This document shows, one piece after another, positions 1 through 64,000 of a stretch of 64,000 bases of DNA. The stretch lies in contig OZ024880.1 in the NCBI GenBank assembly GCA_964017185.1, positions 47,443,071 through 47,507,070 of the forward strand, written 5' to 3'. Position numbers and translations under genes: made by a program. The notes below the pieces were generated by a model. That model had not been told where the DNA came from and did not search any database. It saw nothing but the letters and a program-made list of their open reading frames with translations. Position 1 is the first letter of the stretch; each line of letters opens with the position of its first letter. Source of the DNA: Rugalucina vietnamica (taxonomy: Eukaryota > Mollusca > Bivalvia > Lucinida > Lucinidae).

Positions 1-829
1 CGTCAGGGAGCATCTGCAGACGCACTACGTGACGGTACGAGTAATAGTTGTCACGTGAGTGGTAATGTCACTACAACAGCCGACGCAAGAATGTTGAATA
101 CTTTGAGTACTTCCAGTGCAAATACTGTACCGGCGCCTGTAAATCCTGCGACAAAGGTCACCTCACCTATCAATCACTAAACGGCATATCCTCCCTACAG
201 TACTGGTTAAACCCAGGAAGAGTTGGCTCCGTCCCGACATGACTGAAAAATTGTTGACTGGGACGTTAAGCCTCAATACAAACAAATAAACGGCATATCG
301 AGTACACATGCAACAGTAAATAACAATGAGTACCAAGTTCCGGAAGTGGCTCCTTCTGATCGGGTGTACATGTAATTGGCCACGGAAACCGTCGCACCGA
401 TTAACGCGTTACGCCAGCTATACACAATAACAACAGCTGGCCATGAGAGGAGGTTGTACCATCCTTTCTTAGACGTCAGGGAGCATCTGCAGACGCATTA
501 CGTGACGGTACGAGTAATAGTTGTCACGTGAGTGGCAATGTCACTACAACAGCCGACGCAAGAATGATGAAAACTTTGAGTACTTCCAGTGCAAATACAG
601 TACCGCCGCCTGTAAATCCTGCGACAAAGGTCAGCTATCAATCACTAAACGGCATATCCTCCCTACAGTACTGGTTGAACCCGGGAAGAGGTGGCTCCGT
701 CCCGACATGACTGAAAAATTGTTGACTGGGACGTTAAGCCTCAATACAAACAAATAAACGGCATATCGAGTACACATGCAACAGTTAATAACAATGAGTA
801 CCAAGTTCCGGAAGTGGCTCCTTCTGATC
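1..829. repeat. Two-copy tandem duplication (unit about 473 bp)
   Basis: Bases 1-361 are repeated almost unchanged at 474-829, including the opening CGTCAGGGAGCATCTGC. The 112 bases between the copies occur once. The short reading frames here differ between copies and look like chance. The end of each copy (about 200-292 and 673-766) matches, in the opposite orientation, the tail of the SINE copies at 9745 and 58745, so each unit carries a SINE 3' end. Confidence 0.85.
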
Positions 830-844
830 CCATTCATGCTATAC

Positions 845-1292
845 CACGTAACCTCGGGGGGGGGGGAGGGGGGTTAACTACCTATATATGACGTAGTAGG
901 GATGTGCCGCCCGAATAGCCCCCTTTTTCAGCCTTGCCAGATATATGAATAGGTTTCCTTTTTCAAGTCAAAATATATGAATGGCCCCATTTTTCCACAT
1001 TTAGTCTATGAATGACCAAATTTTTCGGACATCCATGTTTAAGAGCATTTTTTGCTGACATATACAGCTCAGAAAGTCGAAATATTTGTATATAATAGTG
1101 TATAGCTCAAAATTTTGTACAATCAAATATATGAATGGGTCACTTTTTCGAAGACATGATATATGAATAGGTCCCTTTTTGTTCGATTACCAGATATATG
1201 AATAGGGTATCTTTTAAAGTATCGGGCGGCACGTCCGTACCAAAATTACCTCCGAGTTACCCCCCCCCCCCCCCCGAGCACGTAACTCAGTA
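845..1292. repeat. Foldback repeat bounded by poly-G and poly-C
   Basis: The left end (CACGTAACCTC, then a G run, then GTGCCGCCCGAAT near 905) is the inverted complement of the right end (ATCGGGCGGCAC near 1222, then a C run, then GAGCACGTAAC). The interior is a degenerate direct repeat of about 40-60 bp built around ATATATGAATAGG followed by a T run, with at least five copies. No coding potential is visible. It could be a MITE or a satellite fragment with inverted ends. Confidence 0.65.
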
Positions 1293-1313
1293 GGCCATTC
1301 CCAACAGGGACCT

Positions 1314-2001
1314 ATGACGTATAAACCCTTACAACAATTTATGCCAACTATATATGGCTACCCTTTCCGTTTGCCGTACGGCGCTAATGTAAGCCAAATG
1401 TTGCAAAACGCTCCATTGCCTAGTCAATTTCAAGCTGGGATCCAGCAGGTGCCACATCCGTTATTTATGCAGGCTTCTATGCAGCATTTACTCCAGAATC
1501 AGTGTGGAGAATTTAATAACAAAGTGACAACAAATAATGCAAATGTATGCACCGACGGAGACCGTCCATTAAATCATTCTAACGGAAATGAGAGTCCTGG
1601 TGGTCAAAGCTCTCATAGAGATACTTTGACTGTCGCAAACTTACCCAAAAGCGGGTCTGATCAGAACCAATAACAGTCTGAGACTCAAGAATCGGACGAT
1701 GTCTTCATCGGTGCCTACAGAAAACGGTATATAAAGTTCTTTGTTAGCAATATTGATGAGCGATCTACAAGAAACGGTATACTTTCGCATTTCAAAGACA
1801 ATGTGGTTATAATTAGTAATTTGAGGTTGCATAGAAGCAAAAGTGGCAACTGCTACGCCAAGGTGACTATAGAGCGTAATTATACAGGCAATTGAGTCGG
1901 TTGACTTTGACTGGCTTGCGGGAGTATACTGCAACTATTGGAAGACAAATACGAATTCTAGTAATAGACGCTCGAGGCAAACAGAACGCCATAATAGAAA
2001 A
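1314..2001 (+). pseudogene. Non-LTR retrotransposon ORF1 (broken)
   Basis: The frame opens at ATG 1314, has an in-frame stop at 1671, then continues in the same frame with DDVFIGAYRKRYIKFFVSNI and a stretch resembling an RRM-like fold up to 1892. After a frameshift it appears to continue (FDWLAGVYCNYW) to about 2001. The N-terminal part is rich in Gln, Asn and Met. Position directly upstream of an endonuclease/RT ORF identifies it as ORF1, the nucleic-acid-binding protein of such elements. It is inactive (stop plus frameshift). Confidence 0.6.
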
Positions 2002-2045
2002 TAAATTTTCACTTAGCAGTTTTCGCGTCACACAAGCCTTCCAAT

Positions 2046-5000
2046 ATGTGCAGGTATCCAGTATACCAGGAAAAGTTTATATTGTTTAGTTTTATCATAA
2101 TGGGTCTGTACATAGCAACATGGAACGTAAGGGGTGCCATGTCTTCCGCCCTGAGTTTACACGATTTGCTTGAACAAACAAACTGTGATGTAGCACTTAT
2201 CAGTGAACATAAGTTATTGCCACACAGCTTAGTTTTTCTGAACAGTATCAATGGTAATTATATAAGTCATAGCTGTTGTGATAAGACGCTGGACTGTTAT
2301 TCAATGCTTCGTTGTGGTAAAGGCGGGGTATCTATTATGTATAAAAATACATTAGCATCAAGAATTGAACTGATCAATACTGATAGATATAGATTAATAG
2401 GCATACGATTACTAGGGCTCACCGCAAAACCTTTCATTATATTTTCTGTATACATGCCCTCTAATAACTAAATAAATGATTACAGAGATCAGCTTATTCT
2501 TATTCAGGCAACTTATTACTCCGAGATGGGTCATGTCATTCTGGGTGGAGACTGGAACGCCAGCTTACTTGATGAAGAACACATAAATGTCAGCAAATCA
2601 ACGGACCTTAGGCAATTTGTTCGCATTAATAACATATACCCGGTTAATACCATTGCGACATGTTCTGGACCTAGTTATACTTGCATGCCTGTAAAATCAA
2701 TGATTGATTATATTCTCATAGATGAAATTACATTTCACTTAGTGTCAAGTTGCTGTATTCTTGAGGAGGGATCGTGCTCATCAACCTCTGATCATCTGCC
2801 GATTGTGCGTACACTACGACTAGGTAACCCTGGCATCCCAAAGCCGGGCATATGCTCAAAGAACAAATGGATTGCATGGCATAAAGCTAGCCCAGAGAAC
2901 TTAATTTAAAGGACTATGAAAATAAGTTATCACAACTCCTTCTTAGCCTACAAAACTGGGCCGTGCGCAGTGCAAATGACATTCATTTATTCGAAACAGA
3001 AATCGTTAAATGTATTCACCAAGCAGCGAAAGATTTTTTACCATTCACATCCCCGAATTCGCATACCAAACCGTACTGGAACGATAACATAAAACAGTTA
3101 CATAAAATTGAACGCCATGAGAGAATAGAATGGATAAAAGCGGAGAGGCCTCGTGAACGTAACCACCCCAACTATGTAAAATATAAAAAAAGCCAAGGAG
3201 CTATTTAGAATTGCACAACGAACCGCTAGTGAAGAATACATGAAGTATACATGAGATACAAACTGCGGCTGAATGTGATATACGGCTATTTTGGAAGCTG
3301 GTCGAAAAGCTCTTATAACGTGTCAAATATTCAGTTAGTACAAAATGAACAAGTTTTGTCATCACAAGACGAAGTTTTGAATGCATTTGAAGTATTCTAT
3401 AAGGACATTTGTTCAGTTAAACAAAACCCGAACTATGATGAAAATTTTCGCCAAATGACAGAATCTAAATTCGAAAACCTGAAAGCGATAACTTCCCAAC
3501 AATATGAGCAAATAACTGAATCAGAAATTACTGATGATGAGCTTAACAGCATTATTTCTAGTCTTAAATCAATGAAAGCTCCTGGCTGGGATGGTTTTCA
3601 GATCGAGCACGTTGCATATGGAGGAAGCGCCTTAATACGTGTTATACCTAAACTTTTGAACAGCATACTGTTACTTGAAGCTGTGCCAAACCCCTGGAAA
3701 AAAGGTCTGATCATTCCAATTTATAAAGGTCATCGCAAACATCGTTCCGACATTAATAGCTACAGACCTGTGACTTTACTCAATACTTTTTATAAAATGT
3801 ACGAACGGATACTGCAAAATAGAATTCATAACTTTCTTAGACTAAATGATATCCGATTTCCCAATCCTTAACAGCAAGGGTTTCAAAAGAAACTAAGTTG
3901 TGTTAGTACTGTGTTCAGCTTACAAGAGACGATACAATACAATATAGACCAGGGTAGTTGTACTTACGTTGCCTTCCTGGATATAAAGAAGGCCTTTGAT
4001 ACAGTATGGCACCATGCCATGCTTGTGAAATAATATGAGCTAGGAATATGTGGAAAAGCATGGCGAATTATATGCTTGTTTTACGAAAATATGTTAAGCG
4101 CTGTAACCATAAACAGACAGCAGTCGAACTGGTTCCATGTGGAACAAGGGGTAAGGCAAGGAGGCGTTTTGTCAACGTTCTTGTATTAAGTCTACAACGA
4201 AGACCTATTAACTGAACTCGAAAAAAGTAACAAAGGGTGCAAAATTGGGTCCATTGATTGCTGTTGCCCAACATATGTGGATGACGATGTTCTTGTGGCT
4301 AATTCACTTCGTAACTTACAAATTCTTGTGAATATCGCATATGCTCATTCTTGTAAATATCATTATGAGTTCCATGCAGACAAGTCATGTGTCGTCATAT
4401 TTGGAAAACATACAAGAACGATACAACAAACAATATCTGTGTACCTTGGCAGGAAGCTTATCCCGCAAAGTAGCGCGACTGTTTATTAGGGACGCGTGTG
4501 CGAAGGGAACATCATCATTATTCAGCATGGCAGATATTGGCGTACGCCCTTGTAGGCTTAATACAAAAACTTCCATAGATCTCTACAGGAAAGTCGTTAT
4601 GCCCACTGTATTATACGGCTGTGAAGTCTGGAATAAACTGAAAACATGTGATGTATATAAAATAAATAAATTCCAGAGAATGACAGTTAAAAAGAGACAA
4701 GGATTTCAAAAGTATGTGCGTACTGGCATGTGCGAGTCCATGGTGGGCGCAATTAGTCTTTCATTTGAAGTGAAAGAAGAAAGTTGTAATTCTTAGGAAC
4801 TCTATGTGGACTATCTCATTATTCAGTTCCAAATAGACTACTTCACTTTAAACTGTATATGTTCCTTGACCATGGTATTGACTCTGGATTTGTTTCCGAC
4901 ATAATAAAGTACAAGTAGGCAAAGATCAGGAAAAGGCGCAATCAGAAAAAGACTCCCACTCCAAAAACCAAGGTGGGAAAAAACCAAACTAACAATCAGG

Positions 5001-5742
5001 TACTTATACCATGAAAACATTTCGTAAACCGAATGGGCAGCTATTTTCCCAATAGGTGGCCACTCAGTTACCTTAACTTAACTAAAAATATGCAAACATA
5101 CATAAGGCACCACAGCACAAAAATATTTTAAACACCAAGACATAAAACAAAAAGAACCACCACAGAAGTATCGACTTGGAACGATCGGTAACACAAAGTT
5201 ACTGGCGGGTTTAAATCGATTTTACACGGCCGTAACCTCACCCTCAGCTTCTGCAGTGGTTCATAACATTTAGTTAGTTCTTCGGTCCTCGTGGTGAATC
5301 TCTAACTAGTAAGTGAATCATCAAGAACAAACAAATAAATCATGATAAACATCCTGATGAATAAAAAACCAGGACTCACAGATTCAGTAAGCTGCCCGAC
5401 GATGGAGATCCCTGGGCGCCAAATAACTTACTAACTCCGGAGCTAAAGAAAAACATCAGTTGGACCCCGGTGGGCCAAGCAACAGACAAGAAGCTCCGGC
5501 CCCAACCAACTAAAATGAATAGCTTTAAGTCGGGGCCATCATAGAGTCTCACGCCCGACCCACCGGCGTGCAATTAAAGAAGGCAGCATAATGTCTATAT
5601 TATCCAAATATAATCCGGAAAATCATGTACACCAGTACCTGCATACCTTACAATTTCCAGGAAAGTTCTCATGGAAACGTATGGTAAATAGTGCAATAAG
5701 ACAATATGAATATAGACAATGGCTATGTAGAATAGACCGAGA
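2046..5742 (+). pseudogene. Non-LTR retrotransposon ORF2: endonuclease and reverse transcriptase (broken, interrupted)
   Basis: This is the polyprotein that nicks the target and copies element RNA. The apurinic-type endonuclease shows ATWNVRGAM near 2115, ISEHKL, GGDWNASL near 2540 and SDHLPIVR near 2790. The RT begins with SMKAPGWDGF near 3570 and continues with NSYRPVTLLN, then AFLDIKKAFDTVW (motif A, about 3975), GVRQGGVLS (motif B) and PTYVDDDV (motif C, 4268-4291). The C-terminal part has VVMPTVLYGCEVWN near 4590. In-frame stops lie at 2469, 3869, about 4030 and about 4186, with frameshifts near 2910-2960, near 3280 and after about 4440. The frame is split by another retroelement at 4906-5586 and resumes afterwards with SILSKYNPENHVHQYL. 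It is a dead copy of a Jockey/CR1/I-type lineage; I cannot assign the clade. Confidence 0.88.
4906..5590 (-). mobile_element. Insertion of the RT-family retroelement 3' region into LINE ORF2
   Basis: The sequence from GTACAAGTAGGCAAAG (the shared 3' terminus, read on minus) to GCAGCATA is about 85-95% like 63155-63840 by eye. It contains the family's 3' noncoding region and stops just short of the RT C-terminal codons. CATAAT occurs on both sides (4900-4905 and 5587-5592), which may be a target duplication, although CATA is also family sequence. The host LINE frame resumes just after it. Confidence 0.8.
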
Positions 5743-5806
5743 TCCGGACCCACCGTGGTCCAACTGATGTTTTTCTTTAGCTCCGGAGTTAGTAAGTTAT
5801 TTGAAC
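5742..5806 (+). repeat. Inverted fragment of the same retroelement family
   Basis: About 55 bases, from the CCACCGTGGTCCAAC stretch to GTTAGTAAGTTATT, are the reverse complement of 5422-5475 within the insertion just upstream. The two form inverted arms about 0.27 kb apart. It abuts the last recognisable residues of the LINE frame. Confidence 0.7.
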
Positions 5807-5809
5807 ATT

Positions 5810-7160
5810 TTGAACATTTTCTGAAATATGTACATGTATTTTCATTTGCTGTCTTGTTTGTCATTTGTATGTTGTACACATGTTTGTATTATATACTGAG
5901 AGGAATTAGAAACTTAAGTTTTCAACATTACTTATTGTCTTCTTATTTTTCGATTGATTTTAAATAAGACCATTTTGTAACTTTTGAGTGTGGCAGTGTG
6001 AAATTTCTGCATCACATTGAGCATTTAAAATTTTGGATTCCGTCAGATATAACAGGGTTACGTCATTTTGACGTTTTCTTCTCAAAAAGCACTAAAGACC
6101 ATGATAAGTGCTGTTTTCGCTAAATGCAAAATAATGAGTTTAAACGTCCGTGATCAAGGTGTAAGAATATGCACGAAATGTTGTTAATTCAAGATTTTAT
6201 CCTTCAAAACGCGAAGTTTTATTTTTAACGTCAAACATGAAAGTGTACTTTCGACGTTTTTCTTACGCCAGGAAAAGATTTTCATGATAAATGATTAAGG
6301 TTGGTGTCTATGGGAATGCAGACGAGCCAACTGTCTTCTTGAATTTGGAATTCGAAACCCGTTTTTGGTGTTTGTATAGTTTATCTTTTAATCGTCAGCG
6401 TCACGTCAACGTAAGGAATGGAGGTCCCATTTTTTTGTAAACAAAGTTTTATTAGATTCACCAACTTTTGTGCCCATTTATTTAATGATTAATTGATTAC
6501 CCACCTTTTACTTGAAAACAAGAGTCACCGATATTTCAAACGTCAATGTGACGTAACGCACAACTGATCTGTCGCTTTTGCTCATGCTAAAAACTGCTTG
6601 CAGTGCAGAAAACGATACCATATCACGATTTTAAAAGCAAATCAATTTTTCTTTCTGCAAACAAGCAAAGATGCAAAAAGAATGGCCATGTTAATGACGT
6701 TTATGATTGGCCACGATGATGACGTTTATTGAATCTTAAGCGTGATTTTCAACGCATGACGGTTATCTGTGGACAACTGTTTTTAGCTACACTGGATCAA
6801 GCCATAAATTTTAAGGAGATTTTTGGTTCTTTAGGGCATCGTGCACCGAAACCTTCGATTTGATAAATGAACTTGAACTATCAGATTTTGACCATTGCAT
6901 CTAAACGTTGACCATAGACAGTTCCCTAAGCAAAATTATTATTTTTTGACGAACCAACATTGTAACAGAAAAAATGTTGTAAACAAATTTTATAACAAGA
7001 AACAAAACTTTCGCTTTTGTTCAAAGCAGGAACTTTCTAAAGACAAGACTTAAGTTTCTAGTTTCTCTCAGTATATTCAAATTGTATTATTATCATGTAA
7101 ATCTTCTTAGGAGGAAATAAAGTTGTTGATGATGATGATGATGATAACCAACTTTTAATA
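5810..7160. other. AT-rich noncoding stretch
   Basis: I see no exon or recognisable element here. A GAT trinucleotide run lies at about 7120-7146. TGACGTTTAT occurs twice near 6696 and 6719. All frames are short and stop-rich. Confidence 0.5.
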
Positions 7161-7164
7161 TATT

Positions 7165-7370
7165 TGGCCCCATTTGGGTTATACTAGTCTTTGTATCGAC
7201 TACCCTGTTGGCAGATGCAAAATTACATTAATTCTCTTTTTGCGCCATGTTGCTAAATATTTTTGGTCACTGAAGAGGCTTTAGTAGCCGAACCCGCGGT
7301 ATTACCCATTCCCCTTCTCTTCAATATGTTCACTGCTCTTAAAGGATCTCAGTTTTATATTTATTTCAAA
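7165..7370 (+). repeat. Copy of the ATGGCCCATT / CTCATTAATATGCTCACTG interspersed repeat
   Basis: TATTTGGYCCATTTGG, ACTAGTCTTTGTA.CGACTACC, CATGTTGC.AAAT, GTCACTGAAGAGG and CACTGCTCTTAAAGGATCTCAG match copies at 31255-31620 and, inverted, 51500-51556 plus 53304-53670. No reading frame is shared between copies, so it is a noncoding SINE- or MITE-like family of about 360 bp. Confidence 0.7.
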
Positions 7371-7906
7371 TCAAAGATCAGAGACTTCATTTGCATGTTA
7401 ATCAACTACTTTTAGGGGATCAAGACAAAATATTCATCCATACATTGACAAATGACAGTTAATGTTACTTTAATTTCACCGATGGTCGCTAACAGATAGT
7501 ATCTCGACCAGTGCACCACAAGTTTTTTTTTTTTTTTTTTTTGGTTTTCTTACTGTGTTTACTGAAATAGAGGAAAGTGAAAATAACGTTTTCTACAAGA
7601 ATATATTCCTGGCGTGAAGAATACCGGGATAGGTCCTCTTTTGAAGAAGCCTAAGAAGTTGTGTGCAATAGGTTCGAGATAAATCGAAATGACACTCATT
7701 AAAAATAGTGATTTGGTACGAAAAATATCAAACAGGATTGTCGCGCGAAGGTTTATGTATAGTTTACGTGAATATGTCAATAACGGATGCAAATTGTTTT
7801 GGAAGTCGACATAAGTTGTGTTGGGAAAGACAATTATTCAAATCCTAAAATCTCGGCAAAGATGTTTGTATTCTACCAACTTTCCTGGATGATGCGTTCT
7901 GATGAT

Positions 7907-8202
7907 GCCAGTAACTTTGTGTTACTGATCGTTCCAAGTCGATACTTCTGTGGTGGTTCTTTTTGTTTTATGTCTTGGTGTTTAAAATTTTGGCCTGTTG
8001 GCGCCTTATGTATGTTTTCATATTTTTAGTTAAGTTAAAGTAGCTGAGTGGCCACCTATTGGGAAAATAGTTGCTCATTCGGCTTACGATATGTTTCATG
8101 GTATAAGTACCTGATTGCTAGTTTGGTTTCTTCCCATCTCGGTTTTTGGAGTGGGAATCTTTTTCTGATTGCGCCTTTTCCTGATCTGTGCCTACTTGTA
8201 CC
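7907..8202 (+). mobile_element. 5'-truncated copy of the RT-family retroelement 3' end
   Basis: It starts at GCCAGTAACTTTGTG and ends at the invariant GCCTACTTGTACC followed by a T run. It matches the minus-strand copy 63155-63460 throughout. It holds only the family's 3' noncoding region and lies upstream of the first recognisable exons of the host gene. Confidence 0.85.
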
Positions 8203-8496
8203 TTTTTTTTTTCCTCAAAATTGTTGCTCCAATGTATGAACGAGACAGTACGACCCCTTGGCATGCTATGTCCTCTTGCAGTTCACTCAAGAAATAATAA
8301 GTTCTTGCCACAGTAATATATCAAATTTTAAGCTAAATGTACACATACATTTAAAAGATGGTGATTTTGGGGTATCGGGCCGCCTCTACATACTTGCCCT
8401 GTACACATGGGACAGACACCGAGATACCGACCCGCATTCCTGGATAGTGGTTAAGTAATAAATAAATACTAAAGTCTCCTATTTCACACTTTACAG

Positions 8497-8637
8497 ATTG
8501 TGGCCAACGCGTCACCAACAACGTCGGGGAGCACAGCCAACGTTTCTGGTTGCGCTGTGGGTTATAAGGGTGCTCCAGATCAGGACGAAATTCTTTGTGG
8601 GTCGGACGGGGAATGATCAGTTCCTACTGGATGTCAA
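8497..8637 (+). pseudogene. Decayed sushi/CCP exon
   Basis: After a good acceptor (CACTTTACAG, ending 8496) the frame from 8497 reads VANASPTTSGSTANVSGC, then AVGYKGAPDQDEILCGSDGE, then a TGA at 8614, then SVPTGCQ. This is the core of a CCP module (Cys, GY, I.C, G.WS.P.GC), with the expected Trp codon replaced by TGA. The first Cys (ATTGTGG) is in another frame, so a one-base shift is also needed. No GT donor follows the last Cys. The neighbouring host exons are intact, so this looks like a lost duplicate module of the same gene. Confidence 0.6.
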
Positions 8638-8817
8638 CTTTTTGATATTTGTTATCAAAATAAATAACCGTCATTTTGACCATTTCCATGTAATGTGACT
8701 TCTTTTCAGTCCCTTCATGGTTATCATTGCAACTGTACGGCTTTTTTTTCTTCTGTTATTGCTTTCATATACAACAAACTATGTGTTTCTTTATTTTTCC
8801 ATTCTTACAATTAACAG

Positions 8818-8964
8818 TTTTGGGAGATGATTGTATAAGTGACAGTACAGATTGTGAGACTGCAGTGAAAAACGCTCAGTGTTCACGGACCCAGGAGGGA
8901 GTATTCAAGTGTGTATGTAAACCTGCCTATTACGGAGAAGCTGAGGGTGCACAATGCGAGCACA
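8818..8964 (+). CDS. Exon: EGF-like module
   Basis: The acceptor is ACAATTAACAG and the donor GTATGT; phases are 1 and 1, 49 codons. The translation runs GDDCISDSTDCE...NAQCSRTQEGVFKCVC...GAQCEH, with the six cysteines of an EGF-like fold. No calcium-binding DxxE signature is evident. A symmetrical phase-1 exon is typical of shuffled extracellular modules. It is the first intact exon of the gene in this window; upstream there is only the decayed sushi exon at 8497. Confidence 0.85.
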
Positions 8965-8999
8965 GTATGTACTTTTATATATAATAGCAAAAGCCTATG

Positions 9000-9740
9000 A
9001 AGGCGAAAGCCTGCATCGGCAATAGGTTTCGGAAACACATGTGACTAATTTCCCCGGCTTCCCGCGCAGATATTTGTTCTTAGCAGCAGGAGTTAATCAA
9101 CGATTACATGGACTCGTATAAATAATAATTACATGTAACATGTACCTGATAATCAGCGCTACACAAATAGCAATCGTGGTGTTATGGCTCGATATATAAA
9201 TGAATGTTAATAAAATATTTAAATATCAACTAACGCACCCCAAAACTTCGGAGCACGATAAATCTTTGCAACACTGCATTTAAATTAACTACAGGTAATC
9301 ACAAATGGCGGACGATTTAAGGGTGTATATGAGTGAGCATCTGTCTAAAGAGATGCATATAATCGATGAAAGAATGTTCCATTATGACATTTTTGACGTT
9401 ATTAATTAAAACAGTTCTAGTGAGATTGTGACTACTTTTGGTGAAATGTATGCTTGCAATGTTAAAGAAGCAAGAAACAATCTCCGCTTTTCTGTTCAAC
9501 TTTCATTTGCATTGTGGGAAACACTGCTTGACATTTTCAAAGGAAATGCCAATTACACAATATACACATGTATGGCGGAAGGTGAAATGTGCGTTTTGCT
9601 TGCGTTTCTCATATTTACTGGGCAATATTTTTTTTCTCTGAGAAACAGATCAAGTCAATAGGAAGCGCAACAACAGCCCAGATAACGCGACGTCAAAAGA
9701 TGGGGTATGGGGTACGACTGCGGAACGTCACATAACGTCG
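9000..9740. other. Intron segment with a short ATGGCGG reading frame
   Basis: It is mostly AT-rich noncoding sequence. At 9305-9409 a 34-codon frame starts in the context ACAAATGGCGG (MADDLRVYMSEHLSKEMHII, then about 14 more residues) and ends at TAA. Its composition looks more protein-like than the surroundings. It has no recognisable domain and could be chance or a fragment of an element. No other exon candidate is seen. Confidence 0.3.
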
Positions 9741-9744
9741 CCTG

Positions 9745-9955
9745 TATTTGTTTGTTTGTCTTGAAGGTAAACGTTCCAATCAACATTTTTTCAGTCATGG
9801 CGGGACGGAGCAAACGCTTCCTGGGTTTAACCAGTTCTGTAGGGAGTTAACGTGTCTTGCTCAAGGACACAACACGGTGCCGCTTGTGAAGATCGAACCC
9901 AGGACCTCTCGATTCAGAGTCCGACGCTCTATCTTTACGACGCCGCACTACAGAC
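9745..9955 (-). mobile_element. tRNA-derived SINE with V/Meta-type core
   Basis: Read on minus, it has a tRNA-like head with box B GGTCCTGGGTTCGATC, then the central GTGTCCTTGAGCAAGACAC word that marks V/Meta-domain SINEs, then GACTGAAAAAATGTTG and a tail ending in CAAACAAACAAA. Copies occur at 58745-58950 (minus) and as tails at about 200, 673 and 60265. It is not a functional tRNA: the acceptor and anticodon arms are degraded. Confidence 0.75.
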
Positions 9956-10087
9956 GTTAACGTATTTTTTTTCAAAATGGGACATTTGTGAAACGCGGCT
10001 TCAAACACAAGCATTGTTTTATTTTACGTCCAATCATGATCAAAATTTGCATGCATAAAATATAGTTTAGAAGTATTATTATAAGAA

Positions 10088-10208
10088 GGTACAAGTAGGC
10101 AAAGATCAGGAAAAGGCGTAATCAGAAAAAGATTCCCACTCCAAAAACCGAGGTGGGAAAAAACCAAACTAACAGTCAGGTACTTATACCATGAAACATA
10201 TCGTAAGT
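10088..10208 (-). mobile_element. Short 3'-end copy of the RT-family retroelement
   Basis: It begins at the invariant GGTACAAGTAGGCAAAG and ends at CATATCGTAAG, giving 121 bases of the family 3' end. It lies in the intron between the EGF and sushi exons. Confidence 0.85.
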
Positions 10209-11444
10209 TGTTTTTTTTAAAAAATGTAAATATAAAGGCAACAAAACACTATTTTAAAAAAACGACCATCGGGTTTTCTAGCGTTTTTACACGACGGGGA
10301 CATTTTTTAAACGCTATAAAATAATGAGATTAAGAATGTTGCAACAAAATCATGTAAGCAATATTTATGTCAGCTTAAATATAGCTCAGAAGTATTTTGA
10401 CATTCGAATATTAAGTAAATATGATAACAACTAACAATTATATTATTGCTTTTAAAAAGTAACCCTTAAAACAAGGCTTAAGGTTACAAAACTAACAGGA
10501 GTCATTTTTCGCCAACATCTTGCTACCCGTTGACGCCACCAGTGTCAAAATTTCGTCATTTTTTGTCTGACGTCCGTGCAAATTTGCACTGTAATTTCGT
10601 GCATTTTTTATAAATATGCACGGAACAGCTATATTGTATTCTCTACTATGTACTGCAATCGTGTTACAAGTTACAACGTCAATTTTGTTGTATTGCGCAA
10701 ACATCCCATTAATAAAATGACAGTTATAGTTGCCTCAAACACTCGAAATATATATTTTGTAAAAGAATAAAATAACAGGGTTCCGGTGATATATAATTAT
10801 CGTATGTGGCTTTTTATAAGAAACAAATATGATCCGTTTATTACAGTGAGTAGCGTTATTCACAAATGCACCCCAACTTTTGACGTCGCGTCAGATAGAT
10901 ACAACGGGAAAAGGGACTGAAACTGAATGCACGATTAAACAAGAAAATGAGAGAGGATTGCTTGCTCTTGGCGGTGGACGTTTATCCGTCCTAGCCAACT
11001 TGTTTTAACAATACCTTCATTTTTCTCAAAACGTATTAAATTGCAGTGCATTTCTATGCTACGTTTAGGATTTATGATAACGGCCTGGACACAACATACG
11101 TACATGTAATTGATCTAATAACAGGATCAGTTATCGCCAATTTTATGCCTGCTGTGCGATACAGATGGCGCTACTGAGGTGCGATTTACCTATCCCATGA
11201 GCCGTTTCTATTTATAGCAACACCGTTTCGGCCCTGCTACGTCATCACATGTTATCGGTATGGGGAAAATTAGTACTTTGCCTTTCCAATACCTATTGAC
11301 AGTAGATGCAGACTCTCTCCTATTCATCTTCTTTTGATAATAGTTTAAATTCTAGATCTCATGATGATAAAATAAATTGAAGTACCATAAAAGATTATCT
11401 GTTCAAGTTGTGCCAACGATTAATGTTACAACAATTAAAAAAAA
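10209..11444. other. AT-rich intron sequence
   Basis: No exon, RNA or repeat is recognised. Several GACGTC and TGACGTC words occur (10530, 10570, 10880) without an evident pattern. Confidence 0.4.
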
Positions 11445-11902
11445 GGTACAAGTAGGCAATGATCAGGAAAAGGAGCAATCAGAAAAAGATCCGAGGTGGG
11501 AAAAACCAAACTAACAATCAGGTACTTATATCACGAAAACACACCGTAAGCCGAACGAGTAGCTATTTTCCCAATAGATGGCAACTCAGTTATCTAAACT
11601 TAACTAAAAATATGAAAACATACGTAAAGCGCCAACAGCACAAAAATTTTAAACACCAAGACAGAAAACAAAAAGAACCACCACAGAAGTATCGCCTTGG
11701 AACGATCAGTAGCACAAAGTTACTGGCGGGCTTAAACCGGTTTTACATGGACATAACCTCACCCTCAGCTTCTGCAGTGGTTCATAACATTTAGTTAGTT
11801 CTTCGGTCCTCGTGGTGAATCACTAACTAGTCAATGAATCATCAAGAACAAACAAATAAATCGAGATTAAAATCCTGATGAATCAAAAACCAGGACTCAC
11901 AG
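11445..11902 (-). mobile_element. 5'-truncated copy of the RT-family retroelement 3' region
   Basis: GGTACAAGTAGGCAATGATCAGG at the left end through CAGGACTCACAGG matches 63155-63630. It includes the GTTACTGGCGGGCTTAAACC and TCGGTCCTCGTGGTG blocks. The plus-strand frame at 11459-11794 is antisense to this noncoding region and is not a gene. Confidence 0.85.
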
Positions 11903-12018
11903 GAGTCTTCATTCAACGTCCCTTTTAAAATATAGGCCCGTCATGTAGGTTCGTGTGCGCACTTTCTGCAAATGCCATATTTTTTTTTCAATTGTTCTAT
12001 TTAACTTTTGTTATTCAG

Positions 12019-12204
12019 TTTCTTGTGGTGCTCCTCCCAACGTACCACATGCCTCCGCTGTATTGACCAAACTGGGCAACGCTTTTGTGGCTACATACAC
12101 ATGCGACAGTGGTTATGATTTATCAAATGCACAGATGCATAAGAAACAGTGTGCAGCTAATACAAACGCATGGTCAACAGTTCATGTTGAGTGCATAACT
12201 CAAG
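12019..12204 (+). CDS. Exon: sushi/CCP module
   Basis: The acceptor is TTTTGTTATTCAG and the donor GTGAGC; phases are 1 and 1, 62 codons. The translation SCGAPPNVPHASAVLTKLGN...YTCDSGYDL...KKQCA...AWSTVHVECITQ has the four cysteines, the GY and the W between Cys3 and Cys4 that define a complement-control-protein module. It precedes the NIDO domain, as the lost module at 8497 also would. Confidence 0.9.
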
Positions 12205-12236
12205 GTGAGCAATCTTCTGTTTGAACATTTGCAGGA

Positions 12237-12340
12237 GAAAACCATATATCTGTGTTTCCGACCAGGTTCGACAAAAACTGATGTGTACAATTTTTAAAAG
12301 AAGGGCCTAAAGCTTGAAATTGCGGATTTAATAAGAAGAA
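12237..12340. repeat. Repeat shared with the intron after the last exon
   Basis: Beginning about 40 bases after this donor, a stretch with TTTCCGACCAGG, TGTACAAT, AGGGCCTAAAGCTTGAAATT and TAAGAAGAAAAT resembles 45735-45830, which begins about 40 bases after the donor of the exon ending 45695. Just downstream, 12364-12414 folds into a hairpin (AGCGCTGATCAGCT paired with AGCTGATCTGCGC). Confidence 0.5.
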
Positions 12341-12548
12341 AATCGCACTATTCGAGTATCGAAAATAAAAGCGCTGATCAGCTGTGCAGTTACTGCAAAG
12401 CTGATCTGCGCCTTTTTTCCCATAAATATGCGAATTGTAGGTTTTCTCACGCGACGGTGCCTCTATAATGGTTCGAAAGGCGTACGTAAAACTGATTATC
12501 GACGCGAGGCGTATAACAAAAAACCGTACAGTCGGGGTAATATTCTTT

Positions 12549-13801
12549 CCTAATGTTACGTCTACACCGGGCCACGTTCTCACTACGTCCTTACTACGTC
12601 CTAGAAAAAATAAGGACGTAGTGAGGACGTGGTACGGTCTTGTAGGACGTGGTAGGAACGTAGTAAGGACGTAGCGAGGTCTTGATGGACGCGGAGGTCT
12701 TGGTCAAATTTTGAACATGCTCAAAAGAAACGTGGCGAGGACGGGGTGGAATTAGAACGCAGTAAGGACGTAGTAAGGACGTGGTAAGGACGTAGTAGGA
12801 ACTTGTAGGACGTAGAAAGAACGTGGCGCAAACGTAGTGCGATCTTCGTGGACGCGATGCAAACCTTGTTGCAGACCATCAAAACCTCGCTACGCTTCTA
12901 CTACGTCTTCGCTACGTCCTCGCTACGTCCATCAAGTTCTCGACAAGACCATACCACGCTTCTTGTACGTCCTTACCGCGTCCTAGAAGACTGCACTGCG
13001 TTCTTATCACGTCCTAGCGGTTCCTAACACGTCCTTAGTAGGTTCTTATCACGTTCACACCAGGTTCGAACTACGTCCTCCACGTTTTATTAATTTTGTT
13101 TTAATTGTCCCGTACCCTCAAGCAATTGCTTTCGCTTTTATTTAAATCATATCGAAATCGAAACATGAACAGAGAAGTACTCTTGCAACTTGCTCTCCTT
13201 CAAGGACATCATGCCTTACTTGGTGCACAGGCTGCACTTGTGCTATTTCACAGAAGGAGGAATAGGACAAGATCTTGTTGGGTGAGACCTTGGTTATCAG
13301 CTAAAAGAAAGCTTCAGTATTGGCATTACGGCCGAGTGCTAGCGGAGATGAGGATATAGGACCAGCAGTCGTTCTTCAATTTCATGCCAATGCCACCAGA
13401 AATGTTGTCCGCCCGTCATTTTCTTATTGCAATTTTAAGCTGTTTCGCAACTTATCTGATTCTTAATACACGACTGATTAATATATTTACATTTAGAACG
13501 TGCTTGAAACGTAGTTCGCGCGTGGTATGAACTGCTTGGTCTTTGTGGGGACGTAGCAAGGACGAAGTGGAAACGGGATGAACTTGGTGAGCGCGTATTG
13601 AGGACGTAGTGGAAACGTGAAGGACGTAGTAAGGACGTGGTGCGGACGTAATAAGGACGTGGCAGGGACGTAGTATAGACGTAGTGGGAACTTACAAATC
13701 CGAAATTGTTTCAATTTGACCCTGTCCTCGTCACGTTCTTGAATCTTTAGAACGTGGTGAGGACGCAGTGAGAACGTGATCCAGTGTAGACGTAACATTA
13801 A
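12549..13801. mobile_element. Harbinger-like element with GGACGTAGT array
   Basis: The left end ATGTTACGTCTACAC followed by CACGTTCTCACTACGTCC is inverted at the right end (GAGAACGTGAT... then GTGTAGACGTAACAT), giving about 40 bp terminal inverted repeats. The zones 12549-13090 and 13495-13790 are dense arrays of the degenerate word GGACGTAGT(A/G) and its complement ACTACGTCC, present in both orientations so the element can fold on itself. The centre carries a fragment of transposase. The left end is 345 bp after the sushi exon. Confidence 0.75.
13105..13440 (+). pseudogene. PIF/Harbinger transposase N-terminal fragment
   Basis: The frame from 13105 includes RRRNRTRSCWVRPWLSAKRK, then QYWHYGRVLAEMRI, a stop at 13357, then in the same frame DQQSFFNFMPMPPEML. 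The (W)VRPWL followed by G.Y..L..ELR and (F)FNF.RMPPEMF is the N-terminal signature of HARBI1-type DDE transposases. The catalytic domain is missing. It sits in the middle of the inverted-repeat element, so it is a relic of the autonomous parent. Confidence 0.7.
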
Positions 13802-14401
13802 AGTGCGAGGTTTACATTTCTGTATTGACTGAAAAAAAGTATGTCTATCTGAAGTACAAGTGATGCAAATGTCTATCATAAATCATTCTTGAGGCATTGT
13901 GGAATCCGAAAGTGAAGAGACATCTAAGGTGCTTTCCAAAACTGTTTCTTCATTTTGACTAACACATATGGTAAAGATGAGAAATTGGTCATACAAAAAT
14001 GAACTGCCACCTTTAGGCGGTGCTGGGTGACCAGAAACGTGGCGGAAGACCCATCAATTGCGTTTCTGCAGTCAAGGTAAGGTGTCCAGAACAGAACTAA
14101 TGCTAGCAGAAAATTCAGACATTGGTCCATTTATACTGCACTACACTTGGTTGGCAACACGGAAAAGTAATATAGAATTGACCTTGTCCCATGTCACTTT
14201 TACTTTTTTTACCTTTTAAAAGTCAACTCGATTGCGTTTTATGAAATCGATCAAGGAATAAAAAAATATTAGATCCTGGATATTTGCGTATGTGCGGCAA
14301 TGAAATCTGTCATTATCATCGTCATTATAAAGATATCAAAACGAAAAGTAAACCGATGGATAATTTATAATTTTCTTGATCGATACCTATTGTATTTAGT
14401 G
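13802..14401. other. Intron sequence without recognised features
   Basis: It is moderately AT-rich, with all frames broken. Nothing is supported as coding or as a known repeat. Confidence 0.4.
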
Positions 14402-14558
14402 TTGTTTCAGGTATATTGTATTAATGGTGTTGTTTAAGGTATATTGTATTAATCGTGTTGTTTCAAGTATATTGTATTAATGGTGTTGTTTCAGGTATAT
14501 TGTATTTATTAATTAATGATGTTGTTTCAGGTATATTGTATTTATGGTGCTGTTTCAG
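14402..14558. repeat. Tandem repeat of about 28 bp carrying acceptor-like sites
   Basis: About six copies of a unit with GTGTTGTTTCAGGTATATTGTATTAAT run up to the NIDO exon; the last copy supplies the true acceptor (GGTGCTGTTTCAG, ending 14558). Most copies retain a pyrimidine tract plus CAG, so several decoy 3' splice sites precede the real one. Confidence 0.85.
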
Positions 14559-14683
14559 GTTTATTACTGTCGGGGAATACGGGTATAGAAAATTCATTCT
14601 CTGGAACTGATGATTCATGTCCATACTCCATCAAGTTGCCTATTCCTATCGAATTCAGAGGACAGTATTTCTACAAGATGTTT
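14559..14683 (+). CDS. Exon: start of NIDO domain
   Basis: Phase 1 at entry, phase 0 at exit, donor GTAAGT. The translation GLLLSGNTGIENSFSGTDDS followed by CPYSIKLPIPIEFRGQYFYK MF matches the opening of a NIDO domain, where a GTDD motif leads into P..F.G..Y...F. The domain continues in the exon at 25425 after a 10.7 kb intron. Confidence 0.85.
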
Positions 14684-14804
14684 GTAAGTCATAAACAACA
14701 ATTCGGCTTTCGAAATGGCTACGCACTTTGGCCGTTACGGTCTACCTCACATGAACGCTTACAAGCCAGCTGTTCACTTTCCACTATTTGTAAAAGCTTA
14801 TCTA

Positions 14805-15350
14805 CTTGCTGTAAGCCCCGTTTCCACTGTGTCAGTTCTACCCCGGTTCGCCCGGTAAAAACAAGCCGGTACACCACGTAAACAGGGGAACTGTTAGTAC
14901 AAAAATTTATTAAGTTCTCACAGTCACGGTTTAACCACGGTGTAGCCCGGTCTTGTTTTCGGTTCTGCCACGGTGTCGTCATGGTGCAAGCCGGTGTGAC
15001 CCGGTTTTACTACGGTATACACGGTGATACCCCGGTGTTTGCCGATGTTGAAAAAGATAGCAACCGGGTTGAAACGGGACGTTATCAGAGTAAAACCGTG
15101 ATACAAATGGGGCGAACCACGGTTCACCATGGCAAAATCTTTAATGCTGGTTTGTCCCGGTGGCGTCCTGGTTGACCTTGGTGGAGTCCTGGCGAAACCC
15201 TGGTTCACGCCGGAATAGCTCGCTGCCGTACCGGTTACCCAAGGTTCACACCGGATCATCCTGATCACGGTCAATTCCAGGTGGAATCACGGTTTGTCAT
15301 GGTGTCGCACTGTTTTTAACATGTCTCCTGGTTCACCCCGGTTGTATTAA
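14805..15350. repeat. GC-rich array of CCGGT / ACCGG words
   Basis: CCGGT, CCCGGTT, ACCACGG and their complements recur every 10-25 bases in both orientations (CCCGGTTCGCCCGG, CCCGGTGTTTGCC, ACCACGGTTCACC). This makes a self-complementary mosaic unlike the surrounding AT-rich intron. I could not define clean terminal inverted repeats. The antisense frame at 14924-15274 is a by-product of the array. It resembles the other palindromic arrays at 12549, 39240 and 52236. Confidence 0.6.
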
Positions 15351-15369
15351 ACATTTTTATAGAACCGGG

Positions 15370-16167
15370 AAGGCACCCCGTGAAGGCAGTGATCAGGTAA
15401 AGCCGCCATCAGAAAGAAATTCCCAGTCCAAAAACCGAAGTGGGAAAAAAATTTAATTGACAATTAGGTATTTATACCTAGAAAACATATCGTAAGCCGA
15501 GTGACCAGCTATATTCCCAACAGGTGGCCAATCAGTAACCTAGATTTAACTAAAAATATGAAAACGTATATAAGGTGCAAACAGCACAAAAATTTACCGC
15601 CAAGACATAAAACACTAAGAACCACCACAGAATTATCGCCATGGAACGATCAGTAATATAAAATTATTGCTACTAAAATAGCTGCTCACTCGGCTCACAA
15701 TATGTTTTCTTAATATAAGTATCTAATTGTTAATTTAGTTTTTTCCCTCTTCGGTTTTTGGAGTGGGAATTTCTTTCTGATTGCGCCTTTTTCTGATCAT
15801 TGCCTACTTGTACCTAACCTCACCTTCAGCTTCTGCGGTGATTCACAACATTAAGTTAGATGTTCGGTCCTCGTGGTGAGTCTCTAACTAGTCAATTAAT
15901 CATCAAGGACAAACAAACAAATCATGATAACCACCATAATGAACCAAAAGCGAGGACTCACCGATTCAGTAAACCACCCGACGATGGAGATCTTTGGGCG
16001 CCCAATAACTTACTGAAAATCCGGAGCAAAACATAAACACCCGGTTCAACCTCGTTGGGCCAAACAACCGACAAGAAGCTCTGGCCCCAATTGACTAAAA
16101 TGAATAGCATTAAGTCGGGGCAATCATAGAGTCTGACGCCCGACTCACCAGCGTGCAATTAAAAAAG
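15370..16167 (-). mobile_element. RT-family retroelement, 3' region with nested inverted copy
   Basis: This is a diverged minus-strand copy of the family 3' noncoding region (GTGATCAGGTAAAGCC at the left end to GTGCAATTAAAAAAGTAGC). It is interrupted at about 15665-15816 by a plus-strand copy of the last 150 bases of the same family, which ends at GCCTACTTGTACC. After the interruption the minus copy resumes (CTAACCTCACCTTCAGC). The RT pseudogene follows directly at 16168. Confidence 0.8.
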
Positions 16168-16975
16168 TAGCATAGTTATCAACCATAAACCAATTCACCA
16201 TATAATTCTGGTTCCGAAAGGCAATCATCTAAAGCCGTCTTTATTCAAATATTAAATTTGGAAATAAACGCATAGTGTCTGCGATAAAATTTAGAAACCC
16301 TTTTCGAAGTTTATGATACCGATAACTCTGCTGGAGAAAGTTTGGCTGTTATACATTTATTTCGCGCGTTGAGGTTCGCAATATGATTGCAGACTCTAGC
16401 AAACCTAATACGTTGCGAAATGTATACAGCTGTGCACCATAAGAAGCACGTCGAGGAACGTCACCATCCAAAATCGGAAAATTTACTGTTTCAAAATCAA
16501 AGTCATCGCGCGTATCATGAATTTTAGAAGAAACAAATCCATTGCAATAGAAAGATGTAAATCTAAAAATGGGCGTCGGTATCTGTGGTTGTGGCTTTGT
16601 TCAATTGTAGTTCTTGGTTGGTAAATTTGATTCACCATACCTTCAAAATAAGGGTTATCAATGTTCAAAAAGTCACCGAGGTACCTGGTAGTCAAATTAA
16701 AAGCCTCGATAACATCAGCTTGATTTTCATGGCATAGAGAATCGACAAAATCTCTTTCGTAGCAGTATTAAAGTAAATCAGAGAGGAACACAATTTGTAC
16801 CCATCGGAATTCCAACAATTTGTTTGCATACCTTGGTTATGAAATACGTAAATATTATCCAGGAGGTAGGATAAAGCGTCGCATACGTTCTGACATGACC
16901 AAAGCGCATATCGACTTTGGTCAGAGAAAGTGAAAAAAGCTTTTTTGTCATTACAGAACAAATACAGTTTTTATG
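16168..16975 (-). pseudogene. Reverse transcriptase pseudogene (Penelope-like?)
   Basis: Reading minus from 16961: YALWSCQNVCDALSYLLDNI, then in shifted frames GIPMGTNCVPL and CYERDFVDSLCHENQADVIE, then from 16695 TTRYLGDFLNIDNPYFEGMV, then FLDLHLSIA and, shifted again, RDDFDFETVNFPILDGDVPR RASYG. R-Y-L-(D/G)-D is RT motif C (the first Asp is replaced by Gly) and PMGTN is motif B. Further on HYALISK-type residues and EPELYG lead into the family 3' region. There are at least three frameshifts and several stops. I lean to a Penelope-like retroelement because of the inverted partial copies and RT motifs, but a GIY-YIG endonuclease is not seen. Confidence 0.65.
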
Positions 16976-19568
16976 CTCTTTTTAAGGTCCACTGTAGTCG
17001 CTCAGCTGAAACTGATTTTGGAAAATAAAATTACCTCATCGTTCGGAAGGATGAATTTGGTCTCATATTAAAGATAATTGATTGTACTTTTAAAATCCGG
17101 TTGTCGTAGTGTAAAAAAAGTGTAGCGTCGTATTAGAAAAAGGGGAGATATCTCTGTATTTAGTTAAATTAAGAATTGACCGTAGGGATGGAAAAATGTC
17201 AAAATGTGTTTATTCGATTTCGGTTTTGAGCATTTGATTATATTTTCGTATTGTACATTCATACGTCAACACATTGTAGTTAATTTGAATTTTTTGTGCC
17301 TTTTAACACACGCTTTAACGGCCGGTAACGTACGTAACACGGTAGAAATTTTGATTTTGACGCCTTGCGTTTTTTATACAGAGTACAGTATTTTCGATGT
17401 ACCAATAATTATGTATCTATGTAATGTTAAGTTAATGGGCAGTGTGTAGTGGTTTCCATTTTTTCGCTTTTCCATCTCTCCATATTATCAGTACGCTTTT
17501 AAAAACCCAACCCATTCTTGAAAAGTAACGTTTTTTCGACATTAAATCGCCATTCGATACAGAATAACTTATAGATTCACGTGTACTGTATAACTTTCGA
17601 ATTACCAAGAGAAAATTGATAAACGTGATAGAATTGTTTTATTTTCCAGTTTAAAAGGGAATAAATGATAAAATAGGCTTCTTGGTGTACATGTATATGG
17701 TCACGTAGACTACGTGCCTGCAGACAAATATAAACACAATTAGTAAATACAATAATTATAAATTCAGCATTCTCTATAAATGCGTTATGCTGATCCGGGG
17801 TTCAATACGAAACATATCCTTATCGTTCGGATGGGGAAGTTTAGTCTAAAATGAAAGATGGGTGTCGCCTAGCATATTTGGTTGTTTTGCGTCCCAAAAC
17901 ATTGTAGCGTAATTTGACAAATATGGGCACACATATCTTTCTCAAGCGTATTCATTTTGGTGCATGGTTGCAAAACCTATTTGAAACCGATTCGTAAATT
18001 GGTATTTTCTTCCCAATTCTTCCTGACTCAATAGCTATATACTCGTATAGAAATATGTATAGAGCTTCAAGGTGCATTCTGAGATGTTACATATGTTTCT
18101 TTATAAAACAGGACTTGGGTCGACCGATATAAAACAGTTTTAAGGTTTTACAGTTTGCGTTTTTTTTACTTGTTCTAGTATACATGTTATTCATATCAAA
18201 GTACAGTTGTATCGGTTACATAATAGATTAAATGCAAAACGCTTCAAACGAAATACTACGAATCTATCTTTGACATATATTTGATAATATGTCGCTGAAC
18301 ACTTCGACTCCTATTGAAAAGCTGGAAGATTTAAAGTCGCCCTTCAACCATTGTGCACAAATAAGAGCTATTTTGATATCTTTTGTCTTTGTAAAACTGG
18401 GACAGTTCTCTTACAACGTTTAAATAATTTCAAGAAAGAGGTTTCCTATAGAAATAACTTATTTCAGTAAGAGCTACGCCATGTAGCATACGTAACATTT
18501 CTTAATTTTGAACATCAATGCATGTATTGAACATAAAGTATCCAATAGAATGCGTCTACTTAGCAAGAACCTTAAACTGTTACTAAATATATCATATCGA
18601 TTTATCAAGAAATTCAATGTTTTAACTAAAACCATGTGTAACACTGAATTTGATTTAAGCAAAACGAGTAAACGGGACCAACCTTGCTTACATCATACAC
18701 ACATGCGAATAATCAAAGAACATGTTGCTTGCAAAGATATCGTTTTGAGATATATTATATAACGTTTAAGGAATAATGACTTTATGGTAGAGTGTATTTA
18801 ACATGATAAAAGCCGAATAATTGCATCGATTTCTCGGCATTCTGTACTTATTAAATTGAAAATGTGACATGAAATAAACAGCAAAAGAAAGAAAGAGGGA
18901 AAGAATGAACGAAAGAATTTAAGAAAGAAGGAAAAACACGTTACTGAATTTTATTTAAAGGTAAATTGTACGAATATACAATATACATGTACTCTGGGTG
19001 ATATTAGGATCTACTTTGCACCCCAGGATAATTGCTCATGAGTGCAAATTTGTTATTCTGAACACAAAATAGATATCAATAATACTTTAAGTTAGTTTCT
19101 TATATCAAGTTAGGAATGACTAATGCCGCCATTTTATAGACAACACCAATTAACAATTTATTTGTTTTTTAAATGTTGTAAACATATAATATTTATATGA
19201 AGTCATCGTTTTAGCAGAATGATTTTGTCTTAAAACAATTGCAAGCCCAATCCATATAATATTTTCCGTTATGTTCAAAACGTAACTTGTATAACACATT
19301 TTTTAGAATTTCATAATTGTCTCACTACGTTTTTTTCCTTAAAACACTGTAGAGCAATAAGGTGGTCCCTTATGTATTGGACCAAGGCCGTCATTTCATA
19401 TGCCAAAATAGTTCATTTTATATCAAAAGAGTAACTGATACAATTATACTTTGATTAATAAAGTTATCCAAATTTGCGATCTCGTATCATGGTATATAAT
19501 ATTAGCCTTGATAATAATTATCAAGGGAATGAGTTTCCTTCTTAGCATACTAAAAACTTTCAGGAAAC

Positions 19569-19799
19569 ATGAAAGGTAGCTTTTCGGTTTCCGTTTGCCT
19601 ACTTTTACCTTTCTGTGTATCACAATTAGAACGAATTCCTGTTTGTATTTTTTTCACAAAGATGCTTTGTTACAAGTTATTATACCAACAGATGTTTTGC
19701 TATAAGGGGTTTTACATACAATGTATGTTGTGTTGCAAAATTATGACATATTCATTTAAAGGGAAATGCAATAAGTATCATTTTATTTGTAAGCGTTAA
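19569..19799 (+). CDS. Small Cys-rich reading frame with signal-like start (doubtful)
   Basis: This 76-codon frame opens MKGSFSVSVCLLLPFCVSQL, which resembles a signal peptide, and the remainder has about nine cysteines and many basic and aromatic residues. An acceptor-like ACTTTCAG precedes it by six bases. It sits inside the interior of the long-arm element. AT-rich DNA readily yields such frames, no partner exon is visible, and I know of no family match, so it is probably chance. Confidence 0.15.
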   Translation: MKGSFSVSVCLLLPFCVSQLERIPVCIFFTKMLCYKLLYQQMFCYKGFYIQCMLCCKIMTYSFKGKCNKYHFICKR

Positions 19800-20499
19800 G
19801 GAGAGATTCAGTAATGTGATTTGTGTGAGGTTCAGTAATGTGATTTGTGTGAAAAATGACTTACAACACATACGGTTTTTTTTTATTCTTTAAATCGTTT
19901 GCTAATTCTTCTATACCGGCACTCCAATGCATTTCTTTAACGTTGTAGCTTTACTTAAAATTACATAAGAACATAAAAACACAGATAAAATACCTGCTCA
20001 ATTTTATTAAAGTCAATAAAATATGAATCCTTATTCAATAGCACCATTTAATAAAACTAAGCTTCTGTATTATTAGTGTGTAATATACGTAACATAATTT
20101 AGTAATTTGTTTGTACAATTTAACATACAAGTTTGCTTAATCATGTCAAGAACTAAAGGAGCGTATTTAATGTAAAAGAGGCCATTCTTACACAGAGTCG
20201 AAAATTTCATCTCAATACTTTATAGTAAATGTTACACGTAAGTGATGTCGCTGATATGATTTCAATATTGCTTATTTCACATATAATTGTTCGTTACCTT
20301 CACTTTATCTACAGTAAATTTACTAAAATCAAAGTTATTAAGAGGTTAACGTCAGTGGATTGGAAACAATCATTCCAAAGGTGGCTTCTCTTATTTTGTA
20401 ATCAAGTTTAAGGTTCTATTGATATGCTATAAAACATGTACATGTATGTGTAAACAATTAACATTGCAAGGTTATCTACGATACGCATAGGAATATTAT

Positions 20500-20556
20500 A
20501 TACTAAGTAAACATCTATTAAGTAAACATCTCTTATTAAGTAAACATCTCTTTGGG
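20500..20556. repeat. TAAGTAAACATCTCTTAT short tandem repeat
   Basis: TAAGTAAACATCTCT-like units of 15-19 bp recur three times. There is no coding potential. Confidence 0.7.
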
Positions 20557-22457
20557 TGTACGTTTTGAAATGATTTCATGTTTTCGCTATCATGGTAACA
20601 GCGTGAGCTTAGATTCAGATTAGTAATATATCAAACTATGACCATATCCATATCTCTAGATGCTGATTAGGCCCTGCCATGCCAGTTGGAAATAATTGCG
20701 TACAGTAAACCATTGCTATCATTCTTGATAAAAACGGAACAATAACTGCACATAGTAAACCTAAGATTGAAACAATGAATCTTATATTTGGAAAGGGCAC
20801 ATGAATACACTTTATTCTAAATATTTTAAATAACTCAAATGACATCACACAGTGAAGAAAGTAAATAAAATGTAACATATCGTGTTTTGTGTGTAACGTA
20901 TGTAACACAAATTAAAATGCTGCCCCAGGACATATCGGTTTCACTGAACTCCAAAAAAGAACCAAATTGCATAGAAAAAAAACTATAGAACTAAGAATAA
21001 AATGTAGGTTTTATAGACAAACTCTTATTTGGGTCTAAACTTCTATGTTAGGCTATACAAGTCTTCAAACAACTTTTATGCTACAAAATAATGTAGAGGA
21101 AAATACAAACAACGACGACAACAGCAACAACGACAGATTGCATTTAAATCAAAAAAGTATATTTTGGTAAACGGAAACTGCATTAAATGATCGAACGGAC
21201 CCTAAACTTACTTTGATCCTGAAATTAAACTGTATGCAATGCATAACTGTTTTATTAATGCGAATGTAGTTTACGTAACCATTTGAATAAGACTACTTTG
21301 TACTTTAAACTTCAGATTTTTTTTCTCTTCTGTCGCGGTCGCGGACCGTGTTCCAAACTTTTTGATCTGGTAAAGGACAACATTTTTATTTAATAACTTT
21401 CTATCACAGACAGCGGTATAATTCAAGAATGTGGTAGGTGATTTAACAATGGCTAACAATATAAAAAAAGATCATTGGTAAAGTAAATTATTCATTGCAA
21501 AGGATTATAAACAACATTTTCATGTACATTTTGTTTTAGTACGCTATGAAATATTTTATCTTATAGAGAAATCGCATCGCATGGCGCCAGTTCAGTGTAT
21601 AATAATGTGTCACGTATGTTACGCATCGTTATGGCAGTAGCGTGCGTTCTTAAAATGTTTAAACCAATCACAATGTGTAGACAAATGATTGTAAGATGAA
21701 ACAAATTTAACATAGTGATCAGAATTGAAAAGGATAAATGATATTTCAACCCTCCAATATTCCAACGTGTCATTTAGGATTTAACCCAATAAAGTGGTAT
21801 CTATCTGTCCTGTCCTGGTTCAGTGCTACACCTTTTTTCAAAGAACAACCACGTTTCGTTAATTTATGACGAAATGTCCCCTTCTGGACGATGAGGTATA
21901 GTTTCGTTTCAAAATCATGTTCATGTATGGATCTATCTATTGGGGCCCGAAATTTTAGCGTTTTGACTTCTGTATGCATACATGTAGTCTTTAAAACGCA
22001 CTATCAAGATTTAGAGATGTCCTAGCACTGACTGAGCCTTATATAGATAGAAAATAGTTGGAATGACTAAAATACTGTACTTTGTATAAAAAACGCAAGA
22101 CGTCAAAATCAAAATTTTTGCAAGGTTACATACGTTACCGGCCGTTAAAGCGTCATTCAAAAATCACAGTTTAAATCAACCACATTAGGTCGACAAATTT
22201 TTGTACAATACGAAAATATAATCAAAGGCTAGAAACCGAAATCGAATAAAAACATTTTTGACGTTTTCGTATCCCCATGGGCAGAGTTATCTCCCCTTTT
22301 TCTGATATATCGCTACACTTTTTTGACACTACGACAACCGGATTCTGAAAGAACAATCAATTATCTTTAATTTGAGACCAAATTCATCCTTCCGAACGAT
22401 GAGGTAATTTTATTTGCGATTTAGGGCTTGTTTGAATTTCAGCTGAGCGGCTACTGT

Positions 22458-22531
22458 TTCAAATCTAGAAATTCTTTCACTGTATCAAATCTAGAACTTC
22501 TTTCACTGTATCAAATCTAGAAATTAGATTA
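22458..22531. repeat. Three-copy 27 bp tandem repeat
   Basis: TCAAATCTAGAAATTCTTTCACTGTA-type units occur three times directly against the right arm of the 5.5 kb element. Confidence 0.8.
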
Positions 22532-22649
22532 TGCAGCTATGTGGTATACGCGTCAAAAATATATGTGGACAAGCTCGTCGCTCTGAACCCATTACACTTC
22601 AATTTACTGAGTACCTCTCCAGTATTTTTATTAACCAAAACCAATTTTT

Positions 22650-24345
22650 AGCTCACCTGAGCCGAAGGCTCACAAGGTGAGCTTTTAGGATGGCCATGTT
22701 CCGGCGTCCGTCCATCCGTCGTCGTCCGTCGTCCTTCTACAATTTCAAAGATCTGAAACCACTAGGCGAATCAAACTTAATTTGAAGCATTCTAAGGAAG
22801 AGGGAACGAAAGTTTATATAAATGATCAAGGTCACATGACCAAGATGGCCGCCATGCCCATATATGTTAAAAACCATAAAAATCGTCTTCTCTGGAACAG
22901 GTAGACCGATTTCAACGAAACTTGGTATGTAGCATTGGGGACTCAAAGCCAGTATAATTTATATAAATCATGACCTTGGGTTGACCTTGACCTATTTTAC
23001 GACAAGGTCAATTTTGGTTACATAGGCTTTTCAATGGAAAAAGTGAAAACATTGAATTTTTCAGAAAGCTTTGTAGCCCGTGACCTGAAATGTGGTAGAG
23101 ACAGATAACATGTTTAGCTTATAAAATGATGTGAGTATTAAAGGTCAAGGTCATTTCTTGGCATTGGCCAAAGGTCATCTACAAATTAAATGTTAAGCTT
23201 AATTTTTCAGTAACCTCTTTATCAATCAAAGCCATATTTTATATGTAGTATCCTTAGAATGGACAATTGAAAATTAATATTAATGGTCAAGGTCACATGA
23301 CCAAGACGGCCGCCATGAATATAAATAGCAAAAACCTTAAACAGTCTTCTTCTCCAGAATCAGAGGACCTATTATATTGAAACTTGGCATAAAGCATCTG
23401 GGGGAGGAGGTCTACAAAGTTAATATAAATCATGACCCTGGAATGACCTCGGTCTATTAAACGGCAAGGTCAATATAGGTCGCCCATGCATTTGAATGGG
23501 ATGATTGTCAAAATGTCATTTGGCGGGAAAAAACCTCATGGAAATGGGCAAATGGACTGAAAATTTATGATTTTGAAAAAAAAGGACCCCAGGGGCAAGT
23601 CTGCCCCCATCCCGGGACATTATATATGTAAATTACCATAATATTCAACGATCTTTTTCTCTGAAACCGCTTGGCCAGTCAAAGCCAAACGTCTTGTTGA
23701 GTATTCTTAAGAAGGGAGAATGAAAGTTTATATAAATGGTCAAGGTCACATGACTTAAATGGCCACCATGGCCATAAATAGCAAAAAAATAACTTTAAAA
23801 CTCTTCTTCTCCAGAACCAGAAGGCCTTTGACTTTGAAACATAGCATGACGCATTAGGGAGAGAAGCTCTTCAACGTTGTTATAAATCATGACCTTGGGA
23901 TAACCTTGACTTATTTTATGGCAAGGCCAACATAGGTTGTCCATGCATTTGTATGGGAAAAGTAAGTAAAATGTAAATAAATGGGTGAAACTTGCTGGGA
24001 ATATGCAAATGGACAGAAGATTTATGTTGATGGAAAAACTGTCCTCAGGGGCATAATATTCATAGATCTTCTTCTCTGAAACCACTTGCCAATCAAAGCC
24101 AAACTGTATGTGCAGCATCGCTAGGAAAGGCGAGTGAAAGCTAATATAAATGGTCCAGGTCATATAACCAAGATGGCCGCCATGGCTATAAATAGTAGAC
24201 CATTATAAATATTCTTCTTCGGAACCAGAAGGCCTTTGATTTTGAAACTTGGCCTGAAGCATCAATGAATACTGCTCTTCAAAGTTTTTTAAAAATCATG
24301 ACCCTGGCCTTGACCTATTTTACGGCAAGGTCAGCTTAGGTTGCA
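22650..24345. repeat. GCTCACCTGAGCC element with four tandem TCAAGGTCA-bearing units
   Basis: It opens with TAGCTCACCTGAGCCGAAGG and a run of CGTCCGTC words. Four diverged units of about 430 bp follow (starting near 22740, 23215, 23640, 24060). Each carries CAAGGTCACATGACCAAGATGGCCGCCAT-type sequence (or a mutated form), a TTCTTCTC.GGAACCAGA block and CATGACC(T/C)TGG.TGACCT..ACCTATT. Related heads occur at 38903 and 45827. No frame is conserved among units, so it is a noncoding repeat. Confidence 0.8.
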
Positions 24346-24825
24346 TATCCCAGTTCTCAGGTAAGCGTTTACAGGACCATTGTTCCTCTTGGTAGCTTCA
24401 TCTACCATCAGAGAGTGTCTTATGACATGAGATTTGATAGCAGTAAGACACGACGTAAATAATTCAGAAAGTTCAGTAGTAGTACAAAAGCTAGAATTGG
24501 CAATACATCTAGCTTTATACGATCTTTATAGAAGCTTATATAACAAATTCATTTTGTCAAACCGGGTTAAACCGTGGAGTTAAACACGGACAGTGAGAAC
24601 AGAGAACATCGCTTAGGGCATTTTTCGCTGCCATGTGAAGCATGTGGGCATTTCATGTTTACCATAATAAATCACATCATTGAAAGCATACCCATTAGAC
24701 GCAGCCCGATCAACAAGTGCATTTAAATGTCAAAGGTAAACCGGCAGGGTGAACACAAAATCAGACTATATTGTGAAAATGCTGTGAACCACTGCAAACG
24801 CTGATAATGGGTTTAGGATCCTGTA
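24346..24825. other. Intron sequence without recognised features
   Basis: No coding, RNA or repeat signal that I can support. Confidence 0.35.
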
Positions 24826-25095
24826 AAACTAGTTTGAGCCCGCCAGTCAAATATTTTATATAACTGATCGTTCCCAGGCGATATTTATGTGGTGGTTCTA
24901 ATTTTTGTTATGTTTTGGTGTTGACGTTTTGTGTTGTTTGTACCTTATGTTAAGTTTGGGTCGCTGAGTGGCCGCCTATTGGAAACAAAGCTTCTCACTC
25001 GGCTTACGATATGTATTCTTAGTATAAGTATCTGATTGTTGATATAGTTGGAGGGGAAATTTCTGTCTCTGACCATTGCTTATTTTACCTTTATG
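24826..25095 (+). mobile_element. Old 3'-end copy of the RT-family retroelement
   Basis: It is diverged but collinear: TTTGAGCCCGCCAGT, ACTGATCGTTCCCAGGCG, GTGGTGGTTCTAATTTT, GAGTGGCCGCCTATTGG, TCACTCGGCTTACGATATG, ending near GACCATTGCTTATTTTACC. More mutated than the copies at 41109 or 60976, hence older. A TTTA/TATT microsatellite (25100-25180) follows it. Confidence 0.75.
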
Positions 25096-25424
25096 CAACA
25101 GTATCTATTTATCTATTTATTTATATATATATTTATTTATTTATTTTTCATTTATTTATTCATTTCATCTTATTTTATTTATTAAAGAAATAGTGCACAC
25201 TGGCGACTATAAGACGTCATGTAACCAGTGTTGGCTTGCAGCTGAAATTAATTTCTCATACCATTTCACATGGGAAAAACAAATTTCAACACGCCATGTA
25301 CGTACCTAAAAACAAACCCATTTCATTCTTTATTATTATGCAAACAATGATTCTGAAAGCTTCGATTACGTTGCGTTTTTAAAGCTTGATCAGACCTTTA
25401 CACTGTTTATTTTACGGGTTTCAG

Positions 25425-25751
25425 GGATGTACTAATGGCAATGCCGTTTTTGGAGATTCCCCTTTTGAAAATTATTCACCCCCGGACGTTGGTACTGAAA
25501 AAGATGACACATACTTCATAAACAGTTATATTCTGTGCCCCTTCTTCATGGACATTATAACGACGCGTGTAGGCACGTTGTACACACGTATGGCGACCGC
25601 AACAGTGGATGATGATTTGTCAAATGACAGTGAGGTTAGCAAGGTCGATGATATGGTTAAAACAACATATAACAGGATGCATTATGAGTCTGCAACGATG
25701 ATCAAAATCACTTGGGATGGTGTGGGCCGGTTTGGAGGAGCTTTTTCAGAG
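25425..25751 (+). CDS. Exon: NIDO domain core
   Basis: The acceptor is TTTACGGGTTTCAG and the donor GTAAAG; phase 0-0, 109 codons. CTNGNAVFGDSPFENYSPPD continues the NIDO strand N-G-x-(V/I)-x-F-G. Further on LCPFFMDIITTRVGTLYTRM replaces the usual (I)APFWxDxxxR segment, and ITWDGVGRFGGAFSE corresponds to the V-x-W-x-x-V-G-x-(F/Y) strand. There are two cysteines. The CPFFMDI form in place of APFWAD is unusual for the family but may be a lineage variant. Confidence 0.9.
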
Positions 25752-25903
25752 GTAAAGTCTACATTTTCTTACATTCATTTGCTTGCATTCAACCTTTACT
25801 TATTTTAATTTCTAATACACACGTTATTGCTTAAACAGAAGTGCCCTTTTAACATTGCTCCTTCTATGCCTTCTCCAGATATTCTTAGAAACTATGGATA
25901 TAA

Positions 25904-26328
25904 TGTGACGGGGTAGCCTCCATTGGAAATATGCAAATTTCAAACTCGAGACTTTGTGAATCGAGTTAGTGTTGGGTATATAGAGCAGTAAACCACCCTT
26001 GGTGGATGAGCATGCATTTCCACCGACGGGGTTTACTGTGGCTTGGCTCGGCTGTTCGTTACATTTGGTGGCAGCGGTGGGATGATGACAACTGCCAGAA
26101 CGGAGTTGCCTTACCCAAGTAGTTCCCAGGCCAAGACTCGTGACGAGTCTTCTCGGAGAGGGAAGTAATGTGACGGGGTAGCCTCCCTTGGAAATATGCA
26201 AATTTCAAACTCGAGACTTTGTGAATCGAGTTAGTGTTGGGTATATAGAGCAGTAAGCCACCCTTGGTGGATGAGCATGCTTTTCCACCGACGGGGTTTA
26301 CTGCGGCTTGGCTCGGCTGTGCGTTACA
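25904..26328 (+). mobile_element. Miniature LTR retroelement (TRIM) with Leu-tRNA primer site
   Basis: Two 160 bp direct repeats, 25904-26063 and 26169-26328, differ at about five positions. Each starts TGTGACGGGG and ends CGTTACA (TG..CA). The 105 bp between them begins with TGGTGGCAGCGGTGGGAT (26066-26083), which is complementary to the 3' end of a typical animal tRNA-Leu including CCA. It ends with the purine tract CGGAGAGGGAAG before the second repeat. There is no coding capacity. ATATAA on the left and ATATTA on the right may be a mutated target duplication. It lies 152 bp after the NIDO core exon. Confidence 0.9.
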
Positions 26329-27070
26329 ATATTATGCTCGTGGTTCGTCCAGAAAGACCGTGTAGTTGTGTTATATCTCTTATAATTTTCAAACAATATA
26401 CTAGAAAGTTGGTGTGTGTAGAAAAGATAAACAAGTGACCCGGGAAACTCAAAATGCAGGTTATCTTGACGATGTAATCATCGGTACCCGGAGCAGTCCG
26501 AAAAATACCAATTGTTAAACAAGGTCTTGGGGGAATATAAATAATTTCTGATTGTTTGCTTTACGTCAGAAACACGTGCAATCGCCATGTAATATTTCAA
26601 CGACATAACATTATTTCCTGACAATTTCAAATCAATTTGATGTTCCACAATAGAAGCTACACCTCTATTTCAAAAGTTGTAGGGGAAAACCATGGCGTCA
26701 AACTGTGTCGTTGCAGAAAAACTTTACATTTTCAAATAAACTGAATAAAATATGAGAAATGTTGTTCAGTGTTTATATACAAATGTCACTCATGTTCTAA
26801 GGAAGGAATATTAAAACAAACCAACTGATGACGATTGTAGAAGTTACCAACCGGCAATGGGACACATTTGCACGATTCTCGGTGTCTGAGTTTGGCATTT
26901 AAAATTGAAGCATATCAATAATACGTGAAGGTTGTCTGCAAATTTGCAATTGACTATGCAAGTCAGTACAGAGGTCAAAGTTCGAGGAGTGCAAAATTGT
27001 TTAATTTCGTAATATTTTATTCAAATTATGATCGAATGAATATTATAATGGCTGAATGGGGTAATTTTAG
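26329..27070. other. Intron sequence without recognised features
   Basis: No repeat, exon or RNA is identified. Confidence 0.35.
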
Positions 27071-27072
27071 TT

Positions 27073-27247
27073 AAGAAATAGATCAGCTCTAGCAGTGAAT
27101 TGTTGAGTAATAATTCACTGTTTGGAGGTCAGTTGTAAAGAAGATCAAATCACGAGCGCGTAGCGCGAGTGATTTATCTTTTTACAACTGACCGACAAAC
27201 AGTGAATTATTACTCAACAATTCACGCACTTGAGCTGATCTATTTCG
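27073..27247. repeat. Near-perfect 170 bp hairpin (MITE-like)
   Basis: AATAGATCAGCTC, GTGAATTGTTGAGTAATAAT, TTCACTGTTT and GGTCAGTTGTAAA on the left are mirrored in complement on the right (TTTACAACTGACC, AAACAGTGAA, then the complement of the 20-mer, then GAGCTGATCTATT). The tip is AATCACGAGCGCGTAGCGCGAGTGATT, itself a small hairpin. Confidence 0.9.
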
Positions 27248-27249
27248 AT

Positions 27250-28344
27250 TCTAACACACAATAAACGGAATAAATGTTGCTGAAACCGTCAATATCGTTC
27301 AGCTTTCCGCCATTGCATTGCAGATATCCCGCCAAATATTTGACTGTAATGCTGGTATTTACACACACTTATCGCGTTTGTTGTGCGCTAAAACGACGTT
27401 TCACCGTCTAACGCTGCTTTGTGGGATAGCTGACGTCACAAATGCCGCAAAGTAACGTCACGCTTATTCGCCCAGTGAAATTGTTGCACAATATAACACG
27501 TTTTTTTACCATTGGCTATATAGGCGAGGTGTGTTAGAATGTGTCTTTAGTGTGTCTTTGTCCAGAATACATATTGAATAATAATTTAGTTGCTGTATGA
27601 CTACAAATAAGTGAAAATCAAGTGATTAATGGTAATGAAAGTACTAAATGTACTGAAAGTGTATGCGACTTGATCTAACTTTGTCAAAACATTAAAGGGC
27701 TAGATAAGTCATTTATATAGTCAATATTATTCTGCTTTCTCAACTACTCAGTAGTTAAGCTAGGCCAGTCTTCAAATTTGAGAATGATAATTCAGGTCAG
27801 GACAGAGGTGAATGAGTGCAAAAAGTACTAAATTTCTCAAATTGTTCTTAACTAGAGGTTTTTGCTCTGAAAACAGTTCAAATGCATTTTGTTGTACAAC
27901 ATAAATAAAAGAGAACAAGAGTTCAGTACCACATTTTGAAAATTTTCATATAATTATGTACATGTTTGTGGAATTAAATCCATGCAATAGTTTTATAAGA
28001 TTTTTTTGAAATTTCAAACTGTCTGTTTTATGAGGGTCCGGATTGAGTATAATGATTAATGAATAGTAGCCAAAAGATTTTAATGAGAGTGAATAAAGAG
28101 CAAAAAAAAAACAAAAAAAGATAGTGATTAGTGAATCATGGTGTCCTAAAATATAATGAATAAATGCCATTTTTAATGAATAGCAGAATAATATAATGCA
28201 AAGTGAATAACACGATTTTAAAGAATAATAAACATAATAAATTTTTGGAATGGTCTTAAATGGCCTCCCTTGCATTCCAGATTTTCGTTTTTTTCTTGGG
28301 TCCAATAATCTCAAATGATGTAAATTACGAATAATTATTGAATG
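27250..28344. other. Intron sequence without recognised features
   Basis: It is AT-rich with many short A/T runs. I see no supported feature. Confidence 0.35.
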
Positions 28345-28712
28345 TTTGAAATGACAATAAAGTAAGAATAGAGGGACCAGGAATCGATGCAATTTAATTT
28401 AAAGTCCCAACATAGACAGCGAGTTGGAAAGAAAATACATAAAAAACAACAAAACATTTTCCGACAATACATTTGAAGAGCAGAATAACTAGCTCTTTTC
28501 CAACAAGGTAGCCATCCGGCTAGTTTTCAACAGGAACGAAAGGGAACGAGTACGACAGAAAGGTAGGCACAATAAACAGAAGTATAATGAAGATAAACCA
28601 CTTTTCCTGGGATACCGATTATCGTTCCAACAGGGGACAAGTATGATGAAAACAAATCACTCTATCTGGGACACAGCTTAACGTTTTTACCGGGCACAAC
28701 GCCGAAAACCAC
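28345..28712 (-). repeat. Repeat family ending in CCTCTATTCTTAC, copy 1
   Basis: GTAAGAATAGAGGGACCAGG, ATCGATGCAATTTAA, ACATTTTCCGACA, GAAGAGCAGAATAACTAGCTC, AACAAGGTAGCCATCCGGC and AACGAGTACGACAGA also occur, inverted, at 33375-33745 and, more diverged, at 44985-45275. All three share the GTAAGAATAGAGG terminus and differ at the other end, as expected of 5'-truncated retroposons. Confidence 0.75.
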
Positions 28713-29685
28713 TCTTGTCTCTTGTCTGCAGGAAGCCTTGAGCATATTAAGGCTCGCAACATTGGCTAATTGAAAATGAAATAAGTCATATGAAGGCAGT
28801 GAAAATTAATTAAAGCAATATGAGTTGTATCTATTAATTCACTGCTTCGTTTGGCAATGTATTTAAGTGTTTTTCTGTCTTTGTGCGAGACACATAATCC
28901 CAGATTTTCCTGAGAACTAAAGCAGCATGTTTTTATACTATTTTTTTTTTTATTTTGTTATGCTTTTCTGACCTTTTAATTTTGCCTTACTCAGTGCTTA
29001 GTACTGCAGTAAATGTATTGCGAAACCAGTATTTAGGGTATTCAGAATGCTTCCCTGACCTTTTCAGTGTGTTAAAATTAATATTTTCTTCTCGATCGCT
29101 TCACTAGCTCTATACTTCATACTTCAGACAACAATTAGAAAATGCACTAAACAATCAGGCACAAGCACATATACTTGAATCAAGGGACATCATTTATCTT
29201 TCTACAGTAATTTGTGTGGGTGAACATCATGTTTGGTTTTTCATCCCTCTTTCAGTATTTGGTAAAATTATATAACTTCATAGTTTTTTCAATCGGACAC
29301 AAGCACTTAGAAGGTTATTGTGAATCTGTCTATGGGGCTATATCATATTCTACTCGCTCGCTTCGCTCGCTGTTTAAAACAAAAAACGTTTTTTTGCATT
29401 CAGGTACAAGCACAAATCCTTACAACTAGTATACTAAATAGCAAAATATTTCTTCATTTTTTTCTAGTTACATAAAATAAAATTTGGCATGCATGACTGA
29501 AATTAAACAGTATTCAGGATTCAGGGTAAAACTTATACATTTTTTCTGTATTGAAGGTAGAAGGTTATACCCCTCAGAAATGGAAAAAAAATTGTTATCT
29601 AGCAAATCAATTGCTCTGGAATATGTACTGTATTTCATAAAGTTCCTACGAGGCATTGTGGTCTAGCATAGTGTAAAACTTCGAC
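28713..29685. other. Intron sequence without recognised features
   Basis: Open frames at 29214-29429 and 29484-29666 show no domain and no splice context. I treat them as chance. Confidence 0.35.
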
Positions 29686-29687
29686 AA

Positions 29688-29820
29688 ACATTTTATAAAT
29701 TTTATCGCAGACACTATGAGTTGATTTACGAATTTAATGTTGGGCTACAGACCCTTTTACGCGAGGGCCTTTCGGAACCAGAATTTTATGGTGACTTTGT
29801 GTACAAATTAAAGAAACTTA
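29688..29820 (+). pseudogene. RT-family fragment (C-terminal region)
   Basis: The frame FYKFYRRHYELIYEFNVGLQ followed by TLLREGLSEPEFYGDFVYKL KK is uninterrupted and matches the downstream part of the RT encoded at 16200-16300 (minus) and 63771-64000 (minus). There is no 3' noncoding region; the ATGGCCCATT repeat follows at once. Confidence 0.75.
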
Positions 29821-29837
29821 TATGAAGGAATGAAGCA

Positions 29838-29965
29838 GTATGGCCCATTAATTTTCTCATTAATATGCTCACTGTTTTTAAAGGATTACTGCAGCTGGCG
29901 TTGTGCCGTTTTGCGGCCCTGAAAGTCTCCACGTCATCATCCATAGTGCAGATTATGGGTGATTT
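29838..29965 (+). repeat. Copy of the ATGGCCCATT / CTCATTAATATGCTCACTG repeat
   Basis: GTATGGCCCATTAATTTTCTCATTAATATGCTCACTG, the CTGCAGCTGGCGTTGTGCCG block and CATCCATAGTGCAGATTA match 31480-31625. It contains an uninterrupted CATTAATATG at 29859, the site occupied by a transposon in the copy at 51557. Confidence 0.8.
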
Positions 29966-31250
29966 AAAAAAATGAAGTAAAAGTGTGACATTGACCCATT
30001 TTAGGTCAAAATTGAAATGTGCATTTATCTTTTTAATTTTTGTTCCTGGTTTTTCTATGGATATCAATATAAGAGAAATAAACATTAAAATCTTTGTGAC
30101 AACGGCCATTTTCGTGATTTTCTTGTTTCTGTGTTTTTTGTTGTCTATTTTCAAACCTGGTGATAGACCTTATAAGTAGTGTAACATTTGTAACATACAC
30201 TGTATGTTTCGTATTTGTTCTAAGTTTGATAGACCCTATATTGGGACTAGACTCTATGCCATTAATTTGATAAAATTCTCCAAAATATTTTTTCACACAT
30301 TTATGTGATAAATTTGACCCTAAATTGCTTTCTGCACTTATAAATGTTTCCATAACCACTCAAATGATCAATGTATTTAATGATGAACATTATCTTACAA
30401 GTGTGCAATGCTTCCTGTGATTGCCATATAAATTTATAAAAGTGAAAGTAATATGTATCGTTAGGAATTAGCGTTCAATTTTTTAGACTAGAAAATATGC
30501 GTTGCACTTGTGACATCACTTTTTTAATCATTAGAAACCAATATGCATAACTGTATGCAAAGGGTTGTTTTTTGTTGGTTTCTTTCTGACCTGCTAGACT
30601 AAATATAAAGCAAAATAACAAGTCACACATGATATGCTTATATGGTCACTCAAGAAATACAAAACATTGCACTTGTGACAAAATTGGTTAACTGATTAGA
30701 TCAGCTATTTTTCAAAACATAAGAAAGGGTTTTTAATGAAGAACTTCTGATAATCAATCCAGATACATCAAACTTGATCAGTAAGAGCATACAATAGATG
30801 TAGGGCTTACAATGATTGAACACTGGCTTTCACAAGTTTAAGCTAAGCCATTTTTACTGTTGTTTATTTTTAGGGATATGGTTATTATTTATACGTGCTG
30901 AAGAGGCAACAAAGGCGAAATACATGCATGTTTCATTGGCAACTCTCAAGAACCTAATTGTTTGTAACTTTTTAGAGATTTTGTTTTGTTAGGTAAACAG
31001 ATAATTGTTTTCTGGGTATTTGAAAATTACTTAATATTCAAAATGTCACGCTAAAACGTTGCACTTGTGACATTTTTAGGTATATATTGTTGTATAAATC
31101 TGGTGTAGATCCATCTTTTTTATGAAATTTTGCATGGAGTTTGACACCTTCACAACACACATTTTAGGTATAAATGAGACCTTATATGTTTAAAGCTTAT
31201 CAGTGCAGCTTTAATATTGAGAAAAACTTCATTTTTTTAAAACCACCCTT
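29966..31250. other. AT-rich intron sequence
   Basis: The phrase (G)TTGCACTTGTGACA recurs at about 30502, 30668 and 31059 with loosely similar surroundings, suggesting an old tandem repeat of irregular period. The two opposing frames at 29786-30359 are not supported as genes. Confidence 0.45.
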
Positions 31251-31254
31251 ATAT

Positions 31255-31742
31255 ATTCCTTTTGGTCCTTTGAGATCAGTACGGGTATTCTGAGAAATCA
31301 AAAATTTATCATCGAGTTAGATTCATTTTCTAACAATAGTTTGATATATTTGGTCCATTTAGATCATACTAGTCTTTGTAGTGACTACCATCTTGAAAGT
31401 TTCACAAACTCACGGTAATTCTCATCAGCTCCATGTTGCCAAATCTAAAGGGTCACTGAAAACTTAAGTAGCTGGAACCGCGATATGGCCCATTATTTTT
31501 CTCATTAATATGCTCACTGTTCTTAAAGGACTCAGTTTTATTTTTATATGGTTTTACTGCAGCTGGTGTTGTGCCGTGAGGCGGCCCTAAAACCTCTCCC
31601 CGTACTTCATCCATAGTGCAGATTATATTTTACTTTTGGTATTTTGAGATCCGCAAGGGTATTCTGAGATATCAGAAATTTATCATCGGGTTAGATTCAT
31701 TTTCTGACCAAAGTTTAATGTATTTGGTCCATTTAGATTATA
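31255..31742 (+). repeat. One and a third tandem copies of the ATGGCCCATT repeat
   Basis: TTTGAGATC.G.A(C/A)GGGTATTCTGAGA, GTTAGATTCATTTTCT and TATTTGGTCCATTTAGAT occur at 31268-31370 and again at 31645-31740. The first copy continues through CGCGATATGGCCCATT, TTCTCATTAATATGCTCACTG and AGCTGGTGTTGTGCCG. The second is cut by a mariner-like end at 31743. Confidence 0.8.
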
Positions 31743-32866
31743 CGAGGGTTGTCCCAAAAGTTCCATTACACTCACTGTTTTGCCACAATAAAAGCACGTC
31801 AGAGCTAGCAACACTTACCAAGTACTATATCTAAGGGCTTTGGGTGCCAATTTTCGTACTGCTACGCGCATTTTTTTAAAATGCAACGGAGGTTTGAACC
31901 TTTGTTCCCCTTCTGTATCGGAGCAGGTCTAATGACGTTGTCGTTAATTCTGCTTTTTTTCTTAATACTTTGCCATTTGGATAAATACAATACAAACAAA
32001 AAAATCAATTTCAAAGTTAGATTTATATCAGCTAAACGGTACTTTTGCATATTTTTGGAAATATGAGTAAAATGTTTATAAGCAATTTATCAAAATAATG
32101 CTATAAAGATTAGCCATGCAAATTAAGATTAATTAATCAAATGCTATCCGTGTAAACAACTGCCCATGTTTCATTTGGTCAAGCCATATTACTGGTAGCT
32201 AATATATCGTTTTAAAAGTAGGTGTTGTGTTATAGTATTGAAGTCACCAACTTATATCAACCTGAACATTTGCTTGGTTTCCATTAAAGAACATATTTTA
32301 AATGTTTAAAAATATCGCCCCTGTATTTTTGCTCCGCATGTTTTTGCCGACGTCATAATTTTGTCGTTGAAGTTTTATAGGTAAGCTATTTTATTTGTCA
32401 CCAAAAGTATCAAATCGTTCTTAAATATCATAACATTATCAATAAATGATGCCCATAGAATAGTACGAAGGGCGTTCAAAAAGTTCGCGGAAAAGTGCCA
32501 CTATATTCTTATTTTGTAAATCAGCTGAATTAAACTATAACAGTTACATAGACAAACATAATTTTGAATCCCCCACGTAGTTAGGCTGGTATGTTTTTCT
32601 AAATGATCTCATTATGCCTATGTTGATTTAGCAGATTGCGAAAAATAAAAAATTACGAAAACATTTTTCATAATTTGACTTGCTCCGGTCTTGCCTTCTT
32701 ATGGTAACCAAGGTAAAGGAGCAGTGAGGTCATCGAAGCGAGTATCATTTTTACAGTTAAATTAGTTATAATATGGCCAATAATTCTGCATGAGTAACTG
32801 TTGCTGGTTCCAGCTATGCGATCAGAATAAAATGTATGTGTAACGGTACTTTTTGGACAAGCCACG
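31743..32866. mobile_element. Mariner-like nonautonomous element
   Basis: The left end TA-CGAGGGTTGTCCCAAAAGT and right end ACTTTTTGGACAAGCCACG-TA are imperfect inverted repeats (about 24 of 30 positions) flanked by TA. A second mariner-type end (TACGAAGGGCGTTC followed by AAAAAGTTCGCGG) lies inside at 32464. No transposase is recognisable; the internal frames are short. Confidence 0.6.
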
Positions 32867-33374
32867 TACTTGTCTTTGTAACGTCTTTGTAGCGGTTCTG
32901 TTGATATTTATATTCATGTTGCGTGTTTTGTCCGTTTGTCTTTCTGTTGTGCTCGTCGGTGTTTTTTTGTACGTAATATGGTCGAATTGCTACCTTTTTT
33001 GTCGGGCTCTTGTTTAGTTTCGTGAATGGTCATCTTGATGAAGCAGTGGTAATGCTCTACTTCCCGCCTAGTATCGTTGGGTCGAGAGGATTTTGGCTTT
33101 ATTTGCAGCAACATTCGTAATACATGTGTTAGCCAGTAATGATCTTGGTTTATTTTTTATTCTGATCCGCTTTTGGTAGTCGCTGTGCATTTTCGCTATA
33201 CTGATAGATATGGTGATTTCGCTGTCCTAGTTTTTGTTAATGATAATGATAATCGCTGTATTTCCGATATATTTAGTTTGCATTTTGGATTGGTTTTATC
33301 AAAAGTTTTTGTTGCATGTGTTCGCCAGTTGAACACTATTTTTGTTTTATTTTTTTTTCTTAACGATTTCGAAA
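32867..33374. other. Intron sequence, possibly 5' part of the following repeat
   Basis: It is T-rich on this strand and directly continuous with the repeat copy at 33375. It may be an extended member of that family, but I have no second copy to compare. Confidence 0.3.
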
Positions 33375-33745
33375 TTGTCCCCAGGAGTAGTGGTTTTCGG
33401 CGTTGTGCCCGCTAAAACGTAAATTTGTGTCCCAAATAGAGTGATTTGTTTTCATCATACTTGTCCCCTGTTGGAACGATAATCGGTGTCCCAGGAAAAG
33501 TGTTTTATCTTCATTAAACTAATGTTTATTGTGCCTACCTCTCTGTCGTACTCGTTCCCTTTCGTTCCAGTTGAAACCTAGCCGGATGGCTACCTTGTTG
33601 GGAAAGAGCTAGTCACTCTGCTCTTCGAGTGTGCTGTCGGAAAATGTTTTGTTGTGTTTTATGTACTTTCCCCACCCGCTGTCTATGTTGGAACTTTAAA
33701 TTTAATTGCATCGATTCCTTGTCCCTCTATTCTTACTTTATATAA
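33375..33745 (+). repeat. Repeat family ending in CCTCTATTCTTAC, copy 2
   Basis: It is the inverted counterpart of 28345-28712: GTGGTTTTCGGCGTTGTGCCC, CATACTTGTCCCCTGTTGGAACG, GTCGTACTCGTTCCCTTTCG, GCCGGATGGCTACCTTGTTGG and ATTGCATCGATTCCTTGTCC. It ends about 120 bases before the next exon. Confidence 0.75.
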
Positions 33746-33867
33746 CTTTGCATTATTATTCCATATATGACATTTGCGTCGCTACCCAATCATTGTATTA
33801 GTTGTTCGACGTGACGTACCAAGCCGTATCAAGCAAACATTTCAGTGTCTGTCTTTGCATCTTTCAG

Positions 33868-34045
33868 ACTTCAACGTTTCAAATGATCATATCCAGCGAT
33901 GGCAGAGATACATTTGTCATGTATTTCTATGGCGTGAATCAGATGAAGTTCCGGTTCGGTAAACCTTTTATTGGCTGGGTTGCCAACAGTGTTTTCCACC
34001 GTAAACTGACCACTAGAAGACCTGATCAATACCTGATCCAGAATG
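33868..34045 (+). CDS. Exon: end of NIDO domain
   Basis: The acceptor is TTGCATCTTTCAG and the donor GTGAGT; phase 0 in, phase 1 out. The translation TSTFQMIISSDGRDTFVMYF followed by YGVNQMKFRFGKPFIGWVAN carries the NIDO strand N-T-F-Q-x-(V/I)-(L/I)-x-(T/S)-D-G with a following aromatic strand. The remaining residues (VFHRKLTTRRPDQYLIQNG) link to the AMOP exon. Confidence 0.9.
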
Positions 34046-34412
34046 GTGAGTTTATTTGAGTAGTCGCTATTTAGGTTTTCCGACCGTCAGCCAGTACACT
34101 CCAAGAAGACGGTTAGATATAGGGGGGAATTGTTAAATAAGTTATATGAAGGTAAAGGTTAGATGAATATGCTAATACGATTCATTTGTGCAAGATATCC
34201 GCCGTAGTCAAATACGTGTAAGCACTTAAAATGATCCCCGCTTGGCACCAAATATTAGGAGCATAGGCTTTACAAGCTTTAGGATATTTGACCTGTTTTA
34301 ATGGAGCACAGGACATATGTACATGGAAGTAAAAGACCTACATGTACACATTATGATTTAAAAATAGTTGTGAATGAAGGAAACGTTGATTTATCAATTA
34401 TCTGTCTTTCAG

Positions 34413-34666
34413 GCCGACATGGTATGGTCAGCTTTAAAGTGAGTGTACTAAGTGTGCTGAGTGACGGGGTTCTATGTCAGAACTGGGTACGGAAGGAGCT
34501 ACCTAGAGCAGATGAATACAAAGAAATATCAGACAGCCGCTGGGTGCCACAATGTCCATGTAGTGACTGGTTTTTCTTTTTCGACCGACGGTTCCAATTT
34601 ATACCCTGGTGGTGGGTGTCAACTCGCACATATACGACTTACAGCTTCGGGTTCTCGTACGGCAGG
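34413..34666 (+). CDS. Exon: AMOP domain, first half
   Basis: The acceptor is TTATCTGTCTTTCAG and the donor GTAAGA; phase 1 in, phase 0 out. The AMOP hallmarks are LCQNWVRKELPRADEY (C..W) and SRWVPQCPCSDWFFFFDRRF (CPC, with the following aspartate and RF). WWWVSTRTYTTYSFG extends it. AMOP is an extracellular domain of adhesion-type proteins such as MUC4, ISM and SUSD2. Confidence 0.9.
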
Positions 34667-35455
34667 GTAAGAACTTGTATACAGCTGTATTCAGTTACCA
34701 ATACGCCCCTGCGATATTTAGAAATCAATTGACAACTGTACAATCGTCACTGGCAAGAAATGGGCAACTGGAGGAATTTGTTTTTAATATATATTTTCTT
34801 TTTTAGCAGTTGAGTGTTAAACGTGTATATATAGCAAATATACTTAAGGAATAAAGAAACGCAACAGACACTGGGTTGCTGTAATCAGACTTTGTAATGC
34901 AATTATGCAGTGTTGCTGAACTTATTATATCAAAGCAGTAGCTAAACGTAAATTGCAGCAGGTTTAGCCACTATAGCGGTAACGTATGCATAATGACGAG
35001 GGCCTAAGCGCACCGACCTTCAGTAGCACACCATTTGAGCATGATCATTAAAAAATTAACTTTGAACCAAATTCAATATTTTTTTTATTTTTTTTTTTTA
35101 TTTTTGGATTCAGTTTTACGTCCATTTCAAGCTTTTTCACTCATATCGAGACGAATCAATCGGTAGGTGGGACGAAAACCGGAGTACCCGGGGAAAAACC
35201 ACCTGACATACCCGCAAGCAGATTCAATATTTTTGTTTATACTTAGCAGTGAAATTTTAATGTGTATTAAAAATGGATAAAAGTGATATTTTCACTGCAG
35301 AACTGATATTGATATTTTCACTAGTGATTGATATCAGCCGATATTTTCACTGTAAAGTTTCGATTACTTCTGACGTTTCCATTCACTTGACGTCATTAAA
35401 TGTGCCTCACTTCAGAAATTCAAATGTCTATAACTCCGTTATTTACGAACGAAAA
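34667..35455. repeat. Intron segment with ACCGGAGTACCCGG repeat and TATTTTCACT palindrome cluster
   Basis: An old interspersed repeat with GGTGGGACGAAAACCGG then AGTACCCGGGG lies at 35167-35200. At 35281-35360 AGTGATATTTTCACTG, GATATTGATATTTTCACTAG and TGATATCAG recur; these are mostly self-complementary words. Confidence 0.5.
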
Positions 35456-36492
35456 CATAAAGAGTGGGTATTCACCCACGCTTAGAAACAATTTGGATCG
35501 AAATCAAGTTAAAATCTCAAACTATTCTAATTTGTTGCTATTATCGTAGCAATTTCATTGTATCCCAGTCAACTTTTATAGCGGAAATACAACCGTCTAT
35601 TGAACAAGCTTTGGACTATACACTCAATATTATTCTCTTGGGCGACATTAATGTCGACTTTTTAAACTTAAGAAGCCCTGATGTACTCGACTGTCTAACT
35701 CTTTTTAACTTAACAAATGTCATAAACGAGCCAACAAGAACTATTGGAAACTCTAGCACTTTGATTGATCCCGTTATAGTCAGTGATGCGTGTCAAGTAC
35801 TAGATTCAGGCACAATCTCCGTTGACATTGCCATCAGCGATCACAAAGCTACATTTGTCTCTAAACGAACAGAGACACCATTCCTAAAATCGTACACTAG
35901 AGAAATATGGAATTACAAAAATGCAATTTTTGACGAACTTAACGAAAAAATCAGACAACATGATTGGGATCACTTAATTCATAATCAATTAACCGTTGAC
36001 GAAGCGTGTACTAATTTTACCGAGGCTTTTATTAAGTTATGTGAGTCAAGCATACCCCGCAAAAAGTTTTAATTAGACCATCAGTTCGCCCATGGTGTAC
36101 CTCAGAGCTTCGTCAAAATATTCGTTCGAGAGATAGACTTCGACAGAAAGCACTTCGAACAAAAAATAATCGAGATATAATACGGTATAAAGCCCAACGG
36201 AATAGGGTAATTAACATGAAAAAATATGCTAAAGAAACTTATATGAATAACTATGAGGATCTGATATTAAATCAAAGTTGTGGTAGTAAAACGTTTTGGC
36301 AATTGATGGGAATACTGGTTGATAAACAATCAAAACTTAGCAATATACCGCCCCTAGAAACCCCAAACGACTCGTACGTTTATACCGATGTTGAAAAAGC
36401 TAACTTATTAAACAGCTACTTCTGTTCCATCTCCTCGATAGATGACTCCAACGTTAATCTCCCTGACTTTAACAAAAGAACCCAGTCGACGT
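35456..36492 (+). pseudogene. CR1-like LINE fragment: endonuclease C-terminus and pre-RT linker
   Basis: LETIWIEIKLKSQTILICCY YRS, LNIILLGDINVDFLN, NEPTRTIGNSSTLIDPVIVSD and ISDHKATF are the second half of the APE-type endonuclease. After the stop at about 36070 a frameshift leads into RPSVRPWCTSELRQNIRSRD and KYKAQRNRV-type linker, then KTFWQLMG and YTDVEKANLLNSYFCSIS just before where the RT should start. The element is cut there (about 36492), so it lacks its RT. It is a different family from the 1314-5742 element. Confidence 0.8.
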
Positions 36493-37015
36493 TATCTGAC
36501 TTACACTGGTACCTTTTTAATGCCTTTGATATGGCGCCGGACTGGGTTCAAACCTGCAACATCCCGATCCCCAAGCTAATGCAGAACTTGGACAGGACGG
36601 GTTATCGCAGGTGTGCTTCGATTTGGAGGACATGCTACCAACCGAATAACTTCCTTAGAGTTTCACGTTTGCCTATAGCACAACACAAATAGCATTCCCG
36701 ACCTTTTCCAAGCAAATAAGAATAAAATTAATGAATATAAAAACTCATTTTATACTCGCTTCCTTTTCTGTGAATTCCACTTTTACTTCACATATAAAAC
36801 AAAACTTTTCAGGCAAAATGTTTGCAAGCATGTATTATCAACTGAGGGGGAGTCTGATAAAAATTGTTGGATTTGTGTTACAGTTTGTTGTTTTAACCAT
36901 TAGGAGCTGTCAAATAAATCACCAGTATCAGAGAGATGTACTGCTAGCAGATTTTTGAAAATTTGGAAAAGTTGGCGTTTTGCAGACAACTATATAAGTT
37001 TCTTGAAATTGTAAA
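36493..37015. other. Intron sequence after the LINE fragment
   Basis: It joins the LINE fragment abruptly. No RT residues follow, and no other feature is recognised. Confidence 0.4.
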
Positions 37016-37016
37016 C

Positions 37017-37110
37017 AAATTCCCATAAAATTCTGGTTCCGAAAGGCCCTAATTTAAAAGCGTCTTTTACCCAACATTATATTTGGAAATCAATTTATAG
37101 TCCATAAGTG
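37017..37110 (-). pseudogene. RT-family fragment
   Basis: Read on minus, the segment gives HY.LISKYNVG-like and GLSEPEFYGNL-like residues in shifted frames. It shares CCATAAAATTCTGGTTCCGAAAGGC with the copies at 16205 and 29760 (inverted). It lies just upstream of the next exon's acceptor. Confidence 0.6.
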
Positions 37111-37124
37111 AACTTTTATTTTAG

Positions 37125-37338
37125 TCATGTACATACAATACGTGGACGGGTGCCCATGTAGGCTTTGGTCCAGATGCTGGCCACTTTCTCAGATGGAACA
37201 GATTCACTTCAGCAAGATCATGGGCGTCTGAGGATGAGAAGTACCGAGAAGCGTGTTGTGTACGAGCCGGGATGTGTGATCAGTACCACCGTGTCAGACC
37301 AACACGATCCTGCTACATATTGCCGTTCTTCTTCTTTG
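37125..37338 (+). CDS. Exon: AMOP domain, second half
   Basis: The acceptor is CTTTTATTTTAG and the donor GTAATT; phase 0 in, phase 1 out. SCTYNTWTGAHVGFGPDAGH leads to the diagnostic EACCVRAGMCDQYHRVRPTR (CC.....C..Y...RP) and SCYILPFFFF. It completes the AMOP domain begun at 34413. Confidence 0.92.
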
Positions 37339-37466
37339 GTAATTTAACCCATTTTAACGAAATGACTTTCCGGTCTCAATAATTTGGTTGAGACCACTGT
37401 CATTTTGAGGGACATTAGGGGTGAGTTTTAATAATAATTTCATTGTTTGATAAATTTACTTTTAAC

Positions 37467-37542
37467 AAACAGAATAGCCCCAGATAGAACGCCGCGTTCT
37501 GCGTAGAGCCCTGCGTCTCATCTAGGGCTATACTGTTTGCAT
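37467..37542. repeat. Small imperfect hairpin
   Basis: AACAGAATAGCCC.AGA pairs with TCTAGGGCTATACTGTT around a GC-rich centre (GAACGCCGCGTTC, itself a palindrome). It is probably a decayed foldback element. Confidence 0.5.
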
Positions 37543-38148
37543 TTGTCCCTTTAAAAGCACACAAAGCTTATATTCGTTAAATACATGTATTTTTGTCTAT
37601 TTGGGGTCATCAGCTGATTAATGATAAGGGGCAGGACACTAGAAAACCTAGTGGCCTGACAATGAATAAGAATACAAGTAAGGGCCAAACAGGATAAATC
37701 AATATTGATTGCAGAGGGGAAATTTTATTGCACATGTTATAATCAATAAACAGTGGTGCTACAGGTATTACCCTTAAGGGTCATCTTTATTACCCTCGGC
37801 AGATATGAGATAATTACCTTATCATGACAGTCCTCTGACCTCTGGACCATATTGCACCAGCAGGCGTCATAAATAAACAGTAGTACAAAGTTCGCTCCTT
37901 CGGAAGCTAATCCTTTAAGCCTTTGCAAAATCTGTTATTATATATATAAAAGAAATCTGTCCTGTTGAAGCTGAGACAAACAGTTGCGGAATATAAACGT
38001 ATTTCAATATACATGAATTTAACAGAACCGTATTAAAGTCAAAGTAAGGTGCAGCTCCAAAGAGTATAAGTACGGTGCAGCTCCAAAGAGTATAATCCTC
38101 GATAAACCAACAATTGGCAACTTTGTGAAATACAGTCACATTTTTCAG

Positions 38149-38391
38149 GTGGTGGTTTTGGTGACCCCCATGTCCAGACACTAGATGGTAAAACTTACAC
38201 ATTCAACGGGCATGGGGAATACTGGTTAATCAAAATTGATGATGATGAAGCTCCCTTCCAATTACAAGCGCGGACAGTTCGAGCATTCTACTCGGATGGT
38301 AACGTGTCAGATGCTACAGTGTATAGTGGTTTTGCTATGAAAGAAGACGGGAATACATTGCTACAAGTGGAGCTAAATGAAACCAGAAACG
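38149..38391 (+). CDS. Exon: VWD domain, first part
   Basis: The acceptor is CACATTTTTCAG and the donor GTAATT; phase 1-1. FGDPHVQTLDGKTYTFNGHG EYWLI is the canonical VWD opening (GDPH..T.DG..Y.FNG.GEY). A calcium-binding role for the aspartates is known for VWD domains generally. The exon continues FQLQARTVRAFYSDGN and VYSGFAMKEDGNTLLQVELN. The next exon is separated by an intron largely occupied by a transposon. Confidence 0.95.
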
Positions 38392-38785
38392 GTAATTATA
38401 GAGATGTCCGGTGACACGTAACCAAACCAAAATAATAAGAATCCAGATTTTGGTACCCTGTGATTTTTTAATTTGATCGCGTTGTGCGGGAAACCAGGTG
38501 CATCTAAACTCGATATTGGGGACCATGTATTATTTACAAGTTAGGCACCAAACATTGCTTTCTTTTAAGTATAATTGCGAAGGTCTTAGCTGCAATTAGT
38601 TGTCCCGCTAACCTGTTGGTTATGTCTCTGAATTTCAGTGCACGCGATCCGAGTTCGAATCCTACCCGTTTTGTTGATATTATCATACTCCAATAATGTG
38701 TCCAATTATGTATTCTTTAAATAACTTTTCCGGGACATATACATTCTATAAGCTTGTAGCTATACTGAAACACTGATTTGGAGAT

Positions 38786-38855
38786 GAGAAATAGCTCAGT
38801 GGAAAATTCTTTGGACTTCAATCCAAGCGATTCGAGTTCGAATCCATTGAAGTGT
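38786..38855 (+). other. tRNA-like sequence (degenerate)
   Basis: ATAGCTCAGTGGAAAATTC fits a box A / D-arm, TTTGGACTTCAATCCAAG an anticodon arm and GAGTTCGAATCC a box B. The T-stem does not pair properly and no 7-bp acceptor stem is found, so it is a tRNA-derived repeat rather than a gene. A second box-B-like GAGTTCGAATCC lies at 38652-38663 inside the left arm of the transposon. Confidence 0.45.
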
Positions 38856-39239
38856 TTATTTTTTTTCTTTCACCATGACGCACTGTATTTTTCGCGTTTT
38901 CAGCTCACCTGAGCCGAAGGCTCACAAGGGGAGCTTATAGTATAATAGTCGTGCCGTCGTCCGTGCGTCCGTGCGTGCGTTCACACATTCAAATACAAAT
39001 ATCTCTGCAAGTAGCCAACTAATTGTAACCAAATTTATCTGAAGCATCAATGGGGTGTAGGAAAGTTTGCATTCGGTTTTGGGCCAGGTCGGATAGGAAC
39101 TCTGGTTTACATGGCAGCAGATAGCTCCCATAGACTTACGAAGGGAAAAACATAAAACAAATCTTCTAATCTAAAACCAATAGGCCAAAAGATTTCATTT
39201 TTTCTGTGTAGCAATGTATTAATTTTTTATGCGATTTCT

Positions 39240-39935
39240 TTCGCCAAAATATATCGGGCGACAGTCGTACGACGTTCTTGCGAGTGTCGCGAACCTGTTG
39301 CCGCGAAATTTTTGCAAATAAACAATGTGAAAATTTCGCGACACTCGTACGAATGTCGTACTTATGTCGTACGACAGTCGCGCGAAAGTCTTGAGAAAAC
39401 ATGGGAACACTTTGTGACTATCTGGCGAGGAAATAAAACTAAGCAACATTCGTACCAATCGTGAGACACTGTCACGAATGTCTCGCGACTGTCGTACGAA
39501 CAAAAAATAAAATAAAGCTTAATTCGTGGGAACGTCATGAGACACTCTCAGCGTCTGTCGTCCGACAGTCTAGCTACTATCGCGCGACAGTCGTGAGATA
39601 TATTTCAAAATTAGACCAAAATTCGTGAACTTGTCGCATAAATGTCCATTCGATGAGACTGCAACGTGAAAGTTGTGTTTATATCGTAAACATAAAGTCA
39701 AAGAATAAAGAAATAAACACAACCTTAACGTTGCAGTCTCATTTTCATTCGTACGACAGTCGCGAGACATCTGTGAGAGTGTCTCACGACATTCGTACGA
39801 ATGTCGCTTAAGTTTATTTCCTCGCCAGATAGTCGCGAGGTTTTCGCATGTTTTCTCAAGACTGTCACGCGACTGTCGTACAAAATTCGTACGACATTCG
39901 TAAGATTTTCGCGAAATTTTTGCATTGTAAATTCG
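39240..39935. repeat. Self-complementary GTCGTACGAC array
   Basis: GTCGTACGAC, GTCGCGCGAC-like, TCGCGACTGTCG and ACATTCGTACGAATGTCG words recur many times in both orientations. The whole block also folds about a centre near 39690, where GAGACTGCAACGT and AAGTTGTGTTTAT mirror ATAAACACAACCTT and ACGTTGCAGTCTC. Frames on the minus strand (39166-40001) are artefacts of this array. Confidence 0.85.
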
Positions 39936-40214
39936 CCAAAAAAAAAACCGGGTAGGATTCGAACTCGAATCGTGAACAATGAAATTCAGAGTCATAACCA
40001 ACAGGCTAGCGGGACAAGTAATTGCAGCTATGGCCTTCGCAGTTTTATATAAAAGAAAATAATGTTCGGTGCCTACCTTGTAAATAAATCATGGTCCCGA
40101 ATATCGATTGCACCTGGTTTTCCGCACAGCGCGATCAAATTTAAACATCACATGGTACCATCATCTCGATTCTGATTATTTGGATTTGGTAAAGTTTCAC
40201 CGAACATCTTTAAT

Positions 40215-40262
40215 AATAATAATAATAATCATAATAATAATAATATTTTAATAAGTAAATAA
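40215..40262. repeat. AAT microsatellite
   Basis: Imperfect (AAT)n immediately follows the transposon end. Confidence 0.85.
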
Positions 40263-40563
40263 ATAGATAATGATTTTAGCTGGAGTGACACCAGTAAGGC
40301 TTTGGGCAATGAAAATGTGTCTTTTCATTTCTGTTTTAGGGGCATTTTATTGCAGGCCTCGAATTATTAATTCGACAAAATTGTTCTAGCGATTACCTAC
40401 AATCTATGCTTTAAGCATATTAAAAACAATATGAACTCCTGAATACCACAGTTTTACGTCATAAAATGTTATTAAGGGATATAAGGGGGTATATATTTAA
40501 CGAACATGTTATTCTGGTTTTCTAAAATTATATAAACAGCCCGCTCGTTCTTTCAAATTGTAG

Positions 40564-40695
40564 GTATTAACGTTTGGCGACAAGGAACAGAAATCACAAA
40601 TAAATACACATACAATGATACATTTTCTGTGAACATCCCACCTGTCACAATAAACAAAATTGGCAATATATTACAGGCCACATTCCCTCAATCAG
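40564..40695 (+). CDS. Exon: VWD domain, middle part
   Basis: The acceptor is TCTTTCAAATTGTAG and the donor GTAAGT; phase 1-1, 44 codons. GINVWRQGTEITNKYTYNDT and INKIGNILQATFPQS form the middle strands of the VWD fold; the spliced product reads ATFPQS-GISVNITY across the next junction, as in SUSD2/mucin-like VWDs. Confidence 0.88.
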
Positions 40696-41062
40696 GTAAG
40701 TGCCATTTTTTTTCCTGTTATGACAAATGAAATTGCCCATTATCACCATTTGAGTAATTCCACTTTCATTTTAAGGGTAAACTTAAATGAGTTTCACTTA
40801 TTTTTTCGAATAACTGAAAAGCGCCAGATTTGGTCTCACATCTTTGGTTGTCAAGACACTGGTGTATCGAAGTTTTAATATCTAAATTGGGGATAACTAA
40901 AGGATTTCTTTTTAAAAAGACAACACGTGTATGTATTGCACCTTGGTGGGACACTTCTCATTAACACATTCGACTTACTTGTGTTGGAAAATTTGTTAAA
41001 AATAACCATTAGCAGCAAAGGGTCTAAAATAAAAAAGAAATCGGTTTATGTTTCGGTTTTCT

Positions 41063-41108
41063 GATTTTCTAAAATTATATAAACAGCCCGCTCGTTCTTT
41101 CAAATTGT
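41063..41108. repeat. Duplicate of the exon 40564 acceptor region
   Basis: TTTTCTAAAATTATATAAAC then AGCCCGCTCGTTCTTTCAAATTGTA repeats 40517-40562 almost exactly, but AG|G is replaced by AAACC, so the copy is not a usable acceptor. It directly abuts the retroelement copy at 41109. Confidence 0.85.
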
Positions 41109-41422
41109 AAAACCGGTTTAAGCCCGCCAGTAACTTTGTGTTACTGAACGTTCCAAGGCGAAACTTCTGTGGTGGTTCTTTTTGTTTTATGTCTTGGTGT
41201 TTAATTTTTTTGTGCTGTTGGCGCCTTATGTATGTTTTCATATTTTTAATTAAGTTAAGGTAACTGAGTGGCCACCTATTGGGAAAATAGCTGCTCATTC
41301 GGCTTACGATATGTTTCTTGGTATAAGTGACTGATTGTTAGTTTGTTTTTTCCCCACCTCGGTTTTTGGAGTGGGAATCTCTTTCTGATTGCGCCTTTTC
41401 CTGATCTTTGCCTACTTGTACC
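41109..41422 (+). mobile_element. 5'-truncated copy of the RT-family retroelement 3' end
   Basis: ACCGGTTTAAGCCCGCCAGT through GCCTACTTGTACC is very close to 63155-63465 (inverted). It is one of the youngest-looking copies. Confidence 0.88.
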
Positions 41423-42174
41423 TTCTTACCAGCGTTTGACATATTTGGTCCTATTTGGATAATACTGCTGTCTGGCGACCATCTTTCAAAAACTGCATAT
41501 TTTGAAATCTCACTTTTTTGAAACACCACAAGAAAAATATGACAATGTCATCTTTTTGCAACTCATGAGTCCTAAAAAAGTCCACAAAAGTTTGCAAATC
41601 GATTCACTAATAAGATAATTATGCCCAAGAATCATTCTGAATAGTCATTTTGCATGTGCAAGGGAGGTAATCAGAACACTTAAAACTAAAAATTAAACAA
41701 ATCTGTGCAATACTTTTTTAAGTTTTGGCGCTCAGCTATGCATACAAAACAGTTTTGTTTTGATTTGGTAAATTTTAGATGAAAAGTAATCAATTTAGAT
41801 TTTTTTTTTCGGGAAAAAGATCGCTTCACTCGCTGACATTTTTTACAATGGAGAAAGCCCTATTCAAAAATATTTTCTTCCATAAATTTTTTATTTGTTA
41901 ACTGATTTTCACAGTTTTGGTGGCACTTTTAAGACTTTTAGAATGCAAAATGGTGACATGCTCATATTTGTCTTGAGGTCTTTCAGAAAAGTGAGGTTTC
42001 GAAATATGCAGTTTCTGAAAGATGGTGTTCAGACAGTAGTCGTTGTACCGACTGTCATTATATTGAAATATGCAAAGATTACAATAATAACGAAGCGTAA
42101 GTACCCGAAACAGTGGTACAACCATCCTCTTTCTCATTTATATCTTCAATGTTCTTAAAGGGTCTCAGTTTTAA

Positions 42175-42925
42175 AAAGGTTCATGTAGGCAATGATCATG
42201 AAAAGGCGCAATCTCACACAATTCCCACTCCAAAAACCGAGGTTGGAAAATCTAAATTGACATCTGGGTACTTAGAAAACATATCGTAAGCCGAGTGAGC
42301 AGCTGTTTCCCAATATGCGGCAACTCAATTACCCGAACTTACATAAGAATAGGAAAATGTACATAAGGTTCAAACAGTACAAAAATCTACTCCAAAACAT
42401 AAAACAATGAAACCACATCAGACGTATCGCCTTGACGTATTAAATTACTAGTGGCTTAAACCTGTTTTACAGGGGCCTAACTCCACCCTCATCATCTGCA
42501 GTGGTTCACAACATTAATTTAGTTGTTCGGTCCTCGTGGAGAATCTCTAACTAGTCATAGAATCATAAAATAAATCATGATAACCACCCTGATGAATCAA
42601 AAACGAGGACGACTCAACAGACTCAGTTAGCTGCCCGACGATGGAGACCCGTGGGCGCCATATAACTAAAACCCGTTGAATCCCGATGGGCCAAGCAACT
42701 GACAAGAAGCTCCGGCCCCAACCAACTAGGATGAATAGCTTTCTGTCCGGGCCATCATAAAGTCTGACGCCCGACACACCGGCGTGCAATTTAAGAAGGC
42801 AGCATAGTTATTAACCATGATACATGTAGCATGCAGAATGTCATATAACATTCAAGTTATAACCTAAACGCCTGTAAAGTGTTGTGATTTTTCTGAACTG
42901 AAAAGAAAAAAATCATTCCATGTCT
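42175..42925 (-). mobile_element. RT-family retroelement: 3' region plus last RT codons
   Basis: The left end is a degraded version of the common terminus (AATGATCATGAAAAGGCG); the copy then runs through ACTCGGCTTACG-complement, TCGGTCCTCGTGG and GACGCCCGACACACCGGCG into minus-strand codons NNYAAFLNCTPVCRASD, the RT C-terminus. It ends in sequence matching 63895-63955. It is older than the copy at 63155. Confidence 0.82.
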
Positions 42926-43238
42926 TTGTTTGCGATTCCACGTGTAGTAGAATGGGTGAAGCCTCTTTCCTTCATGAAGCCCTTAGCTGTTATCAAGTTA
43001 TGTCAGTCAGTCAAGTTTTCCTATGTTAATTCCCTTTAGGTTTTCAACTTAAAGTTCTTTGTAACTCGTAATATTATCCTATTTCTGGTATGTGTATCAA
43101 AACTTATTCCATATAGGTACAGCAATAGTGTTAAACTTTGTATACAAAATTTAAAGATATTATATCTGTACAGAAAAAGTAATTAGGGTTTGATGTGAAT
43201 TCACTTTCTATGATGCTGATTTTTTAACCTTCCGTTAG

Positions 43239-43281
43239 GCATTTCTGTGAATATAACTGAAACTTTTGTACCTTCTTTTAG
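43239..43281. repeat. 43-bp duplication creating a second 3' splice site
   Basis: TTAGGCATTTCTGTGAATATAACT occurs at 43235-43258 and again at 43278-43301. Only the downstream site keeps the frame of the VWD exon; the 43-base offset would shift the frame if the upstream AG were used. Confidence 0.88.
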
Positions 43282-43479
43282 GCATTTCTGTGAATATAAC
43301 TTACACGAATGGTCTTCTGACAATTGCCACTCTTATACCGGGAAATTATAGCGGAAAAACCTCGGGGCTGATGGGTAATTTTAATGGTGATCCTGATGAT
43401 GACCTCCTTCCGCGGGGTGAAACTACTCCGTTGCCTAGTAACTCAACCGACAGAACCATATTCCAGTTTGGTAAAACAT
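43282..43479 (+). CDS. Exon: VWD domain, last part
   Basis: The acceptor is CCTTCTTTTAG (second of two copies) and the donor GTAAGT; phase 1-1. ISVNITYTNGLLTIATLIPG then GKTSGLMGNFNGDPDDDLLP is the G-L-x-G-x-(F/Y)-N-G-x-x-x-D-D segment that ends VWD domains, and TIFQFGKT(W) follows, with Trp formed across the splice. The cysteines usual in vWF-type GLCG are absent (GLMG), as in mucin-4/mesh-type VWDs. Confidence 0.93.
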
Positions 43480-44980
43480 GTAAGTTTTATTTTTGTTATT
43501 TTTGTATATGATTGTATAGTGCATATTGATAAATAGCAAAGGACATCTATTAATTACATGGGAAAAGTCCCTAAAAGCCTAAAACCGAGGGATCAATTTT
43601 TAAAACACGAAATCTAAGCAAACTTTTCAAATGTATTATTAGATATATATGTAAATTGATTAAAAATAGATTTAGCAGCAGTCCTAAATGCAAATAAGTT
43701 GAGATAATTCTTGTTTTTTGTACCTACCCAAATATTTACAATTTTTCACACTGCTACAGTTCATGGAGCAAAAATATAGTTTCTGATGTATTTTTCTGCA
43801 GTTTGTTGCTTTTAATCGAAGCAAAATGGATGTTGACGACATAAACGGGTTTTGGTTTTATTGTAACTGCGCATGCGCATTATTTCAACCTGCTCTTTGA
43901 TCATTTTTATTCCGATCGGAAATTAAAATTTGGGGACCATTACTATTTTAAGGTTTGAAGTATGTTCCCCCCAAGACCCAACAAATCCTTTTTACTAGAG
44001 ACACCTTATGTATATTTACACGATATATGTAAACGAGAAGCTGGGTCTAAGAGGGAAAGATGTTCACCAGACCGTGGAACATAAGTATTTAAGCGTGATT
44101 GGAAGCACAATGACCTTAAAACATGTACCAATGATGTGCATGCGTAATAACGACAAAACTAAAACTAGTTTATATCGTCGCCATCAATTTTGCTTCGGTT
44201 TATAGCAAAAACTTGCAGTCAAATACATAGGGAACTATAAATTCGCTCCAGGAACATATACTGTGTAAGTAATTGTAAATGTTTGGATATGTATTGACAA
44301 TCAAGAGTTATCTCTTCCTGTTTGCATTGGGGAATGCTGCCAAATCCATTTTTGTACAATTCACATTTATACCCAATAATACAGTTTAATAATTTGCTTT
44401 AATTACATGTTTGAAAAATTGATACCTCGGTTTAAGGCTTTTAGGGACTTTTCCCAGCTAATCCATAGATGTCCTTATCACACTCAGTACATGTATCTGG
44501 CCTTTTTTGTGTTTACCTGATCTTTATGTCCCTAGAATAAATTGTTTCAGCCTTTTCAAAGTTTTCGTCTAACTGAAGATAGTTAAGATGGTGGACGAGG
44601 TAAACTAACAAACTAGGAATTGACTTGACTTTAATAATTGAATCGCGTCATGAAATAACATCATATCATTTTGTATATGCAAAAGCAAAGGCGAATATCA
44701 GCTTCTCAGCTTCTCTTCGATCCGAAATGTCAAGCTTCTAGCCTGCTTCTGTGACTGTACAGGCTGGTTTGTATGGGACCTGGTCTGAATTCCAAATTGT
44801 TGTTTTTCCCATGCAGAGACTCAATTGATATTCATGAGAATATTTTCCAGCACTTTTATTTTATTTGACATTAACATAAACGTTATACTTATGGGGAAGG
44901 CAATAACAGTAAATATACATCACCAACATGTTCATGCAGGTGACAGTAGAAAGCACAGGTATGAAGAGCAAGATTACTAG
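43480..44980. other. Intron sequence without recognised features
   Basis: A stretch near 43555-43590 (ACATGGGAAAAGTCCCTAAAAGCC) is inverted near 44440-44465 (GGCTTTTAGGGACTTTTCCC), arms of about 25-45 bp around 0.9 kb, so a decayed inverted-repeat element is possible. No exon candidate. Confidence 0.45.
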
Positions 44981-44984
44981 CTCT

Positions 44985-45275
44985 TTCAATACAAAAACAA
45001 TGTAAGAATAGAGGGACCAGGAATCGATGCAATTAAATTATAAGCCTCAGGTGGGAACGAAATACATAAAACATCTTTCCTACGACACACTCAAAGCGCA
45101 TAATGACTAGCTTTTTTCCCAACATGGTAGCCATTCGGCAAAGTTTCAACCGAAACCAAAAGCAACAAGCACAACAGAGCGACAGGCACAATGAAGAGTC
45201 GTATTATGAAGATAAAGCACTTTTCTTGGGATGCGCTTGGGTGCACTTTTCCTGGCATACAAGGTATCCATCCGA
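44985..45275 (-). repeat. Repeat family ending in CCTCTATTCTTAC, copy 3 (old)
   Basis: GTAAGAATAGAGGGACCAGG, ATCGATGCAATTAAATT, AACATGGTAGCCATTCGGC and GAAGATAAAGCACTTTTC match 28365-28620 with more substitutions. Confidence 0.75.
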
Positions 45276-45437
45276 CTTGCATTAACCAAATACAAAAGAT
45301 ACGAGTAAATAAAAACTATACATTTGCCAGTTTTAGTGTATTTGGTAGATAAATTGATTGTAATGTTTTACTTTAATATTCCTTCACTGTTTATTTTATC
45401 GTAAACCACAAACTATGAATACTTTCTTAATTACCAG

Positions 45438-45695
45438 GGACTACGTTTGAAAATGAGTCGATCTTCTTGTACCACAATGGCAGAAGTTATCAATATTACG
45501 TAGAAGACAATAAAGACTTTGTACCGAAGTTTTTGGATGAAGCTGACCCGGCAGTTCTCGCAGAGGCAGAAGGTCATTGTAACGGGTCCACTAATTTACC
45601 GTGTCTCTTCGATTTTGTGTATACACGGAATGCTGAACTTGCAAGCCAAACACTGGAGACAGAGCAACAGGCACAGATCACTGCAGAAGAATTAG
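45438..45695 (+). CDS. Exon: post-VWD region
   Basis: The acceptor is TTAATTACCAG and the donor GTATGA; phase 1-1, 86 codons. It completes Trp and reads WTTFENESIFLYHNGRSYQY YVEDNKDFVPKFLDEADP, then GHCNGSTNLPCLFDFVYTRN and AELASQTLETEQQAQITAEE L. In mesh/mucin-4/SUSD2 proteins the segment after VWD has the same W....SIF.Y..G......Y and C.....C.FD pattern. The exon leaves in phase 1, so more modules must follow, but none is recognised downstream in the window. Confidence 0.9.
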
Positions 45696-45826
45696 GTATG
45701 ATGAACCTTCCCGTGAGAAATTTGACAATTTGGGTTTCCGACCAGAACCGGCACAAACGGGCCTGTACAATCTCAGAAGCAGGCTAGAGCCTTGAAATGT
45801 TGGATTTTAGAAGAAGATAAACTGTT

Positions 45827-46090
45827 AGCTCATCTGAGCCGAATGCTCACAGGTGAGCTTATAGGATTGGCAGGCATCCGGCGTCCGGTGTCGTCGGCGT
45901 CTGTTGCCCGTCCACAGTTTCAAAGAAGATTATTTCTGAAGCTAGTGGGCTGATCTTGATCAAATTTAATGTGATTCATCATTGGGTTAAGTGATTGACT
46001 GCTTCAGGTTTTGGAGTAGATCATATCAAAAATGTAGTTTCCGTGACAAGAGATAGCTCATAGACTTACAGTGGGGAAAACTAAAAAAGT
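45827..46090. repeat. GCTCACCTGAGCC-type repeat head
   Basis: GTTAGCTCATCTGAGCCGAATGCTCACAGGTGAGCTTATAGGATTGGC with CGTCCGGTGTCGTCGGCGTC and a CTGATCTTGATCAAATTTAATGTGATTCATCATTGGG block match the heads at 22650 and 38903. Confidence 0.75.
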
Positions 46091-46388
46091 ATTCTACTCG
46101 TTTTAAGTGTATATTTCAACAATATCATTGATTGAATTCAACATGAGATTCATTTTTGCTTTTAAGACAATCAACATTCTGGCAAATAGATTAGTCACTG
46201 TATTTTACATATCAACTTGGTAAGCAAAGTTTTGTTCTCAGTAATAGCAAGCAGAGCGTTCTGAATTGGAAGTCGTATAGAAAGATCCACTCTGTACTTT
46301 GTTCTCTCTCTACTGTAGTAAGAATTTAGCATTTGTATGCCTGTTGTGATACAACATATCAATTTTTAGTGGGTATCATTGAAAGAAA

Positions 46389-46510
46389 TGTGTCTCGGCT
46401 GCTTCTGTGGTCAAGTGGTTATGCTTGTTGATTTAATTAATGCTCTCAATCATCTCACTGCTGTGTCCAGTATGGGTTTGAGCCCTGCGTAGGACCCATG
46501 TGGAACAAAC
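46389..46510 (+). mobile_element. tRNA-derived SINE-like sequence
   Basis: CTGTGGTCAAGTGGTTATGC resembles a Leu/Ser-type box A with variable D-loop and GGGTTTGAGCCCTGCG a box B, about 80 bases apart. The arms do not fold as a full tRNA. No second copy was found in the window to define its end. Confidence 0.4.
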
Positions 46511-48081
46511 AAAGATTTTCTAGTGGTTATGCTAGGTATTTTTGTTTTTAGGGGCCTACTGTTTTCGTCGCATCTACTGATTAGTGGTATGCGGTGAAAA
46601 AAATCTTGAAATTCTGTAAAATTAAGTTAAGCATCTTCACCAACTTTAACTTGCACACCAAGAGTACATTCATAGTGTTGATCAAATGCCAGCTCTATGT
46701 TCAAGCAAAAGTGACACCCATTTTTTATTAATTTATTCATTTAATCAGATACACTTTCTGATATCATGTGATGCCCTTTCCATCCTGCGTGGTGTCGAAA
46801 CTTGGATTTTTAATTCAATTTCAGAAATCGTTTTCTGAACATTCTATTCTTATCTCACACAAGATCATCAAAATAGCTTTCCCAAACAAGCTTATACAAC
46901 AGTCAAATATAATTTATCTTGTGTGCTAAACAAATTACTATCCCCATAGAATGTTAATGTAGAAGCAAATAAATTGACTAAGTTGATCAATCTTTACTAT
47001 AATTTCACCCCATCTCTCACTTTGCTCTAGGATCTATCAACTAATTACTGTATCTTTAATTTGGTTCATTCTTTTTTACCAAGATTTTAAACCTCTTTAC
47101 AAGTAATGCTGCTGAACGTTTATATTTAACCTTTTACTGGTTACATTGTAGACGGAATTTTTCCATCGGTGGTTCCGATAGGCCTCTCCACGCTGACGAA
47201 AATAGGATATCTTGACCCCTTGGTCGAAAATGAAAATTCAGCAAAACAGCAAAGAAAGATAAACTGTGCTATTATAACTTAAGTTAGAACTTTTCTGGCA
47301 TATATAAAATAAATCATCAATATTCTCGTTGTAACAGTACGCAGAATCACAAAATACTTCATTTTTATTTGTGCAAAAATTCAGGGATATATATAAATAG
47401 ATCGGTGGAGACTACTGTTGAATAAGCGACTCAATGTCGGAAATCGTTTGTTTTTCTACGTAATTTTATGTAAACAATTAAGCGTGTTTTCTGGATTTTT
47501 TTTGTACAAATACCTAACAAAAACACGATTATCACAAAAATAACACATCTACAAGTAACTTACAAAATCCATAATCAGTTCGACATTTGTTTAAAGGCAA
47601 CCTATGCTAAGCTGTCACGGAAGTGGAGCGATGTCACGAAGCGTATCGGAGTACACGTAAGCTAGCTGATCTAGTTACATTGTAGTCATTTATACGTCAG
47701 GTGTAAATAGGGTTTTAATTGGTGTATGCAAATTTTATAGCCAGTTTAGCACCTTTACAGCATTCCGAATTGAAAACATAATCTGGTGGCTATCATTGAC
47801 ACCATCTTGCGAATTGATTTTTTTTTGGAATTACATCTTTCCAAAAAAAGACACATGCAGCACATTGTTCTCACTTATTGTCACTTATTGATTTCACAGA
47901 AAACGTCATTTTAGATCATATCTTACATTGATATGGCTGAAAGTGTCATCATGTAGACATGTGGGATGTCATCTTGACATTCCTAAAACCCTCAGTGATG
48001 ACGCTTTGTAATCAGCCAGGTTCTAACTACACTATGCTTACACTACATCTGTACAAGATCAACCTGCTGATCATAATACAT
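46511..48081. other. Noncoding AT-rich sequence
   Basis: I looked for a continuation of the adhesion gene (phase-1 acceptor followed by Cys-rich codons) and found none. Confidence 0.4.
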
Positions 48082-48110
48082 GCTTTTCCTGATCTTTGCC
48101 TACTTGTACC
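48082..48110 (+). mobile_element. Minimal 3' tip of the RT-family retroelement
   Basis: Only CTTTTCCTGATCTTTGCC then TACTTGTACC is present, at most 29-30 bases of the common 3' end, followed by a T run. Confidence 0.6.
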
Positions 48111-50940
48111 TTTTTACAATTTGACGCCTTTCATTGTCGGTATCGTTAAAATAAAAAAAAATCTTTATTATGACAGCCATTTTGGACATCGTCATTGATG
48201 CATAAATCTAGAAATAATAGCTGCAGCTACATATATTGATACCAACAGTAATTTGATTAACAACTTATATTTTAGTTTGCTTTTTATGGTATAAAAATTG
48301 TTAAAATCATCAAAACATCAAGTTTGTTTCATATTTTGGCGGCCATCCTTGATACCTTTGAATAGGAAAGTCTTAAAATGACTACTTCAGTCAGACATGT
48401 TGAAGAATTGAATATTTAGAGGAAACCAATGCATCTTTCCATTAATTTAGGGGTCAAATGTTGGACTGTAAATACATTTTCATTATGTAGCCGACCACAT
48501 GGACGCAATCTTGATTTTCTCAAATTCCTCAATGATGTCAAGATGTCACCAGTTAATTTATTCAAAGACAATGTGTAACCTCTAAGAATCAGCCCCTAAA
48601 AACAAAACAAAACAAAACATTATACCTCATTGCAAGGTCAAATTGATTTCCTTCTGGACTACATAACGTGTAAACTTAATCACATGCGGGTTAGAATATG
48701 AAACATAGAACGTTCTAAATTCTGTATGACTATTGTATAACTTCTGAGATTTTGATTAAGGCCTTCACATTTGTAATGACGTGAAAATAAATCCATTTAG
48801 CATTTTTAAATTCATAAATACTCTTCAAACAATTTGGATCAGTTATATGTCTTTCTCAAGAGCGACCGAAAGCGATGTCGCGGTTTTAACGGCAGCGTTT
48901 AATTTGTGAACTCAACCTCTTAATTACGCGTCTTTTATGCATTTAAGTTCACTTAATTAACAGAAATTACCATAATTGTCCCTATCATCATTGTAAATCT
49001 TTGAGTTGTGTTCTTTTCGAGATACCGGCACATTTTGAAAACTCTATAGTTTTTAAGTGGAGTCCAACACGCCAAAATGGAGTCCAATAACGCCAAAACG
49101 GTATCGACGATTTTTATTAATTGCTCATTTTGACATTGAATGATCAAATTTATCAATAATTTCAGAAAACATTGTAATTATGTTAATCATAATTCTGACA
49201 AAATGTCAAACTGATTTGTTGGTCAATAATTGATTTAGAAGCCTTTAAATATATGTGCAGAGGGCAAATAAATGGACTGTCCCGGCACATGTTACCATGG
49301 TAAATTAAAAAGGTAGCGTGCACACCGTGTAAATATTATTCTTTCTTTCTTTCTTCAGATACTGAGTCGATCAATTTCTGATAATCCCCTCAGGTGTGGG
49401 ATGGGTGGCTAAATTTTGAATTTTAAATTAGCAAAATGGGGGAAACATTCGGGATGGGCCATTAAAACTATTTACAAGAAGCTAGACAGAGGCACACTAA
49501 AACATTATCGATACAGAAATCGTATTTGTAATCAGTGTGCTTGAATTCCAAAACAAAATGATATATAAATTGTAACCCTATAATCATTTATGACATTTTC
49601 ATTTCAAAAGTCTACGTTATTTATGAACAAACCACGTAGGCATGTTTGGCTGCACCGACCAGCCGCTCATGATGTATCTATCTATCTCTGTACACTAAAA
49701 AATATAAGAGGCCACCTTACATTTTTCCTTCTAGTTTAGAAAGTAAAAGCTGGTCAATTACAGTTCATGATCATATGAATAATCCAATGTCTAACAGTGG
49801 CTCTGTGAGTTTCTGCATTCAAAACTTTGTGATACTTTTCACACAGACGAAGCATGAGCAAAGGAACCCTCATTTCACAAATCATTTAAAAAATCACACT
49901 TTATCAACTTCAAATGGAATGTCATATTACGACAATGTGCTTTACATTATAATCTATTTGAAAGTAATATTGACTGCTATGGTGTTTTATAAAATCATGT
50001 TAAACGTGTTGCTGCAATAAGCATTTTCTTTTCAGTTTTGTAAATGCAAGAAGACAGCAACATGAATAACAGGAATTCAGTTTTTTGTATGCAATTTGCA
50101 TACAGACTTTGTTCTTCTCTGGTTGCATTAATAGCAGCAGCACGGAATTGAAATTTTAGGCGATTATTTATATTAAATACTTGACTCTGATAGATTTTGA
50201 AAATTTTAAAAATCGTCCAACGATTTTGTTATTTAGGTCGTTAAAATTTGGCATTGAAACCGGAAGTGTGCGGCAGTCGTGACCTGTTCGTCTACGAAAA
50301 TCGTACAATGCAGGTCTTCCGAGGTATATTTCTCATTTCCATGCCTCATGAAGTAAATTTAACATGTTGAAGAGGCACATTGTTGATTTTTCAAAAAATC
50401 TCGAAAATAGCGATTTTTTAAAAAAAAAAATGCATAAAAAATCTACAAGTTGAGAAAATTCAAATGTTTGATGTTTTTACAAACTAGAATGGCCCCTTTG
50501 ATGACACCCGTTCCTCATTTAAAAAAATGCGCTTTACCCATTTTTTTTTTCAAAAACATTAATTTTTGCACTTTTACACGATAAACGCGTTTAGTAAGAA
50601 AATTATTTCTGAACTCTTTTCAACTCAACTTACTTGAAAGACATGTCTTTAGGCAAACAATCATTCAATTTTGAACAAGGCTTATAAATTAAAAATGAGT
50701 TTGAAAACTGGCCTCTTATAAAAAAAATTTTCAGTGTATACTGCCATACGCCCTCGCGGACATTCTAGGCAGATGCGCTGTCGAAAAGAAAATGCTAAAA
50801 GTTGAGACAGGTTAAAAGTAAGACGGATAAAGGTTGATAGATTAAAATAGTTAAGACGAGTTTAAAATCAGGATAACAACAAATATTTCTTGGTCTGCGG
50901 CCTGGGATGCTGCAGCTTCTTTCGTTGTGACCTTGAAGGA
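48111..50940. other. Noncoding AT-rich sequence
   Basis: No exon is recognised. A short stretch near 50245-50330 (TTGAAACCGGAAGTGTGCGG, an ETS-like ACCGGAAGT) is richer in GC, but no start codon or coding frame follows convincingly. Confidence 0.35.
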
Positions 50941-50945
50941 CTAAA

Positions 50946-51212
50946 GTTCTAGTAAGCATGCGACATCTCCAATTCTTTTAGAAGGTTGGATATAGTCAAT
51001 AAGGGGTCAATAAGGGGTACAGCAACAAGGCCTGTCGTAATTGAAGCGTTCTCCATTAGTCGATCGAAAATGCGGGTCAAGTGTATTAATGGGGATCCTC
51101 CTCTTTCTTTCACATCATGCATTGAGCCCTTTGAAATACCCGTCAATAGGTCAACAAGCCGAACAATCAGTTTAGATAAATAGATGTTGAGGATTGTTTA
51201 GCTTGGGGGTCC
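50946..51212 (-). CDS. Open frame of unknown function (about 88 codons)
   Basis: Read on minus the frame includes SKLIVRLVDLLTGISKGSMH, DVKERGGSPLIHLTRIFDRL and GLVAVPLIDPLLTISNLLKE, ending at a stop near 50946. The composition (balanced Leu/Ile/Val with Lys, Arg, Asp, Glu and few repeats) is more protein-like than other frames nearby. A stop precedes it at about 51213, and no convincing splice sites are seen. It may be part of an unrecognised mobile element or a retrocopy. Confidence 0.3.
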
Positions 51213-51500
51213 GGGGTCAAGCTTCCGGTATATGATCATTATCATGTATAAAGAACCATATCTACAACATTAGCCCTTGTATTTCCGCTGGGCATATACC
51301 CACACCTCCATTTATATATACTACCAATACTGATTTGTCGACTTGTCTATTTGCCCACCTACTGCTGTGGATTTCTATTTATATATACCACTAATACTGA
51401 ATCGTCGACTTGTCGACCTGTCGACCTGCAGAATGAGCATCCTTCTTCCAAGCCTAAAGATCGACAAGAAGACAAATCGACAAGTCGACAATTCAGTTTT
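51195..51500. repeat. GTCGAC-rich repeat, copy related to 61890-63060
   Basis: CTTCCGGTATATGATCATTATC, AGCCCTTGTATTTCCGCTGGG, CCTCCATTTATATATACTAC and TTGTCGACTTGTCGACCTGTCGACC are shared with the array at 61890-63060. Confidence 0.8.
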
Positions 51501-51560
51501 GTGAGTATATAGTAGATAAAAATTAAAACTGAGATCCTTTAAGAGCAGTGAACACATTAA

Positions 51561-53299
51561 CCCTCTAGTGCCCGGTGTAGCATATATGCTACATGATTTT
51601 TAGAAAGCAATAACTTGTTAAAACATGGATAATTTGACTTGCTTCCCTTTTAATGTAAAAGTATATGTTGCAGTGTTTCCAGGAATTGTGGCGTTTTTGT
51701 CTAGCTTTGTGTCATGTGACTTTTATCTTCCTTTCAAGATGGCCGCCGTCATAACCAGGTAAATGTGTTAATTATTGGTCATTTGAACTAAATGGAAAGA
51801 TCATAAGCAGGTAGGTACAAAATGTCAAACTTTCTTAATATAACTTTTTAAATGTTAAAAACAATAAATAAATATCTTTTAAATATCTGTGCTACCTAAA
51901 TAATGCAGAACTTTCGTTCAAATTTTGATGTAGCATATTTGCTACATCGGGCAGAAAATGTTATGTATCATATATGATACATTGTGCAACACAATCCAAC
52001 ATCAATTTCATTTAGTTTCATGACTCTCAATATGCATGTATGAATACAGTAATGCTACAGTTTTGTTACAAACATGATTTTAAGTAAAAACATGGCTTTT
52101 ATCCTTATTTATTTGAGTCTCGCCATGCATTAGCCAATGTCTGATTTATGTAGCATATATGCTACATCGGGCATTAAAAGAACCCAGATTTTCATTTTTG
52201 GATGAGTCTCTGAAATATTAATTTAGATTCTCGAATAATTAATAAAGATATCTTATTTCCTAATTAAGATATCTTATTTGGCTTGCCTTATATGATATCT
52301 TATTTGCTAACTAGGATATCTAGTTTAGCAATAAAGATATCTTATTTACCAAAGTAGATATCTTGATTAATCATGTAAATAAGTATTTTATTTAGGTATA
52401 GTAGATATCTTATTTATGTGTAATAGATATCTTATTTAGTATATCTAAATCATTGTATGGATATCTAAATTATTATATAGTATATGCTATGTAAGATATC
52501 TACTTGTGGCCGCGATAAGATATCTTTTAGCATGTTAGGTATCTCCTTGATATCTTTTAGCATGTTAGGTATCTCCTTTACTATATAAGATATCTTAGTT
52601 AGGATATAAGATATCTTATTTGATAAAAAGATATCTTTATTGCTAAATAAGATATCTTATATCCGAATAATGATATCTTATTTACTATTCGAGATATCTA
52701 ATAAGCATAATAAAAAGAAAAACGGCTTGCCATAGTCTCAACATGGGCGCTTTTAAACTAATTATCATTTCATACGGATATATGGTCGGAAATCAATTTC
52801 TATGTAAACCTACTGACATATACGGATAATTTAGTGGACACTGTGCATGTTGAATAATACATTGTTATGACTAATCCTCACAGATGATCTCAGCTGATAA
52901 ATATGAATTCCATCAAATAACTTTGACAATGACATTTCATCATATATGTAGGTGATCAGATGCTTTTCTTGAATGACATTGTATTTTGGTTTTGTTGCTG
53001 TTCAGTTATTGCTGTTTATTGTTCCACAAGTCATTGTGTCACATTTCAAAACAAATTAAATCTTCCTGTTTAACAAATGGATTGATATAACTAGGCATTT
53101 TGATTTTATAAGAATGTATCATATATGATACACCAGAACTTAATGCCCGATATATCATATATGATACATGCCATAAAATCGCATCAGATATTCAAATTCA
53201 TTAAAAATTCACATTTTTATAATACTTTCCATGGTCGTAACCCACTATCATGAAATAATAATTTTCTGCTCAGCAAAAAGGTGTTTGGGCACTAGAGGG
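51561..53299. mobile_element. piggyBac-like nonautonomous element (TTAA)
   Basis: Perfect 13-bp ends CCCTCTAGTGCCC (51561-51573) and GGGCACTAGAGGG (53287-53299) are flanked by TTAA on both sides (51557-51560, 53300-53303). CCC-starting inverted ends with TTAA duplication are the mark of piggyBac-type transposons. Subterminal zones carry palindromes TGTAGCATATATGCTACA (51576, near 52150) and TGTATCATATATGATACA-like words (51965, 53116, 53150). There is no transposase. It interrupts a copy of the ATGGCCCATT repeat (51500-51556 and 53304-53670). Confidence 0.9.
52236..52700. repeat. AAGATATCTT palindrome array
   Basis: About 18 GATATC words, mostly as AAGATATCTTATT or its complement, fall within 465 bases at irregular spacing inside the TTAA element. 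AAGATATCTT equals its own complement, so any two copies can pair. Confidence 0.9.
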
Positions 53300-53303
53300 T
53301 TAA

Positions 53304-53670
53304 TGAGAAAGGACATGGGCCATACCGCGGTTTCGACCATTTAAGCCTCGTCAGTGACCCTTTACATTTGGCAACATGGAGCCAAATAGAATTACTGAAA
53401 TTTTGCAACTTTCAACAGGGTAGTCAATATACAGACTAGTATTATCTAAATGGGACCAAATATGATAAATATTGGTTAGAAAATGAATTTCAACCGATAA
53501 TAAATTTCTGATTCCTCGGAATATCCTCGCTGATCTCAAAGGATCAAAAAGAAAATATAACCTGCACTATGGATGATGTACGGGGAGACGTTTTCGGGCC
53601 GCCACACGGCACAACACCAGCTGCAGTAATAGCAAATAAAAATTAAAACTGAGATCCTTATGTAACGAAA
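53304..53670 (-). repeat. Right part of the split ATGGCCCATT repeat
   Basis: TGAGAAAGGACATGGGCC, CGCGGTTTCGACC, CAGTGACCCTTTAC, CATGGATGATGTACGGGGAG-like and GGCACAACACCAGCTGCAGTAA match the complement of 31255-31625. The left part is 51500-51556. Confidence 0.85.
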
Positions 53671-54925
53671 ACTTCTCCCGTGGACTTTTCTTGTTAATCA
53701 TGGTTTTTATATACCAAAATGTTTCTTAGCATGTGTAGGTTTCAAAAATGTTTCCTGCCATTTTTTCTATTAACTTTCAAGGTCAAGGTCAAAGGTCAAA
53801 GGTCACAGCTAAGGCTTAATGGTGTGACTTACAATATCAATAATTATGACCAAGATAATACTTTTGAAAAGTACAAAACTAGTGTAATTGATAGTAAACA
53901 CATTTCGACAATTTTAGATGTCACTTTCAAGTGACTTTGAAAACCCAATTCTAAAGGTCAAGGTCATTTATGCCAAATTTGTAAGAAAAATTACAGACAT
54001 ACGGCTTATTTATTGGCGCATTACAAAGTCAGCAGTATATAGAATGAATCTTTGACAACGATGGTATCTTGAAAAGTTGTGAGTTTGGTATATTAGTCAT
54101 TTGCACCTCCATGTCACAAACAGTTGCCATAGCAACAGCACTTTATGGTAACCTTAGCATGAATTTTGAATGATTTTAATAGCTCATTTAAGTGCTTAAT
54201 CATTGAATTATCTATTAGTTTTGTAGTGGTTTTGAATCAACGTGGGATAAATGAAAATGTTTTAATGCATTTATTACTTGCATAAACAATCCACACAACT
54301 TTAATTTAACTGTTAAAGGTCAAGGTCAAATGATAATGGTCGAATGATACAACGAACACCCCGTCCATGACACCCTTTTAAAATAGCGCCGAAACGGGGA
54401 TATACATACAAGATTAATAATATGTCAGCAACAACTTGCCTTAAATCATTGAATGTGGTATCACATCGAAGCAAAGAGAAACCCCTTTCATCTTATGGTA
54501 ACATTTGCAAATTATCTAATTTGCATATTCATGAATATTAATGAAAAAAAAAACATAAAAAATAATAATAAATAATAAAAAAACACTGAAAAGAAAACCA
54601 AGAAAATCACCGTGGTATTCCTGGAGCTAATTTGACCTACCTTGCGCCCCAGGATGAATTTTAATGGGTGCAAAGTCGTTCATTGGGACACCAGAAATGC
54701 TTTTGTTCATAAAGATAAATTTGTTTGCACTATAAAAAAATGCATGGTTTCCATAGCAACCATTAACATGATTTTTGAGCATGGGCATGTGCATACAAAA
54801 TTGGTCATATATCCGCTATTATTTATCCTAGACCACTGAATCAGATCTCATTTGAAAGCTTAGACATTGTCCTTTTATCTATGGTACGTAGTAACAGAGT
54901 TTTTTGGTACCGGTGTCGATCGTTT
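53671..54925. repeat. Noncoding DNA with TCAAGGTCA-rich repeat
   Basis: GGTCAAGGTCAAAGGTCAAAGG at 53783, CTAAAGGTCAAGGTCATTT at 53953 and AAAGGTCAAGGTCAAATG at 54317 belong to an irregular repeat also represented at 56650, 57000, 57920, 60955, 61475 and 61635. No reading frame is supported. Confidence 0.6.
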
Positions 54926-54929
54926 GAAG

Positions 54930-54955
54930 ATGGCGGCGAGTCAAACAGAGAATTT
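54930..54955 (+). CDS. Possible first coding exon of a second gene
   Basis: GAAGATGGCGGCGAGTC places an ATG in a strong context that is also a full YY1-type element (AAGATGGCGGC), as in many TATA-less housekeeping promoters. ATG GCG GCG AGT CAA ACA GAG AAT TT (MAASQTEN..) runs directly into GTAAGT, a consensus donor. The GC content rises locally (CGGTGTCGATCG upstream). No second exon was found by eye in the next 9 kb, so this could be chance or a repeat-borne YY1 site. Confidence 0.35.
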
Positions 54956-54959
54956 GTAA

Positions 54960-57890
54960 GTCGCCTTTTATTACTAAAATTATTAGTTATTTTCAATGCT
55001 AGGTGCCCATCTCAGACACTGTCAGGATTGGAAAAAATCAGATTTTACGATTTTGATATTGCCATTTCGCAGTCTGGCCATTGTAGCAAGAGTGGGTGGC
55101 TTACGTGATTTTAAATCCAAACGGAGATCGATAAGGCTGTGGCGACGTTTTGTCTTTTAAACAGCAAATATCGTCGCTTTTCTACAAAATTCTATTAGCC
55201 AAGACCCCATACACTTTCCCTAGCCCTGGTAGCACACAGAAACCTTCCTGGTAGAAAAAAAATTGAGCTTGAATTTACCAGTCAGGCTACTGTGTAGAGA
55301 CCATTAAATTTTAGCCAGCAACCGTGTAGACATAGGTAAATTTTGACTATTATGTAACTGTGTAGATGCAGATTTTCGATACTGTGTATACGGTCGGGTA
55401 TATCTACCTGCTTCAATTGCTAGTGGTAAGTTGCAACTGCGGAATTTGGCGAGTACGCAGATTATACACGAGTTTATCAGATCGTATGATTGTAGAACAT
55501 TGTCACAGCAATCATTTGATACCAATTATAGCTCTCTATGTCTATCAGAAGCCAAGATACAGTTGATTTTCTATGTACACCGCCTTATTTTTTCGTAATT
55601 TTCCTGTGAATTCGAAAGGTTTGGTTAATATTCATAAAACAAAAAGTCAAACAGGATGATATAATTGTGCCCTAGCAATCATTTGATGCCATTTTCAGCA
55701 TGTTAGGGCTTTTGGTTGTAGGTTTACCCGTTTAATTTTCCAACTTTTTCATTACTATTTATGAAGTTTTCAATAAAATTCATGAAATTAAAAATCAGAT
55801 TATTCTTATATGTGACTTAAGTGTCATAGTACACTGCAATAGCATTCAATTGATGCTGTTTTCAGCATACTGGGTATGTAAACAGCTATGGCACAAGTGA
55901 TTTTGTGCGTATACCCCATATTTTTCCAAGATTTTTCTCCAATGTTTGTTTGTCTTATTAATTTTCATGAATATGCAAATTCAATAATTTGTATAATAGG
56001 TCCATGCTTCACTGTCAGACCAATTTAAGTATTGTAGAGCATGCTATTGTTGGTATTTGAATAGTTTTTGTGAGTACAACTTAGTCTTTAGAATCACACT
56101 AGGGGTGAGTGTGGAAACTATGTAATGTTGCATTATGCAAATGTGTTCATTGTTAAGGACAACCTTAATGACATTAAGGTGGTCCCTCTGACCACACTGG
56201 CAGCCATGAAAATTGGTTTCAGGGATATAATTTTGGATATTATAACTCACCCAAAACCTTGCAACGGTTATAGTTTTCCATCGTTTATCCTCGATTTTCG
56301 AATTTTTTTGTTAATATTCATGAATATGTAAATGAGATTGTTTTCATTTTGGGCCCACAACATCAATAAATATATCATATGATATGGTTCTATTATAAAT
56401 TGCCACATTGAAAATGTGATGGTTTGGGCCTGAAATTAGTTTATTAATGGATTGTTAACGATTTTTTTTCTGTCATTTATTATCGTTTTCATTAAAATTC
56501 ATGAATATGTAAATTAGATAACTTGCATTACTTACAATAAGTTCAAAGGGCAATGTCTAAGTATTAGTATTTACTACCATATACCGATATATACATTGAA
56601 TTGTAGCCGCATGATAACCAATGATATAAATGCTGGTATAATATTTTGAGGTTGTGACCTTTGATCAGTTATCTTGACCTATAGTGATCAAAGCAAAATA
56701 GACAGAAATCATTTTTGAAACAATAATTTTGTAGACCTTAGTCATGCTTGTAAAAAAATCCATCGAATTCGACTAAAATCTTGTCGAAATATTTATTCAA
56801 AACCCATATTGTTTTTTTAATAAAAGTCTTGGTTGGCAACACAATTAGAATAAAGATAAAAGTGAGATTTATATTACAGCTATCAAAATACAAAACATAA
56901 TTGGTCGCTGTAAGTTATCTTATCTTGCTCTGGCTCTGTAATCACGTTGTAAAATGAGATTCTTACGTATATTTTCAACATATGTTAGCGAAATGACCTT
57001 GACCTTTCAAATAAATAGTTCAAGGTCATATGAGAGTGACATAAGAATTATAGTCAAGTATGTGCTAAAGATTTTACCTAGTTAAAGGGCAGTTTCAAAA
57101 AATGGCCCCAAAGTGTGACATTAGCTAAAAACACTAGTGTTATTTTGCAGACAAATCTGGCCTTATTGTACCGTTATACCACTAATTTAAAACTTTGAAT
57201 AGGATCAATAAAATATGAAGAATGGTTCTTGAAAACGATGGCGTTTCTTCGAATTTGTAGCTGTAAAGTGGAAAAAAATCTTACACTCCTTACTTTTTAA
57301 ACAAACACTCATAAATATGTAAAGAAGTGACAGAGCTAAACCAATTGTTATGCTAACTGAATTGGGGCCTGAGCTTAGTATAAACAGTAAGAAAATAAAT
57401 GACAACCACACGTATTAAACACTTGTTGACCAATAATTATGAAATCTTACACTCCTTACTTTTAGATCCCGGTCGATTTCCGTGCGGTGATACAAAAATC
57501 CGAAACTACCAGAGTGGTGGTGCTGTTCATTATTTTTATCTATATATTAATATGTTCTATAATTGTGCATCTCTTAAATTTCTATTCCTTAATTTGATGC
57601 AGTATGATAGCTTTCAAATTTGACTTCATTGAAAAATGTCACACTAAAATCTTAAACACCTTACATCAAGTATCTGCATAACTTTTTTATTTATAAAGTT
57701 ACATTGTAGGAATTTTGGCAGATCAAGCCTGTCTGAGCGCTTGTTATTTTGGCATATCACTTGATAATTTTCATGCCTAAAGTACAGTCTCAATGGGGTC
57801 TAAAGCCTCAAAATGGACCGGGTCCATTTTATTTAAACTGTCCTTATATCAAATATACGCAGAGAAGCAACCACGAATGATAATAATTTT
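54960..57890. repeat. Noncoding DNA with degenerate TTCATGAATATG tandem units
   Basis: ATT(C/A)ATTAAATTCATGAATATGTAAAT-like phrases recur near 55627, 55780, 55960, 56315 and 56500, spaced about 180-350 bp, suggesting an old tandem array. No exon is recognised. The ATCCCGGTCG segment after an acceptor-like TTTTAG at 57465 does not continue the phase of the 54930 exon without a stop. Confidence 0.45.
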
Positions 57891-57894
57891 GTCG

Positions 57895-58146
57895 GTCCCA
57901 TAAATTCTAGAACCTCGACATTTGACCTTGACCTTAAGATATGTGCAGAAAACTGACAGGAACAATTTCTGAAATCTAAGTGATAAAACAAACATTTTGT
58001 CTTAAAGTTCATTAAACAAGATAAGCAACTCGAAAACTTAACCATTTTCCTTAATTATGCACAGCATTCAAAGGTCATACCATGTCCTGTCATTAACCTT
58101 CGTTGCTATGGCAACTCATTTGGTGGATCGCTGCAACTTACATATA
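57895..58146. repeat. Local duplication, copy 1 left part
   Basis: TTGTCTTAAAGTTCATTAAACAAG, CAACT(C)CAAAACTTAACCATTTTCC, CATACCATGTCCTGTCATTAACC and GCTGCAACTTACATA recur at 61195-61345. Its right part (GAACCCTACAAGAATACC onward) is at 60826-60975, split off by the Tc1-like element. Confidence 0.88.
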
Positions 58147-58357
58147 CAGTGTGGCTAAAAACCCAAATTAGCCGTTTTAACGGCTAATTTGTTAACGGCT
58201 AATTGTAAAATTTTGCGGCGAAATTGTGTGAAAAATAAAATCGCCGCGAAATTTTTCGGCGGAACACGGCGAAAAAGTATACCTGTCATTACGCAGAAAA
58301 AATCAATTGACCGGTGTTTCGCGGTGTTTCGCGGCGAAAAAGATAACAGTCACAAAC

Positions 58358-58359
<2 letters not shown>

Positions 58360-58391
<32 letters not shown>
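58360..58391. repeat. Poly-T tract of about 32 bases
   Basis: An uninterrupted T run sits inside the Tc1-like element; it may be the tail of a minus-strand retroposon, though no body was recognised. Confidence 0.8.
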
Positions 58392-58392
<1 letters not shown>

Positions 58393-58744
58393 TTTAAATT
58401 TAATTATAATTTTGATGTTTTTTATCATTTCCAGTCGAATCAATATTTTGTTTTCGTTTCAATTGTGTATAATAATCGTTTAAGTCCCGACAGTCACAAA
58501 AGTTTTATTGTTTAAATTTCATTTTAATTTGTATGCATTTATTTGTTTTCAAGTCATATAAATATTTGTTTTCTTTTCAGTTTTGTACGATAATCTTTTA
58601 AGTTACGTGTTATTTTCATGCTTCTTTTTTCAGATTAATCACACTTACGCGATAATATTAGATCCTATTTAACAGTTCAATTAACAGAACAAAAGCTTAT
58701 AGCGGCGTAACAATTTTCTTGGGATGATTGCCCACAGATTTGAT

Positions 58745-58950
58745 TGTTTGTATTGAGGCTGAACGTCCCAGTCACCATTTTTTTTTCAGTCATGTCTGGA
58801 CAGAGCTACCGATTCCTGGGTATTAAGTAGTACTGTGTGTAGTTAATGTGCCTTACTCAAGGACACGGCACAGTGTCGCCAGTGCGGATCGCACCCAACA
58901 CCTCTCGATTCGGAGTCTGATGCACTACAACTATGCCACCGCGATCCCAA
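58745..58950 (-). mobile_element. tRNA-derived SINE with V/Meta-type core
   Basis: It matches 9745-9955: CAGTCATGTCTGGACAGAGC, CTACCGATTCCTGGGT, CTTACTCAAGGACACGGCAC, then ACACCTCTCGATTCGGAGTC. Read on minus this gives a tRNA-like head, the GTGTCCTTGAG core and the CAAACA tail. It is nested in the Tc1-like element, so it is younger than that insertion or was carried by it. Confidence 0.75.
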
Positions 58951-60264
58951 CCCACAGATGTATACAAGTCTTTGGATTCAACATGATGAAGCAATCGGCT
59001 TTAACTCTTCTTTAAACATTTAATCGCCTGTGGTAATGACACTGCTAAAAGCATCAGTGAATTTTCGATTACGTCAAGTGGACGCCGTTTCGTTCAAATC
59101 AATTTAGTCGAAACGCCATTGGGTCGCATACGACCTTCACCTGGTCGATACAATATTCGGTCGAATACTAGCAGTACAACAACGTACATGTACAAAACTG
59201 TGTCGAAAATGTCAATAATTTTCGGGGTTCTTTTGCTAATCGTTTTGAGTTAAACAGCGTGTTGTGTGCCTTCTAAAATCCACATGTACGGGCTTGGAAC
59301 ACGTACATGCAAGTCGAATGTCAAAAAATCATTGTTTACAAGGTACAATACACTAAAAAAGGAGGATACTGTGTTTAAAACAAAGTATTGTAGTTCATAC
59401 TTGAACATTAATTTTGTGTAAGAAATGGGTCATATAAAGTTTTCAGTTTATTTCGGAACGCATATACACAGTAAGGGCCACCAGTACGCACCATGGCAAT
59501 ATGAGCGCATATCGCAGAAATCGATGGTGAATAGATTAATTATAACAAAGATGAGCACAGAAACCTAGTGGTGGATGATATGAATTGACCGGGAACAAAA
59601 CGTCCTGTGTTTGATTCCTATATTCGTTGGGTTTCGTACTTGGGAAAAACAGGTTAACATGTATTACCCTGAACGTGTTGTCGCCATGGGACTGAAACAT
59701 TGTTGACTGTTAAACTGAAATCTGGATGATCTTCGCTAGGTGTACTTCTCCAAGGCAAGTTCAATGTATAAATCGATATGATTGCGATTAGTCTTGTGCT
59801 GGTATTCATAGAGGGTGATCAGAGTGGTAACCAGCATGCCCAAATGTCAATATGTCTCTTTTTGTTTTGTCGTTTTTACATGGTTGATCTTAAATTAAGT
59901 TATCGTAGTTCACACCTTAAACGCTATAAAGTGAAGAAATTGAGGAAAATATTAAAAAAGAAAACAAGGAATCCAACTGTTAATTGGGCAATACCAATTA
60001 GACAATGTTTGTACTACAAAACAAGGCACAAAGTTAGATGGCCACTACCCATTGGGACCTAAAGAAACACATATGGGATGTTTGTGCCTCCAGGCAAAGC
60101 TTATACGCTATTGACTGATCGTTTGATTACTGGTTTACCGCTAAGGTCTGTGTCTGCCAAGGAAAATCGTTTCAAGTCAAACCATCCATACATATAAGCA
60201 GTATTGGCCTAGAGGAATGGTTATATTTCAAACACTTGTTGGATATCATGACGTCCCATAAAAT

Positions 60265-60334
60265 GGAGGCAGCGTCCCAGCACGACCATTTCTGTTGATT
60301 GGGACGTAAAGCATCTATTCAAACAAACAAACAA
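60265..60334 (+). mobile_element. SINE 3' end
   Basis: GCGTCCCAGCACGACCATTT, TTGATTGGGACGTAAAGC and CAAACAAACAAAC match the 3' tail of the SINE family. Confidence 0.55.
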
Positions 60335-60975
60335 AGTTAGATTCAATGAGCTGGCTAATCACGTTATAAATATTTTCGTCTATCCGTGATTTCGCTATCG
60401 TACCATGTAATAGCAATGGAAAAGTCGCATTATGCACGTTTTTCATTTCTATACATGCATAAATGTACATACTATAAATGTGCACGTAAATCACGATCTA
60501 TACTAGGAAGAGATAAATAATAGTGTGGTCATTAAATTGAAAAAAAAAATGTATTATGTTAACATTTACTGGTATTTCGCCGTGTTTTGCGGCGAAATAG
60601 TAAATTTAAACTTACCTGTTGTAAATGTTAAAAAACGAATTTCGCCGCGAAACACGGCGAAATTCCACCGCGAAAATCGGATTTTCGCGGCGAAAAAATT
60701 AACCGATTAAACGTTTAAATTTTCCCTTGGCTGGTGAAATTTCGCGGTGGTTTCGCCGCGAAAAATCACAAGTGATCAGCGCGAACCGTGCAAAAGTGGG
60801 CTTTTAGCCATAACACCACTGTATATAGAACCCTACAAGAATACCTACCATATAAAAGGTCTTGAATTCAACCTCCCTCATGCCTGTCATAGCAAGCGCA
60901 TAGTTATTTTGCGAATTTTGCGTTCTTTTGGGGCAAATTTTGGATAAATGACCTTGACCTTTCAAATGGAGGGTT

Positions 60976-61155
60976 TTTTAGTTAAGTTAAGGTAACTGAG
61001 TGGCCACCTATTGGGAAAATAGCTGCTCATTCGGCTTACGAAATGTTTTTATGGTATAAGTACCTGATTGTTACTTTGGTTTTTTCCCACCTCGGTTTTT
61101 GGAGTGGGAATCTTTCTCTGATTGCGCCTTTTCCTGATCTTTGCCTACTTGTACC
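60976..61155 (+). mobile_element. 5'-truncated copy of the RT-family retroelement 3' end
   Basis: AGTTAAGTTAAGGTAACTGAG through GCCTACTTGTACC is nearly identical to the complement of 63162-63340. It separates the two copies of the local duplication. Confidence 0.88.
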
Positions 61156-61189
61156 TCCTGAAATATGTATATATGTGTTGGTATATTAC

Positions 61190-61505
61190 AATCACGATTG
61201 TCTTAAAGTTCATTAAACAAGATAAGCAACTCCAAAACTTAACCATTTTCCTTAATTATGTACAGCACTCAAAAGTCATACCATGTCCTGTCATTAACCT
61301 TCGTTGCTATGGCAACTCATTTGGACGAACGCTGCAACTTACATACATATCGAACCCTACAAGAATACCTACCATATTAAAGGTCTTGATTTCAACCTCC
61401 CTCATGCCTATTGTAGCACGCGCGCAGTTATTTTGCCTATTTTGAGTTCTTTTGGGGCAAATTTTGGGTAAATGACCTTGACCTTTCAAATGGAGGGGTC
61501 AAGTT
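61190..61505. repeat. Local duplication, copy 2 (uninterrupted)
   Basis: It carries the left and right parts of copy 1 fused, with ACTTACATACATATCGAACCC at the point where copy 1 holds the Tc1-like insertion. It ends in TGACCTTGACCTTTCAAATGG, also shared with 60950-60970. Confidence 0.88.
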
Positions 61506-61634
61506 CATTTGGAAATTGCACTCACCAATTGCTAAAATGTATTTACTTTCGATATTTTCCAGTTTGCAAAAGTTTCACATGGAAGATCGGCCATAAATTA
61601 AGATACAGTCATATGCCCTATATATTTAATAGCC

Positions 61635-61880
61635 GTGACCTTTGACCTTGACCTTGAAAGTCAACAGAAAAAAATGGCAGGAAACATTTTTGAAATCTAC
61701 TCATCAAACCGAACATTTTTATATATAGAAACCCTGATTAACAAAAAGTGGCCACGGGATTATATAAGCAACTCTACTAATAGATATATGACATATATAG
61801 ATGTAAAGGTGCATGTCCACTGGAAACAAAAAGGCGTATCAAATGTTTATTTTGCCAGACAAAGCTATCTTGGAGGATTC
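61635..61880. repeat. Third partial unit of the local duplication
   Basis: TTTGACCTTGACCTTGAAAG then CAACAG...TGGCAGGAAACA and TTTTTGAAATCTA resemble 57920-57985. The open frame over it (61635-61964) is not conserved in the other units. Confidence 0.55.
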
Positions 61881-61884
61881 TTTC

Positions 61885-63065
61885 TTGAACTTGGGGATCC
61901 GGGGGCTTGCCCCCAGGCGTCGTGTGCGATAATGCTTCCGGTATATGATGATTATTATGTATAAACAGTCATATCTACTACATTGGTTCTTTCTCCCATC
62001 ATGCATTTAGCCCTTGTATTTCCGCTTGGCCTTTACCTATACATCCGTTTTTACATATAACACACCCCCAGGCGTCGTATGCGATGTGATGATTATTATG
62101 TATAAACAACCATATCTACCACATTGGCTCTTTTTCCCATCATGCATTTAGCCCTTGTATTTCCGCTTGGCCCATAGCGTCTTATGCGATAATGCTTCCT
62201 GTATATGATGATAATCATGTATTATCATGTATAAAGAGCTATATGTACTACATTGGTTCTGTTTCCCATCATGCATTTAGCATTTGTTTTTCTGCTTGGC
62301 CTATTACTACACCTCCATTTATACATATAATCAATACTTATTTGTCGACCTGTCAACTTGTCGGCCTGTCGACCTTTTGCTATTAATTATAACGAATATT
62401 CGTTTGACCAATACCTCAACCTCCATTTATATACAATACTCATACTGATTTGTCAACTTGTTGACCTGTCGACCTATTCCTGTGCATAATAAAAAGGACC
62501 CATCTCCCTAGGCAGTACTGATTTCTGATTTTTACCTGTAAACTTATAACATGTTTATGTTTCTAGACAAAGTTATTTGGAGAAATCTTTCTTTAGCTTG
62601 ATGATCTGGGGCGCTTGCCCCCAAGGCGTCGTATGCGATCATACTTCCGGTATATGATCGATATTATATATAAACAGCCTTATCTTCCACGTTGGCTCTT
62701 TTTCACATCATGTATTTAGCCCTTGTATTTCCGCTTGGCCTATACCTACACATCCATTTTTACATATAATCAATACTGATTTGTCAACTTTTCGACCTGT
62801 CGACCTATTGCTATTGACAATAACGAATATCCGGATGCCCTACACCTCCACCTCTATTTATATACACTACTCATACTGACTTGTCGACTTGTTGACCTTT
62901 CGACCTACTGATGTGGACATTTAAGAGGCTCCATCTCCCTAGCCAATACTGATTTTTGATTTGCACCTGTCGACCTACAGATGCGGACAATGATAACCAT
63001 TCATGAGGACCGTTCTCTCGATCTTATAGGTCGATAAGTTGACAAGTCAGTTTTGTGAGTATAGA
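61885..63065. repeat. Satellite-like array with GTCGAC clusters
   Basis: At least four partial units: GCCCCCAGGCGTCGT(A/G)TGCGAT, CTTCCGGTATATGAT, CCCATCATGCATTTAGCCC, TTGTATTTCCGCTTGGCC, CCTCCATTTATAC and TTGTCGAC(C/T)TGTC.ACTTGTCG. The units vary from about 110 to 270 bp and end in clusters of GTCGAC. A related block is at 51195. No coding function is supported. Confidence 0.8.
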
Positions 63066-63154
63066 TATATGACATATAGATGTACATACGCATGTCCACT
63101 GGAAACCTAAAGGCTTATCACATGTTTATGTTGCCAGACAAAGCTATCATAGAG

Positions 63155-63770
63155 AGGTACAAGTAGGCAAAGATCAGGAAAAGGCGCAATCAGAAAAAGA
63201 TTCCCACTCCAAAAACCGAGGTGGGAAAAAACAAACTAACAATCAGGTACTTATACCATGAAACATATCGTAAGCCGAATGAGCAGCTATTTTCCCAATA
63301 GGTGGCCACTCAGTTACCTTAACTTAACTAAAAATATGAAAACATACATAAGGCGCCAACAGCACAAAAAATTTTAAACACCAAGACATAAAACAAAAAG
63401 AACCACTACAGAAGTATCGACTTGGAACGATCAGTAACACAAAGTTACTGGCGGGCTTAAACCGGTTTTACAGGTACCTAACCTCACCCTCAGCTTCTGC
63501 AGTGGTTCACAACATTTAGTTAGTTCTTCGGTCCTCGTGGTGAATCTCTAACTAGTCAATGAATCATCAAGAACAAACAAATAAATCGTGATAAACATCC
63601 TGATGAATCAAAAACCAGGGCTCACAGATTGAGTAAGCTGCCCGACGATGGAGATCCCTGGGCGCCGAATAACCTACTAACTCCGGAGCAAAAGAAAAAC
63701 ACCAGTTGGACCCCGGTGGGCCAAGCAACAGACAAGAAGCTCCGGCCCCAACCAACTAAAATGAATAGCT
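63155..63770 (-). mobile_element. RT-family retroelement 3' noncoding region (best copy)
   Basis: On minus, it follows the RT stop codon and ends at the invariant GCCTACTTGTACC (63155). This copy is the reference for the family in the window. Antisense and sense frames within it (for example 63567-63819) reappear in several copies because the DNA is repeated; I see no evidence that they are translated. Confidence 0.88.
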
Positions 63771-64000
63771 TTAAGTCGGGGCCATCATAGAGTCTGACGC
63801 CCGACCCACCGGCGTGCAATTAAAGAAGGCAGCATAGTTATCAACCATGATTGGGTTAAAAACTAAGCATGCAGACTGTCGCATAACATTCAAGTTATAA
63901 CCTATACGTCTGTAACGTGATATGATTTTTCCGAACTGAAGAGAAAAATCATTTATTCCTTTAAGTTTCTTTAATTTGTAAACCAAGTCACCATAAAATT
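63771..64000 (-). CDS. Reverse transcriptase C-terminus, runs off the window edge
   Basis: The open frame continues past 64000 with no ATG needed inside the window: FYGDLVYKLKKLKGINDFSL, then ISRYRRIGYNLNVMRQSACL, then MVDNYAAFFNCTPVGRASDS MMAPT and a stop. It continues the residues seen at 29690-29820 (EPEFYGDFVYKLKK), so it is the C-terminal extension of the RT whose palm motifs survive at 16480-16960. It is intact as far as visible; the rest of the element, and whether it is active, lies beyond the window. Confidence 0.7.
   Translation of the reverse strand, partial: FYGDLVYKLKKLKGINDFSLQFGKIISRYRRIGYNLNVMRQSACLVFNPIMVDNYAAFFNCTPVGRASDSMMAPT

Follow-up and report, generated by a model that had tools for sequence, protein, structure and literature searches.

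The window, by which we mean the whole 64-kb stretch of DNA that was analysed (C12:47443071-47507070, in a genome of 1,089,854,562 bases and 47 contigs), holds one copy of a 425-bp element with two long terminal repeats (LTRs), preceded at a distance of about 150 bp by a NIDO-domain open frame. The features of the locus are the following.

25383..25751, + strand: open frame of the host, encoding a NIDO domain (23.3 bits, under the Pfam cut-off of 25; splice donor assigned by eye)
25900..25903, + strand: 5' target-site flank ATAA (3/4 match with 26329-26332)
25904..26063, + strand: 5' LTR, beginning with TGTGACGG and ending with CGTTACA
25977..25982, + strand: TATATA, putative Pol II TATA box at LTR position 74 (5' LTR)
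25985..26039, + strand: hairpin in the 5' LTR, with GCATGC in the loop (AGCATGCT in most copies)
26064..26168, + strand: interior, 105 bp between the LTRs
26064..26065, + strand: TT spacer from LTR end to primer-binding site (pre-integration end ...CATT)
26066..26083, + strand: primer-binding site (PBS), 18 nt, complementary to the 3' end of tRNA-Leu(TAG/AAG) plus CCA
26084..26118, + strand: leader behind the PBS, with a small predicted hairpin; candidate packaging signal
26152..26168, + strand: polypurine tract (PPT) CTCGGAGAGGGAAGTAA, with TAA before the 3' LTR
26169..26328, + strand: 3' LTR
26242..26247, + strand: TATATA in the 3' LTR
26250..26304, + strand: hairpin in the 3' LTR, loop AGCATGCT
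26329..26332, + strand: 3' target-site flank ATAT
33868..33960, + strand: likely next NIDO exon, from about 33868 (by eye only)

Since a NIDO frame lies upstream and a likely NIDO exon downstream, the element would be situated in an intron, in sense orientation. VWD and MUC4-type C8 domains, each above the Pfam cut-off, were found further along the same strand, and the host is most likely a gene of the NIDO/VWD type.

Anatomy and coding content of the element

The two LTRs could be aligned over 160/160 positions without a gap and with five mismatches (96.9% identity), and both have TG..CA ends. This pair of 160-bp repeats, the 18-base tRNA-Leu primer site with its CCA (26066-26083) and the purine tract before the 3' LTR (26152-26168) had all been claimed in a first-pass annotation made from the letters of the window, and every one of them was confirmed. 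The PBS, which reads TGGTGGCAGCGG in the window element, was unique in the window even when three mismatches were allowed, and a match to it appeared in 0/100 shuffles. With two extra bases per side, the ends of the element become AATGTGACG...CGTTACATT, inverted repeats matching at 8/9 positions; retroviral integrases trim such inverted-repeat ends by two bases.

Both LTRs contain a strong predicted hairpin with a palindromic loop, a feature absent from the first-pass annotation. The loop is TGAGCATGCTTT in 38/40 of the copies described below, and the 160-nt LTR folded 3.9 SD below its own shuffles, but the structure test on the LTR was uninformative because the copies are too young. The TATATA of the 5' LTR was found at LTR position 74 in 40/40 copies.

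Searches for coding content were negative, in keeping with the earlier statement that the 425 bp hold no coding sequence. A 126-aa stop-to-stop frame on the minus strand over the element (25824-26204) and a 28-codon frame in the interior (26082-26168) both gave no Pfam match at E values up to 1. The first ATG of the interior frame was present in 22/40 copies, the second (26085) in 39/40, and the same stop in 34/40; such retention proves little, because the copies are so young, and we consider it unlikely that this short frame encodes a peptide. Rfam, searched over 25800-26450 at E up to 5, returned only two matches, both far below the gathering score; no hammerhead or other ribozyme family was among these two, and none reached the gathering score in the whole window. 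In a literature search for the element's own sequence, none of the titles listed concerned an LTR element.

The window also contains other repeats. A SECIS_1 match (63729-63796, minus strand; 39 bits, gathering score 35) lies within a dispersed repeat that recurs near 5452, 16037 and 42668, and may be a repeat-borne look-alike or reflect a repeat carrying a SECIS-like fold. Minisatellite blocks at 12613-13054 and 13551-13686 consist largely of an 11-base ACGTAGTAAGG-like unit. LINE-like open frames were noted at 1998-3871 and 35461-36692; of three frames tested in these regions, two gave endonuclease-reverse-transcriptase domain matches, under the Pfam cut-off.

Copies, target sites and primer tRNA

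The search for dispersed copies that the first-pass annotation had proposed was positive. The exact 26-base junction of LTR end and PBS occurs 1,535 times in the genome (736 + 799 on the two strands), and the interior start GGGATRATGACAACTGCC 1,687 times (830 + 857), with no hit for the reversed control pattern in either case. When the 425 bp were used as a BLAST query, the best 40 of 2,524 candidates were scored, namely the window copy and 39 others; these 39 were 93-96% identical to the query, and all 40 were distributed over 14 contigs. The PBS was exact in 36/40.

For scoring target-site duplications (TSDs), the 39 other copies were fetched with about 60 bp of flank. In this sample, which consists of the best BLAST matches after the window copy and is thus biased to close relatives, an exact 4-bp TSD was present in 29/39 copies (28 distinct insertion sites, the flanks being common to L042 and L043) and a match of at least 3 of 4 bases in 34/39, leaving 10/39 without an exact TSD. 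Shuffling the flanks among copies 1,000 times yielded a mean of 1.33 exact TSDs and a maximum of 7. As the duplication extended to 5 bp in 0/39 copies, 4 bp is the rule of the family. The TSD of the window copy itself, on which the first-pass annotation was silent, is imperfect (ATAA/ATAT, 3/4). The idea that its ATAT includes two unprocessed bases was dropped, since other copies show the 4 bp directly at TG/CA.

The first-pass annotation had taken the divergence of about 3% between the repeats as a sign of fairly recent insertion. This agrees with the K2P distances between LTRs, 0.032 for the window copy and a median of 0.019 over the 40 copies of the same biased sample. Identical LTRs were found in 8/40 copies, which points to recent activity.

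Some copies stand in a more complex setting. The flanks of L050, L051 and L052 are common over 2-2.9 kb (96-99.8%); to judge from sequence, the element is there nested in another repeat or in a duplicated segment that spread with it. At L049:3500-3900, behind the 3' LTR of L047, we noticed TTTGTGGCAGCG, a broken PBS-like stretch, followed by unrelated sequence.

The PBS is the exact reverse complement of an 18-nt 3'-tRF-Leu(AAG/TAG) tabulated in PMC8698603. The corresponding tRNA 3' end, GGTTCGAATCCCACCGCTGCCA, had 21 exact matches in the same genome (reversed control 0), and ARAGORN recognized a tRNA-Leu, with anticodon tag or aag, in 7/8 loci scanned (none at L057; L054 and L055 overlap). 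The host tRNA-Leu with this exact 3' end, suggested earlier as a further check, was thereby found. Among viral contigs there was one exact PBS match (L001), which we regard as a chance match, since it falls within a 494-aa frame of a contig read as a terminase-bearing phage.

Gypsy loci and the shared primer site

A full-length Gypsy or Copia parent having the 160-bp repeat as its own LTR had also been proposed as something to look for, and here our search, limited by its pattern, found none. Sites with the same LTR end and PBS but a different interior numbered 33 (reversed control 0), a pattern that misses any parent whose bases just behind the PBS match those of the element. Thirty sites were cut out, 18 of them followed to about 1.5 kb only and consisting of variants of the element, tandem arrays or others; among these 30 there was no autonomous element with the same LTR. 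The autonomous partner was therefore assigned solely from its PBS, its termini and the length of its TSD, and we infer both its exact identity and the route of recombination.

We read the 425-bp element as a TRIM, an LTR retrotransposon that is non-autonomous and would be trans-mobilised by Ty3/Gypsy elements with the same tRNA-Leu primer, and we put the probability of this reading at about 0.87. The LTRs, tRNA-Leu PBS, PPT, 4-bp TSDs, dispersed family and recent activity are established at the level of sequence. The most likely agents of the TRIM's movement are Gypsy elements primed by the same tRNA-Leu, the PBS and leader being the common module. The TRIM would be transcribed from the TATA box in its LTR, its RNA packaged by the Gag of such elements and reverse-transcribed from tRNA-Leu, with the second strand primed at the PPT, and the product would be inserted by their integrase. 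Recognition by the machinery would involve the PBS, the leader of about 36 nt and the ends of the LTR (TGTRACG...CGTTACA).

Five of the sites, L065, L072, L078, L082 and L087, lack the TRIM LTR and have a spacer AA; L065, L072 and L082 show 84-88% similarity with one another across about 1.5 kb. A gag match under the Pfam cut-off was obtained at L065 and none at L072. At L082, integrase domains above the cut-off lie in the downstream piece, and the outer LTRs are 100% identical over a 997-bp match and bordered by TTTG/TTTG (TSD by eye). The same 18-nt PBS, CGTTACA end and 4-bp TSD length as in the TRIM were found in Gypsy copies at L077, L080 and L082, which are the candidate partners.

In the pattern-limited search, the TRIM LTR stood beside Gypsy genes only in chimeras. 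At L061, L076, L077 and L080, the order is PBS, TRIM interior, PPT, TRIM LTR, PBS and Gypsy coding frames. L061 carries, above the cut-off and in several separate frames, gag, a CCHC zinc knuckle, protease, RT, RNase H and integrase. L076 has the same domains from the zinc knuckle to integrase above the cut-off, with a gag match under it. At L080, RT, RNase H and the integrase zinc-binding domain are above the cut-off and a protease match is under it, and the frame behind the PBS gave no gag match in Pfam. At L077, the sequence directly behind the PBS encodes the end of RNase H and then integrase, both above the cut-off. The 1.5-kb stretches behind the second PBS show no nucleotide similarity among these four loci, implying that at least four Gypsy families were involved.

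Such chimeras could arise as a by-product, through recombination of TRIM and Gypsy at the common PBS, giving [Gypsy LTR]-PBS-[TRIM interior-PPT-TRIM LTR]-PBS-[gag-pol]. A crossover at the 18-nt PBS between a one-LTR TRIM circle and a Gypsy copy would produce exactly the observed order, and the same order would result from two strand transfers during reverse transcription in a common particle; the data fit both routes.

Two further arrangements involve TRIM sequence. L085 has repeats of 407 bp (99.5%), made up of a part of about 310 bp, with its upstream border inside a region coding for RNase H, and of TRIM LTR positions 65-160, from the TATA to the end. Past the repeat come a PBS, a frame with a gag match under the cut-off and, in the space before the 3' repeat, protease, RT and RNase H, with no integrase in the frame searched; we read L085, together with L102, as a probable strand-transfer product of Gypsy type. 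At L062 and L073, TRIM sequence is joined to a common sequence of about 400 nt (86%), in which no Gypsy domain was identified. L073 carries a whole TRIM unit, whereas L062 has the TRIM LTR and, of the interior, just the initial 54 nt, without a PPT match. A 999-aa frame near L062 is LINE-like.

The strongest alternative is that the TRIM arose by internal deletion from a single autonomous Gypsy family having the same LTR, and is still moved by that parent. Large elements with TRIM LTRs do occur in some plants (PMC4717578), and TRIM-type copies with a longer U3 exist here (L067, L070, L083 and L088), the same longer U3 recurring in the chimeras L061, L076 and L077. However, the five Gypsy-coding loci with a TRIM LTR (L061, L076, L077, L080 and L085) are chimeras and not clean parents, as judged with 30/33 pattern sites cut out, and we regard such a descent as rather unlikely.

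Could the chimeras be assembly errors? Short stretches of identity, such as the 18-nt PBS, may cause repeats to be joined wrongly, and in the pieces fetched the far (3') LTR was not found at L061 and L076. Against this, L077 has outer LTRs of about 1.1 kb (99.2 and 99.8% in two overlapping matches) and a GTAG/GTAG TSD (by eye) around the whole chimera. L080 has outer LTRs of 260 bp (98.8%) with TTAT/TTAT (by eye), the latter being weak evidence because the flanks are simple TAA/TTA repeats. As the same join also occurs in four different Gypsy backgrounds, we hold misassembly to be improbable.

A TRIM of the Helenus/TRIMp3 type, dependent on Pol III and with a tRNA-derived LTR, is very improbable. 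Bivalve families of this type exist, animal Helenus elements have 4-bp TSDs, and some hymenopteran and vertebrate ones use tRNA-Leu, but the bivalve PBS types listed in the part of PMC10886601 consulted do not include Leu. In our element there are six A-box-like sites at two mismatches (four on the plus strand), but no B box within two mismatches (two at three mismatches, plus strand), so that the LTR lacks the tRNA-derived pair of A and B boxes, and ARAGORN finds no tRNA in the window. Finally, a simple tandem duplication or satellite fragment that is LTR-like by chance, to which the first-pass annotation would have reverted had dispersed copies and a tRNA-Leu with this 3' end been missing, can be dismissed because both are present: tandem arrays of several TRIM units do occur (L068/L069, L074/L075, L083 and L090), but the 40 scored matches on 14 contigs, the conserved PBS and, decisively, the 4-bp TSDs speak against it.

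Returning to mobilisation by Gypsy elements, the part shared between unrelated elements extends beyond the PBS. When RAT was required behind the PBS and the usual TRIM LTR end in front of it was excluded, 275 sites were obtained (135 + 140; control 0). Some were TRIM LTR variants, such as L114. Among the matches listed, we read three stretches belonging to two other element types, L112 and L113 (head-to-tail tandem, period about 1,152 bp) and L115 (period 1,756 bp). Nothing in the stretches fetched matched the TRIM LTR at E values of 0.001 or below, but they have the PBS and about the next 36 nt in common with the TRIM (88-96% over 54-59 nt).

The frame starting from the leader stops after 16, 14 and 21 codons in these three stretches, versus 27 in the window element; a peptide is therefore probably not what the conservation of the leader keeps. 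A small hairpin was predicted at the same place of the leader in the window, L113, L114 and L115, with unremarkable energy (z of -1.4, -2.0, -0.2 and -1.0 in the four leaders folded). Retroviral packaging signals are often located just behind the PBS, which is why we propose the leader as a candidate packaging signal.

Taken further, the PBS and the leader of about 36 nt might form an RNA module that is portable and combines a primer site with a packaging signal; several non-autonomous families with unrelated LTRs would use it to parasitise the same tRNA-Leu Gypsy elements, the common PBS being at the same time a recombination hotspot that splices whole TRIM units into several Gypsy families. 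We offer this tentatively, at somewhat less than even odds.

Two observations appear to be new at the sequence level: four different Ty3/Gypsy loci in which two PBS copies exactly flank [TRIM interior-PPT-TRIM LTR], and two element types with unrelated LTR ends that have only the PBS and about 36 nt in common with the TRIM. A limited literature search found no description of TRIM units embedded at a Gypsy primer site. How a TRIM finds its helper is a general problem, for which this family offers a testable answer from one genome: a helper would be recognizable because it has primer site, TSD length and termini in common with the TRIM and forms chimeras with it at that site. If the portable-module reading is true, PBS-joined chimeras would be a genomic fingerprint that names a TRIM's helper. 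As to the extent of the problem, a plant survey reported 278/289 TRIM subfamilies without a related coding element (PMC4717578), and a helper was not found for biv-TRIM (PMC6934838) or PbTRIM (PMC3532108).

Comparison with known systems

TRIMs are an established kind of element, with descriptions from ants, tapeworms and bivalves, and the present element is one of them. It has direct TG..CA LTRs within the usual range of about 100-250 bp in an element below 1 kb (160 and 425 bp), a PBS beside the 5' LTR complementary to a tRNA 3' end (18 nt), a PPT before the 3' LTR, no retrotransposon coding (105-bp interior; both frames without a Pfam match) and dispersed copies with TSDs (exact 4-bp in 29/39; 1,535 junctions). 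With regard to trans-mobilisation, candidate Gypsy elements have PBS, termini and TSD length in common with it. The family adds a young and abundant animal TRIM with a full 18-nt tRNA-Leu primer site.

PbTRIM of the red harvester ant (PMC3532108) likewise has LTRs of 152-184 bp, no coding sequence, a leucine-tRNA PBS, 4-bp AT-rich TSDs, young copies and no partner of similar sequence found. Compared by description, it is longer (480-781 versus 425 bp) and its PBS shorter (about 15 versus 18 nt); unlike our analysis, the text seen does not mention PBS-joined chimeras. The ta-TRIM of taeniid tapeworms (PMC4558846) also has a Leu-tRNA PBS. Its TSDs in Echinococcus multilocularis are mostly of 4 bp (52/57), and its partner, lennie, was proposed from a common LTR start, PBS and TSD length. 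Unlike the present element, ta-TRIM has an LTR of about 198 bp, an interior of about 590 bp and a 9-nt PBS placed 4 bases from the LTR.

The bivalve biv-TRIM (PMC6934838) is likewise an invertebrate TRIM with tandem arrays and an autonomous partner that was not found. It differs in its 202-218 bp repeats, 77-80 bp interior, PPT (GGGGAGA) and a PBS not unambiguously identified; our element, with 160 bp, 105 bp, another PPT and, by eye, no TGATCCCAAAGGAC segment, is set apart from it by description. Helenus/TRIMp3 elements (PMC10886601) resemble it as animal TRIMs with 4-bp TSDs that are thought to depend on Gypsy, some of those outside bivalves using tRNA-Leu, but their LTR is of tRNA origin, for which no sign was found in the window element.

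The Steamer Gypsy family of bivalves (PMC8905726) likewise has a Leu-tRNA PBS and belongs to Ty3/Gypsy, like the candidate partners here. Its PBS (TGGTGTCAGAAG) and LTR start (TGTAACA) differ from TGGTGGCAGCGG and TGTGACGG, which separates our element from Steamer and suggests that another Leu isoacceptor is used. No hammerhead was found in the LTR, and the element is thus not a retrozyme (hammerhead LTR element).

The motif TGGTATCAGAGC is the common plant PBS. In the pair formed by the rice TRIM OsajRetroS10 and the Copia element OsajLTRA10, large elements have this duplicated 25-bp sequence, which contains the motif, at the TRIM breakpoint (PMC4717578). The authors interpret the rice TRIM as having arisen by internal deletion from the large element, which, unlike the situation here, is a Copia and has its LTR in common with the TRIM. 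By analogy, the rice pair OsajRetroS10/OsajLTRA10 may represent the same phenomenon, read the other way round.
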